Below are positions 1 to 64,000 of a stretch of 64,000 nt of DNA, piece after piece. Positions within the stretch are counted from its first letter, which is position 1. Every line of letters starts with the position of its first letter. Both the position numbers and the translations under genes were made by a program. The stretch spans positions 1,392,640-1,456,639 of the forward strand of contig NZ_JABFAP010000001.1 of NCBI RefSeq assembly GCF_017168255.1, in the 5' to 3' direction. The notes beneath the pieces were generated by a model that had not been told where the DNA came from, made no database searches, and saw only the letters and a list, made by a program, of their open reading frames with translations. The stretch is from Agrococcus sp. KRD186. GTDB taxonomy: Bacteria > Actinomycetota > Actinomycetes > Actinomycetales > Microbacteriaceae.

Positions 1-874
1 CCGCGGCATCCACCACCTGCACGTCGAAGCCCTCGAAGAGCTCGACCACGTGCGCGGTGGCCTCCTCGAGCGAGCGCGAGGGCGCGAACCGGTAGTTGAC
101 CTGCACGACGCACTCGTCAGGGATGATGTTGCCGGCGACGCCGCCCGAGATCGCCACGGCGTTGAGGCCCTCGCGGTAGCGCAGCCCGTCCACGTCGATC
201 TCGCGCGGGCGGTACGACTGCAGCACCTGCAGGATCTCGGCGGCGTCGTGGATGGCGTTGTGCCCCATCCAGGCCCTGGCCGAGTGCGCGCGCACGCCGC
301 GGGTGCGGATCTCGGCGCGCAGCGTGCCGTTGCAGCCGCCCTCGATCTGGCCGTTCGAGGGCTCGCCCAGGATGGCGAAGTCGGCCTCCATCAGCTCGGG
401 GCGCGTGAGGGCGAGCGTGCGCAGGCCGTTGTGCTCCTCCCCCACCTCCTCGTGGTCGTACCAGAGCCAGGTCACGTCGAAGACAGGCGCGGCGAGCTCC
501 ACCGCGAGCTTCAGCTGCACGGCGACGCCGGCCTTCATGTCGACGGTGCCACGGCCCCAGAGGTGCTCCTCGCCGTCGACGACGAGCGGATGCGTCGGCA
601 GGTTGCCGTTGACCGGCACGGTGTCGATGTGGCCGGCCAGCACGACGCGGCGCGCTCGGCCCAGGTTCGTGCGCGCGACCACGGTGTCACCCACGCGCGT
701 CACCTCGAGATGGGGTGCCGTGCGGGCCGCAGCCTCGATCGCATCAGCGATCGTCGCCTCGTTGTCGGAGACGGACTCGATGTCGCACAGCTGCCGCGTG
801 AGCTCGACCGAGGTGGCGCGCGGGTCGAGCACGGCGGGCTGGAGTGCGGCGGGCAGCGGCGAGGGGTCCGTCAT
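1..874 (-). CDS. dapE: Succinyl-diaminopimelate desuccinylase, 3' end cut by window edge
   Basis: Zn-dependent M20-family hydrolase that removes succinate from N-succinyl-LL-diaminopimelate in the lysine and peptidoglycan DAP pathway (cytoplasmic). About 291 codons are present; the C-terminus lies beyond base 1. The translation shows the metal-binding AGHIDTVP motif, then GRGTVDMKAG and a DHEEVGEEHNG segment holding the catalytic Glu pair, and a GEPSNG segment, in the order expected for the family. The start is the ATG at 874-872. It has no Shine-Dalgarno, but TAGGCT ends 7 bases before it, so the transcript is probably leaderless. It diverges from dapD across 23 bp, so two steps of the same pathway share one promoter gap. 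Function is confident; only the C-terminus is unseen. Confidence 0.93.
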   Translation of the reverse strand, partial: MTDPSPLPAALQPAVLDPRATSVELTRQLCDIESVSDNEATIADAIEAAARTAPHLEVTRVGDTVVARTNLGRARRVVLAGHIDTVPVNGNLPTHPLVVDGEEHLWGRGTVDMKAGVAVQLKLAVELAAPVFDVTWLWYDHEEVGEEHNGLRTLALTRPELMEADFAILGEPSNGQIEGGCNGTLRAEIRTRGVRAHSARAWMGHNAIHDAAEILQVLQSYRPREIDVDGLRYREGLNAVAISGGVAGNIIPDECVVQVNYRFAPSRSLEEATAHVVELFEGFDVQVVDAA

Positions 875-881
875 GGCCACC

Positions 882-891
882 AGCCTAGACT
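882..891. promoter_or_regulatory. Overlapping divergent -10 elements of dapE and dapD
   Basis: The ten bases AGCCTAGACT contain TAGACT on the plus strand (886-891), six bases before the dapD ATG. They also contain TAGGCT on the minus strand (887-882), seven bases before the dapE ATG. The two hexamers share the central TA, so the promoters physically exclude each other and both transcripts should start at or next to the start codon. This is inferred from sequence only. Confidence 0.6.
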
Positions 892-897
892 TGAGGC

Positions 898-1818
898 ATG
901 GCTCGCCCCGCACACGGACATGCACTCGTCACCGTCTTCGAGGGGCGGGCGCTCGACGCGTGGTTCCCGGCCCCGGTGCTCGGCTCGGCCGCAGGAGATG
1001 CGCAGTGGATCGGCGGCGGCCACCTCGACGAGCTCACCGGCCCGGTGCCCGCGCGCGGCGTCGTGATGGAGCTGCGGCACGTCGAGATCGACCTCGACGA
1101 GGCCCCCGCCTCCGTCGAGGACGCCTACCTGCGGCTGCATCTGCTCAGCCACCGGCTGGTGCAGCCGAACTCGATCAACCTCGACGGGATCTTCGGCGCG
1201 CTGCCGGTGGTCGCGTGGACCAACGGCGGCGCCGTCGACCCCGACTGGGCGAACGAGCGCCGCGTCGAGCTGCAGCGCGCCGGCCTGCAGGTGCAGGTCG
1301 TCGACCGCTTCCCGCGCATGACCGACTTCGTCATCCCCGCGGGCGTGCGCATCGGCGACGCCAGCCGCGTGCGGCTCGGCGCGCACCTCTCGCCCGGCAC
1401 CGTGGTCATGCACGAAGGCTTCGTCAACTTCAACGCAGGCACTCTCGGCGCCTCGATGGTCGAGGGGCGCATCTCGCAAGGCGTGGTCGTCGGCGACGGC
1501 ACCGACATCGGCGGGGGCGCCTCGATCATGGGCACCCTCTCGGGCGGCGGCAAGGAGCGCGTCGCGCTCGGCGAGCGGGTGCTGCTGGGCGCCAATGCGG
1601 GCGTGGGCATCTCGATCGGCGACGACTCGGTCGTCGAGGCCGGGCTCTACGTCACCGCCGGCACGAAGGTGACGCTCGTGCCCGGCGGCGAGCAGGTGAA
1701 GGCACTCGAGCTCTCCGGCAGGCCGGGCCTGCTGTTCCGCCGCAACTCGGTCTCGGGCGCCGTCGAGGTCGTCGCCCGCGACGGCAGGGGTGTCGAGCTG
1801 AACGCCGCATTGCACTGA
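898..1818 (+). CDS. dapD: Tetrahydrodipicolinate N-succinyltransferase
   Basis: Transfers succinyl from succinyl-CoA to tetrahydrodipicolinate, the acylation step of the succinylase branch of lysine/DAP synthesis. The 306-residue product has an N-terminal alpha/beta domain and, from about residue 130, a left-handed beta-helix of hexapeptide repeats (runs such as [19 protein letters not shown] and [14 protein letters not shown]). Length and architecture match the actinobacterial DapD type rather than the shorter proteobacterial one. The ATG at 898 has no Shine-Dalgarno and follows TAGACT by six bases, so it is likely leaderless. It diverges from dapE, whose product acts later in the same pathway. 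Confidence 0.93.
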
Positions 1819-1876
1819 TCCCACCGCGCGGCACGGCGCGCAGGAGCCCGCCGTCGCAGCAGGGCAGAATCAGAGC

Positions 1877-2634
<758 letters not shown>

Positions 2635-2653
<19 letters not shown>

Positions 2654-4257
2654 GCCTGCAGCTGCGGCAGTACGGCCGCACGCTCACGCGCAGCCCCTGG
2701 GCGATCGTCACGCTCGTGCTCGCGGTGCTGGGCGCGCTCGGCGCCCTCGGCCTGGTCGCGACGACCATGGTGCTGCTGCGCGTCACGCTGCCGCAGACGG
2801 GTCCGGATGCGGTGGTGGTGCTGGGCAGCACGCTGGTCGTCGGGTGGGCGATCGCGAGCGTGCTCATCTCGGCCGACGACGCGCTCGCCCCCGAGCGCTT
2901 CGCCATGCTGCCGGTGCCCGCGCGGCGGCTGCTGCCGGGCGTGCTGCTCGGCGGCGCGATCGGCGTCGGCGGCATCGGGACGCTATTGGCGCTGCTGCTG
3001 ACCCTGATCGGCTGGAGCATCACCTGGCCGGCGCTGCTCGCCGCCGCGCTGCTCCTGCCGCTGCAGCTGCTGACCTGCCTGCTCGCGGGCCGGGCGCTCG
3101 CTGCCGCGCTCGCGCGGCAGCTCGCCAAGCGCAGCGGGCGCGACCTGATCGTCGTCATCGGCAGCGTGCTGGGCATCTCCGCCGGCATCGTCGTGGTGGT
3201 GGTCGCCGAGGGGGTGCGGGCGCTCGGGTCGACCGACTCGCTGCTGGGCGCGGTCGCCGGCACGCTCGCCTGGACCCCGATCGGCGCCGCGTGGGGCGTG
3301 CCTCGTGCCGTCGCCGACGGTGCGCTGCTGCCGGCTGCGGCGCAGCTGCTGGTCGCGCTCGCGACGGCCGCGCTGCTGTGGCTCGTGTGGGCGCACGACT
3401 TCCGCAGCCGGCTCACCGCGCCGATCGTCTCCGGTGGCGGCGGCCGGGTGCGCAGCGGCGCCTGGATCGACCGGCTGCTGCCGGCGACGCCCGTCGGCGC
3501 GATCGCCGCCCGCGGCCTGCGCTACCGCCTGCGCGACCCGCGGCACCTCGTGAACGTGATCGGCGTCGTGCTGCTGCCGCTGCTGATCCTAGGCCTGAAC
3601 GTCGTGATGGGCACCACGGTCGAGGTCGAGCTGGGCGAGGGCGTCGCCGATCTGGGGGCGTTCGGCGACGTGGGCCCGATGCTGCTGCCGCTGCTGGGAG
3701 CCATCGTGCTGATGTCGGTCGGGCAGCTCGACACCGCGTACGACAGCTCTGCGCTCGCGGCGCACGTGCTCACGGGCGTCTCCGGCACCGCCGACCGTGC
3801 GGGCAGAGCGCTGGGCATGATCGTGCTGTTCGGCCCGCTGCTGACCGTGACGGCTGTCGTCACCACGGCGATCTCCGGGCGCTGGGAGCTGCTGCCGGCG
3901 TCGCTCGGGGCGACGCTGGGCACCGCGGCGCTCGTGATCGGCGCGGGCAGCGCGATCAGCCCGTGGATGCCCGGGCAGACGCCCGCCCCCGAGGCGAGCC
4001 CGTTCGGCACCGGATCATCCGGCGGCGCGCAGGCGCTGCTGGGTGCGCTGCTGATGCTGCTGGTGATCCTGACAGCCGGTGCGCCGGCGATCGGCACCGC
4101 GCTCGCCGCGGCCTGGTTCCCATTGCTCGGCTGGGTCAGCCTCGCCATCGGGCTCGGCCTCGGCGCCCTCGCGATCTGGCTGGGCGTTCGGCTCGGCGGC
4201 AGGGCGCTCGACCGGCGCTGGCCGGAGGTGCTCGCGGCCGTCACCCGCGAGCACTGA
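2635..4257 (+). CDS. ABC transporter permease, multi-spanning
   Basis: Membrane partner of the preceding ATPase. The 540 residues contain roughly twelve hydrophobic segments, the first at about residues 22-46 and the last in the C-terminal 60 residues. Two halves are separated by a polar loop near residues 245-280 (EDG-poor, RVRSGAWIDR). The start ATG at 2635 lies inside the 3' end of the ATPase gene. The length suggests a duplicated six-helix ABC-2 unit in one chain. No substrate can be named. It is convergent with the AAA ATPase gene ending at 4310; the 52-bp gap holds no convincing terminator. Confidence 0.8.
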
Positions 4258-4309
4258 CGGGCAGCGCCGAGACGCATCCCCAGCGCGACACCGGGCTCGC
4301 CCAGGTGCT

Positions 4310-5542
4310 TCATGGCGAGAGTGCGCCGATCGCTACGACGTTCACTCCATCGGCTCGACGATAGGACGCCCCGGTACCCGTGACGACGGTCAGCACCGGA
4401 GCGTCGCGCTCGTCGACATTCTCGGCGAACGCCTTCAGTGATGCAGCCGCCATCTCCACCGGCGCCTCGCCCGCGCCCAGCTTCACTTCGAATGCCGACC
4501 ACTGCCCGCTCGGGAGCTGCACGATCGCGTCAACCTCGCGGCCGGCGGAGTCACGCGCGTGATACACCGAACCGCCGAGCGGCTGCGTCAGCACCCGCAG
4601 GTCATGAACCACGAGCGACTCAAAGAGTTGGCCGGCGAATCCCGGATCCCGCCGAAGCGCGGTCGCATTGCCTCCGACCAACGCCAATGCAAGCGACGGG
4701 TCGCAGAGTTGTCTCTTCGGCTCCTTCCGCAGCGTCGCCGTCGAGCGCAGGTGCGCTGACCACGCCGGCTGGTCCTCGACGACGAAGATGCGGGAGAGCG
4801 CGTCGAGGTACTCGCGAACGACATCGCGCGAGAGTGAGGTCTCATCTCGGGCGAGCGTCGAGACAGTCGCCTCGGTGGCTATCGAACGCGCCAGGGCGAC
4901 CATGAGCCGATGCACGCGCCCGGGATCGCGGTCCTTGCCTGCGGTGCGGATGTCGACCGAGGCGACCGTGTCGGCGTAGTCGCGCAGGTTTGCATGCACG
5001 GCGGAGTCAGGCAGTCCGACGAACCCAGGCCAACCGCCTCGTGCGATCCGAGCGAGCAGCGCATCGAAGTCGAGCTCGGCGGTCGACGCGCGCGGTGCCG
5101 ATCCGTTCAGCAGGTCAGCGACAGACACCGTGGCGTCCGAGTCTCCGCTCTCGAACAACGACATCGTGCGCATCCGCAGCCGCGCGAACCTGCCTGCCCC
5201 GGAGTGCCTGACCGCGTCGGATGCTGGTGCAGTCGATCCGGTGAGCACGAACTGCCCCCGCTCGGGCGCATCGTCGACCGCTCGCCGTACTGCGTTCCAC
5301 AGCTCAGGATGGACCTGCCATTCGTCGAGCAACCGGGGCCTTGCCCCCTCGAGCACCAATGCAGGATCCGCCTGGACCTGGCCCGCGACCGTCGGATCAG
5401 TGTCGACCCGAACGATGCTGGAGACGTGGCGCGAGGCCGTCGCGGTCTTGCCGCACGCCTTCGGGCCCTCGACGAGCACCGCACCCGCGCGCCCCAGTGC
5501 CGTATCGAGTTCGTGATCGGCGACACGTTCGATGTACTCCAC
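4310..5542 (-). CDS. AAA_14/DUF4143 ATPase with PD-(D/E)XK-like C-terminus
   Basis: The 410-residue protein has three visible parts. The first is an AAA module with P-loop GPKACGKT (26-33), Walker B LLDE (71-74) and a sensor-like FVLTGST (98-104). The second is a DUF4143-type middle region around WPGFVG (171-176) with a likely winged helix near 220-262. The third is a C-terminal domain with Glu309, Asp338 and E352-V-K354, spaced like a restriction-endonuclease fold (E...D...ExK). The family is widespread and its biological role is largely unknown. The GTG start at 5542 has a good Shine-Dalgarno (GAGGTGA). The gene stands alone between unrelated transporters, its upstream DNA is much more A+T-rich than the window, and that DNA carries five phased 23-bp repeats. 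These points suggest horizontal acquisition, but I saw no transposase or att site. Confidence 0.8.
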   Translation of the reverse strand: MEYIERVADHELDTALGRAGAVLVEGPKACGKTATASRHVSSIVRVDTDPTVAGQVQADPALVLEGARPRLLDEWQVHPELWNAVRRAVDDAPERGQFVLTGSTAPASDAVRHSGAGRFARLRMRTMSLFESGDSDATVSVADLLNGSAPRASTAELDFDALLARIARGGWPGFVGLPDSAVHANLRDYADTVASVDIRTAGKDRDPGRVHRLMVALARSIATEATVSTLARDETSLSRDVVREYLDALSRIFVVEDQPAWSAHLRSTATLRKEPKRQLCDPSLALALVGGNATALRRDPGFAGQLFESLVVHDLRVLTQPLGGSVYHARDSAGREVDAIVQLPSGQWSAFEVKLGAGEAPVEMAAASLKAFAENVDERDAPVLTVVTGTGASYRRADGVNVVAIGALSP

Positions 5543-5559
5543 AGCTTCACCTCACCACC

Positions 5560-5674
5560 GCCGTCACACTGCGACGATCTCGGTCGTCAATTCAGCAGCA
5601 AACCAGTCGTCAGATTGAAAGCGTATCAGTCGTCAATTTGCCGCCCAGACTGTCGTCAGTTCGAACGGCGCGGA
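5560..5674. repeat. Five tandem 23-bp repeats (iteron-like) upstream of the AAA ATPase
   Basis: Copies begin at 5560, 5583, 5606, 5629 and 5652, exactly 23 bp apart. Only the first seven bases are conserved: GTCGTCA in four copies and GCCGTCA in the first. A T/C-rich trinucleotide usually follows, and the remaining bases of each unit differ. This pattern (fixed spacing, conserved core, free spacers) is typical of cooperative protein binding rather than of slipped duplication. The array fills most of the 141-bp gap between the purine permease stop and the ATPase start. Confidence 0.8.
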
Positions 5675-5683
5675 GCATCGGGC

Positions 5684-7135
5684 TCACGCGAGCAGCGCCT
5701 CGATGGGGCCTCGCGCGAAGAAGACCACGAACAGGATCGCGACGATCCACAGCAGCGGCGAGATCTGCTTGAACTTGCCGGAGACCGCGTTGACGAGCAC
5801 CCAGGCGATGAAGCCCACGCCGATGCCGTTGGCGATGTTGTAGGTCATCGGCATCACGACGATGGTGAGGAACGCCGGCAGCGCGATGCGGAAGTCGGTG
5901 AAGTCGATCTCGGTGATCTGCGCCATCATCAGCGCGCCCACGACCACGAGCGTCGCGGCAGCCACCTCCAGCGGCACCACGGAGGTGAGCGGGGTCAGGA
6001 ACATCGCGGCCAGGAAGAGCAGGCCGGTGACGACCGAGGCGAGGCCCGTGCGGGCGCCGTCGCCGATGCCGGCGGCCGAGTCGATGAAGACGGTGTTCGA
6101 GGAGGCGCTCGCGCCACCACCGGCCACCGCGCCGACGCCCTCGACCACGAGCGCGCGCTTGAGGCCGGGGAACTGGCCGTTCGGGTAGGAGATGCCCGCC
6201 TGCTTCGCCAGCCCGGTCATCGAGCCGATGGCGTCGAAGAAGTTCATGAACACCAGCGTGAAGATGAACATGGTGGTGGCGAGGATGCCGATGCGCTCGA
6301 AGGAGCCGAACGAGAACTGGCCGATGAGTGAGAAGTCGGGCAGCGAGAAGATCGCGGTCGGCAGCGCGGGCGGGTTGAGGTTCCAGGCGTCGGGGTTCGT
6401 GCCCAGCGAGGGGCCGACCTTGAAGATCGCCTCGAGGATGATCGCGACCACCGTGGCCGCCACGATGCCGATCAGCAGCGCGCCCTTGACCCGCAGCGCC
6501 AGCAGCGAGCCCATCAGCGCCAGCGCGATGATGAACACCACCGTCGGCAGCGAGGTGATGGAACCGCCGTCGCCGAGCTGCACCGGGGGCGCGGTGATGC
6601 CGGTCGTGCGCACGAAACCGGCGTCGACGAAGCCGATGAAGGCGATGAACAGGCCGATGCCGACCGTGATCGCCGCCTTCAGCGGTGCAGGCACGGCGTC
6701 GAAGATCATGCGACGCAGGCCCGTCAGGCCCAGCACCACGATGATGATGCCGTTGATGACCACCAGGCCCATGGCCTCCGCCCAGGTGAGCTCGCCCACC
6801 AGGCCGAAGGCGAGGAACGAGTTGATGCCCAGGCCGGCGGCGAGGCCGAAGGGCACGTTGGCGATCAGGCCCATCGCGAGGGTCATCAGCCCGCCCACGA
6901 GCGCGGTGACCGCCGCCACCTGGTGGTTGGGCAGCCAGCCGCCCTCGACGTCCACCGCCGCCTGATCGGCCGAGAACCCGCCGATGATGAGCGGGTTCAG
7001 CACGATGATGTAGGCCATCGCGAAGAACGTGACGAGACCGCCTCGCACCTCCTGCGTGACGGACGAGCCGCGCTCGGAGATCTTGAAGAAGCGGTCGAGG
7101 GCGCTCTTGGGCGCGGCCTGCGTGGTGGTGGTCAT
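5684..7135 (-). CDS. NCS2-family (AzgA-like) purine permease
   Basis: Proton-coupled uptake of a nucleobase, most likely hypoxanthine, guanine or adenine, across the cytoplasmic membrane. The 483 residues begin with a polar N-terminus followed by the family motif [13 protein letters not shown] (about 36-48), and the protein has about 12-14 membrane segments. The second conserved block [19 protein letters not shown] (about residues 285-303) is the NCS2/AzgA signature region. The ATG at 7135 is preceded by GGAG five bases upstream. The gene is monocistronic, bounded upstream by the gltA terminator hairpin. The exact base transported cannot be read from sequence. Confidence 0.88.
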
Positions 7136-7153
7136 GGGTGCTCCGGGTCGAAC

Positions 7154-7180
7154 GCCGGGGCGGCACCGTGCCGCCCCGGC
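7154..7180 (-). terminator. Hairpin downstream of gltA
   Basis: Perfect 13-bp inverted repeat (arms 7154-7166 and 7168-7180, GCCGGGGCGGCAC and its complement), 52 bases past the gltA stop and before the purine permease start. It has no U-tract, as is usual in actinobacteria. In practice the innermost pairs open to form the loop. Confidence 0.65.
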
Positions 7181-7232
7181 GGCACGCTGTCGTGCTGGGT
7201 GGGGGTCGTGCGGCCGGCGGTGCCGGGAACGA

Positions 7233-8540
<1,308 letters not shown>

Positions 8541-8546
8541 GAAAAC

Positions 8547-8552
8547 AGACTA
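8547..8552 (-). promoter_or_regulatory. -10 element of gltA (leaderless)
   Basis: TAGTCT on the minus strand ends six bases before the GTG start of gltA, which would place the transcription start at the start codon. Confidence 0.55.
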
Positions 8553-8589
8553 CCGGTCGTCGGACGGCCGCATCTCACAGCGCTCCCCG

Positions 8590-9663
8590 TCACCCGCGCA
8601 GGCGCGCCGCGGCCTCCGAGATGTGCGCATCGGATGCGGTGAGCGCGACCCGCACCCGGGTGCGGTCGCCGTAGAACGAGCCGGGCGCGACCAGGATGCC
8701 CAGCCGCGACAGCGTGTCGAGCTGCACGAGCGCATCCGTGCCGTCGGTGGCCCACAGGTACAGTCCCGCGTCGGAGGAGACGTCGAAGCCGTGCTCGCGC
8801 ATCGCCGACAGCAGCAGCGCGCGGCGGGCGCGGTAGCGCTCGCGCTGCTCGGCCACGTGCGCCGCGTCGCCGAGCGCCACCGCGAGCGCGTGCTGCACGG
8901 GGCTCGGAGCCATCAGGCCCAGGTGCTTGCGCACGGCGAGCGCGCGCTGCACGACCCGGGGGTCGCCGGCGATGAAGGCCGCGCGGTAGCCGGCGAGGTT
9001 CGACTGCTTGCTGAGCGAGTACACGGCCACGAGCCCGGTCAGGTCGCCGTCCGTCACGCGCGGATCGAGGATGGAGGGCGCCTCGTCGACCTCCCAGGGC
9101 AGCAGGGCGTAGCACTCGTCACTCGCGACCACGATCCCCCGCTCGCGGGCGGCGTGCACGACGCGCCGCAGCGCATCCACCCCCAGCACCTCGCCGGTGG
9201 GGTTCGACGGCGAGTTCAGCCAGACGAGGCGGGTGGCCGCCGGCCAGTCGTCGGGATCGTCGGCGCGCACGGGCTCGGCGCCCGCGATGCGCGCCCCGAT
9301 GTCGTAGGTGGGGTAGGCGACGGCGGGGTGCACGACCACGTCGCCCGCGCCCAGCCCCAACTGCAGCGGCAAGCCCGCGACGAGCTCCTTGGAGCCGATC
9401 GTCACGAGCAGCTGCTCGTCGCCGATGCCCGGCACGCCGCGCACGCGCGCGAACCACTCGGCGATCGCGGCGCGCGCCTCAGCGGTGCCGTGGTTGGTCG
9501 GATAGGCGTGCGCGTCGGTCGCCTCGCGCAGGGCCGCCTGGATGAGCGCCGGCGTCGGATCGACCGGCGAGCCGACGCTCAGGTCGATGAGGCCGCCGGG
9601 GTGCAGCGCAGCGCGGGCCTTGGCGCCCGCGAGCGTGTCCCACGGGAACTCCGGCAGCAGCAT
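8590..9663 (-). CDS. dapC: N-succinyldiaminopimelate aminotransferase
   Basis: PLP-dependent class I/II aminotransferase converting N-succinyl-2-amino-6-ketopimelate to succinyl-DAP, between the steps of DapD and DapE. The 357 residues contain the substrate block [11 protein letters not shown], the DECY segment around the conserved Asp and the PLP-lysine motif [12 protein letters not shown], ending with an Arg motif ([10 protein letters not shown]) that binds the alpha-carboxylate. The ATG at 9663 overlaps the fdxA stop by one base; an in-frame upstream extension is only a shadow of fdxA. The mshB-fdxA-dapC order is conserved in actinobacteria and supports this substrate over other aminotransferases. 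Confidence 0.9.
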
Positions 9664-9986
9664 CAGTCGTGCTGCTGCGGCGGCAGCGCGGCGACGATCG
9701 GGTGATCGTGCTTGATCACGCCGACCTTGGCGGCGCCGCCGGGCGAGCCGATCTCGTCGAAGAAGTGCACGTTGGCCTCGTAGTACTCGGCCCACTCCTC
9801 AGGCGTGTCGTCCTCGTAGAAGATCGCCTCGACCGGGCACACCGGCTCGCACGCACCGCAGTCGACGCACTCGTCGGGGTGGATGTAGAGCATCCGCTCA
9901 CCCTCGTAGATGCAGTCCACCGGGCACTCGTCGACGCACGCGCGATCCTTGAGGTCGACGCACGGAAGCGCGATCACGTAGGTCAT
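9663..9986 (-). CDS. fdxA: Seven-iron ferredoxin (3Fe-4S + 4Fe-4S)
   Basis: Small soluble electron carrier of 107 residues. Cys9, Cys17 and Cys50 match the ligands of a 3Fe-4S cluster, and Cys21, Cys40, Cys43 and Cys46 those of a 4Fe-4S cluster. This is the Azotobacter ferredoxin I pattern shifted by one residue, with the extra free Cys25 also present. The long acidic tail after residue 54 is typical of FdxA/FdxC. The start ATG overlaps the mshB stop in an ATGA and the stop overlaps the dapC start, so the three genes are one operon. The redox partner is not known from context. Confidence 0.94.
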   Translation of the reverse strand: MTYVIALPCVDLKDRACVDECPVDCIYEGERMLYIHPDECVDCGACEPVCPVEAIFYEDDTPEEWAEYYEANVHFFDEIGSPGGAAKVGVIKHDHPIVAALPPQQHD

Positions 9987-11077
9987 CGGTCCATCTCCCC
10001 TTCCGTCCTCTGCTTCGATGCCATCCTAATCCGCCGCCGCGCTTCGGCATCCGGCCACGCCAGCGCGAACAGCGATGCCGCGGCGGGCACGAGCGACCAG
10101 AGCCAGCCTGGGAGGTTGGAGGGCACGAGGGAGCGCTCGGTGCCCCAGGCGCCGCGCCCGAGCGGGTCGATCGCTATGACGGCGACCACCCCGACCAGGC
10201 CGATGACCGCCGCGAACGTCATCGGCCGGGAGCCGCTCGCGGCGCGGATGCCGGTGATCAGCCCCACGGCCGCGATGAGCGAGAGGCCGAGGCCCCACGG
10301 CAGCTGCTGGTGCGAGAAGGTGCCGACGACGCCGACCACCGCGCCGGCGACGAGCGCCCCCACGCGCAGCGACCATCGGGTGCGGCGCTCCGGCCGGGTC
10401 TCGATCAGCCGGTAGTGCTCGACCGTGTCGATCGGCCGTCGCTGGCCGCCGACGTGCACCACGTCGTCGCCCTCCACCGTCAGCTGGGAGCGGTGCTGCG
10501 CGAGCGCATCAAGCACCCGGTCCTTCACCGGCGCGAGCGGGAAGGAGACGTCGGCGGCGGACTTCGCGCGCACGTAGAGCGGCAGGTCGTAGCGCCGAGC
10601 GACGATCACGGCGGCATGGTGGGCGGCGACGTGATCGGGGTGGCCGTAGCCGCCGTCGGCGTCGTAGGTGACGAGCGCGGTCGGGTCGATCTCCTCGACG
10701 ACGAAGCCCAGCGCATCCGCCAGGTCGTCGACATCGGCGCGGCTCAGCGAGGTCGGGGGCGCATCGGGCGCTGCCTGTGCCTTGCCGCTGCGATGCCAGG
10801 CCATGCCGGAGTCGTCCCAGCCGTGGATGCGGCGGCCGCGTGCCCCGAGCGCGCGCAGCGCCGCTTCGAGCTCGGCGCGGCGCACCTCGCCGATGCCGAT
10901 CTCGTCGACCGCCGCCTGCGCCTCGGCGCGGATCTCGCCGCGCTCGCCGAGCGTGAAGGTGACCACGACCGCATCGCCGCCGCCCGCGGCGACGGACGCG
11001 ATCGCGGCACCGGTCGAGAGCGTCTCGTCGTCTGGGTGGGCGTGCACGAACATCACGCGCTCGAGGCGGGGATCCAT
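9983..11077 (-). CDS. mshB: MshB-type GlcNAc-Ins/mycothiol-pathway deacetylase with membrane tail
   Basis: Zn-dependent PIG-L family deacetylase; MshB makes GlcN-Ins for mycothiol. Metal-binding AHPDDE lies at residues 13-18 and the third ligand region GYGHPDHVAAH near 150. The catalytic domain ends near residue 230. About 110 residues with three to four hydrophobic segments follow, ending in a basic cytosolic tail. The standard enzyme is about 290-300 residues, so this 364-residue form looks like a fusion to a small membrane protein. The ATG at 11077 is preferred: TTGGAT and GGGAGG lie just upstream, while a GTG at 11095 lacks support. It is first in the operon with fdxA and dapC. A related deacetylase such as Mca is less likely because Mca lacks the tail. 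Confidence 0.82.
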   Translation of the reverse strand: MDPRLERVMFVHAHPDDETLSTGAAIASVAAGGGDAVVVTFTLGERGEIRAEAQAAVDEIGIGEVRRAELEAALRALGARGRRIHGWDDSGMAWHRSGKAQAAPDAPPTSLSRADVDDLADALGFVVEEIDPTALVTYDADGGYGHPDHVAAHHAAVIVARRYDLPLYVRAKSAADVSFPLAPVKDRVLDALAQHRSQLTVEGDDVVHVGGQRRPIDTVEHYRLIETRPERRTRWSLRVGALVAGAVVGVVGTFSHQQLPWGLGLSLIAAVGLITGIRAASGSRPMTFAAVIGLVGVVAVIAIDPLGRGAWGTERSLVPSNLPGWLWSLVPAAASLFALAWPDAEARRRIRMASKQRTEGEMDR

Positions 11078-11156
11078 TGCCTCCCATCCAACCACCCCCC
11101 ACGCTCGCGCTCGGACGCGCGTGCACGACGCGGCGCCGCTGCCGAGCGGTGGGCGG

Positions 11157-11759
11157 CTACCAGGCGGTGGGACGCACGGGCGCCGGGCGCCGGGCCAGGT
11201 AGGGCAGCGCCCGGTCGGCGGCGGCCTCGATGCGCTCGAGCACCTCCGGGCACCGCACCCGCTCGCCCTCGAACTCCGCGCTCGATGCGTAGACGCCCAC
11301 CGGCAGCGTGAGCGCCTGGAAGAAGGCGAACAGCGGGCGCAGCTGGTGCTCGATGGTCAGCGCGTGTCGGTGCGAGCCACCGGTGGCGGCCAGCAGCACC
11401 GGGGTGTCGATCAGCGCGCGCTGGTCGACGAAATCGAAGAGGTGCTTGAACAGCCCGGTGAAGCTCGCCCGGTAGACCGGGCTGCCGACCACCAGCAGGT
11501 CGGCGGCCTCGATCGCCTCGATCGCCTGCTCAGCGCCGACCGGCAGCGCCGCGCGCTCGAGCGCACCGGCGAGATGCGGGCCGACCTGGGCGAGCTCAAC
11601 CACCTCGATCTGCGCATCGATGCGGGCGGCCACGGCATCCGCGAGCGCGGCGACGAGCGCCGTGGTCGACGACGGCCGATGCAGGCTGCCGCTCACCGCG
11701 ACGATGCGCAGCGGCTCGGCGACGAGCGGAACCTGCGCGAGAGAAGCGTGATGCGTCAT
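11157..11759 (-). CDS. NAD(P)H-dependent FMN reductase (MsuE/SsuE type)
   Basis: The 200-residue flavodoxin-like enzyme supplies reduced FMN to two-component monooxygenases. It shows the FMN-phosphate motif VAVSGSLHRPSST near residue 20, the VVGSPVYRASFTGLFKHLFDF segment and ATGGSHRHAL, all diagnostic of the MsuE/SsuE subgroup. The ATG at 11759 is chosen because upstream in-frame sequence is poor in protein-like composition. It diverges from a class C FMN-dependent monooxygenase gene (11872), the usual partner. Together they suggest scavenging of sulfur from organosulfur compounds. Confidence 0.88.
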   Translation of the reverse strand: MTHHASLAQVPLVAEPLRIVAVSGSLHRPSSTTALVAALADAVAARIDAQIEVVELAQVGPHLAGALERAALPVGAEQAIEAIEAADLLVVGSPVYRASFTGLFKHLFDFVDQRALIDTPVLLAATGGSHRHALTIEHQLRPLFAFFQALTLPVGVYASSAEFEGERVRCPEVLERIEAAADRALPYLARRPAPVRPTAW

Positions 11760-11800
11760 GGCCGCCACCGTAGGCGCCGGCGGCGGCGCCAGGGCGACTG

Positions 11801-11830
11801 TGACGGAACGTGACGGTCCGTGACCTCGCG
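11801..11830. promoter_or_regulatory. Operator candidate: 10-bp-phased repeats and 15-bp palindrome
   Basis: TGACGG, TGACGG and TGACCT begin at 11801, 11811 and 11821, exactly one helical turn apart. Overlapping them, 11805-11819 reads GGAACGTGACGGTCC, an imperfect palindrome of the form GGAnCGTnACGnTCC. It sits midway between the divergent FMN reductase and monooxygenase genes, where a shared regulator would bind. The regulator is not encoded here. Confidence 0.5.
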
Positions 11831-11871
11831 CAACGCGGAGCCGTTGCCACCGGCCGCGAGAGGACGCGACG

Positions 11872-13278
11872 ATGCCGGGCATGACACGAGAGATCCGCTT
11901 CAACGCCTTCGACATGAACTGCGTCGCGCACCAGTCCTCCGGGCTGTGGCGCCACCCCGACGACCGCTCACGGCAGTACAACACGATCGGCTACTGGACC
12001 GAGCTGGCCCAGCTGCTCGAGCGCGGCCACTTCGACGGCCTCTTCATCGCCGACGTGCTCGGCACCTACGACGTCTACGGCGGCGACCGCACCGCGGCCG
12101 TGCGCAACGGCGCGCAGGTGCCGGTCAACGACCCGATCCTGCTCGTGAGCGCCATGGCCGCCGTCACCGAGCACCTCGGGTTCGGCATCACCGCCGGCAC
12201 CGCCTTCGAGCACCCCTACCCCTTCGCGCGCCGCATGACGACCCTCGACCACATGACGAACGGCAGGGTGGGCTGGAACGTCGTCACCGGCTACCTGCCC
12301 AGCGCCGCCCGCAACATGGGGCAGGCCGACCAGCTCGCGCACGACGACCGCTACGACCATGCCGACGAGTACCTCGAGGTGCTCTACAAGCTGTGGGAGG
12401 GCTCGTGGGAGGACGACGCCGTGGTCGAGGACCGCGAGCGCGGCGTCTTCGCCGACCCGGCCAAGGTGCACGACATCGGCCACGAGGGGCGCTTCTTCTC
12501 GGTGCCCGGCGCCCACATCTCGGAGCCCTCCCCGCAGCGCACGCCGGTGATCTACCAGGCGGGCGCCTCGCCCCGCGGCGTCGCCTTCGCGGCAGAGCAC
12601 GCCGAGGCGATCTTCGTCGCCGCGCCCTCGAAGGAGGTGCTCGCCGGCACCGTGCGGCGCATCCGCGACGGCCTCGAAGCGGCCGGACGCGACCGCTACT
12701 CGGCCCGCATCTACACGCTCGTCACGCTCATCACCGCCGCCACCGACGAGGAGGCGCTGGCGAAGGAGGCCGAGTACCGCTCCTATGCCAGCGAGGAGGG
12801 CGCACTGGTCTTCCTCTCTGGCTGGATGGGCATCGACCTCGCCGCCTACGACCCCGCCGACCCGGTGGGCGACGTGGAGTCGAACGCCGTGCAGTCGGTG
12901 CTGCACAACCTGCAGGCGGAGGCCGACCTGGGCCGCGAGTGGTCGGTGGGCGATCTCGGCCGCCACTCGGCGATCGGCGGCCTCGGCCCGACCATCGTCG
13001 GCAGCGGCGAAGCGGTGGCGGATGCGCTGCAGTCGTGGGTCGCGGAGACAGACGTCGACGGGTTCAACCTCGCCTACGCCGTCACGCCCGGCACCTGGGA
13101 GGACGTCATCGAGCACGTCATCCCGGTGCTGCGGGAGCGCGGCGTCTACCCCTCGGAGTACGAGCCCGGCACGCTGCGGCAGAAGCTGCACGGCCGCGGG
13201 GATCGCCTGCCGGACGAGCACCGCGGTGCCGGGCACCGCATCCGCTCCTCTGCTGCCGCAGGCGTCCCGGCCTCCTGA
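11872..13278 (+). CDS. FMN-dependent monooxygenase, NtaA/SnaA/DmoA (DszA) family
   Basis: Class C flavin monooxygenase that uses FMNH2 from a separate reductase to cleave a C-S or C-N bond in a small organic substrate. The 468-residue length fits this family, which is larger than the SsuD type. Visible blocks are the N-terminal FNAFDMNCVAHQSSGLWRHP, the GHFDGLFIADVLGTYDVYGG segment, MTNGRVGWNVVTG (active-site side) and PVIYQAGASPRG (FMN phosphate). The ATG at 11872 has AGAGGA eight bases upstream. Substrate could be dimethyl sulfide, a sulfone or an aminopolycarboxylate; the adjacent MsuE-like reductase favours a sulfur substrate. Confidence 0.88.
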   Translation: MPGMTREIRFNAFDMNCVAHQSSGLWRHPDDRSRQYNTIGYWTELAQLLERGHFDGLFIADVLGTYDVYGGDRTAAVRNGAQVPVNDPILLVSAMAAVTEHLGFGITAGTAFEHPYPFARRMTTLDHMTNGRVGWNVVTGYLPSAARNMGQADQLAHDDRYDHADEYLEVLYKLWEGSWEDDAVVEDRERGVFADPAKVHDIGHEGRFFSVPGAHISEPSPQRTPVIYQAGASPRGVAFAAEHAEAIFVAAPSKEVLAGTVRRIRDGLEAAGRDRYSARIYTLVTLITAATDEEALAKEAEYRSYASEEGALVFLSGWMGIDLAAYDPADPVGDVESNAVQSVLHNLQAEADLGREWSVGDLGRHSAIGGLGPTIVGSGEAVADALQSWVAETDVDGFNLAYAVTPGTWEDVIEHVIPVLRERGVYPSEYEPGTLRQKLHGRGDRLPDEHRGAGHRIRSSAAAGVPAS

Positions 13279-13302
13279 GCGCAGGCGCCGGCACGACGCA
13301 GT

Positions 13303-13361
13303 CGGACCCCTTCTGCCGTCACGGATCCGGGCGTCGGGTCCATGGAGGCGGAAGGGGTCCG
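13303..13361. terminator. Bidirectional terminator hairpin
   Basis: Inverted repeat with arms 13303-13317 and 13347-13361 (CGGACCCCTTCTGCC against GGCGGAAGGGGTCCG, one G-U pair) and a 29-base loop. It lies between the convergent monooxygenase gene and typA. Confidence 0.65.
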
Positions 13362-13373
13362 CGCTGGCGCTGG

Positions 13374-15275
<1,902 letters not shown>

Positions 15276-15310
15276 GCGGGTGCCTTCCGGTGTGAGGAAT
15301 CTGCGACGAA

Positions 15311-15348
15311 CGGCCGCGATCGCCCATCCTAGCGGGCGACCGCGGCCG
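15311..15348 (-). terminator. Hairpin after the peptide-transporter ATPase gene
   Basis: Arms 15311-15325 and 15334-15348 pair at 14 of 15 positions around an 8-base loop, beginning 12 bases after the stop codon of the double ATPase gene. It has no U-tract. The loop contains the typA -10 hexamer. Confidence 0.65.
15326..15331 (-). promoter_or_regulatory. -10 element of typA inside a hairpin loop
   Basis: TAGGAT on the minus strand, about 50 bases before the typA start. These six bases fall within the 8-base loop of the 15311-15348 inverted repeat that ends the upstream peptide-transporter transcript. Confidence 0.5.
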
Positions 15349-15359
15349 TGCAGCGCGAC

Positions 15360-17258
15360 TCAGACGTTGCGCTCCTCCTCGATCGCCGTCTCGGTCTTGC
15401 GGCCGTCCACCATCGTGTCGACGTTGATGACGTCGCCGGCGTCCTGCTCGCCGGACTCCTCGGAGGTGCGGGCGAGCACCTGCTGCCGCAGCTCGCGGCG
15501 CGCGCGCTGCTTGTCGGGGTCGGGCACCGGGATGGCCGCGATGAGACGCTGCGTGTACGCTTCCTGCGGTGCGCGCAGGATCGCGTCGCGGGATCCCTGC
15601 TCCACGATCTTGCCGTGATGCATCACGGCGATGCGGTCGCTCATGATGTCGACCACCGCGAGGTCGTGGCTGATGAACAGGCACGCGAAGCCCTGCTCGC
15701 GCTGCAGCTCCTGCAGCAGCTCGAGCACCGTCGCCTGCACCGAGACGTCGAGCGCGCTCGTCGGCTCGTCGGCCACCAGCAGCTCGGGGCTCATCGACAG
15801 TGCGCGCGCGATGCCGACGCGCTGCTTCTGCCCGCCCGAGAGCTCATGCGGGAAGCGGTTGCGGTAGTTCTTCGGCAGGCGCACGGCGTCGAGCAGCTCC
15901 TCGACGCGCTTGTCGAGCGCAGCACCGCGGTGGATCTTCGCCAGGTACATCGGCTCGCCGATGGACTCGCCGATGGGGAGCCGCGGGTTCAGCGACGACG
16001 ACGGATCCTGGAAGACGATGCCGACCTTGCGGTTGAGGCTGCGCGCGATCTTGCGATCGATGCGCGAGATGTCGACGCCGGCGACCTCGAGCCGTCCCTC
16101 TGCGATCGGCTGCAGGCCGATCGCAGCTCGGCCGATCGTCGACTTGCCGGAGCCCGACTCGCCCACGAGGCCGAGGATCTCGCCGGCGTGGATCTGCAGC
16201 GAGGCGCCGTCGACGGCGCGGAACGCACCCAGCTTGCCCTTGCTGCCGTACTCGATCGCGACGTTGTCGAGCACCAGCACGGGTGCGCCCTCGTGCACCT
16301 TCTCGTCCCGACGGGCAGCTTCCGCGACGCGGGCGTTGGCCTCCACACGCTGCTGCAGCTCCGCGTCGCTGTCGTCGTGGGCTGCCAGTGCCAGGGCAGC
16401 GGTCAGATCGATCGCGTCTTCCTTGTCGGCGCCTTCGCCCAGCCGCGGCACGGATGAGAGGAGCATCTGCGTGTACTGCTCCTTCGGCGCCGCGAAGATC
16501 TCCTTCACCGGGCCCTGCTCGACGATGACGCCCTTCTCCATCACGACGACCCAGTCGGCGAGGTCGGCGACGACGCCCATGTCGTGCGTGATCAGCAGCA
16601 CCGCTGAGCCCAGCCGGTCCTTCAGTGAGCGCATGAGCTCGAGGATCTCCGCCTGCACCGTGACGTCGAGCGCCGTGGTCGGCTCGTCGGCGATCAGCAG
16701 CTCCGGATCGAGCGAGAGCGCCATCGCGATCATGGCGCGCTGCCGCTGCCCGCCAGAGAGCTGGTGCGGGTACGACTTGAACGCCTTCGTCGGGTCGGGC
16801 AGCTCGACCAGGCCGAGCATCTCGAGCGCACGGACCTCAGCCTGGCTCGGCGTCATGCCGCGGTGGAGGCGCAGCGATTCCATGATCTGGAACCCGACCG
16901 TGAAGACCGGGTTCAGTGCCGTCATCGGCTCCTGGAAGATCGCGGCGACACGATTGCCGCGCACCTCGCGCATGGCACCCGGCGACATGCCGCGCAGGCT
17001 GTCGCCCGAGAGCTTGATGTCGCCGCTGATGCGAGCGTTCTTCGGCAGCAGATCGAGGATCGCCATCGACGAGACGCTCTTGCCGGAGCCGGACTCGCCG
17101 ACGACGGCGACGACCTCGCCGCGACCGATCTCGAACGAGACGTCCTTCGCAGCCGGGACCCAGTAGCCGTCGACCGCGAAGGCGACGTTGAGGCCCGAGA
17201 TGTGGAGCACGGGCACGTCACCGGCGGCGTGCTGGATGGTGTCAGTCTGGGATGTCAT
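15360..17258 (-). CDS. Peptide ABC transporter double ATPase (DppD-DppF fusion)
   Basis: The 632-residue protein has two complete ATPase modules. The first has Walker A GESGSGKS at 54-61, LSGGQRQR and a DEPTTALD Walker B. The second has GESGSGKST near 370, LSGGQKQR and DEPTSALD, with the peptide-transporter C-terminal extension. The linker (about residues 275-325) is acidic. It powers the importer whose permeases and lipoprotein are encoded at 17953-22440. It is separated from dppC by an opposite-strand gene (17321-17938), so it must have its own promoter in the 62-bp divergent gap. Specificity (di/oligopeptide versus other) is inferred from the family only. Confidence 0.92.
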   Translation of the reverse strand: MTSQTDTIQHAAGDVPVLHISGLNVAFAVDGYWVPAAKDVSFEIGRGEVVAVVGESGSGKSVSSMAILDLLPKNARISGDIKLSGDSLRGMSPGAMREVRGNRVAAIFQEPMTALNPVFTVGFQIMESLRLHRGMTPSQAEVRALEMLGLVELPDPTKAFKSYPHQLSGGQRQRAMIAMALSLDPELLIADEPTTALDVTVQAEILELMRSLKDRLGSAVLLITHDMGVVADLADWVVVMEKGVIVEQGPVKEIFAAPKEQYTQMLLSSVPRLGEGADKEDAIDLTAALALAAHDDSDAELQQRVEANARVAEAARRDEKVHEGAPVLVLDNVAIEYGSKGKLGAFRAVDGASLQIHAGEILGLVGESGSGKSTIGRAAIGLQPIAEGRLEVAGVDISRIDRKIARSLNRKVGIVFQDPSSSLNPRLPIGESIGEPMYLAKIHRGAALDKRVEELLDAVRLPKNYRNRFPHELSGGQKQRVGIARALSMSPELLVADEPTSALDVSVQATVLELLQELQREQGFACLFISHDLAVVDIMSDRIAVMHHGKIVEQGSRDAILRAPQEAYTQRLIAAIPVPDPDKQRARRELRQQVLARTSEESGEQDAGDVINVDTMVDGRKTETAIEEERNV

Positions 17259-17320
17259 GCCGCCTCCTGCAGCGGGGTGTCGGATTCGCCGGGCGCGGTG
17301 GCGCCTGCGACGATAAGGCT

Positions 17321-17938
17321 GTGAACGACGATCTGCGTGCTGTGACCGTCCATTCCCGCGTCAACCGCGGCTTCGCGATCGCCTCGTGGGCGCTGCTCGC
17401 GGTGCTCGGCGTGCTGCTCGCGCTGCAGTCGCAGCTGCAGGGCGTGGTCGCGACCGCCATCGTGGTCGCGTGGTTGGCGTACGCCGCGTACGCCGGGCTG
17501 TGGGCGCCGGCGCTCGAGGTGGGTGCGCGCGGTGCTCAGATCCGCAACCCGCTGCGCACCATCTCGGTCTCCTGGGATGCGCTCATCCACGTCGACACGA
17601 AGTACTCCCTCACGCTGCACACGCCCGGACGGGCGTGGCCCGTCTGGTGCGCGCCGCAGGCGAGCGCGCTCGCCGCGCGCCGAGCCGCCAAGCGCGTGCG
17701 CGACGACCGCGACCCGCGCGACCCCCGCAGCGCGCTCGACAGCGGCATCCCCGTCGGCGACCTGCCCGGCACCGAGTCGGGCGATGCTGCGGCGCTCGTG
17801 CGCCAGCGCTGGGAGCAGCGCCCCGCCAGTCGCGTCGACGCCGACGACGTCGCCGTGCCCGTCACGGTGCACTGGGGCCGTGTGGCCGCACTGGTGGGCG
17901 GGCCCGTGCTCGCGGCCACCGTGCCGCTGCTGCTCTGA
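17321..17938 (+). CDS. PH-domain (bPH6-like) membrane protein
   Basis: The 205-residue protein has a short cytosolic N-terminus, two adjacent hydrophobic segments (about residues 20-60) and a small domain resembling bacterial PH modules (EVGARGAQIRNPLRTISVSWDALIHVDTKYSL...). A charged, Arg/Asp-rich stretch follows (about 125-150), then a final hydrophobic segment at the C-terminus. The GTG start at 17321 is chosen because upstream codons look non-coding. Function is unknown. The gene lies on the opposite strand inside the peptide-transporter cluster, converging on dppC with a 14-bp gap and diverging from the ATPase gene. Confidence 0.72.
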   Translation: MNDDLRAVTVHSRVNRGFAIASWALLAVLGVLLALQSQLQGVVATAIVVAWLAYAAYAGLWAPALEVGARGAQIRNPLRTISVSWDALIHVDTKYSLTLHTPGRAWPVWCAPQASALAARRAAKRVRDDRDPRDPRSALDSGIPVGDLPGTESGDAAALVRQRWEQRPASRVDADDVAVPVTVHWGRVAALVGGPVLAATVPLLL

Positions 17939-17952
17939 GGCAGCGCCGCGGG

Positions 17953-18941
17953 TCACGATCGCTGCTCCGTGGTCTCAGGCAGCTCCTTGGTGCGGCGGAT
18001 CGAGAACCGCTTCTGGCGCGGGTCGAACGCGTCGCGCAGGCCGTCGCCGATGAAGTTGATCAGCAGCGCCGGTGCGACGGTGAAGAACGCCGGGTACCAG
18101 AACAGCCACGGCCGGGTGGAGAAGGCCGACTGGTTCTCGGAGACCAGCAGCCCGAGCGAGCGCTCGGGTGCGTGGATGCCGTAGCCCAGGTAGCTCAGCG
18201 CCGTCTCGAGCAGGATCGCCGCGGCGGCGATCAGCGAGGCCGCGACGATCACCACGCCCATCGCGTTCGGCAGGATGTGCTTGAAGATGATGCGAGCGTC
18301 GCTCGCGCCGGCGACGCGCGCCGCCTCCACGAACTCGCGCTCGCGCAGCGACAGGAACTCGGCGCGCACGAGACGGGCGATGCCCATCCACGCCACGAGC
18401 CCGAGGGCGATGGCGAGGAACGAGACACCGAGGCCGCCGGTCATGCGGCCGACCACCGCGCCGACGACGATCGTCGGGATGACGATGAAGACGTCGGTGA
18501 TGCGCATCAGGATGGCGTCGACCCAGCCGCGGTAGTAGCCCGCGATGGCGCCCACGACGGTGCCGAGCACGGTGGCGACACCGGCGAGCAGCACGATCAC
18601 GACGAACGAGTTCTGCACCCCGCGCATGGTGGCGGCGAAGTAGTCGACGCCGATGCGGGTCTGCCCGAAGGGGTGATCACCGAGCGAGATGCCGCTGCCC
18701 CCCAGCCACTCAGGGATGATCGAGAGCGTGGGCCTGCCCTCGTCGGCGGTGGGCATGGGGGCGTAGAAGTTGTAGTGCCACCAGCCCGGGATCGGGCCCA
18801 GCCCGATCGCGGAGATCGAGAACCCGAAGATGGCGATGAGCAGCACGAACGAGACCATCGCGGTCTTGTTCGTGACGAAGCGCCGGAAGATCAGCCGAGC
18901 CTGGCTCTGACCGACCTCCGCGTCGGAGATTGCGGTGTTCG

Positions 18942-18945
<4 letters not shown>
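17953..18945 (-). CDS. Peptide ABC transporter permease (DppC-like)
   Basis: Inner-membrane subunit of 330 residues with an N-terminal cytosolic tail, a first membrane segment near residue 35, a long external loop (about 60-100) and five further segments. The EAA motif EAARVAGASDARIIFKHILP contacts the ATPase. The start ATG at 18945 overlaps the dppB stop by four bases. It pairs with the oversized DppB and the double ATPase as one importer. Confidence 0.9.
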
Positions 18946-20483
<1,538 letters not shown>

Positions 20484-20548
20484 GTGCTCTGCAGCTCCGA
20501 TCTCTCGCGACCGCGCGGATCTCGCGCGATCGAGGACGGACACGGGTT

Positions 20549-20588
20549 GGCCGTGGCTGCCGGGACCTGGGTCCCGGCAGCCACGGCC
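20549..20588 (-). terminator. Strong intra-operon hairpin after the substrate-binding protein gene
   Basis: Perfect 18-bp stem (20549-20566 with 20571-20588) and a CTGG loop, in the gap between the lipoprotein stop (20626) and dppB (20483). It probably acts as a partial terminator or 3'-end stabiliser, giving more binding protein than permease. Confidence 0.75.
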
Positions 20589-20625
20589 GGATAGGACTAG
20601 CTGGGAATACTATCTCCCGTCAGCG

Positions 20626-22440
20626 TCAGCCGACGAGCGACCACTCCCAGGTGTTCCAGATGGCGCCCGTCTGGCCGCCGTTGTAGACGACACCGTCGAC
20701 GGTGCCGTTCGTCGCGACCAGGCCGGGGACCTGGAAGAGCGGCAGGCCGTAGAAGTCCTGACGCGTCAGGCCATCCATCTCGACCATGATCTCGTCGATG
20801 CGAGCCTCGTCGCCGATGATCGTCTGCGACTCGTCGACCAGGGCGTCCACCTCGGCGTTGGAGTAGCCGTTGTAGTTGCCACCGCCACCGGTCTGCCAGA
20901 TCTGCGGAAGGCCGGCGTAGCCGACACCCGACGAGATCCAGCCGAAGATGGAGGCGTCGTAGCTGCCGCTGCCGAGCAGCGAGCCCCAGTCGGCCGAACC
21001 GGCGTCCTCGACCACGAACCCAGCTTCAGCCGCGCTCGCCTGGATCAGCTGGAAGGCGTCGACGCGGTTGGGGTTGTTGATGTTGTAGAGGATGCTGACC
21101 GTCGGCGTGGCGCCGGCGAGCAGCTCGGTGGCGCGCTCGATGTCGGGCTCCGCGAAGTCGCTGTAGCCGTTCGACGCGATGGCGTCGGCGTACTGCGGCT
21201 GGTTGGTGACGAACATCTGCGAGTTCAGCACCTCTGCATCCGCCTGCACCGGCGTGACGATCGAGTCGAGGATCTGCTGACGCGGGATGGTGAGCAGGAA
21301 CGCCTCACGCACGGCCGGGTCGGAGAAGACCTCGGAGTTCATCGTCAGGTCGAGGTGGTCGTAGGACAGCTGCGAACCCTGGATCAGGGTGCCGCCGAAG
21401 GCCTCGATAGCAGCGAGCGTGTCAGCCGAGGGCTGCGGCTCGATGATGTCGACCTCACCGTTCTGGAGAGCGGTGATCTGCGCGTTCGGGTCACCGATGA
21501 AGCGGATGATCAGCTCGTCGAACGTCGGCTGGTTCTCGCCGCGCCACTCGGGGTTCGGCTCGAAGGAGATGAAGCCACCGTCGTCAGCCTGGAAGTCCTT
21601 CGGGACCCACATGCCGGCGCTGACCAGCAGGCTCTCGTCCGTCGGCATCGACGTGATGTTGTAGCCCGTGTTCCAGAGCTCGGCGAGCGCCGTGAGCTGC
21701 TCGTTCGCCTCGGCCGGAGCCTCGGGGTCACCAGCAGGCGTCTCCTCGAGGAAGGTCGCGAGCGCCTCCACCGACTCGAAGCCGGCCTGCTCGGCGAAGA
21801 CATGCGCCGGCTTGCCGATCAGGTTGACCAGGTTCCAGTCGACGTACGGCTCGCCATAGGTGAGCGTCAGCGTGCCGGCCTCAGCGTCGATCTCCGGGAA
21901 CTCGGTGGTGTCGAGCCCGGTGGTCGAGCCTGCGAGCTGGAAGTACTGGTTGCCCTCGGCGACGGTGCCGTCCTCGGCGTAGGTCGCGTCGTCGAACCAG
22001 CCCGAGCCGATCGCCCACGACAGCAGCATGTCGGTGGTCGACATGGCCGTGCCGTCGGACCAGACGGCCTCGGGGTCGAGCGTGTAGGTGACGACCAGCG
22101 GGTCTTCGCTGACGAGCTCGACGGTGGCATTGGTCTCGTCGGGGACGACGTTGAACTCGCTGTCGACGTAGAACATCGAGCCGGGGCCCGTGGCGTTGCC
22201 CATCAGGTAGTCGACCATGCCGTTGGTGTTCAGGTTGGCATCGGGTGTCGCCGACGTCAGCGCCGTGACCGCGTTGGTCTGAGCGATGCTGATCGTGCCG
22301 CCCGTGGTGGCTTCACCGCTGTCGCCGGACGCGCCGGGCTCGGGGGTGGTCGTGGTGCAGCCCGCGAGCGCGACCATAGCGGCAGTGCCGATGGCCAGCC
22401 CGGCGAGCGCGCGACCGCGACGCCTCATCATGTGTGTCAC
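20626..22440 (-). CDS. Peptide-binding lipoprotein (SBP family 5)
   Basis: Extracellular solute-binding subunit of the importer, 604 residues. The signal peptide has basic MMRRRGR, a hydrophobic core and lipobox LAGC with Cys28 as the lipidated residue. The mature part starts with a Thr/Ser/Gly-rich linker and follows the DppA/OppA-type fold, including the DPEAVWSDGTAMSTTDMLLS block typical of the family. The start is the GTG at 22440, because AGGAGG lies eight bases before it and 17 bases before the next ATG. A -10 (TAGACT) lies about 70 bases upstream. Ligand class (peptide or other) is inferred from the family. Confidence 0.9.
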   Translation of the reverse strand: MTHMMRRRGRALAGLAIGTAAMVALAGCTTTTPEPGASGDSGEATTGGTISIAQTNAVTALTSATPDANLNTNGMVDYLMGNATGPGSMFYVDSEFNVVPDETNATVELVSEDPLVVTYTLDPEAVWSDGTAMSTTDMLLSWAIGSGWFDDATYAEDGTVAEGNQYFQLAGSTTGLDTTEFPEIDAEAGTLTLTYGEPYVDWNLVNLIGKPAHVFAEQAGFESVEALATFLEETPAGDPEAPAEANEQLTALAELWNTGYNITSMPTDESLLVSAGMWVPKDFQADDGGFISFEPNPEWRGENQPTFDELIIRFIGDPNAQITALQNGEVDIIEPQPSADTLAAIEAFGGTLIQGSQLSYDHLDLTMNSEVFSDPAVREAFLLTIPRQQILDSIVTPVQADAEVLNSQMFVTNQPQYADAIASNGYSDFAEPDIERATELLAGATPTVSILYNINNPNRVDAFQLIQASAAEAGFVVEDAGSADWGSLLGSGSYDASIFGWISSGVGYAGLPQIWQTGGGGNYNGYSNAEVDALVDESQTIIGDEARIDEIMVEMDGLTRQDFYGLPLFQVPGLVATNGTVDGVVYNGGQTGAIWNTWEWSLVG

Positions 22441-22507
22441 TGGTGTTTCCTCCTGTGCAGGGTGAGCGCACGGCCGCAAGAGCCGCAGTGCTCGTTGAGA
22501 TACGGGC

Positions 22508-22513
22508 AGTCTA
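22508..22513 (-). promoter_or_regulatory. -10 element of the peptide-importer operon
   Basis: TAGACT on the minus strand, which gives a leader of roughly 60 bases with a perfect AGGAGG Shine-Dalgarno. No good -35 is seen. Confidence 0.45.
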
Positions 22514-22595
22514 TGCACGCCGATGCGGGCGGAACGGCCAGGTGACGTGATCGTTACCAAGTTGGTGCTTACACAACCCTGAGGTGCGACGGCGC

Positions 22596-22601
22596 TAGCG
22601 T
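22596..22601 (+). promoter_or_regulatory. -10 element of the CPBP protease gene (leaderless)
   Basis: TAGCGT ends six bases before the GTG start at 22608. Confidence 0.5.
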
Positions 22602-22607
22602 TGAGGG

Positions 22608-23378
22608 GTGTCTGCCACTCTTCCCACCCGGCGCCGGCTCGCGACCGAGATCGCACTGGTGCTGCTGCTGTCCCTGGGCGCGAGCGCCATCTGGGCGGTG
22701 CTGCAGTTCGTCGACGTCTCGACGCGACCCACCCCGATCGGCGAGCAACAGGTCGCGCTCAACCCGAGCCGCTCCGACCGGGCATGGCTCGACCTCGCCT
22801 ACCAGCTGACCGGCATCTTCCTCGACCTGGTCCCGATGGCGCTCGTCATCTGGCTGCTGTGGCGCACCCAGCGGCCCCACCTGAGCGCGCTGGGACTGGA
22901 CGGCACCCGCCCGTGGCGCGACAGCGCATCCGGCATCGCCCTCGTGCTCATCGTCGGCGTGCCCGGCTTGGCGCTGTACTTCGCAGGGCGGGCGCTCGGT
23001 CTCACGGTCGATGTCGTGCCTTCGCCGCTCGACGCGTACTGGTTCACCATTCCGGTGCTGCTGCTGTCGGCGCTGCGCGCGGGGCTCACCGAAGAGGTGA
23101 TCGTGATCGGCTACCTGTTCGAGCGGCTGCGGCGGCTGGGCTGGGGGACGTGGCAGATCATCCTGTCGACCGCGGCGCTGCGCGGCACCTATCACCTGTA
23201 CCAGGGCGTCCCGGCGCTGATCGGCAACTTCGCGATGGGTGTGCTGTTCGGCTGGCTCTACGCCCGCACCGGCAGGCTCGTGCCGCTGATCGTGGCGCAC
23301 GTGCTCATCGACATCGCGGTGTTCGCCGGCTATCCGTGGGCGTACGCGACGTTCCCGGGGCTCTTCGGCGCGGGCTGA
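22608..23378 (+). CDS. CPBP-family intramembrane metalloprotease
   Basis: The 256-residue membrane protein has about seven to eight hydrophobic segments. The three CPBP (Abi/CAAX-protease-like) motifs are present: a Glu-Glu pair in LTEEVIVIGYLFERL (about 155-169), a His in RGTYHLYQG (about 188-196) and a His near the C-terminus in LIVAHVLIDI. These residues coordinate a metal in characterised members, which act in prenyl-protein processing or bacteriocin self-immunity. No bacteriocin gene is nearby. The GTG start follows TAGCGT by six bases. It converges with gcvP over a bidirectional terminator. Confidence 0.87.
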   Translation: MSATLPTRRRLATEIALVLLLSLGASAIWAVLQFVDVSTRPTPIGEQQVALNPSRSDRAWLDLAYQLTGIFLDLVPMALVIWLLWRTQRPHLSALGLDGTRPWRDSASGIALVLIVGVPGLALYFAGRALGLTVDVVPSPLDAYWFTIPVLLLSALRAGLTEEVIVIGYLFERLRRLGWGTWQIILSTAALRGTYHLYQGVPALIGNFAMGVLFGWLYARTGRLVPLIVAHVLIDIAVFAGYPWAYATFPGLFGAG

Positions 23379-23393
23379 TCGGCGCACGCGGAT

Positions 23394-23436
23394 GCAGGCG
23401 CGGGGACCGCGGTGCGACTGCGGTCCCCGCGCCTGC
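23394..23436. terminator. Bidirectional terminator between the CPBP gene and gcvP
   Basis: Perfect 17-bp stem, arms 23394-23410 and 23420-23436, with a 9-base loop, exactly between two convergent stops. Confidence 0.8.
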
Positions 23437-23444
23437 GCAGGGCG

Positions 23445-26296
<2,852 letters not shown>

Positions 26297-26297
<1 letters not shown>

Positions 26298-26656
26298 CAG
26301 GCGGTGAGCTCGCGGTATGCGGCCTCGTCGAGCAGCTCGGCCTGCTCGCTGAAGCGCAGCTTCACGAGCCAGCCGTCGCCCTCGGCGCCGCTGTTGACGA
26401 GCGAGGGGTCGCCCGCGACCGCGTCGTTGACCTCGACGACCTCGCCGGCGGCGGGGGCGATGAGCTCGCCCACCGACTTCGTCGACTCGATCTCGCCGAG
26501 CGACTCGCCGGCGGCGAAGGTGCGGCCGACGCCGGGCAGCTCGACGTAGACGACGTCGCCGAGCTGCGCCTGCGCGAAGTCGGTGATGCCGACCGTGGCG
26601 ACGTCGCCCTCGGTGCGGATCCACTCGTGGTCCTTGGTGTACTTGGTCTCGCTCAT
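26297..26656 (-). CDS. gcvH: Glycine cleavage system H protein
   Basis: Lipoyl carrier protein of 119 residues shuttling the aminomethyl intermediate between the P, T and L proteins. The lipoylation site is Lys60 in ESTKSV, and the fold region [20 protein letters not shown] is typical. It lies between gcvT (two bases upstream) and gcvP (one-base overlap). The L protein (lpd) is not in the window. Confidence 0.97.
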
Positions 26657-26658
26657 GC

Positions 26659-27786
26659 TCAGGCCTCTCGCTTGTAGAACGGCAGCTGGGTGTGACGCGC
26701 GGGCAGCTGCGTGCCGCGCACGTCGACGGTCAGGGAATCGGAGGTCGCCGAGCCGGGCTCGACCAGGGCCATCGCGATCGGGTGGCCGAGCGTGGGCGCG
26801 AGCGCGCCACTGGTGACGGCGCCGACCACGCGGTCGCCGTCGAGCACCGGGTAGCCGGCGCGGGGTGCGCGGCGGCCGTCGGCGGTGAGGCCGATGAGCA
26901 CCGGGGCGTCGTCGGCGGGGCCGGCCTCGACGGCGGCGCGGCCGACGAAGTCGCCCTTGGTCTTCAGCGCCACGACGCGGCCCAGGCCCACCTGCACCGG
27001 CAGCACGTCGAGCGAGAGCTCGTGGCCGTACAGCGGCATGCCGGCCTCGAGCCGCAGCGTGTCGCGGGCGGCGAGGCCGCAGGGGGTCAGGCCGTGCGTC
27101 TCGCCGGCGAGCACGAGCGCACGCCAGAGGTCCTCGGCGGCGTGGGCTGCGATGTACAGCTCGAAGCCGTCCTCGCCGGTGTAGCCGGTGCGGGCGATCA
27201 GCACGTCCTCGCCCTCGAAGATGCCCGGCAGGGCGCGGTAGTACCGCAGCGGCTCGAGCGGCTCGGACTCGAGCCCGATGGCGCTGACGATCGCGAGGGC
27301 GGCGGGGCCCTGCACGGCGACGAGGCCCGTCTGCTCGGTCTCGTCGACGATCTGCGCGTCGAAGCCCGCAGAGCGAGTCGTGAGCGCGTCGAGGGCCGCG
27401 TGGCGGTTGGATGCGTTGGCGACGACCAGGTACTCCGTCTCGCTCGTGCGGTACACGATCAGGTCGTCGATGATGCCGCCGTGCTCGGCCAGCAGCAGCG
27501 AGTACTTCGCCTGCCACAGCTCGATGGCGGAGAGCCGGCCGGCGAGCGCGAAGTCGAGGAACTCCGCGGCGCCGCCGCCGCTGACGCGCAGCTCTGCCAT
27601 GTGGCTCAGGTCGAACAGGCCCGCGCGCTGGCGCACGGCCTCGTGCTCGGCGAGATCTGAGCCGTAGCGCACCGGCATCTGCCAGCCGGCGAAGTCGATC
27701 AGCTGCGCTCCGGCATCCTCGTGCACGGCGAGCAGCGGCGTCGCCGGGGCTGCGCCTCCGGTCGCGGTCGCATCCGTTGCGGTCAT
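26659..27786 (-). CDS. gcvT: Glycine cleavage system T protein (aminomethyltransferase)
   Basis: Transfers the one-carbon unit from the H protein to tetrahydrofolate and releases ammonia. The 375 residues show the N-terminal [21 protein letters not shown] block, the folate-site region [10 protein letters not shown], the [12 protein letters not shown] motif and the [16 protein letters not shown] segment. The ATG at 27786 has GGAGG upstream, partly inside a small hairpin (27787-27809). The transcript carries a glycine riboswitch at 27840-27935, so expression should rise with glycine. Confidence 0.96.
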
Positions 27787-27809
27787 GAGTCCTCCATCGG
27801 TCTGGACTC
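27787..27809 (-). promoter_or_regulatory. Hairpin abutting the gcvT start (possible expression platform)
   Basis: GAGTCC (27787-27792) and GGACTC (27804-27809) pair around an 11-base loop directly before the start codon. They enclose most of the GGAGG ribosome-binding site. It may be the translation-control element of the riboswitch. Confidence 0.4.
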
Positions 27810-27839
27810 CCCCACTGTCGCCGATCGCGCGGATCAACT

Positions 27840-27935
27840 CCAGTGTGGCCTTCCCGAGCGGTTCTAGGACCTGAGAGTTTGGCGGGGAGGCTTGCTCCTT
27901 CGGTGCCCCCTGAGGGGCTCTCCCGCCCGGGCGTG
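27840..27935 (-). ncRNA. Glycine riboswitch (single aptamer)
   Basis: Read on the minus strand the leader of gcvT contains the conserved blocks of the gcvT RNA motif in order: GGGAGAG (27918-27924), the bulge-core CACCGAAGGAGCAA (near 27891-27905), CTCTCAGG (27870-27877) and AGAACCG. GGGAGAG and CTCTC close the P1-like helix. Only one aptamer is seen. The placement immediately upstream of gcvT is the classic one. Confidence 0.88.
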
Positions 27936-27964
27936 CAGCGGCCGGCTGTGTGTTGCTGCCGATC

Positions 27965-28348
27965 CTACCCGGTCTGCCGCTCCTCGTCAGGCTCATCATC
28001 GTCGTCGGGCTCATCCTCCGGCGTGCGGTCGTCGACCACCACGATGTCAGCGCGGAACTGGCCCGTTCGGTAGGCGGCCTTCCCCATCATCTGCGTCGCC
28101 ACCGGAGCGGTCACCAGCTGCATGCCGGCGGCCAGGATGAGCATCGTCGTGGCACCCGGGTCGCGCAGCACGATCGCGAGCCCCGAGCACAGCAGCAGGA
28201 ACCCGAGCGTCTGCGGCTTGGACGCGGCGTGCATCCTATTGAGCACATCCGGCAGCCGCACGAGGCCGATCGCCGCGGTGAGGGTGAACCCCGCGCCGAT
28301 CAGGATCAGGACGGAGCCGAGCACGTCGAGGACAGCGTCGAGCGTCAT
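27965..28348 (-). CDS. mrpG: Na+/H+ antiporter subunit G
   Basis: Small membrane subunit of the multi-subunit Mrp/Mnh antiporter complex. The 127 residues contain three hydrophobic segments with the family block GLVRLPDVLNRMHAASKPQTLG and an acidic C-terminal tail (DEPDDDDEPDEE). The start overlaps mrpF by four bases. It is last in the mrpACDEFG operon. Confidence 0.92.
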   Translation of the reverse strand: MTLDAVLDVLGSVLILIGAGFTLTAAIGLVRLPDVLNRMHAASKPQTLGFLLLCSGLAIVLRDPGATTMLILAAGMQLVTAPVATQMMGKAAYRTGQFRADIVVVDDRTPEDEPDDDDEPDEERQTG

Positions 28349-28719
28349 GGCCGCGCCTCCTCGTCATCGGCGGAAGCGTCGCCGGGCGCATCGCCTTCGG
28401 TCGGGTCGCCGTCGACGGGGCCGGGTGAGGCCGGGGCCGCAGCCGGCCCCGGCCCGACGACGCCGCCACGGCCGGCGACGAAGCGCGCCATCGAGACCGT
28501 CCCGGCGAAGGCGAGCAGCGACAGCACGACGATGACGGCGAGCGTCGACCCATCGTGGTTGATCGCCGCGGCAACGGTCAGCGAGCCGGCCACGGTGGTG
28601 ATGAGCACATCGGTGGCGACCACGCGGTCGGCGGGCCCGGGCCCGCGGACGATGCGGATGAGCGTGAGCGAGGCCGCGACCACCAGCATCACGCCCGCGA
28701 TGGCGAGCACGACATCCAT
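28345..28719 (-). CDS. mrpF: Na+/H+ antiporter subunit F
   Basis: Three-helix subunit of the Mrp complex, 124 residues. The core block IRIVRGPGPADRVVATDVL identifies MrpF/MnhF. The C-terminal 35 residues are a Gly/Pro/Asp-rich, probably disordered tail. The ATG at 28719 overlaps the mrpE stop by one base and the gene overlaps mrpG by four. Confidence 0.92.
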   Translation of the reverse strand: MDVVLAIAGVMLVVAASLTLIRIVRGPGPADRVVATDVLITTVAGSLTVAAAINHDGSTLAVIVVLSLLAFAGTVSMARFVAGRGGVVGPGPAAAPASPGPVDGDPTEGDAPGDASADDEEARP

Positions 28720-29249
28720 CAGTCCACCTCCAGGAGCGCTCGGTCGGCCGCTGTGCCGAAGGCGCGCAGCGCGGTCGCCTCGGTGCGCAGCACGTTGGCC
28801 CGCGCGCGCTCGACGGCTGCCGGCGTCGAGGCATCGAACACGTGCACGAGCAACCAGCGCTCCCCTGCGTCGAGCGCCACCGAGCCGGGAACCAGCGTCA
28901 CGAGCTCCGCGGTGATGGCGGTGATGAAGGCGGAGCCGCTGCGCAGCCGCACCTCGATGATGGCGTTCTTGGTCGGCCGCCAGAACGCCAGCACCTTCGC
29001 CGCGACCTGGAAGCTCGACACCGTCAACCCCCACAGTGTCACCAGCACGAGCCGGGCGAAGCCGATGGGCCGGAACGACTCGAGCTCCGGCACGTCCGGC
29101 AGCGGGAACAGCACCTGGATGAGCAGCGCGATCAGCAGCCCCCAGACGGCGGCGCCGAGCGTGAACTCGCCCCACAGCATGACCCATACGACGGCGAGGC
29201 CGATCGTCGCGACGAGCGAGACCCGGTAGCGCAGCTTCGGCCGCTTCAT
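28719..29249 (-). CDS. mrpE: Na+/H+ antiporter subunit E
   Basis: Membrane subunit of 176 residues with two to three N-terminal hydrophobic segments and a cytosolic alpha/beta domain (VRLRSGSAFITAITAELVTLVPGS and the LLVHVFD strand) typical of MrpE/MnhE. It is coupled to mrpD by a four-base overlap and to mrpF by one base. Confidence 0.92.
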   Translation of the reverse strand: MKRPKLRYRVSLVATIGLAVVWVMLWGEFTLGAAVWGLLIALLIQVLFPLPDVPELESFRPIGFARLVLVTLWGLTVSSFQVAAKVLAFWRPTKNAIIEVRLRSGSAFITAITAELVTLVPGSVALDAGERWLLVHVFDASTPAAVERARANVLRTEATALRAFGTAADRALLEVD

Positions 29250-30754
29250 GGCAGCGCCTCCTCGACGGCGACCGTGTATGCCCCGCCCTGGATGTCGACG
29301 GCGGCGCGGTAGGCGAAGTCGGTCAGCGGTCCGGCGATCACCGTCAGCAGCACGGTGATGCCGACCAGGCCGGAGGCCGCGACGACCCAGATGCGCGGCA
29401 GCACGCGCAGCGAGTGCACGCGGTCGTCGTCCTCGCCGCGATCCTGCCAGAACGCGCGCTGCCAGACGCGGATGACCGCGATGAGCGTCAGCAGGCTGGT
29501 CGCGACGCCCGCGATGACCGCGAGCAGCGCGAGCGGTGTCTCGGTCGCGAGCGCCGCATCCATCAGCGCCACCTTGCCGAGGAAGCCCGAGAACGGCGGG
29601 ATGCCGCCCAGATTGAGTGCCGGCACCAGGTACAGCACCGCCAGCAGCGGCACGGAGGCCAGCCCGCCGAGGCGCGCGAGGCTCGTCGAGCCGCCCACGC
29701 GCTCGATGAGCCCCACCACGATGAACAGCGCGGTCTGCACCAGGATGTGGTGCACGATGTAGAAGATCGAGGCGCCCAGCCCCGCCACCGTGCCCAGCGC
29801 GATGCCCAGCAGCATGTAGCCGATGTGGCTCACCAGGGTGAACGAGAGCAGACGCTTGATCTCGCCCTGCGCGAGCGCGCCCAGGATGCCGAGCAGCATG
29901 GTGAGGATCGCGACCACCAGCAGCAGGTCGGTCAGCGGGCTGTCGGGGAAGAGCAGCGTCTGCATGCGGATGATCGCGAAGACGCCGACCTTGGTCAGCA
30001 GGCCGGCGAAGACGGCCGTGACGCTCGCGGGGGCCGTCGGGTAGGAGTCGGGCAGCCACGACTGCAGCGGGAAGATGGCCGCCTTGATGCCGAACACCAC
30101 CAGCAGGAGCAGCTGGATCACCAGCTGCAGCCCCGGATCGAGCGCCGCGAGCCGCTCGGGCAGCTGCGCGAAGCTGACGGTGCCGGTCGCGCCGTAGACG
30201 ATCGAGATGGCGAGCAGGAACAGCGTCGACGACAGCACGCTGACGACCACATAGGTGGAGCCCGCGCGCACGCGCTCCCTGGTCGCGCCGAGCATGATCA
30301 GCACGTAGGACGAGAACAGCAGGATCTCGAAGCCGACGAACAGGTTGAACAGGTCGCCGGCGAGGAAGGCGTTCGAGACGCCGGCGGTCAGCACCAGGAA
30401 GGTCGGGTGGAAGACGGAGACCGGCGCGCCGTCCGCGCTGTCGGAGACATCCCGCCTCGAGGGGAAGATCACGACGATCGCCGTGACGATGCTCGAGACC
30501 AGCACCATCAGCGACGAGAGCCGGTCGGCGACCAGCACAATGCCCAGCCCGTCCGGCCAGGCCCCGACCCACAGCACGATCGGACCCTGCGCATCCGCCG
30601 CGAGGCACAGGATCAGGGCGAACACCGCCACCAGGCCGAGCGTGGTGCCGGAGACGATCTTCTGCCACGCGGGATGGCGGGCGAGGATGAGCGTGATGCC
30701 GGCCGCCAGCAGCGGCAGCAGCACGGGGATCGGCACGAGGTTCGAGAGATCCAT
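29246..30754 (-). CDS. mrpD: Na+/H+ antiporter subunit D
   Basis: The 502-residue antiporter-like subunit is related to NuoL/M/N of complex I, with about 14 membrane segments. It has the conserved Glu/Lys pathway region FVGFEILLFSSYVLIMLG, the FAGLLTKVGVFAIIR block with its buried Lys, and SHIGYMLLGIALG. It forms a proton or sodium channel with MrpA. The start overlaps the mrpC stop by one base. Confidence 0.93.
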   Translation of the reverse strand: MDLSNLVPIPVLLPLLAAGITLILARHPAWQKIVSGTTLGLVAVFALILCLAADAQGPIVLWVGAWPDGLGIVLVADRLSSLMVLVSSIVTAIVVIFPSRRDVSDSADGAPVSVFHPTFLVLTAGVSNAFLAGDLFNLFVGFEILLFSSYVLIMLGATRERVRAGSTYVVVSVLSSTLFLLAISIVYGATGTVSFAQLPERLAALDPGLQLVIQLLLLVVFGIKAAIFPLQSWLPDSYPTAPASVTAVFAGLLTKVGVFAIIRMQTLLFPDSPLTDLLLVVAILTMLLGILGALAQGEIKRLLSFTLVSHIGYMLLGIALGTVAGLGASIFYIVHHILVQTALFIVVGLIERVGGSTSLARLGGLASVPLLAVLYLVPALNLGGIPPFSGFLGKVALMDAALATETPLALLAVIAGVATSLLTLIAVIRVWQRAFWQDRGEDDDRVHSLRVLPRIWVVAASGLVGITVLLTVIAGPLTDFAYRAAVDIQGGAYTVAVEEALP

Positions 30755-31242
30755 CAGCGCGCCTCCTCATCCTCGGCGCGGCTGCCGGTCTCCCGCTCGA
30801 ACCTGCCGCCGGACTCGGAGTCGTCCCTGCCGCCGGACTCGGAGTCGCTGTCGGAGATGTCGACGTAGGCCTCGCTGGAGAGGTCGGCCTCTGCGCGCCG
30901 GCGGACGATGGCATCCTCGACGTCGTCGGCGACCTCGTCGTGGCCCTCCAGCTGGAAGGAGCGGTAGGACATCGCGAGCAGGAATGCGCTCGTCGCAAGG
31001 GTGATGACGATCGCCGTGAGCACCATCGCCTGCGGCAGCGGATCGGCGATGGTCTCAGGATCCGCGCCGACGAGCGCCGCATCTCCTGCGGGACCGGCGG
31101 AGACCAGGAACAGCAGGTTGACGCCGTTGCCCGCGAGCATCACGCCCGCGAGGATGCGCATGAGGCTGCGCTCGAGCAGCAGGTAGACGCCTGCCGCGAT
31201 CAGCACGCCGCCGGCGATCGCGAGGATGAGCGTGGGGGTCAT
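30754..31242 (-). CDS. mrpC: Na+/H+ antiporter subunit C, with repeat-containing acidic tail
   Basis: NuoK-like three-helix subunit of the Mrp complex; the family core ends near residue 105 (FLLAMSYRSFQLEG). The chain runs on to 162 residues as a polar, Asp/Glu/Ser-rich tail. That tail carries two tandem copies of an 8-residue unit (DSESGGRD/DSESGGRF) encoded by a 24-bp duplication at 30803-30850. It is coupled to mrpA by four bases and mrpD by one. The tail is not needed for the family fold. Confidence 0.9.
   Translation of the reverse strand: MTPTLILAIAGGVLIAAGVYLLLERSLMRILAGVMLAGNGVNLLFLVSAGPAGDAALVGADPETIADPLPQAMVLTAIVITLATSAFLLAMSYRSFQLEGHDEVADDVEDAIVRRRAEADLSSEAYVDISDSDSESGGRDDSESGGRFERETGSRAEDEEAR
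30803..30850. repeat. Two tandem 24-bp units in the mrpC tail
   Basis: The first 21 bases of each 24-bp unit are identical (units start at 30803 and 30827). They encode the duplicated DSESGGR octapeptide and look like a recent in-frame slippage event. Confidence 0.8.
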
Positions 31243-34079
31243 CGCCGCACCCCCTCGCCCGGCAGCGAGCGATCCGAGCGCCACTGGGGGCGCGGCGCCA
31301 CGTTCTGCTCGCTGTGCAGGTCGATGCCCGCGCCGAGCGAGCGGACGAAGTCGAGCATCGCGCCGATCACGATCAGCCAGACGCCGATGTCGAAGAAGAG
31401 CGTCGTGACGAGCTTCTGATCGCCCAGCAGCGGCAGCGTCGCCTCGATCGCGTAGGACTCGCCGATCCGGCCGCCGATCAGCACCGGCCAGATGACGCTC
31501 AGCACCACGACGGCCATGCCGCCGCCGAGGAGCTTGCCCGCGTCGAAGGGCACCGCCTCGAGCAGCTCCTGCCCACCGCCTGCCAGGTAGCGCACGGCGA
31601 GCGCGATGCCCGCGACCAGTCCGCCGGCGAACCCGCCACCCGGCGCGTTGTGGCCGACGGCCAGCAGGTAGATCGAGACGGTCATCATCACGGGGAACAG
31701 CAGTCGCGTCATCATCTCCAGCACCGGCGAGGCGAGCTGCTCGGAGGTGAACGCGCCGCGCAGCCAGGTGCGGCGCCCGGTCGCGGAGGGCGAGCGCCGC
31801 AGCGCGCCCGCAGTGGGCCGCCGCACGAAGATGAGGCTCGCCACGCCCGTCGCCGCGGCGAGCACGACGGCGACCTCGCCCAGGGTGTCCCAGGCGCGGA
31901 TGTCGACGAGCGTGACGTTGACGATGTTCGCGCCGTGGCCGAACTCGTAGGCCCAGCGGTAGAAGCCGTCGGAGATGGGCTCGGCCGTGCGCGACTGGAG
32001 CGCCGCCAGCGAGGCGAGTGCCGCGAAGGTGCCGACCGCGATGCCGAGCGCCGCGCGTATGTACCGGGCGGCGCGCAGCGGGCGGTCGGTGAAGTACTTC
32101 GGCAGCCGCCGCAGCACGAGCACGAGGATGACGAGGAAGACGGTCTCGGTGAGCGCCTGGACGAGCGCCAGATCCGGCCCACCGTGCAGCAGGAACAGCA
32201 GCGCGACCCCGTAGCCGACGACCGAGAGCAGCATGAAGGCCTTGAGGCGGCCGCGGGTGGTGGTGGCGATGATGGCCGCGATGCTCACGATCACCGCGGT
32301 CGCCACCTGGCCCGCGGAGTCGTACAGCCGCACGTCGCTCGTGAGCGCGCCCGACAGGAGCAGCGCGATGCCGGGGAAGGCGACCACCACGAGCAGGATG
32401 GTGGTGAGGTGCATCGGCAGCGAACCGGTCTGCGTGCGTCCGGTCACCTCGACAGCGAGGCGGTCCAGCGCACGCATCCCTGCGTGGTACCCCCGCTCGA
32501 GCGGATCCTGCCCGTGCGGTGCGCGACGGCGGCCACCGAAGGAGCGGTGCACCAGCGCGCCGAGCAGCCAGGCGATCATCGAGGAGACCAGCGCGGGCGT
32601 GAAGCCGTGCCAGAGCGCCAGTTGCGGGGCGTCCTCTCCGGCAGGCACCGCCTCGACCTGCGGTTCGAGCAGCTGCGAGATGAGCTCGCCGCTGAAGCCG
32701 CCGACGAGTCCGATCAGCGCGAGCAGCACCGGAGCGATGACGAGGATGCGCGAGCGCCGCTTCGGCTCGGTCACGAGGGCGCCGAAGAAGGTGCCCACCA
32801 CGAACCGCAGCGAGTAGGCGACGGTGAGCGCAGCCCCCACCGCGATGCCGAGGAACGCGAGCCAGCCGATCGCCAGCATCCCTCCCTCGGCGTCGCGGAG
32901 CGCGGCGTCGAGGGCCGCTTCCTTGCCGAGGAAGCCAAGCGCGGGCGGGATGCCGGCCATCGACGCGGCAGAGAGGATCGCGGCGCCCGCGGCCACGGGC
33001 ATCCGTCGTGCCAGGCCACCGAGCTCGCGCAGGTCGCGCGTGCCCGTCGACTTGTCGACGACACCGACGACCATGAACAGCGCCGCCTTGAAGACGGCAT
33101 GCGCCGCGAGCAGCGTGAGCCCTGCCTGCATTGAGGCGTGCGTGCCGATGCCCAGCACCGTCACCAGCAGGCCGAGCTGGCTCACCGTGCCGTGCGCCAG
33201 CAGCACCTTGATGTCGAGCTGGCGCATCGCGCGCACCGCGCCGAGCAGCATCGTGACGATGCCGAGGCTGACGAGACCCCAGCGCCACCAAGGCAGCTCG
33301 ACGAAGGCCGGGCTCAGCGCCGCGATCAGGAAGATGCCGGCCTTCACCATCGCGGCGGCGTGCAGGAATGCCGAGACCGGCGTCGGTGCCGCCATCGCGC
33401 CGGGCAGCCAGTACTGGAAGGGCACGATCGCCGACTTCGACAGCGCGCCAACGACCATCAGCGCCGCGGCCCAGGCGGCGGCGGTCGTCTGCGGTGGCTC
33501 GGCGAGCGTGGCAGCGAGCGAGAAGGTGCCGGTCTCGGCCTTCAGCAGCATGATGCCGGTGAGCATGGTGAGCCCGCCGATGGTGGTGACGATGAGCGCG
33601 GTCTGCGCCGCCCGCCGATTGCTGGCTGAGCGATGGTTGAGGCCGACCAGCAGGTAGCTGAAGATGGTCGTCAGCTCCCACCCGACCATCAGCACGATGA
33701 GGTCGTCCGAGAGCACCAGCAGCAGCATCGAGGCGGCGAACCCGGTCAGCAGGCCGACGGTGCGGGAGGCGAGCGTGTGCGACTCGAAGTACCAGGCGCA
33801 GTAGACGAAGATCAGTCCGCCGACGCCGAGCACGACCATGGCGAGCAGCCACTGCAGCGCGCCGAGCCGCAGGTCGATCGCGATGTCGAGCGCCGGCATC
33901 CACTCGATGCGCTCCTGCAGGATCTCGCCCGCGGCGACCGCAGGGCCCTGCATCCCGAACCAGACAGCGGCCGCGATGCTGGCCGCGGCCGGCAGCAGGA
34001 AGACGAACCGCCCCAGGCGACTGCTGAGCGCGCTGGCGACCACGCCGAGTACGGCGAGTATCGACACAGTGAGCAGCAC
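31239..34079 (-). CDS. mrpA: Na+/H+ antiporter subunit A with fused B subunit
   Basis: Largest Mrp subunit, related to NuoL. About 946 residues: an antiporter-like core (ELTTIFSYLLVGLNHRSASN, the HAAAMVKAGIFLIAALSP channel block, LAHGTVSQLGLLV), then the MrpA-specific extension. A C-terminal MrpB/MnhB domain follows (EMMTRLLFPVMMTVSIYLLA, HNAPGGGFAGGLVAG); no separate mrpB exists. The GTG at 34079 is preferred: the family N-terminus begins there, AAGGGA lies about nine bases upstream, and the likely -10 (34125-34120) overlaps the alternative GTG at 34121. First gene of mrpACDEFG. Confidence 0.9.
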   Translation of the reverse strand: MLLTVSILAVLGVVASALSSRLGRFVFLLPAAASIAAAVWFGMQGPAVAAGEILQERIEWMPALDIAIDLRLGALQWLLAMVVLGVGGLIFVYCAWYFESHTLASRTVGLLTGFAASMLLLVLSDDLIVLMVGWELTTIFSYLLVGLNHRSASNRRAAQTALIVTTIGGLTMLTGIMLLKAETGTFSLAATLAEPPQTTAAAWAAALMVVGALSKSAIVPFQYWLPGAMAAPTPVSAFLHAAAMVKAGIFLIAALSPAFVELPWWRWGLVSLGIVTMLLGAVRAMRQLDIKVLLAHGTVSQLGLLVTVLGIGTHASMQAGLTLLAAHAVFKAALFMVVGVVDKSTGTRDLRELGGLARRMPVAAGAAILSAASMAGIPPALGFLGKEAALDAALRDAEGGMLAIGWLAFLGIAVGAALTVAYSLRFVVGTFFGALVTEPKRRSRILVIAPVLLALIGLVGGFSGELISQLLEPQVEAVPAGEDAPQLALWHGFTPALVSSMIAWLLGALVHRSFGGRRRAPHGQDPLERGYHAGMRALDRLAVEVTGRTQTGSLPMHLTTILLVVVAFPGIALLLSGALTSDVRLYDSAGQVATAVIVSIAAIIATTTRGRLKAFMLLSVVGYGVALLFLLHGGPDLALVQALTETVFLVILVLVLRRLPKYFTDRPLRAARYIRAALGIAVGTFAALASLAALQSRTAEPISDGFYRWAYEFGHGANIVNVTLVDIRAWDTLGEVAVVLAAATGVASLIFVRRPTAGALRRSPSATGRRTWLRGAFTSEQLASPVLEMMTRLLFPVMMTVSIYLLAVGHNAPGGGFAGGLVAGIALAVRYLAGGGQELLEAVPFDAGKLLGGGMAVVVLSVIWPVLIGGRIGESYAIEATLPLLGDQKLVTTLFFDIGVWLIVIGAMLDFVRSLGAGIDLHSEQNVAPRPQWRSDRSLPGEGVRR

Positions 34080-34119
34080 GCGGCGGAGTCCCTTTCGAGC
34101 ACGGGCAGGGGCTGCGTCC

Positions 34120-34125
34120 ACTCTA
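34120..34125 (-). promoter_or_regulatory. -10 element of the mrp operon
   Basis: TAGAGT on the minus strand. Transcription would start near 34113, downstream of the GTG at 34121, which argues for the start codon at 34079. Confidence 0.45.
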
Positions 34126-34165
34126 CCGGCGCGGCATGGCGTCGAAGTGCGTCGGTGGCCGCCCG

Positions 34166-34171
34166 TAGCGT
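34166..34171 (+). promoter_or_regulatory. -10 element of sbcD (leaderless)
   Basis: TAGCGT, six bases before the sbcD ATG. Confidence 0.5.
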
Positions 34172-34177
34172 GGAGGC

Positions 34178-35332
34178 ATGCGGCTGCTGCACACCTCCGA
34201 CTGGCACGTCGGGCGCACCTTCCATGGTGCCGACACCCTCGATGCGCTGACGGATGCGCTGGGTGCCATCGCGCGGATCGTGCGGGAGCACGGGGTCGAC
34301 GTCGTGCTGGTCGCGGGCGACGTCTACGACTCGGCGATGCCCTCGGGCCGCCACGTCGAGGCGCTCACCCGGGCGCTGCAGGAGATCCGCGCCGCGGGCG
34401 CACAGATCGTGCTCTCGAGCGGCAACCACGACGCGGCGGCGCGGCTGGGCGCCAACGCCGGCTTCGCGAGCGCCGGCGGCCTGCACCTGAGCACCCGCGC
34501 CCTCGAGCCCGACTCGTGGCGCATCGAGCTGGCCGACGACCACGGGCCGGTGCACGTCTTCGCGCTCCCCTACCTCGAGCCGGTCGCGATGCGCTCGTCG
34601 CTGCCCGAGGCCGGCATCGCGAACCAGGCCGACGCCATCGGCTGGGCGATGGGCGCCGTGCGCGCGTCGCTCGCCGCGTCTCCCGCGCGCTCGGTGGTGC
34701 TCGCGCACTGCTTCGCCGCGGGCGTCGCGGAGCCCGAGGACGACGCCCCGCGCGACATCACCGCCGGCGGCCTCGACGTCGTGCCGCTGGCGCGCTTCGC
34801 CGGCATCGACTACGTCGCGCTCGGCCACCTCCACTCGCGGCAGGAGCTCGCGCCCTCGGTGCGCTACTCCGGCGCGCCCCTGCACTACTCGTTCAGGGAG
34901 CGCTCGCCGCAGCGCGGCGGCTGGCTCGTCGATCTCGATGCGGATGGGTTGGCACACGTCGCGTGGGTCGACCTGCCGGTGCCGAGGGCGCTCACCACGA
35001 TCGAGGGCGAGCTCGACGCGCTGTTGGCCGACGAGACGCTCGCCGGCACCGAGGACGACTGGGTGCGGGCGCTGCTCACCGACCGGCTGCGGCCGATCGA
35101 CGCGATGCGGCGCCTGCAGGAGCGCTGGCCGCACGCGGCCGAGGTGCAGTGGACCGGCGGGCAGGATGCGCCCGCGGCCGAGCTGCGCGCACGGCTCGCG
35201 CGACGCAGCGAGGCCGAGGTGATCGGCGACTTCCTCGAGCACGTGCGGGCAGGCGTCGGGCCGAGCGAGGCCGAGGCGGCGCTCGTGCGCGACGGCCTCG
35301 CTCGCGTCGCGGCCGCGGAGATCGCGCAGTGA
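34178..35332 (+). CDS. sbcD: DNA exonuclease subunit SbcD
   Basis: Mre11-type nuclease of the SbcCD complex, which opens hairpin and palindromic DNA ends in repair. The 384 residues contain the metallophosphoesterase motifs in order: TSDWHVG (DxH, residues 7-13), AGDVYD, SSGNHD and GHLHSRQ. The ATG at 34178 follows TAGCGT by six bases. Its stop overlaps the sbcC start in a GTGA, so the complex is translated in a coupled way. The gene diverges from the mrp operon. Confidence 0.94.
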   Translation: MRLLHTSDWHVGRTFHGADTLDALTDALGAIARIVREHGVDVVLVAGDVYDSAMPSGRHVEALTRALQEIRAAGAQIVLSSGNHDAAARLGANAGFASAGGLHLSTRALEPDSWRIELADDHGPVHVFALPYLEPVAMRSSLPEAGIANQADAIGWAMGAVRASLAASPARSVVLAHCFAAGVAEPEDDAPRDITAGGLDVVPLARFAGIDYVALGHLHSRQELAPSVRYSGAPLHYSFRERSPQRGGWLVDLDADGLAHVAWVDLPVPRALTTIEGELDALLADETLAGTEDDWVRALLTDRLRPIDAMRRLQERWPHAAEVQWTGGQDAPAAELRARLARRSEAEVIGDFLEHVRAGVGPSEAEAALVRDGLARVAAAEIAQ

Positions 35333-38331
35333 GGCTGCTGCGCCTTGAGCTGTCGGCGTTCGGTCCCTTCCGCGACCGCTTCGAGATCGACTTCGCGTCC
35401 TTCGACGCCGACGGGCTGTACCTGATCGCCGGGCCGACGGGCGCCGGCAAGTCGACCATCCTCGACGCCGTCGCCTACGCGCTGTACGGCAGCGCGCCGC
35501 GCTACGACGGCGCGCCGCACGTGCGCAGCGACCTGGCAGGCCCCGGCGACCTCACCTGGGTGGAACTCGAGTTCGCGCTCGGCGAGCAGGTGCTGAAGGT
35601 GCGGCGCACGCCCGAGTACGAGCGGCCGAAGCTGCGCGGCACCGGGTTCACGAGGGAGCGCGCGACGGCGACGCTGTGGATGCGGCAGGGCGACGCGTGG
35701 GAGACCCTGGCGACCCGCACCGACGAGGCCAGTACAGAGGTCGCCCGACTGCTGGGCCTCCGCAAGGACGAGTTCCTGACCGTGATCCTGCTCGCCCAGG
35801 GCGGCTTCGCCGAGTTCCTGCTCGCCGAGAGCAAGGCGCGGAAGGTGCTGCTCGAGCGGCTCTTCGGCACCGGGAGCCTGCGCCAGCTGCGCGAGCTGCT
35901 GGTCGCCGACGCGAAGGCCGTCGATGCCGAGCGCGCCTCGCTGGAGCGCACCCGCGACGATCGCGGCGAGCGCGTGCGCGACGCCGCGCTGTCGCTGCCG
36001 GCCGAGGATGCCGGGGCGCCGGCGGAGGGCGACCTCGACGAGGCGACGCTGGCGATGCTCGAGGCCCGCATCGCGGCGCACGTCGAGCACGCTGCCGGCC
36101 GGAGCGCGAGCGCGGCCGGGGCGGAGCGCGAGGCGCGCAAGGCGCGCGACGCGGCCGCGACGCTGGTCGCGCGTATCGACCGTCGCGATGCGGCGCTTGC
36201 CGCGCTCGAGCGGCTCGACGCGGCCGCCGAGGCGATCGACGCCGACCGCGCCCGGTTCGCCGACGCGCTGCGGGCGGCGGAGGCCGCTGCGCCCCTCGAC
36301 CGCTGGAGCCGTGCAGACGGCCAGGCCGCCAGGGCCGCGGACACGCTCGCAACGGCCGGCGCTGCGCTGGCGGACGACCTCGAGCTCGGCGCCCTCGACC
36401 GCGGCGACCTCGAGACGGTGCGCGACGCCGTGCTCGCCCAGCACGCGGCCGCGGTCGACGATGCCGCGCGCGCCACGGCGACCCAGCAGCTCGAAGCCTC
36501 GATCCCGGGGCTCGAGCGCGCGGCGAAGGCGGCGGCGACGGGTGCGCAGGCTGCAGCAGCAGCGGTCGGTGCGGCGAAGCAGCGCATGGCGGACGCGCCT
36601 GCCGCGCGCTCGCAGCTGGTCGACGCGCGGGAGGCCGCGACGGCGACCGCCGCGGGCGCGGAGGCGGCTGCTCGCCGCGTCGTCGATGCGACCGCGCGGC
36701 TGACCGCCCGCGACGAGGCCGACGCGCTCGCCGAGCCGCTGGCCGCGGCGCGGGAGTCGGCGTCGCAGACCGCGGCGGCGCAGCGACGCACCGCCGACGA
36801 GCTGCACCGCCTGCAGGCAGCGCGCATCGACGGCATGGCGGGCGAGCTGGCGAGCGAGCTGAGCGACGGCGAGCCCTGCCCGGTGTGCGGCGCGGCCGAG
36901 CACCCGGCGCCCCACCCGCCCGCGTCGGAGGCCGTCACTGCGGAGGACGTCACCGCGGCGCTCGATCGCAGCCGGCGCGCGCTCGAGACAGCGAGCGCCG
37001 CGAACGACGCGCTCGCCGAGCTGGAGCAGCGGCTCGCCGCGCACGAGGGGCGTGCGGGCAGCGACGACCGCACGGTGCTCGAGACCGAGCTGGCGAGCGC
37101 GCAGGCCGCGCAGACGGCGGCCGCCGACGCCGAGCTCGCCCGCGACGCCGCCGTGCGCGCGCTGCAGGAGCACGACGAGCACGCCGCTCTGCTCGAGGCG
37201 GAGGTGGCGGCGCTCGAGGCGCGCGCGGCCGTGGCGAGCACCGCGACAGCGACCGCGGCAGCCCGGCGCGACGATGCCCGCGCACAGCTCGCGGACGCGC
37301 TCGGCGAGCACGTCGACGCCGCGGCGCTGCTGCGCACCGCCACCCGCCGGCGGGATGCGCTCCGCCGCTGGCTCGACGCCGACGCCGAAGCGGAGAAGGC
37401 GCTCGCCGAGCAGACCGCGGCGGCAGCCGCCGGCGCCGAGGCACTGGCCGAGCACGGCCTGCCGGATCGCGCGGCGACGCTCGCCATGCGCGCCGATCCG
37501 GCCGCGCGCGATGCGCTCCGCGACCGCATCGCCGCGCAGGACCGCGCGGTCGCGAGCGCACAGGGCGTGCTCGCGCAGCCGGACCTCGCCGATCTGGGTG
37601 AGCGGCCGGAGCTCGCGCCGCTCGAGGAGGCGCTGCGCGCCGCCGCGACGGCCGCCGCCGAGGCGGCCAGAGCGGCAGCGGCGGGCGAGACGACCCGAGA
37701 CCATGCCGCCAGGGACCTCGCCGCGGCGCGGGACGCCATCCGCTCGCTCGCCGAAGGCGCGGAGCACGCCGAGACGGTGCGCTCGCTGGCCCGCGCGCTC
37801 GACGGCAAGAACGAGCGCGCGCAGGACATCGAGACGTATGTGCTGGCGACACGGCTCGCGACGATCATCGACGCCGCGAACCTGCGGCTGGCGGCGATGA
37901 CCGACGGCAGGTTCACGCTCGTGCACGACGAGGGGCGCGCCTCGCACGGGCGCGCCAGCGGGCTCGGCATCGAGGTGCTCGACGCGCACACCGGCGTCGC
38001 CCGCACCACCAGGTCGCTCTCCGGCGGCGAGACCTTCCTCGCCTCGCTCGCGCTGGCGCTCGGCCTCGCCGACGTCGTGCAGGCGGAGGCGGGCGGCGTC
38101 TCGCTCGAGACGCTGTTCGTCGACGAGGGCTTCGGCTCCCTCGACCAGGACACCCTCGAGGCGGCCATGGCGACGCTCGACGAGCTGCGCGCCGGCGGGC
38201 GCAGCGTGGGCGTGATCAGCCACGTGCAGCAGATGCAGGAGCGCATCCCCTCCCGCATCCGCGTGGTGCCGATGCCGGGTGGCGGCAGCCGCATCGCGGT
38301 GACGCCGGGCGCCGTGAGCCCGAGCGTGTGA
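35329..38331 (+). CDS. sbcC: DNA exonuclease subunit SbcC
   Basis: SMC/Rad50-like ATPase partner of SbcD, 1000 residues. Walker A GPTGAGKST is at 35-43; two long Ala-rich coiled coils flank a zinc hook with Cys517 and Cys520 (CPVC). The C-terminal lobe carries the signature LSGGETFLASLALALGLAD and Walker B LFVDEGFGSLD. The coiled coils are unusually rich in Ala, Arg and Glu from the high G+C. The start is the GTG overlapping the sbcD stop; long overlapping frames on both strands in this region are compositional shadows. Confidence 0.94.
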   Translation: MRLLRLELSAFGPFRDRFEIDFASFDADGLYLIAGPTGAGKSTILDAVAYALYGSAPRYDGAPHVRSDLAGPGDLTWVELEFALGEQVLKVRRTPEYERPKLRGTGFTRERATATLWMRQGDAWETLATRTDEASTEVARLLGLRKDEFLTVILLAQGGFAEFLLAESKARKVLLERLFGTGSLRQLRELLVADAKAVDAERASLERTRDDRGERVRDAALSLPAEDAGAPAEGDLDEATLAMLEARIAAHVEHAAGRSASAAGAEREARKARDAAATLVARIDRRDAALAALERLDAAAEAIDADRARFADALRAAEAAAPLDRWSRADGQAARAADTLATAGAALADDLELGALDRGDLETVRDAVLAQHAAAVDDAARATATQQLEASIPGLERAAKAAATGAQAAAAAVGAAKQRMADAPAARSQLVDAREAATATAAGAEAAARRVVDATARLTARDEADALAEPLAAARESASQTAAAQRRTADELHRLQAARIDGMAGELASELSDGEPCPVCGAAEHPAPHPPASEAVTAEDVTAALDRSRRALETASAANDALAELEQRLAAHEGRAGSDDRTVLETELASAQAAQTAAADAELARDAAVRALQEHDEHAALLEAEVAALEARAAVASTATATAAARRDDARAQLADALGEHVDAAALLRTATRRRDALRRWLDADAEAEKALAEQTAAAAAGAEALAEHGLPDRAATLAMRADPAARDALRDRIAAQDRAVASAQGVLAQPDLADLGERPELAPLEEALRAAATAAAEAARAAAAGETTRDHAARDLAAARDAIRSLAEGAEHAETVRSLARALDGKNERAQDIETYVLATRLATIIDAANLRLAAMTDGRFTLVHDEGRASHGRASGLGIEVLDAHTGVARTTRSLSGGETFLASLALALGLADVVQAEAGGVSLETLFVDEGFGSLDQDTLEAAMATLDELRAGGRSVGVISHVQQMQERIPSRIRVVPMPGGGSRIAVTPGAVSPSV

Positions 38332-38451
38332 CGGCCGGCACCGCGTCGTCGAGCACTGCGGCGGCGCCCCGATCGGCGACCCCAGCGCCAACCGCCGGAG
38401 CCGCGATTGGAGATTCCGCACAGGCTCGGCCAGCGCGCGGCGGGGCGTGGG

Positions 38452-38457
38452 TAGGCT
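38452..38457 (+). promoter_or_regulatory. -10 element of the LOG-family gene
   Basis: TAGGCT, seven bases before the ATG at 38465. The rest of the 133-bp gap after sbcC (38332-38464) holds nothing else that I recognise. Confidence 0.5.
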
Positions 38458-38464
38458 CCCCCGC

Positions 38465-39631
38465 ATGGGCGACTTCGATCAGCGACCGCAGCACGGCCGA
38501 CGGCTCGACATCTCGACGCTCGCCGCCTTCGACCGGTTCGCCGCCAAGACCAGCAGCATGTACGGCTGGCGCGTGCAGGATCTCGACCTGCGGCAGCGGG
38601 GCGACACGCTCGCGTCGCTGCACGGCTACGGCGCGCTCATCATGGGCTCCGAGCTGCCGCAGGACCAGAAGGAGCGGCTGATCGGCGAGGGCGCGCTGGT
38701 GTTCGACGACGTGCCCGACACGCCGTTCAACGCCTACCGCTCGTCGCTGTACGCCCCCGACGACCTCGTGGAGGGCATCGAGCGCGGCTACCCGGCGAGC
38801 TTCGACGCGCGCGTCTACGCGTGGTCGCGCACCCGCCACCACGACGTCGCCGACACCCTGGCGGCCGCGCTCCACGACCACTCGATCGACGCCGCGCTCG
38901 CCGAGTGGGTGCAGGGCAAGCTGATCGTCGGCGTCATGGGCGGCCACGCGCTCACCCGCGACTCGGCGGAGTACCGCCAGGCGGCGCACCTCGCGCACGG
39001 GCTCGCCCGGGCCGGCCGGGTCGTCGCGACCGGCGGCGGGCCGGGCGCCATGGAGGCCGCCAACCTGGGCGCCCGCGCGGTCGCGCTCTCGCCCGACCAG
39101 CTCGACGCCGCGATCGATGAGCTCGCTGCGGTGCCCTCGTTCCGCGGCTCCATCGCGGCGTGGATCGAGTCGGCGCGCGCGGTCGCCAAGCGCGTCGGCG
39201 ACGGCGTCTCGCTCGGCATCCCCACCTGGCACTACGGCCACGAGCCGCCCAACTCGTTCGCGACCTCGATCGCGAAGTACTTCCAGAACTCGGTGCGCGA
39301 GGACATCCTGCTGCGCGTCGCGAACGCCGGCATCGTGGTGCTGCCCGGCGGCGGCGGCACCGTGCAGGAGATCTTCCAGGACGCGTGCGAGAACTCCTAC
39401 GCCGAGGAGGGCGCGTGGGCGCCGCTGGTGCTGCTCGGCGAGCGCTACTGGACCGAGACGCTGCCGGCGTGGCCGCTGCTGCAGGCGGTCATGCGCGACC
39501 GGCCCGGCGAAGCCGGCATCGCCCTGGTCGACACGGTGGCGGATGCGGTGGCCGCGATCTCGGCGTTCGACCCGGTCGTCGACGGCGCGGGCGCCGACCT
39601 CCACGCCGCCGCCCCCGAAGATCGCCGCTAG
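38465..39631 (+). CDS. LOG-family Rossmann nucleotide-binding protein
   Basis: The 388-residue protein contains the LOG (lysine decarboxylase-like) motifs GGGPGAMEAAN (about 190-200) and PGGGGTVQEIF (about 290-300). In characterised members these form the nucleotide 5'-monophosphate site. Small LOG proteins are about 190 residues; this one has about 140 extra N-terminal residues and resembles larger nucleosidase-type members. Cytokinin activation or nucleotide hydrolysis are both possible. Leaderless start at 38465. The 3' end overlaps the convergent coiled-coil gene by four bases. Confidence 0.82.
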   Translation: MGDFDQRPQHGRRLDISTLAAFDRFAAKTSSMYGWRVQDLDLRQRGDTLASLHGYGALIMGSELPQDQKERLIGEGALVFDDVPDTPFNAYRSSLYAPDDLVEGIERGYPASFDARVYAWSRTRHHDVADTLAAALHDHSIDAALAEWVQGKLIVGVMGGHALTRDSAEYRQAAHLAHGLARAGRVVATGGGPGAMEAANLGARAVALSPDQLDAAIDELAAVPSFRGSIAAWIESARAVAKRVGDGVSLGIPTWHYGHEPPNSFATSIAKYFQNSVREDILLRVANAGIVVLPGGGGTVQEIFQDACENSYAEEGAWAPLVLLGERYWTETLPAWPLLQAVMRDRPGEAGIALVDTVADAVAAISAFDPVVDGAGADLHAAAPEDRR

Positions 39632-40332
39632 GCCTCGATCTCGCCCGCGATGCGGCGCTCGATGTCCTGCGTCGTCGCATCCGGCAGCGCGATGAGGCCG
39701 TCGAGCTCCCTGCGCGCCTGCTTGTAGGCGCTCTGCCGCTCTGCCGGCGTGGACGCCTCGTTCTCGGCCAGCGCCATGAGCCGCTGCGCCGACTCCAGCC
39801 GGCTGCGCTCGGCGTCGCTGAAGCCCGACTGCGCGCGACGCTTCGCCTCGCGCACCGCCGCCTCGAAGGCCACCTCGTAGTCGCGCACGGCCTCGCGGTA
39901 GCGCTCGAGCGCCCCCGCTGCCCGCAGCTCCCCCCGCTCTGCGGGGCGCAGCCCGTCGGCGACCCGCTTGGCGCGGTGGAAGGTCTGGGTCAGCGGCTCG
40001 CGCATGTCGGTCACGAGCGGGTAGTCGATGAGCTTCGCCACGTCGAGCTCGAAGTCGAGCCAGCGGCGATCGATCTCGTCGTGATCGACCAGGATGCGGT
40101 CGATCTGCCGGTCGCGGTCGGCCAGATCCGCCTGCGCGTCGGCCTGGCGCTGCTGCGCCGCCGTGGCCGCGACGGGCGCGATCGGGGCGCGGCGCACGCG
40201 CTCGAGCTCGATGCGGTCGCGGCGACGGCGCTCGTTGTACTTGGCGGCGCCGCCGACCCATCCGCCCACCACCGGCCCGATGACGAAGATGAGCCACCAG
40301 TAGTCGCCGGCGAAGCTCAGGATGTCGTCCAC
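39628..40332 (-). CDS. Membrane-anchored coiled-coil protein of unknown function
   Basis: The 234 residues begin with one hydrophobic segment (about residues 5-30, YWWLIFVIGPVVGGWVGGAA), then a very basic stretch (YNERRRRDRIELERVRR). A long helical, charged region follows, probably coiled coil, with the features of a cytoplasmic domain. No enzymatic motif is visible. The GTG at 40332 is preceded by TAGGTT six bases upstream, an apparent leaderless promoter. I do not recognise the family. Confidence 0.75.
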   Translation of the reverse strand: MDDILSFAGDYWWLIFVIGPVVGGWVGGAAKYNERRRRDRIELERVRRAPIAPVAATAAQQRQADAQADLADRDRQIDRILVDHDEIDRRWLDFELDVAKLIDYPLVTDMREPLTQTFHRAKRVADGLRPAERGELRAAGALERYREAVRDYEVAFEAAVREAKRRAQSGFSDAERSRLESAQRLMALAENEASTPAERQSAYKQARRELDGLIALPDATTQDIERRIAGEIEA

Positions 40333-40338
40333 ACAGCC

Positions 40339-40344
40339 AACCTA
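40339..40344 (-). promoter_or_regulatory. -10 element of the coiled-coil protein gene
   Basis: TAGGTT on the minus strand, six bases before the GTG start. Confidence 0.5.
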
Positions 40345-40398
40345 TCGACGGCGGGTGCGATGATCGTGGAAGACGCCCGCACGGCACCAGGAGGCACC

Positions 40399-40884
40399 AT
40401 GACCGACACCCAGAATCCGATGCAGGGCCGCACGGCCCCCACGCCACCGTCGACCACGATCGCCGAGTTCGACACCTACGAGCAGGCGCAGGCGCTCGTC
40501 GACCGGCTCTCGGACGCGAAGTTCGCCGTCGAGCACGTGCGCATCGTCGGCACCGGGCTCCGCACCGTCGAGCAGGTGCTCGGCCGCATGACCTACGGCC
40601 GCGCCGCACTCGGTGGCGCGATGGCCGGCGCCTGGTTCGGTCTCTTCGTGGGGCTGCTGTTCGCGCTCATCGGCGCCGGGGGCTGGGTCTGGCTGATCTG
40701 GGCGTTGCTCATGGGCGCCGCCTTCGGCATGATCGCCGCAGTCGTGCAGCACGCCATGACCGGCGGCAAGCGCGACTTCACGAGCGTCCAGGCGCTCAAG
40801 GCCGAGCGCTACGGCGTGCAGGTCACGAACGAGCACGCCGCGGAGGCCGTGCGCGTCATGGGGCAGCCCGCGCCGACCGACTGA
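40399..40884 (+). CDS. YflT/general stress protein 17M-like membrane protein
   Basis: The 161-residue protein has an N-terminal alpha/beta domain (AEFDTYEQAQALVDRLSDAKFAVEHVRIVG) of the heat-induced YflT/GspM type. A glycine-rich double membrane hairpin (GGAMAGAWFGLFVGLLFALIGAG and the next segment, about 70-125) and a short cytosolic tail follow. Homologues are annotated as general stress proteins; molecular role unknown. The ATG has a strong Shine-Dalgarno (AGGAGG, five bases upstream). It ends at a strong bidirectional terminator. Confidence 0.78.
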   Translation: MTDTQNPMQGRTAPTPPSTTIAEFDTYEQAQALVDRLSDAKFAVEHVRIVGTGLRTVEQVLGRMTYGRAALGGAMAGAWFGLFVGLLFALIGAGGWVWLIWALLMGAAFGMIAAVVQHAMTGGKRDFTSVQALKAERYGVQVTNEHAAEAVRVMGQPAPTD

Positions 40885-40897
40885 TCCACAGACGACG

Positions 40898-40935
40898 CGA
40901 GAGGCCGGGAGCGATCGTCCGCTCCCGGCCTCTCG
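40898..40935. terminator. Bidirectional terminator before the DHA2 transporter gene
   Basis: Perfect 16-bp stem (40898-40913 with 40920-40935) and a 6-base loop, between convergent genes. Confidence 0.82.
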
Positions 40936-40945
40936 TACTGCCGCG

Positions 40946-42496
40946 TCAGTGCGCGGTGACCACCAGGCCGTCAGGCTCCTGGCCATCCGCCGCCGAGACG
41001 GGCGTTGCGGCCTCGTCGTGCTCCGGTTCGTCGGGCACCTCGTCGGCGGGCTTCCGCAGCCAGAAGGTGGCGGCGACGCCCAGCACCCACAGCGCGGCGG
41101 CACCCATGAAGGCGATGCGCGCGCCCTCGAGCAGCGCCTCGCCGCTCGCGACGCCCTCGGCGACCAGCTGCGTCTGCCGGGTCGCCATGATGGTGACGAA
41201 CGCGGCGGTGCCGGCGGCGCCCGCGACCTGCTGCACGGTGCTGATGGTCGCCGAGCCGTGCCCGTACAGGTGCTTCGGCAGCGCCGCGAGCGAGACCGTG
41301 AACAGCGGAGGGAACGTGAACGCGAAGCCCAACATCAGCACCATCTGCATGATGAGCACCATCCACCAGGGCGTCGAGATGTGCAGCGTCGTGTAGAGCA
41401 CCAGCGCCGCCAGCACCACCAGCGCGCCGGGGATGACCAGCGGCCTCGGCCCCCAGCGGTCGTAGAGGTTGCCGACCACCGGCCCGAGCAGGCCGGTCAT
41501 GAGCGCACCGGGCATGGTGATGAGCCCGACGTGCAGGGGCTCCAGGCCCATCGAGTCCTGCAGCACGAGCGGCAGCATGATCAGGGTGCCGAACATGGCG
41601 GCCATCGCGATCGTCATGACCACGACGGATGCGGTGAACAGCGGGTGCCGGAAGGTGCGCAGGTCGAGCAGCGCGTCGTCCGAGCGCTGCAGCCGCAGCT
41701 GCCGCAGCACGAAGGCGGCCAGGCTCACCGCGCCGACGCCGAGCGCGACCGGCAGCTGCCAGGCGGGGAGCCCCTCGGCACCGATGAGCGAGAGCCCGTA
41801 GACGAGGCCGCCGAAGCCGAGGGCAGCGAGCGGGATGGAGAGCGTGTCGAGCCGGGGGCGGTGCGCCTGCGGCTCGCCGCCGAGCTTGCGCGCGCCGAAG
41901 AGCAGGAACAGCAGCGCGAGCGGCGCGATACCGAGGAAGATCCATCGCCAGGAGGCGAACTGCAGGATGACGCCGGAGACGGTCGGGCCGAGTGCGGGCG
42001 CGACCGACATCACCATCGAGATGGTGCCCATGAAGGCTCCGCGACGGGCGGGCGGGACGAGCTCCATGACCGTCGTCATCAGCAGCGGGAACACCAGCGC
42101 GGTGCCGGAGGCCTGCACGATGCGGCCGAGCAGCAGCAGCGGGAACGAGGGCGCGAAGCCGGCGATCAGGCTGCCGAGGATGAACGCGGCCATCGCCGTG
42201 ACGTACAGCGTGCGCTTGCTGAAGCGCGCCATCAGCCAGCCGGAGGTCGGGATGACGATGGCCATGGTGAGCATGAACGCGGTGGTGAGCCACTGCGCGG
42301 CGCGCTCGTCGATCGCGAGCACCGGGTCTTGGATGAGCGTCGAGATGGCGACGTTCATCGCTGTCTCGTTGAGGATGACGACGAAGGCCGACACCAGCAG
42401 CGTCGCGATGGTCATGGCGCCACCGGGCGGCAGGCGCTGGATCGCGGGAGGGGTGGGCTGCGGCATGGGCCGCTGGTCGTGCGTTTCGGTCTGCAT
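40946..42496 (-). CDS. DHA2-family (EmrB/QacA) multidrug efflux transporter
   Basis: 14-helix major facilitator drug:H+ antiporter, 516 residues. Visible are the motif A loop GWLMARFSKRTLYVTAM, motif C-like ALGPTVSGVILQFASWRWIF, and FLGS/FAPS helices. The C-terminal cytosolic tail is acidic. The ATG at 42496 has GGAG five bases upstream. It is downstream of a VOC gene on the same strand, separated by 83 bp with an 11-bp hairpin. Divergent tetR and its operator (43043-43059) suggest induction by the exported compound. Confidence 0.9.
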   Translation of the reverse strand: MQTETHDQRPMPQPTPPAIQRLPPGGAMTIATLLVSAFVVILNETAMNVAISTLIQDPVLAIDERAAQWLTTAFMLTMAIVIPTSGWLMARFSKRTLYVTAMAAFILGSLIAGFAPSFPLLLLGRIVQASGTALVFPLLMTTVMELVPPARRGAFMGTISMVMSVAPALGPTVSGVILQFASWRWIFLGIAPLALLFLLFGARKLGGEPQAHRPRLDTLSIPLAALGFGGLVYGLSLIGAEGLPAWQLPVALGVGAVSLAAFVLRQLRLQRSDDALLDLRTFRHPLFTASVVVMTIAMAAMFGTLIMLPLVLQDSMGLEPLHVGLITMPGALMTGLLGPVVGNLYDRWGPRPLVIPGALVVLAALVLYTTLHISTPWWMVLIMQMVLMLGFAFTFPPLFTVSLAALPKHLYGHGSATISTVQQVAGAAGTAAFVTIMATRQTQLVAEGVASGEALLEGARIAFMGAAALWVLGVAATFWLRKPADEVPDEPEHDEAATPVSAADGQEPDGLVVTAH

Positions 42497-42517
42497 GGTG
42501 CTCCGAGAGGGCGACGA

Positions 42518-42548
42518 CGAACCCAGCGGATGACGACCGCTGGGTTCG
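42518..42548 (-). terminator. Hairpin between the VOC gene and the DHA2 transporter gene
   Basis: 11-bp stem (CGAACCCAGCG, 42518-42528, with 42538-42548) and a 9-base loop. It probably lets only part of the VOC transcript continue into the transporter. Confidence 0.6.
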
Positions 42549-42579
42549 CGTCGCTGCGGGAAAGGTGGAGGGGCGCAGG

Positions 42580-42987
42580 TCAGCCCTGCGGGGCCTCCAT
42601 GAAGAAGAAGTCGATGATGTGGCCGTCCGGATCGGTGAGCTGGCCGCCGTACATGCCCCACTCGTTGTCCTCGACCGGCTTGGAGAGCGTACCGCCTGCG
42701 CCGGTGCCCGCAGAGGCGAACGCATCGACCTCGTCGCGGCTTCCCAGCAGCATCGCCAGCAGGTTCTCCAGCGCGCCCTGCGGCGCGCGCTGCTGCTCGC
42801 CGGTGAGGAACTCGTCGAACTTCGCGTGCTCCAGCAGCATGATGGCGACCTGGTCGTTGATCACCACGCAGCTGCTCGTCTCGTCGCTGAAGACGGGGTT
42901 CTTCGCGAAGCCGAGCGCCTCGTAGAACGACGTCGCGCGGCCGATGTCGGCGACCGCGTAGTTGGGGAAGACCATCTGCACTGCCAT
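42580..42987 (-). CDS. VOC-superfamily (glyoxalase/bleomycin-resistance fold) protein
   Basis: The 135-residue protein has two beta-alpha-beta-beta-beta units: the first begins VFPNYAVADIGRATSFYEALGF, the second GGQLTDPDGHIIDFFFMEAP. Metal ligands typical of enzymatic members are only partly evident, so it may bind or sequester a toxic compound rather than act as a glyoxalase. The ATG has AGGAG six bases upstream. First gene of the TetR-controlled minus-strand operon with the DHA2 transporter, fitting a drug-resistance role. Confidence 0.85.
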   Translation of the reverse strand: MAVQMVFPNYAVADIGRATSFYEALGFAKNPVFSDETSSCVVINDQVAIMLLEHAKFDEFLTGEQQRAPQGALENLLAMLLGSRDEVDAFASAGTGAGGTLSKPVEDNEWGMYGGQLTDPDGHIIDFFFMEAPQG

Positions 42988-43042
42988 GACTGCTCCTCGT
43001 GCGATCGGCGTGCTCCGCGCGCGGGCCGGGGGCGAGCACGCG

Positions 43043-43059
43043 TGTGAACGGCGTTCACA
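43043..43059. promoter_or_regulatory. TetR operator: 17-bp perfect palindrome
   Basis: TGTGAACGGCGTTCACA is a perfect inverted repeat about one central base. It covers the -10 of the minus-strand operon (43057-43062) and the -35 of tetR (43054-43059), so one bound repressor would shut both promoters. Confidence 0.8.
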
Positions 43060-43083
43060 TTAGCGCATGATCGCGCGTAGGAT
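43054..43083 (+). promoter_or_regulatory. Promoter of tetR and the FUSC gene
   Basis: TTCACA (43054-43059), an 18-base spacer and TAGGAT (43078-43083), eight bases before the tetR ATG, so nearly leaderless. Confidence 0.6.
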
Positions 43084-43086
43084 CAA
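43057..43086 (-). promoter_or_regulatory. Promoter of the VOC-DHA2 operon
   Basis: Minus-strand TTGATC (43086-43081), an 18-base spacer and TAATGT (43062-43057). Overlaps the palindrome. Confidence 0.6.
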
Positions 43087-43091
43087 GAGCG

Positions 43092-43733
43092 ATGGCGAGA
43101 TCGGGCTACTTCCACGGAGACCTCCGTCGGGCGCTGCTCGACGCGGGTCTCGAGGCGGCGCGTTCCGACGGTCCCGAGGGTGTCAGCGTGCGCGAGCTCG
43201 CTCGCGTCGCCGGTGTCGCGCCCTCCGCCGTCTACCGCCACTTCGAGGGCCACGACGAGCTCCTGTTCGAGCTGGCGCTGCGCGCGCAGTCGATGGTGGC
43301 GGATGCGATGGAGACCGAGCTCGCGCTCGTCCCGTCCGGCGACCGCCGGGCCTGGGCGGACGGCGCGATCGCCGCGACCGGCATCGGCTACATCCGCTTC
43401 GCCTGGCAGGAGCCGGGGCTGTTCCGGCTCGCGTTCCGCACCCGCGGCGATCTCGAGGCCGCCCACGACGAGCGCGGTCGGGGTGCCTGCGGGCGCACGC
43501 CGTACGAACAGCTCGAGCTGGCGCTCGACGCGCTCGTCGAGGTCGGCGAGCTGACCGAGCAGGAGCGGGCGGGGGCCGAGGCGCTGGCATGGTCGGCCGT
43601 GCACGGCTTCGCGGTGCTCACGGTGGAGGGACCGCTGCGCTCGCTCGATGCGCAGACCCGCGAGGCCTTCGCCGTCCGCATCGTCGAGATGGTGCGGCTC
43701 GGCCTCGCGCAGTGCGCGGGCACCCGCGCGTGA
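43092..43733 (+). CDS. TetR-family repressor
   Basis: The 213-residue repressor has an N-terminal helix-turn-helix (VRELARVAGVAPSAVYRHFEGHDELLF, about 32-57) and a C-terminal ligand domain of the WHG/TetR_C_33 type (AWSAVHGFAVLTVEGPLRSL). It probably represses itself, the downstream FUSC exporter and the divergent VOC-DHA2 operon through the 17-bp palindrome, until a drug binds. Near-leaderless ATG at 43092. The stop overlaps the next gene in a GTGA. Confidence 0.88.
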   Translation: MARSGYFHGDLRRALLDAGLEAARSDGPEGVSVRELARVAGVAPSAVYRHFEGHDELLFELALRAQSMVADAMETELALVPSGDRRAWADGAIAATGIGYIRFAWQEPGLFRLAFRTRGDLEAAHDERGRGACGRTPYEQLELALDALVEVGELTEQERAGAEALAWSAVHGFAVLTVEGPLRSLDAQTREAFAVRIVEMVRLGLAQCAGTRA

Positions 43734-44794
43734 GCGCGCAGCGAGGCTCGGACGGGCACGGCGGCGTCTTCTGGCGCGAGAGCCTGCTCGCCTTCGGGCC
43801 GCACGCGGGCGCGCACCGCGTCGCGATCCGCGCGACCATCTCGACCCTCGTCCCGCTCGCGACGCTGCTGCTGATCGGCCGGCCCGAGTGGGCGCCGTGG
43901 GCGGCGTTCGGCGCCTTCACCGCGCTCTACGGCCGCAACCGCGTGCACCTGTCGCGGCTGACCATGCAGCTGACCGCCGCGGGCGTGCTCGTGACGATGG
44001 TCGGCCTCGGCTCGCTCGTCGCGACCCTGCCGATGCCGACCTGGCCGATGATCGCGGCCGGCGCGGTGCTGGCCGGGCTCATCTCGATCATCTCCGACGC
44101 CGAGGACTGGCACCCGCCCGGCCCGCTGTTCGCGCTGTTCGCCTTCTCGGGCTCCGCCTCGCTGCCGGGCGGCACGCTCGCCGACGCGGGCACCGCGACC
44201 GTGGTGGCCGCCGCATCCGCCGCCTTCGCCGTGCTGGTCGGCTCGACCGGCACGGCCATCCGGCGGGCGCGCGGCCTGCCCACCCCTCGCGGCGAGCTGA
44301 CGCGCGACTGGACCCTGCGGGCCGGCCGCCGCGTGCAGCTGCGCCGCGTCGCGCGCTACGCGATCGGCGTGCTGCTGGCGGGCGGCATCGCGGTGCTGCT
44401 CGGCATCGGGCACCCCTACTGGGCGATGGTCTCGGCGCTCGTGCCGGTCTCCACCCCCACCTTCGCCGCCGGGGTGGTGCGCGGCACCCATCGCATGGCC
44501 GGCACCGTGCTCGGCGTGCTGCTCGCCGCCGGCGTGCTGGCGCTGCAGCCCTCGGCCATCTGGGTGGTGGTGCTGATCGTGGTGTTCACCTTCGGCGCCG
44601 AGCTGCTGGTGGGGCGCAACTACGGCATCGCGATGATCTGCATCACGCCGCTGGCGCTGCTGGCGGTGCATCTGGCGACGCCCACTCCGGTCGAGCAGCT
44701 GCTTGTCGACCGGCTGGTCGAGTCGGTCGTCGGCGCCCTGGTCGGCATCGTGGTCGGCTTCGCGACCCGGGGCTGGGCGCCGCGCCAGGCGTGA
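43730..44794 (+). CDS. FUSC-family aromatic acid/drug exporter-like protein
   Basis: The 354-residue membrane protein has two clusters of hydrophobic segments (about 30-150 and 205-350) joined by a basic cytosolic linker (TAIRRARGLPTPRGELTRDWTLRAGRRVQLRR). This is half of the usual duplicated FUSC/aromatic acid exporter fold. The second cluster begins with the family-like YWAMVSALVPVSTPTFAAGVVRGTHR. The GTG start at 43730 overlaps the tetR stop, so expression is coupled to the repressor. A role in exporting an aromatic compound is inferred. Confidence 0.8.
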   Translation: MSAQRGSDGHGGVFWRESLLAFGPHAGAHRVAIRATISTLVPLATLLLIGRPEWAPWAAFGAFTALYGRNRVHLSRLTMQLTAAGVLVTMVGLGSLVATLPMPTWPMIAAGAVLAGLISIISDAEDWHPPGPLFALFAFSGSASLPGGTLADAGTATVVAAASAAFAVLVGSTGTAIRRARGLPTPRGELTRDWTLRAGRRVQLRRVARYAIGVLLAGGIAVLLGIGHPYWAMVSALVPVSTPTFAAGVVRGTHRMAGTVLGVLLAAGVLALQPSAIWVVVLIVVFTFGAELLVGRNYGIAMICITPLALLAVHLATPTPVEQLLVDRLVESVVGALVGIVVGFATRGWAPRQA

Positions 44795-44834
44795 CAGGCC
44801 GCCAGCCCCGATTCGGCTGTGCTATCAAGAGGAC

Positions 44835-45455
44835 ATGCCTCTCATCTCGGCTCGCGACCGCGATCCGGACGATCCCTTCTTCACCCGTGTCGTCACGGTG
44901 CCGAACGTGATCACGCTCGCGCGGCTGCTGCTGCTGGTGCCCGTGTGCTGGCTCATCGTCGCCGGCGCGGAGGGCTCGTGGCTGCCGGTCATCCTGCTGG
45001 CCCTGTGGGCCGCGACCGACTGGATCGACGGCGTGCTCGCCCGCGCGCTGCACCAGGAGTCGCGGATCGGCGAGGTGCTCGATCCCATCGCCGACCGCAT
45101 CGGCATCATCGGCGTGACGCTGGCGCTCGCGCTCGGCGGCACCGTCGCTTGGTGGATGCTCGGCGTGATCGCGGCGGTCGACGTCGCCACGGTGGTGTTC
45201 GCAGGCAGGGCGGCGCACGCCGGCAGCATCCACGTCTCCTGGGTCGGCAAGGTGCGCACCGCGCTGCTGCTGACCGCGATCGTCGTGCTGCTGCTGGGCC
45301 AGACCGTGCTCGCGTGGGTGGCACCGGTGGGCATGACGCTGCTGCTGCTCGGCATCGGGCTGCACGTCGTGGCAGGCATCGACTACATCGTGCAGGCGCA
45401 GCGCCTGCGACGGGTGCAGACTGGTCACCGATCGGATCCTGAGGAGGCGCGATGA
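44835..45455 (+). CDS. CDP-alcohol phosphatidyltransferase
   Basis: Integral-membrane enzyme moving a phosphatidyl group from a CDP-lipid to an alcohol. The signature DG-x2-AR-x8-G-x3-D-x3-D is complete within DWIDGVLARALHQESRIGEV and the following LDPIADR (about residues 57-82). Six hydrophobic segments fit the family length (206 residues). Phosphatidylglycerophosphate or cardiolipin synthesis are the likeliest options; the acceptor cannot be told from sequence. The ATG at 44835 has AGAGGA just upstream and TATCAA six bases before it. It overlaps the next gene by four bases. Confidence 0.88.
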   Translation: MPLISARDRDPDDPFFTRVVTVPNVITLARLLLLVPVCWLIVAGAEGSWLPVILLALWAATDWIDGVLARALHQESRIGEVLDPIADRIGIIGVTLALALGGTVAWWMLGVIAAVDVATVVFAGRAAHAGSIHVSWVGKVRTALLLTAIVVLLLGQTVLAWVAPVGMTLLLLGIGLHVVAGIDYIVQAQRLRRVQTGHRSDPEEAR

Positions 45456-45913
45456 CCGACTGGCTGGAAGACCGTGAGCGGATCGCGGCGCACGTCGAGG
45501 ACGTGATGGCGGGGTGGCACGACACCGTCGAGCGCGTGCCCGGCGAGGACGGCGACGACGACACGATCGTCGCGCGGGACGGCGACACCGTGGCCGCGAT
45601 CCTGCTGCTCGACGAGGAGAACGTCGATGCGATGGTCGAGGCCGAGGCCGACGGCACGCTCGCGCAGTGGCTGCGCGACGAGCTGGCGGAGGACGCCGAG
45701 CGCGATGACGACGAGCTCGACGCGAGTGAGGATGAGGACCTCGAAGCCGCTGCCGACGCGTGGCTGGGCGCCGACACGGCGGCCGAGACCACCTCGCTCG
45801 ACGTCACGACCGAGCAGGCCGCCGCCGGCGACGCCGCTGCAGAGGACGACTTCGATCTCGACGACTGGGACGACCCGGAGGCCGACGCGCTGATCGACGA
45901 GCTGCCCCGCTGA
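45452..45913 (+). CDS. Small strongly acidic protein, unknown
   Basis: The 153-residue protein is dominated by Asp, Glu and Ala, with a folded-looking N-terminal 70 residues (LEDRERIAAHVEDVMAGWHDTVERVPG, IVARDGDTVAAILLLDEENVDAMVEAEADG). An acidic tail with little hydrophobicity follows (EDDFDLDDWDDPEADALIDE). No motif known to me. It is coupled to the phosphatidyltransferase gene by a four-base overlap, which may mean a shared function. Codon third positions are as G+C-rich as neighbours, so it is probably a real gene. Confidence 0.72.
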   Translation: MTDWLEDRERIAAHVEDVMAGWHDTVERVPGEDGDDDTIVARDGDTVAAILLLDEENVDAMVEAEADGTLAQWLRDELAEDAERDDDELDASEDEDLEAAADAWLGADTAAETTSLDVTTEQAAAGDAAAEDDFDLDDWDDPEADALIDELPR

Positions 45914-45989
45914 GCTGAACCCGGGCGCTTGCCCATGAGGTTCTGCCGCGGCCGGGAATCAGACAGCGCACGTTCGCGTTGCCCCGAGC

Positions 45990-46652
45990 ATGCAGATCGA
46001 TATCTGGTCAGACGTGGCCTGCCCGTGGTGCTTCATCGGCAAGCGCCGGTTCGAGAAGGCGCTCGGCGCCTGGGAGCACCGGGACGAGGTCGAGGTCACC
46101 TGGCACTCGTACCAGCTCGACCCGACGCTCCCCGAGCACTACGAGGGCACCGAGGTCGAGTATCTGGCGAGCCGCAAGGGCATGCCCGTCGAGCAGGTGC
46201 AGCAGATGTTCCAACACGTGACGACGCAGGCGGCCGGCGAGGGCCTACGGTACGACTTCGACCGGCTCGTGGTCGCCAACAGCCTGCGCGCGCACCAGCT
46301 GCTGCACCTGGCGAAGGCGCACGGCAGCGCGGATGCGGTCAAGGAGGCACTGCTGTCAGCGCACTTCGAGCAGGGCGGTGACATCGGCGAGATCGACACG
46401 CTCGTCGCCATCGGCCTCGAGGCCGGTCTGGACGAGCGCGAGATCCGCGAAGCGCTCGCGGACGAGCGCTACCTGCCCGCCGTGCGGGCCGACATCGCGC
46501 AGGCGCAGCAGATCGGTGTGAACGGCGTGCCGTTCTTCGTGTTCGACATGCGATTGGGCCTCTCGGGCGCGCAGCCGGCGGAGGTCTTCACGCAGGCGCT
46601 CGAGCAGGCGCGCGCCGCATCGCTCGACGAGGCCGCGCCGGTCTCCGAGTAG
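45990..46652 (+). CDS. DsbA-family (FrnE-like) thiol oxidoreductase
   Basis: The 220-residue thioredoxin-fold protein has the active-site CPWC at residues 11-14 and a helical insertion. The cis-Pro loop is VPFFVF (about 180). Without signal peptide or lipobox it should be cytoplasmic, like FrnE and polyketide-associated DsbA proteins. The ATG at 45990 lacks a clear Shine-Dalgarno. It ends near a convergent terminator. Confidence 0.88.
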   Translation: MQIDIWSDVACPWCFIGKRRFEKALGAWEHRDEVEVTWHSYQLDPTLPEHYEGTEVEYLASRKGMPVEQVQQMFQHVTTQAAGEGLRYDFDRLVVANSLRAHQLLHLAKAHGSADAVKEALLSAHFEQGGDIGEIDTLVAIGLEAGLDEREIREALADERYLPAVRADIAQAQQIGVNGVPFFVFDMRLGLSGAQPAEVFTQALEQARAASLDEAAPVSE

Positions 46653-46670
46653 CGCGCCTTGAGCGGTAGA

Positions 46671-46716
46671 CCTGCCCGCCACCGGTTGGCTCGCAGCACC
46701 CGCGCTCGCGGGCAGG
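46671..46716. terminator. Hairpin between the DsbA-like gene and the broken methyltransferase
   Basis: 9-bp stem, CCTGCCCGC (46671-46679) with 46708-46716, 28-base loop, between convergent genes. Confidence 0.5.
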
Positions 46717-46741
46717 CCCACCGGTCAGTGCAGACCGCCGC

Positions 46742-47369
46742 TCACGCGGGGCGGCGAGCCAGGTAGACCCACTCGCGGCCCGGCCGGTCTGGCGCGTCGC
46801 GCACGTCGACCAGCTCGAAGCCGGCCTCGGCGAGCGAGCGCTCGATGCGCTCTCGGCTGCGGAACCGCAGCGTCGAGACCGAGTCGATACGGAGGCCGTC
46901 GCGGTGGAAGACCGTCGGCGAGACGAACGTGACGAGCGGCCCGTCGGGCTCCGAGGTGTCGACGCCCGTCACCTCCACCCAGTCCTCGACCGGCGTGCCA
47001 GTCGGCGTCGTCGATGAAGACCTGCGCGACGTTCGCCGTCATGGTCGCGACGTCCGCGCCCAGCGGCAGCAGCGCATCCGTCGCCTCCAGCTCCTGCAGG
47101 GTGCCCACGTGCCACCGCACGCGCTCGGCGCCTGGCTTGCTGCGGGCGACGTCGACGGATGCGCGGGCCGGGTCGACGCCGACGACCTCGATGCCGCGGT
47201 CGGCGAGCATCAGCGCGAACGTACCGGTGCCGCAGCCGATGTCGAGCACCGAGCGCGCGCCGAGCTCGTCGACCGCGATGGTCGCATAGACCTCGAGGTC
47301 GCTGCGATCGGGGTCGAGCGGGTCGTAGACCGCCGCGAGCCGCGGATGCGCGAAGATCGCGTCGGCCAC
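46742..47369 (-). pseudogene. Class I SAM methyltransferase, disrupted by an internal deletion and frameshift
   Basis: Reading from the GTG at 47369, frame one gives a normal N-terminus (ADAIFAHPRLAAVYDPLDPDR) with the SAM motif VLDIGCGTGTFALMLADRG, then DPARASVDVARSKPGA and the strand LGADVATMTANVAQVFIDDADW. Near 46985-47010 coding moves to another frame, which continues EDWVEVTGVDTSEPDGPLV and ends ERIERSLAEAGFELVDVRD... in a typical methyltransferase C-terminus. The piece between, normally a helix and the LRPGG-type strand, is missing, roughly 25-35 codons. An internal deletion with frameshift fits. The gene lies 20 bp after the SNF2 helicase on the same strand. Confidence 0.75.
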
Positions 47370-47389
47370 GCCCACTCCCCCGGCTGCCG

Positions 47390-49522
47390 CTAGGCCTGCG
47401 CGCCGCGCGCGACGATCGCGTCGTGCAGCATGCCCTCGACCGCCGCGAGCCGCAGGTCGCCGCTCGTGGGCTCGTCGCCGGCGGCGCCGTCGATCGCGCG
47501 GCCGACGAGGCCCGCCTTCGTGTCGAGCAGCTCGGCGATGCGGGTGTCGATCGTCTGCGCGGCGAGGATGCGCCACACGGTGACCGGCATCTGCTGGCCG
47601 ATGCGGTGGATGCGGTCGATCGCCTGCGTCTGCTCGGCGTCCGTCCACGACAGCTCGGCGAGCACCATGTCGGCGGCCGCCTGCAGGTTGACGCCGACAC
47701 CGGCAGCCATCAGCGAGCAGACGATGACCTGCACCGAGGCGTCGTTCGTGAAGGCGTCGATCGCCTTCTGCCGCTGGGTGGGCGTCTGGTCGCCGCGGAT
47801 CGAGACCGTCTTGATGCCGGCCTTCGCGAGCGTCGCCTCCGCCGTGTCGAGCACGTCGATGTGCTTCGCGAAGAAGACCACCTTGCCGACCGAGTGGGCG
47901 AGCTGCGCCGCGTAGTCGGCGGCCAGGTCGGCCTTCGCGCGGCCGATGCGGCGGGCGAGCGCGAAGACGTTCTCGCCCGTGCTGCCCTCCTGCGTCTCGA
48001 CCTCGCCGCGGGCGATGCGGTGCACGAGGTCGTCGTCGACGCCCTCGTCCTCGTCGGCGGAGCGCTGCAGCATGGCCGCGTCGTAGCGGCGCAGCATGCG
48101 GTCGACGAGCTCGCGCTCGGCGGCCCGGATCGAGCGCACCTCGGATTCGTCGAGCTCGACCGGGATGTCGGCGATGCGGCGAGCGGGGATGTCGCTGGCG
48201 ACGTCGATCTTGCGGCGCCGCACGATGCCCATATCGATGACCGCCTTGCGGGCCGCGGGGTAGAAGCCGCGGTCCATGGGCGTCAGCCCGATCTCCTCGA
48301 GGTCGTCGGTGAGCTCGGCGTTCGGCTCCTTGTGGTCGATCCAGCCGAGGAAGCGCCAGATGGCTCCGAAGTCCTCGATGTCGTTGATGAGCGGCGTGCC
48401 CGTCAGCGCCATCAGCAGCGGGTTGCCCACGCGCTCGCGCATGGCGGCGGCGATCTGCAGCACGTGGCGCGACCGCTTCGAGCGGGTGTTCTTGATGAAG
48501 TGCGCCTCGTCGACCACCATGCCGCGGAAGCCGAAGGTCTCCAGCCAGCCCAGGTGGCGGTCGAGCACCTCGTAGTTGACGATCACGACGTCGGCGAACG
48601 CGTCGAGCTCGTTGCCGTCGCCCTGCACGACCGCGGCGCGACGGCCGGGCACCCAGCGCTCGGTCTCGCGGGCCCAGTTGATCTTCACGACGCTCGGTGC
48701 GACGACCAGCAGGGGGAACGCATCCGCCGCCTGTGCCGCGAGCAGCGCCTGCGCGGTCTTGCCGAGGCCGGGCTCGTCGGCGAGCAGGAACGAGCGGTGC
48801 CCGTCGCGAGCGGCCTGCACGAGCTGCGCCTGGTGGTGCATGAGCTCCTCGCCGCCGGGGGCGACGCGCTGCTTGGGCTCGGGCATCGGCATGCAGGCCG
48901 GCTTGCCGTCGGCCGCCACCTCGAACGAGAGGTACAGCGGCGAGAGCAGGTCGAAGCCCGCCAGCCGGTCGCGCTCGGGCTTGCGGCGCAGGTGCGTGAG
49001 ATCGGGCTCGAGGAAGGGGTTCGCGAGCGCGACGCGGCGCACCGATGGCGGCACGACCTGCGGCGCTTGCGGCTCCTTCGACTCGGGCTCGGCGGCGGGC
49101 TCGGGCTCGGGCTCCGGCTCGAGGCCGGCGGCGAGCAGCATCTCGCGCTTGCGCTCCCGCACGGCGTCGGTGACCGGGGCGCCTTCGCCCAGCAGCGGCA
49201 GCAGCGTGGGCTCGCGGCTCGCGGCCTTCGCCAGGATGACGGCGATGCCGTCGAGCCGCTTGAGGTCTTCGGTGCGCTCGGCAGGCGTCAGCGCGGCATC
49301 GCTCTTGACGCGAGCCCGCTCTTCACGGGCGAGCTGCGCGACGACCTGCAGCTTCACGCGCGTCGAGCGCGAGGCGGCCCCGCGCTTGACGCCCGCCTCG
49401 ACCTGCCGGACGGCGCGGGCGAGCTGCGGGATGAGGGCGTCGCGGTCGCGCGACGGCCCGGTGGATGCGTCCGACGGGTTCTCGTCCGTCTGCGGCGCAT
49501 CGATGGTTGCGGCGTCTGCCAC
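47390..49522 (-). CDS. SNF2-family DEAD/DEAH helicase-like ATPase
   Basis: DNA-translocating ATPase of 710 residues. The first about 210 residues are a unique N-terminal region with an acidic EPEP repeat (about 145-160). Then come motif I DEPGLGKTAQ, motif II VVDEAHFIKN, motif III LTGTPLIND and the C-terminal half with VFFAKHIDVLDTAEATL, GVGVNLQAAA and QAIDRIHRIGQ (motif VI), the classical SNF2 order. The GTG at 49522 has GGAGG five bases upstream; an ATG two bases further up is out of frame. A -10 (TAGCAT) lies about 165 bases upstream. No methyltransferase or nuclease partner is nearby except the broken gene downstream. Confidence 0.88.
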   Translation of the reverse strand: MADAATIDAPQTDENPSDASTGPSRDRDALIPQLARAVRQVEAGVKRGAASRSTRVKLQVVAQLAREERARVKSDAALTPAERTEDLKRLDGIAVILAKAASREPTLLPLLGEGAPVTDAVRERKREMLLAAGLEPEPEPEPAAEPESKEPQAPQVVPPSVRRVALANPFLEPDLTHLRRKPERDRLAGFDLLSPLYLSFEVAADGKPACMPMPEPKQRVAPGGEELMHHQAQLVQAARDGHRSFLLADEPGLGKTAQALLAAQAADAFPLLVVAPSVVKINWARETERWVPGRRAAVVQGDGNELDAFADVVIVNYEVLDRHLGWLETFGFRGMVVDEAHFIKNTRSKRSRHVLQIAAAMRERVGNPLLMALTGTPLINDIEDFGAIWRFLGWIDHKEPNAELTDDLEEIGLTPMDRGFYPAARKAVIDMGIVRRRKIDVASDIPARRIADIPVELDESEVRSIRAAERELVDRMLRRYDAAMLQRSADEDEGVDDDLVHRIARGEVETQEGSTGENVFALARRIGRAKADLAADYAAQLAHSVGKVVFFAKHIDVLDTAEATLAKAGIKTVSIRGDQTPTQRQKAIDAFTNDASVQVIVCSLMAAGVGVNLQAAADMVLAELSWTDAEQTQAIDRIHRIGQQMPVTVWRILAAQTIDTRIAELLDTKAGLVGRAIDGAAGDEPTSGDLRLAAVEGMLHDAIVARGAQA

Positions 49523-49686
49523 ATGTCCTCCATTCGAGGCGGGGCCGCGTTGCTGGGGCCCCGGTGTTCTGCTGCGGAGGGCGCCGTGCAGATGACGGCG
49601 ACCCGGTGAGCGGGCGACGGCGGCTGCGGTGCACGGGATGCCGTGATGCGGCACCGACGGTGACCGGCAAGCTGACGCCTGCCCCC

Positions 49687-49692
49687 ATGCTA
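49687..49692 (-). promoter_or_regulatory. Possible -10 element of the SNF2 gene (long leader)
   Basis: TAGCAT on the minus strand. It implies a leader of about 158 bases with weak hairpin potential near 49630-49650. The 229-bp gap 49523-49751 holds nothing else clear apart from the hairpin at its far end (49713-49732). Confidence 0.35.
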
Positions 49693-49712
49693 CCCGCTCG
49701 CAGCAGGATTTC

Positions 49713-49732
49713 GCTCAGCGGCCGCGCTGAGC
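49713..49732 (-). terminator. Hairpin after the SRPBCC gene
   Basis: 8-bp stem GCTCAGCG/CGCTGAGC around GCCG, 20 bases past the SRPBCC stop. Confidence 0.55.
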
Positions 49733-49751
49733 CCTCTGCGGGAGGTGCGGG

Positions 49752-50201
49752 TCAGGCCTCGAGCAGCCCCGCGAGCCGGTCGATCGAGGCCAGCAGGTTC
49801 GCCGGTTTCGTGTTGCGCGCCCGCTCGAGCCGGCTCTCGTCCTGCAGCTCGCTCCAGTCGTAGGTGTGGGTCACGCGCGTGCCGGCGCCCTCGGGCTCGA
49901 GCTCCCAGCGCCACAGCTGGCCGATCGGCGGCTTGCCCTCCTCCGCCGGCTTCCAGGCGATGCGGCGTCCTTCCTCGAACTCGACCACGTGATTCTCGCG
50001 CACCGCACCCTTGGTCAGCGTCATCGAGAACACCTCGCCCGTCGCGCGCACCCGCTGCCCCTCGGGCGCCGCGCCCAGGTTGTCGTTCCCGTCCCAGGCA
50101 GGCTGCTTCGCCGGGTCGGCGATCTGCTCGAAGATGACGTCGGCCGGCGCCGCGATCACGCGGCTGGCTTCGACGATGCGGGTCTCGGTGGTGTCGCTCA
50201 T
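49752..50201 (-). CDS. SRPBCC-family (START-like) protein
   Basis: The 149-residue Bet v1/START-like ligand-binding fold matches the polyketide cyclase or AHSA1-type pattern. The N-terminal EASRVIAAPADVIFEQIADPAKQPAWDG is the family signature; the C-terminal helix holds RNTKPANLLASIDRLAGLL. The ATG at 50201 starts at the family N-terminus and follows TTCGAT by six bases. No partner gene; ligand unknown. Confidence 0.85.
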   Translation of the reverse strand: MSDTTETRIVEASRVIAAPADVIFEQIADPAKQPAWDGNDNLGAAPEGQRVRATGEVFSMTLTKGAVRENHVVEFEEGRRIAWKPAEEGKPPIGQLWRWELEPEGAGTRVTHTYDWSELQDESRLERARNTKPANLLASIDRLAGLLEA

Positions 50202-50219
50202 GCCGCCATCGAACCACGA

Positions 50220-50259
50220 CGGATGCCGGGCGCGCCAACGTGCCCGCCCCCGGCATCCG
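50220..50259. repeat. 11-bp inverted repeat between the SRPBCC gene and hsp20
   Basis: CGGATGCCGGG (50220-50230) and CCCGGCATCCG (50249-50259) with an 18-base loop. It lies between divergent starts, so it is more likely a regulatory site or a leader hairpin of the SRPBCC transcript than a terminator. Confidence 0.5.
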
Positions 50260-50269
50260 CCCGTGGTCA

Positions 50270-50298
50270 TTGAGCCGTCTGCGGAAGCGGAGTAGACA
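50270..50298 (+). promoter_or_regulatory. Promoter of hsp20
   Basis: TTGAGC (50270-50275), a 17-base spacer and TAGACA (50293-50298). The leader is about 30 bases and carries GGGAGGG. One of the few conventional promoters here. Confidence 0.6.
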
Positions 50299-50334
50299 TG
50301 GGGCAGGCACCGAGGCCGAGGGAGGGATCTCACC

Positions 50335-50757
50335 ATGACTGCTGAGACTTCGCGCAAGTACCCGATCTTCCCGCCCTTCACGGAGTGGGTCGACGCGTTC
50401 GCGCTGATGGGCGGCTGGGACGGCAAGAGCCCGCTGCCGGGCATCCGCGTCGAGGAGATCCTGGAGGACGACGCCTTCATCGTGCACGCCGAGCTGCCCG
50501 GGCTCGAGCCCGAGCGCGACATCGACGTGACGGTCGAGCGCGGCGTGCTGCGCATCCACGCCGAGCGGCACCGCGACAAGCGCGAGCCGCAGCGCACCGA
50601 GTTCCGCTACGGCGCGCTCGCCCGCGACATCCGGCTGCCGCAGGGCGCGGATGACGACGACATCACCGCCGCCTACGAAGATGGCGTGCTGACGGTGCGG
50701 ATCGGTCTGGGCCCGGTGACCGCCAAGCTGCGCCACATCCCGATCGAGCGCCGCTGA
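50335..50757 (+). CDS. Hsp20/alpha-crystallin small heat-shock protein
   Basis: ATP-independent chaperone of 140 residues. The alpha-crystallin domain spans about residues 38-130: VEEILEDDAFIVHAELPGLE, VTVERGVLRIHAER and YEDGVLTVRIGL. The N-terminal arm is short and Trp/Phe-rich. The C-terminal I-x-I-like tail (HIPIERR) fits oligomer contacts. ATG at 50335. Single gene, likely stress-induced; no CIRCE or HAIR element was recognised. Confidence 0.9.
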   Translation: MTAETSRKYPIFPPFTEWVDAFALMGGWDGKSPLPGIRVEEILEDDAFIVHAELPGLEPERDIDVTVERGVLRIHAERHRDKREPQRTEFRYGALARDIRLPQGADDDDITAAYEDGVLTVRIGLGPVTAKLRHIPIERR

Positions 50758-50766
50758 CCGGCGGGC

Positions 50767-51114
50767 TCAGCGCGCCTCGAGCCAATCCCGCAGGACGGAT
50801 GCGTTGCTGCGCTCGGTCTCGGGCGCCGTCGTCACGAAGGTGATGCGGTCGTGCCCCGCGAGCGAGGACGCGAGCTCGGCGCCGGCCTCCCCCGCGTCGA
50901 GCTCGTCGCGGTAGCGCGCGGCGAACTGCTCGAAGCCGTGCCCGCCGCTGTGGAACCACTGCCGCAGCTCGGTCGTCGGCGCCACCTCCTTGGGCCACGC
51001 CGCGATCGCCGCGCGCTCCTTGCTGACGCCGCGCGGCCACAGCCGATCGACCAGCACTCGCAGCCCGTCGTCGTCCGCGGGCTCGTCGTACACCCGCTTG
51101 ATCGCGATCGCCAT
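50767..51114 (-). CDS. DUF488-family protein
   Basis: The 115-residue protein of the DUF488 family has unknown biochemical function; characterised genomes place it in stress or DNA-damage contexts. Diagnostic segments are VLVDRLWPRGVSKERAAI, the central PTTELRQWFHSGGHGFEQFAARYRDEL and FVTTAPETERSNA. The ATG at 51114 begins at the family start. It follows the DUF1905 gene by only 5 bp on the same strand. Confidence 0.85.
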   Translation of the reverse strand: MAIAIKRVYDEPADDDGLRVLVDRLWPRGVSKERAAIAAWPKEVAPTTELRQWFHSGGHGFEQFAARYRDELDAGEAGAELASSLAGHDRITFVTTAPETERSNASVLRDWLEAR

Positions 51115-51119
51115 GTGCC

Positions 51120-51575
51120 TCACCCCGCCGTGATCTCGCGCAGCTGCTGCAGCACCTTCTCGAGCCGCCGCTGCTTCGTCTCCGCCGCCTTGGCGTCGGC
51201 GATCGTGCGCGTCATCTCCTTGCGCCGTGACGGGGCGAGCGCGTCGAAGGCGGCTCGCGCCGCCGGATCCTCGGCGAGGGCCGACTCCAGCTCCGGCGGC
51301 AGCTCGACGGCGCGCTCGGCGGTGTCGAGCGCGATGACCGCTTCGACGTCGTCGCCGTACTCGACGCCGAGCTCGGCCCGCGACGCCCTGCTGAGCCCGA
51401 CCATGCTCTCGCCGCCCATCTGTCCGATGCGCAGTCGTGCGGTGCGCTGACCGATCGTGACCGTGACGGGGGCGTTCCGCGCCCCGCCGAGTGCGCTCAC
51501 CTGCTCGTCCGTCAGTCGGATCGAGGCAGCGGGCCCCTCCTGCAGAATCGTGGTGCGGATGCGCAGCTCGGCCAT
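51120..51575 (-). CDS. DUF1905/YdeI (OmpD-associated)-like protein
   Basis: The 151-residue protein has an N-terminal DUF1905-type beta-rich domain (about residues 5-85) and a C-terminal YdeI/OmdA-like helical region (DPAARAAFDALAPSRRKEMTRTIADAKAAETKQRR). Proteins of this group were linked to antimicrobial peptide or bacteriocin tolerance in enterics, but no function is established here. The ATG at 51575 follows TATGCT by six bases. Operon with the DUF488 gene. Confidence 0.82.
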   Translation of the reverse strand: MAELRIRTTILQEGPAASIRLTDEQVSALGGARNAPVTVTIGQRTARLRIGQMGGESMVGLSRASRAELGVEYGDDVEAVIALDTAERAVELPPELESALAEDPAARAAFDALAPSRRKEMTRTIADAKAAETKQRRLEKVLQQLREITAG

Positions 51576-51581
51576 CCCGTG

Positions 51582-51587
51582 AGCATA
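51582..51587 (-). promoter_or_regulatory. -10 element of the DUF1905-DUF488 operon (leaderless)
   Basis: TATGCT on the minus strand, six bases before the ATG at 51575. Confidence 0.5.
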
Positions 51588-51647
51588 CGTCGGCGCTTCG
51601 GTCGCGTCGAGGGATGCAGCCTCTCTGCGCGGAGTCGCGGCAGCGTC

Positions 51648-51653
51648 TAGCGT
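51648..51653 (+). promoter_or_regulatory. -10 element of the RNA phosphoesterase gene (leaderless)
   Basis: TAGCGT, six bases before the ATG at 51660. Confidence 0.5.
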
Positions 51654-51659
51654 TGCTGC

Positions 51660-52211
51660 ATGGGACGGCGGATGTTCGTGGCGGTCGTGCCGCCCGAGGA
51701 CGTGCGAGCGGACCTCGCCGAGTTCCTCGACGTGCGCGAGGGGCTGCACTGGACGCCCGCCGACCGCATGCACCTGACGCTCGCCTTCCTGCCGGACGTG
51801 CCAGAGCGCATCCTCGAGCCGCTCGAGGAGCGGCTGCGCTTCGCGGTCGCGGACCTGGCGCCGTTCGGGTGCCGGCTGGGCGGGGCGGGCGCGTTCCCGC
51901 ACCCCGACCGCCCGGCCGTGCTGTGGCTGGGCGTCGAGCGCGGCCACGCTGAGCTCGACGGCATGGCGCGTCGTGTGCGCGGCGCTGCGAACGACGCCGG
52001 CGCGGCGCCCGAGGGCCGGCGCTTCGTGCCGCACCTGACACTTGCCCGGCCGCTTCGCGGGCGAAGCGCGCTGCGGTGGGTGCGCGTGCTCGACACCTAC
52101 CGCTCGAGGGAATGGCAGGTGGAGGAGCTCGAGCTGATCGACTCCCACCTGCTCGGCCGGGGGCGGCGCCCGCTGCACGAGGTGGTGTCCACGCTGCCGC
52201 TCGGCAGCTGA
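51660..52211 (+). CDS. thpR: RNA 2',3'-cyclic phosphodiesterase (2H family)
   Basis: The 183-residue 2H phosphoesterase opens 2',3'-cyclic phosphates on RNA (historically 2'-5' RNA ligase). Both catalytic motifs are present: H38-L-T40 in RMHLTLAF and H125-L-T127 in VPHLTLARP. Leaderless start at 51660. Next on the same strand is a YwaF-like gene with its own promoter. Confidence 0.9.
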   Translation: MGRRMFVAVVPPEDVRADLAEFLDVREGLHWTPADRMHLTLAFLPDVPERILEPLEERLRFAVADLAPFGCRLGGAGAFPHPDRPAVLWLGVERGHAELDGMARRVRGAANDAGAAPEGRRFVPHLTLARPLRGRSALRWVRVLDTYRSREWQVEELELIDSHLLGRGRRPLHEVVSTLPLGS

Positions 52212-52248
52212 TCGTGCCGCGCTGCACCGCGCGGTCCAATCTTTTGCC

Positions 52249-52254
52249 TAGACT
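52249..52254 (+). promoter_or_regulatory. -10 element of the YwaF-like gene (leaderless)
   Basis: TAGACT, six bases before the ATG at 52261. Confidence 0.5.
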
Positions 52255-52260
52255 GCAAGA

Positions 52261-53043
52261 ATGATCCTCCGCGTCGTGCCGATCGACCGCATGCAGCCAT
52301 ATGGCGTGGAACATATGCTCGTGCTCGCCGTGACCGTCGTGCTGATCGTCGCGCTGCCCCTCGCGATCCGCAGGGCGAAGGATGTTCGGCGCGCGGAGCT
52401 CTGGATCACGCGCTCCGGCTGGATGCTGCTCGTGCTGACGCTGCTGTGGATGGCGTGGGGCATGCTGCCCGCGAACTGGGACATCAACGAGTCGCTCCCG
52501 TTCCATTTCTCGGACGCGCTGCGGCTGGTCACGGCCATCGCGCTCATCACCCGATCGGGCTGGGCGATCGCGGTGTCGCACTTCTGGGGCCTGACCCTGA
52601 ACCTGCAGTCGTTCATCACCCCCGACCTCAACTACTTCCAGGTGCCGGCGCTCGAGTTCGCGATGTACTGGCTGCTGCACATCGCGGCGCTGCTCGCCCC
52701 GGTCGTGCTGGTCTGGGGCCTCGGCTTCCAGCCCACGTGGTTCGGCTACGGCACCGCGCTCGTGCTGACCGTGAGCTGGGCTGCCGTCGCCCTGGTCGCG
52801 AACTCGGTGACAGGCGCGAACTACGGGTATCTCAGCCGTGCGCCCGAGGGCCCGTCGATCCTTGATGCACTCGGGCCATGGCCGATCTACATCGGGTGGG
52901 AGGCGGTGCTGGTCGCCGGCGTGTGGGCACTCATGACCGTGCCCTGGACGACGCGCATGTTCACCGCGCACGCCCGCATCGACGACCGGCTCGGTCTGGT
53001 GCGCCGGCGCACGACGCGCGCCCAGCTGGCGCGGCGGGCCTGA
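52261..53043 (+). CDS. TIGR02206 (YwaF-like) membrane protein
   Basis: The 260-residue protein with about six to seven membrane segments matches the YwaF/TIGR02206 family of unknown function. Conserved features seen are an early QPYGVEHMLVL, SLPFHFSDALRLV (family-like LPLH/C segment), NLQSFITPDLNYFQVP and NYGYLSRAP. Leaderless ATG. The 141-bp gap to the convergent ATPase gene shows no tidy terminator. Confidence 0.83.
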   Translation: MILRVVPIDRMQPYGVEHMLVLAVTVVLIVALPLAIRRAKDVRRAELWITRSGWMLLVLTLLWMAWGMLPANWDINESLPFHFSDALRLVTAIALITRSGWAIAVSHFWGLTLNLQSFITPDLNYFQVPALEFAMYWLLHIAALLAPVVLVWGLGFQPTWFGYGTALVLTVSWAAVALVANSVTGANYGYLSRAPEGPSILDALGPWPIYIGWEAVLVAGVWALMTVPWTTRMFTAHARIDDRLGLVRRRTTRAQLARRA

Positions 53044-53184
53044 CTGCGCCGACGACGGTCGCGTGCGGCGAGCCGTCGAGGGCTGCACACCGCTGACCGA
53101 GCCCCTTGGGAGTGACGCGCGTAGGACTCGTAACCTGCGACATCGCCGTCGCGGCCGACGCATCGGCTGAGTCGCCTGGCCCGG

Positions 53185-55113
53185 TCAGCGCGTGCCCGTG
53201 GGCAGCCGGTCGAGCTCGGCCGCTCGCTCCACACTGCGAGCGGGGGCAGCCGCCGAGCGCCGGCGCAGCAGCCGCATCGCGTTGGCGATCACCACGAGCA
53301 CAGATGCTTCGTGCACGAGCATGCCGATGGCCATCGTCACGCCACCCATGAAGACGCCTGCGAGCAGCGCCACCACCGTGATGAGCGCGATCGCGATGTT
53401 CTGCCGCATGACCGACACCGTGCGCTTCGCAAGCGAGATCGCCTCTGGCAGCTTCAGCAGGTCGTCGCCCATCAGCGCGATGTCGGCAGTCTCCACGGCC
53501 ACGGCCGAACCCGCGGCACCCATCGCGACGCCGATGTCGGCGGTCGCGAGCGCCGGGGCGTCGTTGACGCCGTCGCCCACCATCGCGACGGTGTGACCGG
53601 CCTGCTGCAGCTCGCGGACAGCGGCGAGCTTGTCCTCGGGCAGCAGTCCCGCGCGCACGTCGTCGATGCCGGTCGCCGTGGCGATCGCATCGGCCACCAG
53701 CCGCACGTCGCCGGTGAGCATGATGACCTGCTGCACGCCCGCCTCGTGCAGCCTCGCCACCATCGCTGCGGCATCGGGGCGCACCGTGTCGGCGACGGCC
53801 ACGACGCCGATCGCCTGGTCGTCGAGCGCCACGATCATCGGCGTGCGCCCCTGACGGGCGAGCTCGTCGGCCGCCCGCGCAGCGCCGCCGTCATCGCTGA
53901 TGCCGTACTGCTCGAGCAGCGCGGCGTTGCCGATCAGGACGCGTCGCCCCTCGGTGGTCACGACGATCCCCTTGCCGGCGACGGGCTCGACCCGCTCCGG
54001 CAGGGCATAGGCGATCGCCTCGGCATCGGCGGCATCGAGGATGGGCTTCGCGAGCGGGTGCTCCGAGCCCGCTTCCGCCCGCGCCGCCCACCGCAGCACG
54101 TCAGAGCGCTCGAGTGCCGGGTCGAGCACGACGACATCCGTCAGCTCTGGACGGCCCTCGGTGAGGGTGCCCGTCTTGTCGACCGCGACGATGTCGATCT
54201 TCGCCGAGGTCTCGAGGTACTCGCCGCCCTTGATGAGGATGCCGTCCTTGGCGGCCCGGCCGATGCCCGCCACGATGGCGACCGGGATCGAGATCACGAG
54301 CGCGCCCGGGCAACCGATGACCAGCAGCGTCAGCGCCAGCACGACGTCGCCGCTGATCAGCCCGGCGGCCAGCGCCAGCACCATGACCCCGGGGGTGTAC
54401 CAGCGCGAGAAGCGGTCGATGAACGACTGCGTCTTCGCCTTCGCGTCCTGCGCCTCCTCCACCCGGTGGATGATGCGCGCAAGCGTGGTGTCGGCGCCGA
54501 TGCCGGTCGCGCGCACCTGCAGGAAGCCGCTGCGCGAGACGGTGCCGGCGAACACCAGGTCGCCGGCCGACTTCTCGACCGGAATCGACTCACCCGTGAT
54601 CGAGGCCTCGTCGATGCCTGCGGAGCCGTCGATCACGATGCCGTCGACCGGCACCTTCGCACCGTTCTTCACCAGCACGGTCTCGTCGGGCGCGACCGCG
54701 CCGGCCTGCACCTCGACCTGTCGGCCGTCGCGAAGCACGACGGCGACATCGGGGGCGACCGCGACGAGCGCGGCGAGGGCAGCGCGCGTGCGGTTGAGGG
54801 TCGCGGCCTCGAGCGCGTGCCCGACCGCGAACAGGAAGGTGACGGCGGCCGCCTCCCAGTAGTTGGCGATGATGATCGCGCCGATGGCGGCGACCGACAC
54901 CAGCAGGTCGATGCCGATGTGCTTGGCGAGCAGCGATCGCACCGCGCCGACCGCGATGTGCCAGCCGGCGACGACGGCCGCCGCGACCATCAGGAGGTCG
55001 CCCGCGAGGGTCATCCCCAGCGCGCGATCGGCGACGAACGACAGCACGATCAGCGTGCCCGACACTGCGGGGACGAACCATCGCCCTGCCGCAACCTTCC
55101 GCAACCTGTTCAC
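53185..55113 (-). CDS. Heavy-metal P-type ATPase with atypical CPG motif
   Basis: P1B-like ion pump, 642 residues. Membrane helices start near residue 14 (no N-terminal metal domain). TGES actuator is about 180, phosphorylation motif DKTGT has Asp312, the P1B-specific SEHPLA (His-Pro) is about 340-350, and the hinge GDGVNDAPAL is near 490. The transmembrane metal site is C268-P269-G270 (IGCPGALVIS) instead of the usual CPC, CPH, SPC or TPC. Export of a divalent metal is likely; identity is open. The separate HMA protein gene lies upstream, so the metal domain is split off. The GTG start at 55113 has AGGA close by. Confidence 0.88.
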   Translation of the reverse strand: MNRLRKVAAGRWFVPAVSGTLIVLSFVADRALGMTLAGDLLMVAAAVVAGWHIAVGAVRSLLAKHIGIDLLVSVAAIGAIIIANYWEAAAVTFLFAVGHALEAATLNRTRAALAALVAVAPDVAVVLRDGRQVEVQAGAVAPDETVLVKNGAKVPVDGIVIDGSAGIDEASITGESIPVEKSAGDLVFAGTVSRSGFLQVRATGIGADTTLARIIHRVEEAQDAKAKTQSFIDRFSRWYTPGVMVLALAAGLISGDVVLALTLLVIGCPGALVISIPVAIVAGIGRAAKDGILIKGGEYLETSAKIDIVAVDKTGTLTEGRPELTDVVVLDPALERSDVLRWAARAEAGSEHPLAKPILDAADAEAIAYALPERVEPVAGKGIVVTTEGRRVLIGNAALLEQYGISDDGGAARAADELARQGRTPMIVALDDQAIGVVAVADTVRPDAAAMVARLHEAGVQQVIMLTGDVRLVADAIATATGIDDVRAGLLPEDKLAAVRELQQAGHTVAMVGDGVNDAPALATADIGVAMGAAGSAVAVETADIALMGDDLLKLPEAISLAKRTVSVMRQNIAIALITVVALLAGVFMGGVTMAIGMLVHEASVLVVIANAMRLLRRRSAAAPARSVERAAELDRLPTGTR

Positions 55114-55189
55114 GGTCCTGCTCTTCTCTGCTCGATGCTGCTCTGCTCAGTGCTCGCCTACGAGCGGGTGCTCGCCTGCGAATGGGGCC

Positions 55190-55220
55190 GCCGCCGCAGA
55201 GACCGATGCTCTACGGCGGC
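55190..55220 (-). terminator. Hairpin between the HMA gene and the P-type ATPase gene
   Basis: GCCGCCG-c-AGAG against CTCT-a-CGGCGGC, 7-base loop, just after the HMA stop. Probably attenuates read-through into the ATPase gene. Confidence 0.5.
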
Positions 55221-55228
55221 GACGGAGA

Positions 55229-55465
55229 TCAGAACGCGGAGGGCGTCGAGGCGTAGCCGGCCTTCGCGACCGCGTCGACGATCTCGTCGACGCTGACCTG
55301 GGCGGCGTCGTGCTCGACCTCGATGCGCGAGGATGCGAAGTGCACCTTCACCTCGTCGACGCCGTCCAGGCGCCCGACCTGCTTCTCGATCTTCGTCACG
55401 CACGAGGGGCAGGAGAAGCCTTCCGCGCGGAGCTTCGTGTGCGTGGTGTTCGTCGTGGTGGTCAT
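55229..55465 (-). CDS. HMA-domain metallochaperone (CopZ-like)
   Basis: Soluble 78-residue ferredoxin-fold domain with the metal motif FSCPSC (MxCxxC-like, here with Phe/Ser before the Cys pair) at about residues 17-22 and the usual KVHFASSRIEVEHD strand. It probably hands the metal to the P-type ATPase downstream, which lacks its own HMA domain. The ATG has AGGAGGAGG upstream. A -10 TAGATT and a 16-bp palindrome lie in the leader. Confidence 0.9.
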   Translation of the reverse strand: MTTTTNTTHTKLRAEGFSCPSCVTKIEKQVGRLDGVDEVKVHFASSRIEVEHDAAQVSVDEIVDAVAKAGYASTPSAF

Positions 55466-55509
55466 GACCGTCCTCCTCCTTGGCGGCCCCCGTCTGGAGG
55501 CTCGATCTC

Positions 55510-55515
55510 AATCTA
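55510..55515 (-). promoter_or_regulatory. -10 element of the HMA-ATPase operon
   Basis: TAGATT on the minus strand, 44 bases before the HMA start; TSS near 55503. Confidence 0.45.
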
Positions 55516-55536
55516 GGAAGGCGCGCGCGTCGCGAC

Positions 55537-55552
55537 CATGACGCGCGTCATG
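55537..55552. promoter_or_regulatory. 16-bp perfect palindrome, operator candidate
   Basis: CATGACGCGCGTCATG, core TGAC-N4-GTCA, lies about 22 bases upstream of the HMA -10 and just after the Crp/Fnr gene. This resembles half-sites of Crp/Fnr proteins. It is the obvious site for the adjacent regulator. Confidence 0.55.
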
Positions 55553-55599
55553 CTGCTGCAGATCGCTCGGCGATGCCCCGGTCGAGCGGATGCGGGAGC

Positions 55600-56379
55600 T
55601 CAGTCGGCGAGGTCGCGGAGCCCTGCGAGGTCCACGAGCCGCGTCCATCGGCGACCCGACTCGACCAGGCCGGCCGTGCGCATCCGACTCATCGCCCGGG
55701 AGACCGACTCGGGGGTCGAGCCGGTGATGCCGGCGAGGTCTGCCCGGGTCAGCGGCAGCTGGATGAGGATGCCGGCGCCGTCGTCATCGCGCTCGCCGAA
55801 CTTGGCCGCCAGCCGCAGCAGCGTCGCCGCGACCCGCTGCGTGACCGTGGTCGAGCGCTGCGTGACGGCCTCGCGGGATTCCAGCAGCTGGTCGGCCAGG
55901 TCGTCGATCAGGCGCAGCGCGACGGGTGGGAACTCGCGCAGGATGCGGTGGAAGCCGTCGGCGTCGATGCGCAGCACGCAGGCGGTCGTGAGCGCCTCGA
56001 CCGTCTCGGCGTGCGCGGCGCGGCCGACGGAGTCCACCCCGCCGAAGGCGTCGCCGGAGCCGAGCAGGTCGACCACCACCTGCTGGCCCTCGGGGCTCGT
56101 GCGGTAGGCCTTCATGCGCCCGGCGGCGAGCACGTAGAAGTGCTGCGCGCGCTCGCCCTGCCGGTGGATGACGTCGGTGGGGTCCGCGTGGAAGTTCGTC
56201 ATCCGCTCGTCGATCGATCGCAGCTCGGCGTCGGAGAGCTCGGCGAACAGCGGCGTCTGCCGGAGCACGCGCATGCGCAGCGCGGGCGAGCAGGTGTGGG
56301 AGGGCGCGTAGCTCGTCCTGACGGGGATCGCCCGGCGCCCGCCCGGCGGATCGATCGCCGGGTTCGTCTGTGTGCTCAC
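55600..56379 (-). CDS. Crp/Fnr-family regulator
   Basis: The 259-residue protein has a cNMP-binding-like beta-roll (LFAELSDAELRSIDERMTNFHADPTDVI... to about 150), a dimer helix and a C-terminal helix-turn-helix with LTRADLAGITGSTPESVSRAMSRMRTAGLV. Only one Cys precedes the beta-roll (HTC), so an Fnr-type iron-sulfur cluster is not expected. The GTG at 56379 is the likely start (CAGAGT seven bases upstream). Directly upstream of the metal-efflux genes, which it may control by the 55537 palindrome. Its own ligand is unknown. Confidence 0.85.
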   Translation of the reverse strand: MSTQTNPAIDPPGGRRAIPVRTSYAPSHTCSPALRMRVLRQTPLFAELSDAELRSIDERMTNFHADPTDVIHRQGERAQHFYVLAAGRMKAYRTSPEGQQVVVDLLGSGDAFGGVDSVGRAAHAETVEALTTACVLRIDADGFHRILREFPPVALRLIDDLADQLLESREAVTQRSTTVTQRVAATLLRLAAKFGERDDDGAGILIQLPLTRADLAGITGSTPESVSRAMSRMRTAGLVESGRRWTRLVDLAGLRDLAD

Positions 56380-56459
56380 ACGGCTCACTCTGGCACGCGC
56401 GGACGAGCCGCGACTGTTCCCGTGCGACTCGGAGCCCTCCCGCGCTAGGGCAGCGCCTG

Positions 56460-56515
56460 CTCTGCCTCGACTGCATGAACCCGATGATGTTGCCGGCCGG
56501 ATCCGTCGCCCGGGA
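56460..56515 (-). pseudogene. Possible 3' remnant of a VOC-family gene
   Basis: The gap between the ABC-F stop and the regulator start (56380-56525) reads, on the minus strand, ATDPAGNIIGFMQSRQSR, which is the last strand of a VOC protein (DPAGN...GF.Q). No first part exists, so it is a fragment of about 18 codons. This could be chance. Confidence 0.3.
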
Positions 56516-56525
56516 CCGGTGGCGC

Positions 56526-58178
56526 TCACCGCTCCGAGACCATCCCGGCATCGACGACCCAGTGCCGATCCAACCGCACCGTCTCGAGCATCCGCCGGTC
56601 ATGCGTCACCAGCAGCAGCGTGCCGTCGTAGCCCTCGAGCGCCTGCTCGAGCTGCTCGATCGCGGCCAGGTCGAGGTGGTTCGTCGGCTCGTCGAGCACC
56701 AGCACGTTCACCCCGCGCGCCTGCAGCAGCGCCATCGCCGCCCGCGTGCGCTCGCCGGGTGAGAGCTCGTCCATCGGGCGGCCGACGTGATCGGCGCGCA
56801 GCCCGAACTTCGCCAGCAGCGTGCGCACCTCGCCCGCCGCCATCTCCGGCACGAGCGACTCGAAGGCGATCGCGAGCGGCCGCGTGCCCGAAAGCAGCGA
56901 GCGCGCCTGGTCGATCTCGCCGATCTGCACGCTCGCACCCAGGCTCGCCGAGCCCGCATCCGGCGCCTGCTTGCCCAGCAGCGCGCGCAGCAGCGTCGAC
57001 TTGCCGGCACCGTTGGGGCCGGTGATGCCGATGCGCTCCCCCGCGCTCACCTGCAGCGACACCGGGCCGAGCGTGAAGTCGCCCTGCCGCAGCACGGCCC
57101 CGCTGAGCGTCGAGACGACCGAGCTCGACCGAGGCGCCGCCGCGATGCTGAACTCGAGCTGCCACTCCTTGCGGGGCTCCTCGACCTCGTCGAGCCGCGC
57201 GATGCGACTCTCCATCTGCCGCACCTTCTGCGCCTGCTTCTCGCTCGACTCCGTCATCGCCCGGCGGCGGTTCTTGTCGTTGTCGGGCGCCTTCTTCATG
57301 GAGTTGCGCACGCCCTGGCTCGACCACTCCCGCTGCGTGCGGGCACGCGCGACCAGATCGGCCTTCTTCTCGGCGAACTCGTCGTACTGCTCGCGCGCGT
57401 GCCGGCGCACCGTCGCCCGCTCCTCCAGGTAGGAGTCGTAGCCGCCGCCGTAGAGGTGGTTCGAGGACTGCGCCAGATCGAGCTCGAGCACGCGCGTCAC
57501 GCAGCGCGCGAGGAACTCGCGATCATGGCTGACGAGCACGACGCCGCCGCGCAGGCCCTGCACGAACGCCTCGAGCCGCTCGAGCCCGTCGAGATCGAGG
57601 TCGTTGGTCGGCTCGTCGAGCAGCACGATGTCGAAGCGGCTCAGCAGCAGCGCGGCGAGCCCCACGCGCGCCGCCTGCCCACCCGAGAGCGAGGTCATCA
57701 GCGCATCGCCGTCCACCTCGAGCCCGAGCTCGGCCAGCACGATCGGCAGCCGCTCGTCGAGGTCGGCGGCGCCGCTCGCGAGCCATCGGTCGAGAGCGGA
57801 TGCGTAGACATCGGCCGGGTCTGTCCCGGTCGCCGCGAGCGAGGGGTCACCGAGGGCCGCCGCGGCGGCATCCATCTCGCGGGTGGCCTCCGCGCATCCG
57901 GTGCGGCGGCCGATGTAGTCGAGCACGCTCTCGCCCACCATCCGCTCGTGCTCCTGCGGCAGCCAGCCGACGAAGGCGTCCGCGGGCGCGAGCGAGACAG
58001 AGCCGGCCTGCGGCTCGTCGATGCCCGCGAGGATCCGCAGCAGCGTGGACTTGCCCGCGCCGTTCACCCCGACCACGCCGACGACGTCGCCGGGCGCGAC
58101 GGTGAGGTCGAGCGAGTCGAAGAGCGTGCGGTGGCCGTGGCCGCCCGCGAGCGACTGGGCGACGAGCGTTGCGGTCAT
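56526..58178 (-). CDS. ABC-F family ATPase
   Basis: Soluble ATPase of 550 residues with two ABC modules and no membrane domain, of the group that acts on ribosomes (translation factor or antibiotic protection). Walker A motifs GVNGAGKST (about 38) and GPNGAGKST (about 390), signatures LSGGQAARVGLA and LSPGERTRAAMA, and Walker B LLDEPTNDLD and LDEPTNHLD are all intact. The linker (about 230-310) is long, basic and helical, as in ribosome-contacting members. The ATG at 58178 lies six bases after GAGAAT. The gene is alone. Confidence 0.9.
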   Translation of the reverse strand: MTATLVAQSLAGGHGHRTLFDSLDLTVAPGDVVGVVGVNGAGKSTLLRILAGIDEPQAGSVSLAPADAFVGWLPQEHERMVGESVLDYIGRRTGCAEATREMDAAAAALGDPSLAATGTDPADVYASALDRWLASGAADLDERLPIVLAELGLEVDGDALMTSLSGGQAARVGLAALLLSRFDIVLLDEPTNDLDLDGLERLEAFVQGLRGGVVLVSHDREFLARCVTRVLELDLAQSSNHLYGGGYDSYLEERATVRRHAREQYDEFAEKKADLVARARTQREWSSQGVRNSMKKAPDNDKNRRRAMTESSEKQAQKVRQMESRIARLDEVEEPRKEWQLEFSIAAAPRSSSVVSTLSGAVLRQGDFTLGPVSLQVSAGERIGITGPNGAGKSTLLRALLGKQAPDAGSASLGASVQIGEIDQARSLLSGTRPLAIAFESLVPEMAAGEVRTLLAKFGLRADHVGRPMDELSPGERTRAAMALLQARGVNVLVLDEPTNHLDLAAIEQLEQALEGYDGTLLLVTHDRRMLETVRLDRHWVVDAGMVSER

Positions 58179-58294
58179 CTCGCAATTCTCTCAGTGCAAC
58201 GCAGCGCGCTGCGAGCGGGCACGATCAGCTTGGCGCCGGCGTGCGCAGCGGCGCGCGCCACCTCGCGGCCGACTATCGGCCGACGGCGTACGCG

Positions 58295-58300
58295 TACGAT
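58295..58300 (+). promoter_or_regulatory. -10 element of the CEOS-like gene
   Basis: TACGAT, TSS about 37 bases before the ATG. A palindromic TCGGCCGA lies upstream. The gap 58179-58343 holds nothing else recognised. Confidence 0.4.
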
Positions 58301-58343
58301 CGGGCCAGGAGCTGAACCTGGTTCCCCGATGATGGGAGTACCG

Positions 58344-59540
58344 ATGTCCGGCGCCGCGCAACCCCCCTCCGGCATATCCACCCCGTCGTCGGGCAGCGAG
58401 CTGCTCACGCTGGGGCTGCTCGCAGACTCCTCGATGGAGAACGAGCAGCGGCTGCCGATCCACCCCCATCACCTCGACAGGGTCGACCCGGACCTGCGTT
58501 CGCGGATGATCGTCGAGCGCGGCTACGGTGCTGACTTCCAGCTGGAGCCCGGCTACGTCGAGTCTCGTGTCGGCAGGCTCGCGGATCGCTCCGAGGTGAT
58601 CGAGTCGGCTGACGTGCTGCTGCTGCCGAAGCCGCAGGCGGCCGACGTGGCGCAGATCCCCGAGGGCCGGGTCCTGTGGGGCTGGCCGCATTGCGTGCAG
58701 GACACCGGAATGACGCAGACGGCGATCGATCGTCGCCTCACGCTCATCGCGTTCGAGGCGATGAACCACTGGGGCCGACGCGGTGACTTCAGCCTGCACG
58801 TCTTCCACATGAACAACGAGCTCGCCGGCTACTGCTCCGTGCTCCACGCCCTGCAGCTCGTCGGGTCGACCGGCATGTACGGGCCGCGCCGCAGCGCGGT
58901 CGTCATCGGCTTCGGCGCGACGGCACGGGGTGCCGTGACCGCGCTCAACGCGCAGGGCATCCACGACATCCAGGTGCTCACGCAGCGCGGCATCGCCGCC
59001 GTCGGATCCCCCATCCACGGGGTGCACATCTCTCAGCTGAACACCGACGAGGGCGAGATCCACCTGAGCGAGGTGCTCACGAAGGACGGCGACGTCCTGC
59101 TGCCGAAGTTCCTGGCTTCGCACGACATCGTCGTCAACTGCACACTCCAGGACGTCACGGCGCCATTGACCTATCTGCGCACCGAGGATCTGGCGGGATT
59201 CGCCACGGGCAGCCTGATCATCGACGTGTCGTGCGACGAAGGCATGGGCTTCGAGTGGGCGAGGCCCACCACCTTCGACGAGCCGATGTTCATGGTCGGC
59301 GAAGGCGTCAACTACTACGCAGTCGACCACAGCCCGTCGTACCTGTGGAACTCGGCAACCTGGGAGATCAGCCAGGCGCTGCTGCCGTTCTTGCGCACGG
59401 TCATGGAGGGGCCCGCCGCGTGGGCAGAGAGCCTGACGGTCTCCCGGGCGATCGAGATCCACGACGGCGTGATCGCGAACCCGAGCATCCTCAGCTTCCA
59501 GGCCCGCGAAGCGGCCTATCCGCACGCCAGGACTGCGTAG
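58344..59540 (+). CDS. Alanine-dehydrogenase/PNT-family protein, N5-(carboxyethyl)ornithine synthase-like
   Basis: The 398-residue dehydrogenase has the PNT/AlaDH N-domain (LGLLADSSMENEQRLPIHPHHL, VERGYGADFQL, GWPHCVQD) and a Rossmann domain (VIGFGATARGAVTALNAQG, about 195). The long segment HVFHMNNELAGYCSVLHALQ and GWPHCVQ match the carboxyethylornithine synthase branch better than alanine dehydrogenase. Those enzymes reduce the imine of pyruvate and ornithine, but substrate is not proven. The ATG at 58344 has GGGAG five bases upstream; two earlier in-frame ATGs lie upstream of it. Upstream-most 20 residues are low-complexity Ser/Gly/Pro. Confidence 0.78.
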   Translation: MSGAAQPPSGISTPSSGSELLTLGLLADSSMENEQRLPIHPHHLDRVDPDLRSRMIVERGYGADFQLEPGYVESRVGRLADRSEVIESADVLLLPKPQAADVAQIPEGRVLWGWPHCVQDTGMTQTAIDRRLTLIAFEAMNHWGRRGDFSLHVFHMNNELAGYCSVLHALQLVGSTGMYGPRRSAVVIGFGATARGAVTALNAQGIHDIQVLTQRGIAAVGSPIHGVHISQLNTDEGEIHLSEVLTKDGDVLLPKFLASHDIVVNCTLQDVTAPLTYLRTEDLAGFATGSLIIDVSCDEGMGFEWARPTTFDEPMFMVGEGVNYYAVDHSPSYLWNSATWEISQALLPFLRTVMEGPAAWAESLTVSRAIEIHDGVIANPSILSFQAREAAYPHARTA

Positions 59541-59574
59541 GGATCGACCGAGACGTCGCTTGACATAGAGCTCC

Positions 59575-61113
59575 TCACGGCGACGAGAGCTGGCGCCACT
59601 TCTCCATGGTGTCTCGCTCGAAGCGCCAGGGGCGCACGCGGAGGCCCTTGGGGAGCTCCTCCTCGAGACTGACGCTGATCTTTGCGATCTTGCCATTCCA
59701 ACTCGAGCGCACGTGCACCCAGCCCTGCTCGAAGGCCCACAGATCGTCATGCATGCCGTACTCGGTGGGTGCCCCGAACGGGATCTCATTGCGCCTCGGG
59801 TTGGCCGGCAGTCCGTCGACGAAGGCCTCGAAGCCAATGCTTCTGTCGTTCATCTCGACAGCGACGACGACGTTGGCGCGCATCCGCAGCTGTACGCCGC
59901 GCAGGCCCTGTGCGTGCACGACGAGTGGGTTCGAGGCGTCGCGACCCAAGAGGTCGAGGAACAGCGTGACGGTGCCGGATCGCCAGCGGTTGAGCGCATG
60001 CGAGACGGTGAAGCCGGCGAGGACCGCCGTGATCTCGATCGGCCTCTCATCGCCGCTCCTCAGTTCGTAGGAGATCAGCAGATCGCGCTGGCCAAAGCGA
60101 TACAGGTCAGTGCCCCCGTTCGAGTCCGCGGGAGCGCCGAGCGCCTGGTGCAGCGCCGCTCTGCTCAGCGGCCACGTGGCTCCAGGCACGAGTTCGCCGG
60201 CATGTCGGTAGATGGGCTCGGTCGTGCCCGGGCTCAACCCGATGCGCACGCTCAGCACCCGGTCGTCCTCCACCTGCATCTCAACCCCGTTCGCAAAGAC
60301 AAGCAAGCGGCGGCCAGCGCCTGAGGACCCCATCCACCGCTGATTGCGCGCACCGCTCAGCTGCGCCGCGGCCCGGAAGCGCGGCGCTTCTTCGGGCTCA
60401 CCCAGTGCCGAGAGGAAGATCCCAATCTGCCCGCCGGGCAGAGGCTGTCGCGCGGCTTCCTCCAGCGCGATCTCGGTCAGGCCGCCGTTCACGAACCCCA
60501 GTCGCGCTCGCATTCCTTCGATGGCGAAGACGGTTCCGGATGCGTCCACGGGCGGTCCCAGCACGGCTCGCGCCCGCTCGCGATCACTTCCAGCGCGGAG
60601 ACCCCCGATCAGCGCGGCCGGCCGAGGGTATGCGCCATCACCAGCAAGCCGGAACGCCATGCCACGGACGCCTTCGGCGTCGCCCAAGACCAGCCCCGTG
60701 CCTGCGGCAAGTCGACGGGAGATCCCGACCCGCTCGTCGTCCATCGGTGCGCCAATAGCGTCGATGTGCCACCAGAGCTCCCCAGCAAACTTCGGTGGGA
60801 GCATCCGACCGCGGTGCGGAAACCAGTGCGTGGGCCGGAATCCGCCTCGACGAGGATCAAACAGGCGCAACTCATCGTGCTCACCCCGCCAGTACTCGTG
60901 CACGAGGTCAGCGGAGATCGAGGCGTCTGCGATTGCTGCCGTGTACTGCTCTTCGGTGAGCGCGAAGAGCGAATCTGCTGAGCCATGACCGACCTGCTGG
61001 TCGACGCCGACCCAAGCGCGACCCGACGACACCTCGACCCCGACGCTCGGCCTCTGCATGACCTGCACGAAGCATCTCGGTTCGAAGCCGTCCCTGTCGC
61101 TGTCCTTGTGCAC
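59575..61113 (-). CDS. Unknown 512-residue protein with three LG-x-P modules
   Basis: No family recognised. No signal peptide or membrane segment is obvious. Three related units occur: LGPPVD (185-190) followed by a beta hairpin MRARLGFVNGGLTEI; LGEPEE (237-242) followed by LLVFANGVEMQVEDDRVLSV; and LGAPAD (325-330) followed by LYRFGQRDLLISYEL. Each is a helix ending ALG-x-P, then beta strands, resembling an SmpA-like fold. The N-terminal 140 residues are separate. The GTG at 61113 has AAGGAG five bases upstream. Next to a CinA-like gene, but no functional link is shown. Confidence 0.7.
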   Translation of the reverse strand: MHKDSDRDGFEPRCFVQVMQRPSVGVEVSSGRAWVGVDQQVGHGSADSLFALTEEQYTAAIADASISADLVHEYWRGEHDELRLFDPRRGGFRPTHWFPHRGRMLPPKFAGELWWHIDAIGAPMDDERVGISRRLAAGTGLVLGDAEGVRGMAFRLAGDGAYPRPAALIGGLRAGSDRERARAVLGPPVDASGTVFAIEGMRARLGFVNGGLTEIALEEAARQPLPGGQIGIFLSALGEPEEAPRFRAAAQLSGARNQRWMGSSGAGRRLLVFANGVEMQVEDDRVLSVRIGLSPGTTEPIYRHAGELVPGATWPLSRAALHQALGAPADSNGGTDLYRFGQRDLLISYELRSGDERPIEITAVLAGFTVSHALNRWRSGTVTLFLDLLGRDASNPLVVHAQGLRGVQLRMRANVVVAVEMNDRSIGFEAFVDGLPANPRRNEIPFGAPTEYGMHDDLWAFEQGWVHVRSSWNGKIAKISVSLEEELPKGLRVRPWRFERDTMEKWRQLSSP

Positions 61114-61194
61114 ACCTGCTCCTTATCAGCCAACTCCGCGCTCGACTTCAGCTGCATCTGCCCGGAACGCGATCGTCTCGTTGTGTGGCCCCGT

Positions 61195-61920
61195 TCAGCC
61201 GAGGGAATCGCGCAGCCCCTCGAGCTGCGCGACTGCCATATCGAGCGCCGCCGGATCGGTGCTGCGGACGACGATGTTCGTGCCATAGATGTGACCATCC
61301 GCGAACGGATAGGAGCCGAGGCTGAGCTCGGGATGCTGCGCGGCGAGCTCGCGCAGCGGCGAGGCGATGCGCCCCTCACCGACCTCGAACCGCACCTCGC
61401 GCGAGACGACCGCCTCGCCCCTGCTGAGGCTGGGCAGCAGTGCGTCGAGCATCGAGACGAAGATGCTCGGCACGCCAGCCATGACATGCACGTTGCCGAT
61501 GCTGAACCCGGGCACGCCGCTGATGCCGTTGGCGATGAGCGTCGCCCCCTCGGGGATGCGCGCCATGCGCAGGTGGTCGTCGGTCAGTCGACGCGGATCG
61601 CCAACCGCAGCAGCGACCATCGCGCGCGCATCCTCTCGCACGTCGATGCTCACCTCGAAGGCCGCCGCGACGGCGTCAGCGGTGATGTCGTCGTGGGTGG
61701 GACCGATGCCCCCGGAGGTGAAGACATGATCGACGGCCGCGCTCAGCGCGTGCAGCCCCTCCACGATCGCGCGATGATCGTCGGGCACCACCCGCATCTC
61801 GACCAGATCGATGCCGACCCGCACGAGTTGGCCGGCCAGATGGTAGGCGTTCGCCTCACGGGTGCGGCCGGAGAGGATCTCGTCGCCGATGACGAGGATG
61901 GCGGCGGTCGGGTTCGTCAT
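61195..61920 (-). CDS. CinA-like molybdopterin-binding domain protein
   Basis: The 241-residue protein of the CinA N-domain (MoCF-biosynthesis fold) has ILVIGDEILSGRTREANAYHL at the start, the FTSGGIGPTHDDITADAVA motif and the DDHLRMARIPEGA segment. It lacks the C-terminal nicotinamide-deamidase domain of full CinA (about 410 residues). CinA N-domains hydrolyse ADP-ribose-like nucleotides in some bacteria; here the role is unknown. The ATG at 61920 is the family start (CATCCT six bases before it). Confidence 0.85.
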   Translation of the reverse strand: MTNPTAAILVIGDEILSGRTREANAYHLAGQLVRVGIDLVEMRVVPDDHRAIVEGLHALSAAVDHVFTSGGIGPTHDDITADAVAAAFEVSIDVREDARAMVAAAVGDPRRLTDDHLRMARIPEGATLIANGISGVPGFSIGNVHVMAGVPSIFVSMLDALLPSLSRGEAVVSREVRFEVGEGRIASPLRELAAQHPELSLGSYPFADGHIYGTNIVVRSTDPAALDMAVAQLEGLRDSLG

Positions 61921-62002
61921 GCACCAAGGATGCCGGAATTGCGGCGACGCGTGCGACCCACGGATGCGGCGCACGGCGAGGCGGGACCGGTGCGCGGGCG
62001 GT

Positions 62003-63988
62003 TCAACGCACGGCGCCTGGCGGCAGTGGAGGCGGCTCTGGGAAGTCGCCGCCGAGCTGCGCCTCGAGGCGCGCCAGGTCAGGCAGGCCCTGCTGTGCCT
62101 CCTCGCGGCTGATCACCTGCGGGAAGCTGAACGCGCCGACCTCCCAGTAGGCGCCACAGCTGCGGCAGCGCCGCACCTCCCCCATGAGCCGCTCGCTCTC
62201 GCCGATCGTCACCGGTCCCCCGACGTGCGTGACCCAGTACGAGCTGCAGATCTCGCACGCACCCAGCCTCGGCTGGGTGACGCGCCAAGCACGCGTCGCC
62301 TCGGCCGCCAGTGCTCGGTATCGCGGCCCGCCGCGCCCCCGATACAGGTCGCGCGAGTCGAATGCCCCACCCGACGCAGAGGGGTCGTGTTGGATGCGCG
62401 AGGCGAGTTGGTCGAGGTACCCCGTGCCATCGCGCCGAAAGCCCGCGGTCTCCGTCGCATCGAGTCGGAGCAGCAGGGAGTTCTCCTGCTCGCTGCCGCT
62501 GCGCTTGGTGGCGAGCAGCAGGTCGTGGCCGCTGTGCAGCAGCACCCATTCGCCGGGCTGAACCTCGACGACCTCGGCCGGCGCATCCTCGTGCATGCCA
62601 CGCATCAATTCGAGGTGGCGCGCGATCCCTGCCCTGCGCTCGCGCGCCTTGCCGTCGGCATCCATGGATGCGAACGACGCCGCCCCCGCCCAGGCGAGGC
62701 GAGGCGGCACCTCGCTCCATCGCATCCTGTCGAGCACGGCCGGATCGACGTGCTTGAAGATCGCGGCGCCGCGGATCGCCAGCCCCCACTCGAGCAGACG
62801 CGTGCAGTCGAGGCACTCGAGGAAGCTGACGATCGTGTACTTCATGTCAGAGGCGAACAGGTCGATCATGTCTGCGAGCGGCACGTCGCCGACGATCGCT
62901 CGCATGCGGCCGGCGGCGACGCGATCCTGCAGCGCCTGCGTGGTGGCATCGATGTCGATGTCGTACGGCGGCTTGCCGTCGGATCGCACCAATGCCGAGT
63001 CGCACGTCGCGCACGACTGCGGCTCGCTCACCGGGTCGAGCGGCGGCGCGACGTCTGGGTGCGCGCCGGCGGCACCCAGGCCGATGCGCGGGTCGGTGCG
63101 CACCCAGACCTCTCCGTCAGCGGATCCCGGCGGGCTGTCGACCAGCTCGAGGCCGAGCGCCTCGACCGCCTGCAGCAGCGCACCGCGCGCCTCCCCCGCC
63201 TGTCCGAGGGTGCAGCTGTCGAACAGCACCCAATGCACGTCCCAGCGGTCGAAGAAGCCGGTCACGGCCCATGCCCGTCTCAGGACGCCGACGGCAGCAC
63301 CATCGAGGGATGCCGCGTCGTCCAGCACTGCCTCACTCGCGGCGGCTGCGGCGAATCCGCGCCCCACGTCGTCGGCGCTCCACCACAGAGCCGCCGCAAC
63401 GACGGCCTCCTGCGTGAACGACTCGATCTCGAGGAAGGGGTCGACGAGTCGCTCGACGCCGGTCGCGGCGAGACCGAGCTCGGCTTCCCGCAGCACTGGC
63501 ACCAGCCCATCGGCCAGTGCGCACGGGCCGGCAAACGTGAAGACGCCGGTGGCGGGCGCGCTCCCAGCCAGCGCGAGCACCGCCGCAGGCACCTCCGGTT
63601 GCACGCCCGCGGCATCCACGGCGGATGCGCTGAGCGGGCTCGTGCGGTCGTTCGTCACGAGCAGGCCTCGGCCGTCGGCGGTGAACCACGCGTCGACGGT
63701 CGAGCCGTCGTCGTGCGCGTAGCCGTAGTGCGTGACACCGTCGACGATCACGGGCTCGCGGCCGCCGATCCGCGTCAGGACGGCCAGCCGATGGCGCAGC
63801 TCCCGCGGGTGCGTGCGTCGCAGCCTCGACTCGTCCATCGCCATCCGCAGCTGCGCACCGACGAGCGCCTGCTGGTCTGGAAGCCACGGGCCGTGCCGCT
63901 CGAGCGCGGTGATCCCGCCGCTGACGAACGTGCTGACCAACGCGAAGTAGTCGCCGAACTCGGGGACGGCGCGAAGATCCACGCTCAC
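62003..63988 (-). CDS. Unknown large protein with two pairs of zinc-knuckle CxxC motifs
   Basis: The 661-residue protein is not recognised. CxxC pairs are at Cys326/329 (CATC), Cys392/395 (CLDC), Cys578/581 (CEIC) and Cys608/611 (CRSC). They are consistent with two separate zinc ribbons. No membrane segment; Ala-rich, G+C-like neighbours. The GTG at 63988 is the first in-frame start before the window end, with no in-frame stop up to base 64000, so the true start could lie outside the window. Co-oriented with the CinA-like and 512-residue genes, separated by 82 bp from the former. Confidence 0.65.
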   Translation of the reverse strand: MSVDLRAVPEFGDYFALVSTFVSGGITALERHGPWLPDQQALVGAQLRMAMDESRLRRTHPRELRHRLAVLTRIGGREPVIVDGVTHYGYAHDDGSTVDAWFTADGRGLLVTNDRTSPLSASAVDAAGVQPEVPAAVLALAGSAPATGVFTFAGPCALADGLVPVLREAELGLAATGVERLVDPFLEIESFTQEAVVAAALWWSADDVGRGFAAAAASEAVLDDAASLDGAAVGVLRRAWAVTGFFDRWDVHWVLFDSCTLGQAGEARGALLQAVEALGLELVDSPPGSADGEVWVRTDPRIGLGAAGAHPDVAPPLDPVSEPQSCATCDSALVRSDGKPPYDIDIDATTQALQDRVAAGRMRAIVGDVPLADMIDLFASDMKYTIVSFLECLDCTRLLEWGLAIRGAAIFKHVDPAVLDRMRWSEVPPRLAWAGAASFASMDADGKARERRAGIARHLELMRGMHEDAPAEVVEVQPGEWVLLHSGHDLLLATKRSGSEQENSLLLRLDATETAGFRRDGTGYLDQLASRIQHDPSASGGAFDSRDLYRGRGGPRYRALAAEATRAWRVTQPRLGACEICSSYWVTHVGGPVTIGESERLMGEVRRCRSCGAYWEVGAFSFPQVISREEAQQGLPDLARLEAQLGGDFPEPPPLPPGAVR

Positions 63989-64000
63989 AGGATCGGTCGT

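Follow-up and report, generated by a model that had tools for sequence, protein, structure and literature searches.

A solitary ATPase-nuclease gene of Agrococcus sp. KRD186 was found to be preceded by five phased 23-bp repeats, and across the relatives of this gene the repeat sequence varies with residues of the encoded protein that are predicted to read DNA. The gene was analyzed within a stretch of 64,000 nucleotides (the window). What was observed by computation comprises the array and its conservation, the private sequence at each gene, the covariation of this sequence with the recognition helix, and a mobile unit made up of gene and array. These observations are best explained by a protein that binds the operator array before its own gene and regulates its own expression, a reading that we consider probable. 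Taken separately, physical binding of the protein to its own array is inferred with high confidence; negative autoregulation is an inference favored on balance, with activation not excluded; and a phage-defense or toxin-like role is inferred only tentatively.

Both Pfam domains of the window protein, AAA_14 and DUF4143, scored above the cut-off (105.1 and 41.7 bits), and residues 1 to 404 of 410 matched the PADLOC profile PDC-S01 (E = 7e-68). The Walker residues G26..GK32 and the Walker B pair D73-E74 were invariant in an alignment of 39 relatives, and the nuclease residues E308, D338, E352, and K354 were unchanged in all 39. A purely regulatory role is unlikely because the nuclease residues are invariant in these relatives. 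In the AlphaFold model (mean pLDDT, 92.6), helices 207-219, 227-233, and 239-251 form a predicted winged helix, of which the third is the recognition helix with residue 239 as its first residue. The model also places the E...D...ExK residues on a helix-strand-strand-strand-helix core at residues 300-375, which meets the test for membership in the nuclease superfamily. A PD-(D/E)XK fold is thereby supported from alignment and model, and nuclease activity is inferred. The gene stands alone, reads in the same direction as an upstream NCS2-type permease gene, and converges with an ABC permease gene (Table 1). The initial annotation had described a lone ATPase gene whose product carries a P-loop, a winged-helix-like middle, and a restriction-endonuclease fold, the last to be checked by structure prediction. 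All of this agrees with the present analysis, including the confident model, except for one residue of the proposed E309...D338...E352xK354 pattern: D338, E352, and K354 stand, but the conserved glutamate is E308 and not E309.

Table 1. Features of the gene, its product, and its upstream array, in positions of the window
Feature	Position	Strand	Basis or remark
AAA_14/DUF4143 ATPase-nuclease gene, PDC-S01 candidate	4310..5542	-	ORF, Pfam, PADLOC; 410 aa, GTG start
Walker A, G26-P-K-A-C-G-K-T33	5444..5467	-	G26, G31, K32 invariant
Predicted winged-helix recognition helix, residues 239-251	4790..4828	-	AlphaFold helix and covariation; specificity residues R239, D240
Predicted PD-(D/E)XK nuclease core, residues 300-375	4418..4645	-	Invariant E308, D338, E352-x-K354; helix-3 strands-helix order
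Operator-like array of five 23-bp units, aligned to the family register	5550..5664	-	Unit 5641..5619 = GCAAATTGACGACTGATACGCTT
Core TGACGAC, most distant from the gene	5652..5658	-	Repeat search
Core TGACGAC	5629..5635	-	Repeat search
Core TGACGAC	5606..5612	-	Repeat search
Core TGACGAC	5583..5589	-	Repeat search
Core TGACGGC, one mismatch, closest to the start codon	5560..5566	-	Repeat search
Segment missing in congeners: gene and array, nothing else	4258..5687		Comparison with L359

On the forward strand, the cores read GTCGTCA at 5583, 5606, 5629, and 5652 and GCCGTCA at 5560, with a spacing of exactly 23 bp. The repeat-chain score reached p = 0.0002, the floor of 5,000 shuffles, none of which equaled the array. 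GC content is 53.5% in the array and 71.4% in the window as a whole; of 21,301 sampled 99-bp stretches, just 11 were as low as the array. The exact phased pair of cores occurs three times in the 3.1-Mb genome, always in the array; with one mismatch allowed, one further pair was found in the array and three elsewhere. Exact and one-mismatch scans gave no additional array copies beyond chance that could serve as targets in the own genome. The five phased repeats and the A+T-richer DNA before the gene, both pointed out in the initial annotation, were thus recovered, with one mismatch in the copy at 5560, and the outcome that it had named as refuting, a motif equally dense at random places in the genome, did not occur.

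Next, we examined the upstream regions of related genes, drawn from bacterial genomes of many phyla and including some metagenome bins with uncertain names. In the first set, the 160 bp before each start codon were scanned for 6-mers that recur at lag 23. Such repeats were present in 83 of 96 upstream regions and in 2 of 93 control regions further upstream; other lags, multiples of 23 excepted, were found in at most 10 regions each. Newly fetched genes gave the same period in 59 of 62 significant cases, and in a tree of 209 DUF4143 genes the clade of the window gene had 23-bp-period repeats upstream of 103 of 118 members. The orientation of the array relative to the gene was constant in 77 of the 83 arrays, and the median distance from the last core to the start codon was 40 bp. 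Downstream regions contained a significant repeat array in only 3 of 72 cases, two of them at period 23. About a tenth of the clade members had no detectable array, and some arrays consisted of only two or three copies. The 23-bp arrays were therefore present at most homologues, the check that the initial annotation had proposed, and the outcome that it had named as refuting, arrays missing at close homologues, did not occur: both L004 and L005 carry arrays. At the upper end, the L332 array has 10 copies, and upstream of position 4001 in L011 there is a very long array of about 22 lag-23 matches, with masked N interruptions and near-identical TCACCCGCTGGACTTTGTCCGTT units.

In the same tree, a related DUF4143 clade showed periods of 22 and 23 bp (10 and 9 of 26 genes) and another a period of 32 bp (5 of 8), both on the basis of few genes, and no array period was found in a clade of proteins of about 395 amino acids. 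As far as can be judged from sequence, array spacing seems to be clade specific in DUF4143 genes. Seven loci from other DUF4143 clades (L104, L141, L129, L138, L155, L145, and L158) had upstream arrays with fewer copies and periods of 22, 24, 32, or 33 bp.

A circular alignment of the 83 arrays, built without protein information, revealed a unit scaffold, G-C-A-A-A-n-T-G-T-n-n-n-n-T-A-G-A, which scored 216 compared with 121 ± 3 for permuted columns. The units thus share GCAAA-n-TG...T-A, joined by a variable part, and within arrays the linkers have diverged and the cores are conserved. Slippage generates tandem repeats, so that chance or a simple functionless tandem duplication could be considered; this explanation is contradicted by the single period across phyla, by conserved cores among diverged linkers, by the shared scaffold, and by the covariation with the protein described below, and we give it practically no credence.

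The cores are private to each gene. The two paralogues of the own genome differ in their cores (TGACGAC versus CTGCAATCTCCGCCCTAG), and the six arrays of genome G110 have six different cores. Core similarity was 0.314 over 63 same-genome pairs and 0.299 over 10,152 different-genome pairs restricted to an equal range of protein identity (p = 0.38). Because the cores of paralogues differ within one genome, a factor shared by the whole cell cannot be their reader. The paralogue in the own genome (L083, G000:C1:2055329-2056573), also a DUF4143 gene, is 46% identical and has a four-copy 23-bp array with the core CCTGCAATCTCCGCCCTAG. In L092 (G110:C62:28418-36680), several DUF4143 genes lie in a row, at least two of them with different 23-bp arrays; this row of paralogues with private arrays includes CGGTAGCGT in eight copies and GCATTTTGTAAA.

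The core sequence was then compared with the protein. Similarity of unit positions 5-12 between genes, corrected for overall protein identity, tracked local identity at residues 234-247, with a peak at 237-245 (r = 0.232; 99% of permutations below 0.131), and D240 and R239 were the best single residues. Linker positions 17-22 gave no signal with protein identity (p = 0.44). A scan of all residue-base pairs by mutual information placed residues 359 and 360 on top; these pairs were discarded for gappy columns, and R239 and D240 were the best among well-filled columns. Rules derived from the initial 83 arrays were then tested on 110 newly fetched genes, which provided 64 arrays; the DNA register was frozen, and each 60% cluster contributed one representative. 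R or K at residue 239 went with G at position 7 in 29 of 32 training cases, compared with 5 of 16 for other residues, and in 17 of 19 test cases, compared with 1 of 20 (p = 5.8e-8). Among test representatives less than 60% identical to every training gene, the counts were 12 of 14 and 1 of 16 (p = 1.7e-5). Similarly, position 10 was G in 21 of 22 test cases with D or E at residue 240, compared with 7 of 20 for other residues (p = 3.9e-5). In phylogenetically independent pairs, taken from a tree built without the helix, 11 were concordant and 1 was discordant for either rule (p = 0.006), and control positions and residues were null in this test. Only two residues enter the code, and exceptions occur, such as L039, which has R239 without G7. 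Residues 239-240 are R-D in the window protein and P-E in the TCACCGGT clade. For an arginine located where a recognition helix begins, reading a guanine is textbook chemistry.

These results meet the covariation criterion for a self-recognized operator, in which the site sequence covaries with the DNA-reading residues of the gene product. In the absence of binding data, recognition of its own array by the product is strongly inferred from the covariation and the modeled helix. The covariation shows neither occupancy nor the direction of regulation. The initial annotation had seen in the array a binding site for the product or a partner and had named co-varying cores as support; the cores do differ from gene to gene and covary with the recognition helix, and the evidence favors the product. 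A host transcription factor or nucleoid protein could still bind the arrays, with the ATPase as merely the regulated gene, since direct-repeat arrays at promoters are ordinary operator architecture, and dedicated repressors of defense loci exist, such as RptR, which acts on three direct repeats (PMC12255303). Such a factor would have to accommodate cores that differ as much between paralogues of one genome as between genomes, that recur across phyla only among close homologues of the protein, and that covary with its own helix, and no conserved neighbor gene was found among 138 flanking proteins. We therefore consider a host factor highly improbable.

Regarding the promoter, -10-like hexamers clustered at three phases of the unit in 54 of 83 arrays, and sigma-70-like promoter scores were 7.1 inside the arrays compared with 4.9 in shuffled copies (p = 9e-10). 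The arrays of a gammaproteobacterial clade contain near-consensus -35 (TTGA..) and -10 (TAATAT-like) hexamers in neighboring linkers, so that a complete recognition unit separates the two hexamers. Promoter hexamers in the linkers flanking one unit suggest competition with RNA polymerase and hence repression, and binding most likely represses the gene because the array spans the promoter/leader region; an effect on transcription is supported solely by the position and orientation of the arrays and by their promoter-like elements. A consensus promoter scan of the GC-rich window recognized none, so promoter overlap for the window gene is an inference from its relatives. Near-consensus sigma-70 promoters with -35 and -10 hexamers in successive linkers, at a repeat distance of 23 bp, were observed upstream of L029, L034, L035, L038, and L041. 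A -35 to -10 repeat distance (6 + 17) would fit the 23 bp of the gammaproteobacterial arrays, but it was not taken as the cause because other clades use 22, 24, or 32-33 bp.

Alternatively, the array may be a tether or self-mark, on which an inactive nuclease is parked until it is released or redirected to invader DNA, with effects on transcription being secondary. The invariance of the nuclease residues in 39 relatives indicates that the protein is more than a repressor, and arrays can be long, as in L332. A tether, however, would not need the fixed side, orientation, and distance of the array relative to the gene, nor does it account for the concentration of promoter elements in the arrays, and we regard it as unlikely.

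In the preferred reading, autoregulation through the own array, the gene and its upstream array would be one self-contained module. The winged helix would bind the 23-bp units of its own array with one protomer per unit, the part GCAAA..TG..T-A being common to the family and the variable bases being read by residues 239-240. The array-bound protein would repress its own gene and keep the PD-(D/E)XK nuclease low until the AAA+/STAND-like domain senses a trigger that alters the ATPase; binding would then change, and expression would rise or the nuclease would be freed. Each copy may have diversified its helix together with its array, which would insulate paralogues from each other.

PDC-S01 is the fourth commonest prokaryotic defense candidate in a survey of archaeal and bacterial genomes, where validation is pending for most such candidates, PDC-S01 included (PMC12988326). 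The available part of that source describes it as a single gene with an ATPase fused to PD-(D/E)XK, like the architecture of the window protein, and as a candidate only, reporting no mechanism or validation and mentioning no operator array or DNA specificity; the array was found here. The initial annotation knew of no described system with this pairing in a common protein family, and likewise no description of arrays at DUF4143, COG1373, or PDC-S01 genes appeared in the literature searched, which comprised open papers, without preprints and with few subscription papers. Among characterized systems, the nearest parallel is RptR, the repressor of a restriction-modification/DarTG2 island, which also represses its own promoter through three direct repeats overlapping the -10 box (PMC12255303). 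RptR, at 9 kDa, is a small regulator whose single palindromic site is conserved across bacteria (PMC12255303), whereas in the present system the proposed reader is an ATPase-nuclease and each gene has a different site. Unlike in the RptR system, regulator and effector would here be one protein, with its own address for each copy.

The best whole-chain fold match was the Pyrococcus ATPase 2qen (PaBY2304; TM, 0.45-0.51; probability, 1.0), followed by STAND, RuvB, ORC, and clamp-loader ATPases. MalT and Orc1 bind repeated DNA boxes. STAND/ORC-type AAA+ ATPases with a winged helix (2qen, MalT, Cdc6/Orc1) resemble the window protein in fold but have neither this nuclease domain nor a private array before their own gene. 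Card1/Can2-type nucleases combine a winged helix with PD-(D/E)XK, and the Card1 and Cdn1 structures match the C-terminal part; however, the TM is low (about 0.2), and Card1 is activated by cyclic tetra-adenylate via a CARF domain that is absent in the window protein.

If the inferred recognition holds, it provides a first concrete handle on PDC-S01: the sequence upstream of each gene would reveal the DNA that its protein binds, and a partial binding rule is available for testing by an exchange of two residues. Private arrays would explain up to about 20 paralogues per genome without cross-regulation, and the family would offer a large natural set of orthogonal regulator-operator pairs. More speculatively, and with considerable doubt, the widespread ATPase-nuclease superfamily may consist of autonomous one-gene units with private address arrays, kept orthogonal by co-diversification of helix and site, in which the array restrains the nuclease and helps to sense infection or foreign DNA. 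The clade-specific spacings in this address-code reading are 23, about 22, and about 32 bp.

The genes for the ABC permease and the NCS2 permease adjoin each other in congeners, and in the closest one (L359; 94% nucleotide identity) the two convergent gene ends are about 20 bp apart. The 1.43-kb insert in the window comprises the gene, its array, and little else. This insert and the patchy distribution of gene plus array would suit a mobile gene for whose product the array serves as the site of transposition or homing. Nevertheless, the empty site showed neither a target duplication nor a terminal inverted repeat, and it contained no core motif. The junctions of the sites examined had no array sequence, the array is internal and one-sided, and mobility alone leaves its promoter-proximal position unexplained, which makes this a very unlikely function of the array. 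The 138 flanking proteins contained no recurrent partner or defense-island gene, only a few HipA, Fic, SoFic, and PDC neighbors, and a toxin-antitoxin operon was rejected on this ground and for the solitary gene in the window. An iteron replicon was rejected for an insert that lies between two chromosomal genes and is missing in congeners, and for a product in no known Rep family, and a CRISPR array for the 16-bp linkers, the register shared with the promoter, and the lack of cas genes. A phage gene family was ruled out by the few phage records, namely, 8 IMG/VR contigs and 7 unannotated fecal phage records; 246 plasmid records contained the family. In a decoy search, the two-core pattern matched more than 100 viral contigs, approximately the chance level for the collection. 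In one congener, a long direct repeat (CACTGAGCCGGTGCGCGCCCGCAGGGCG...) is present several times at the empty site (L363:930-1550).
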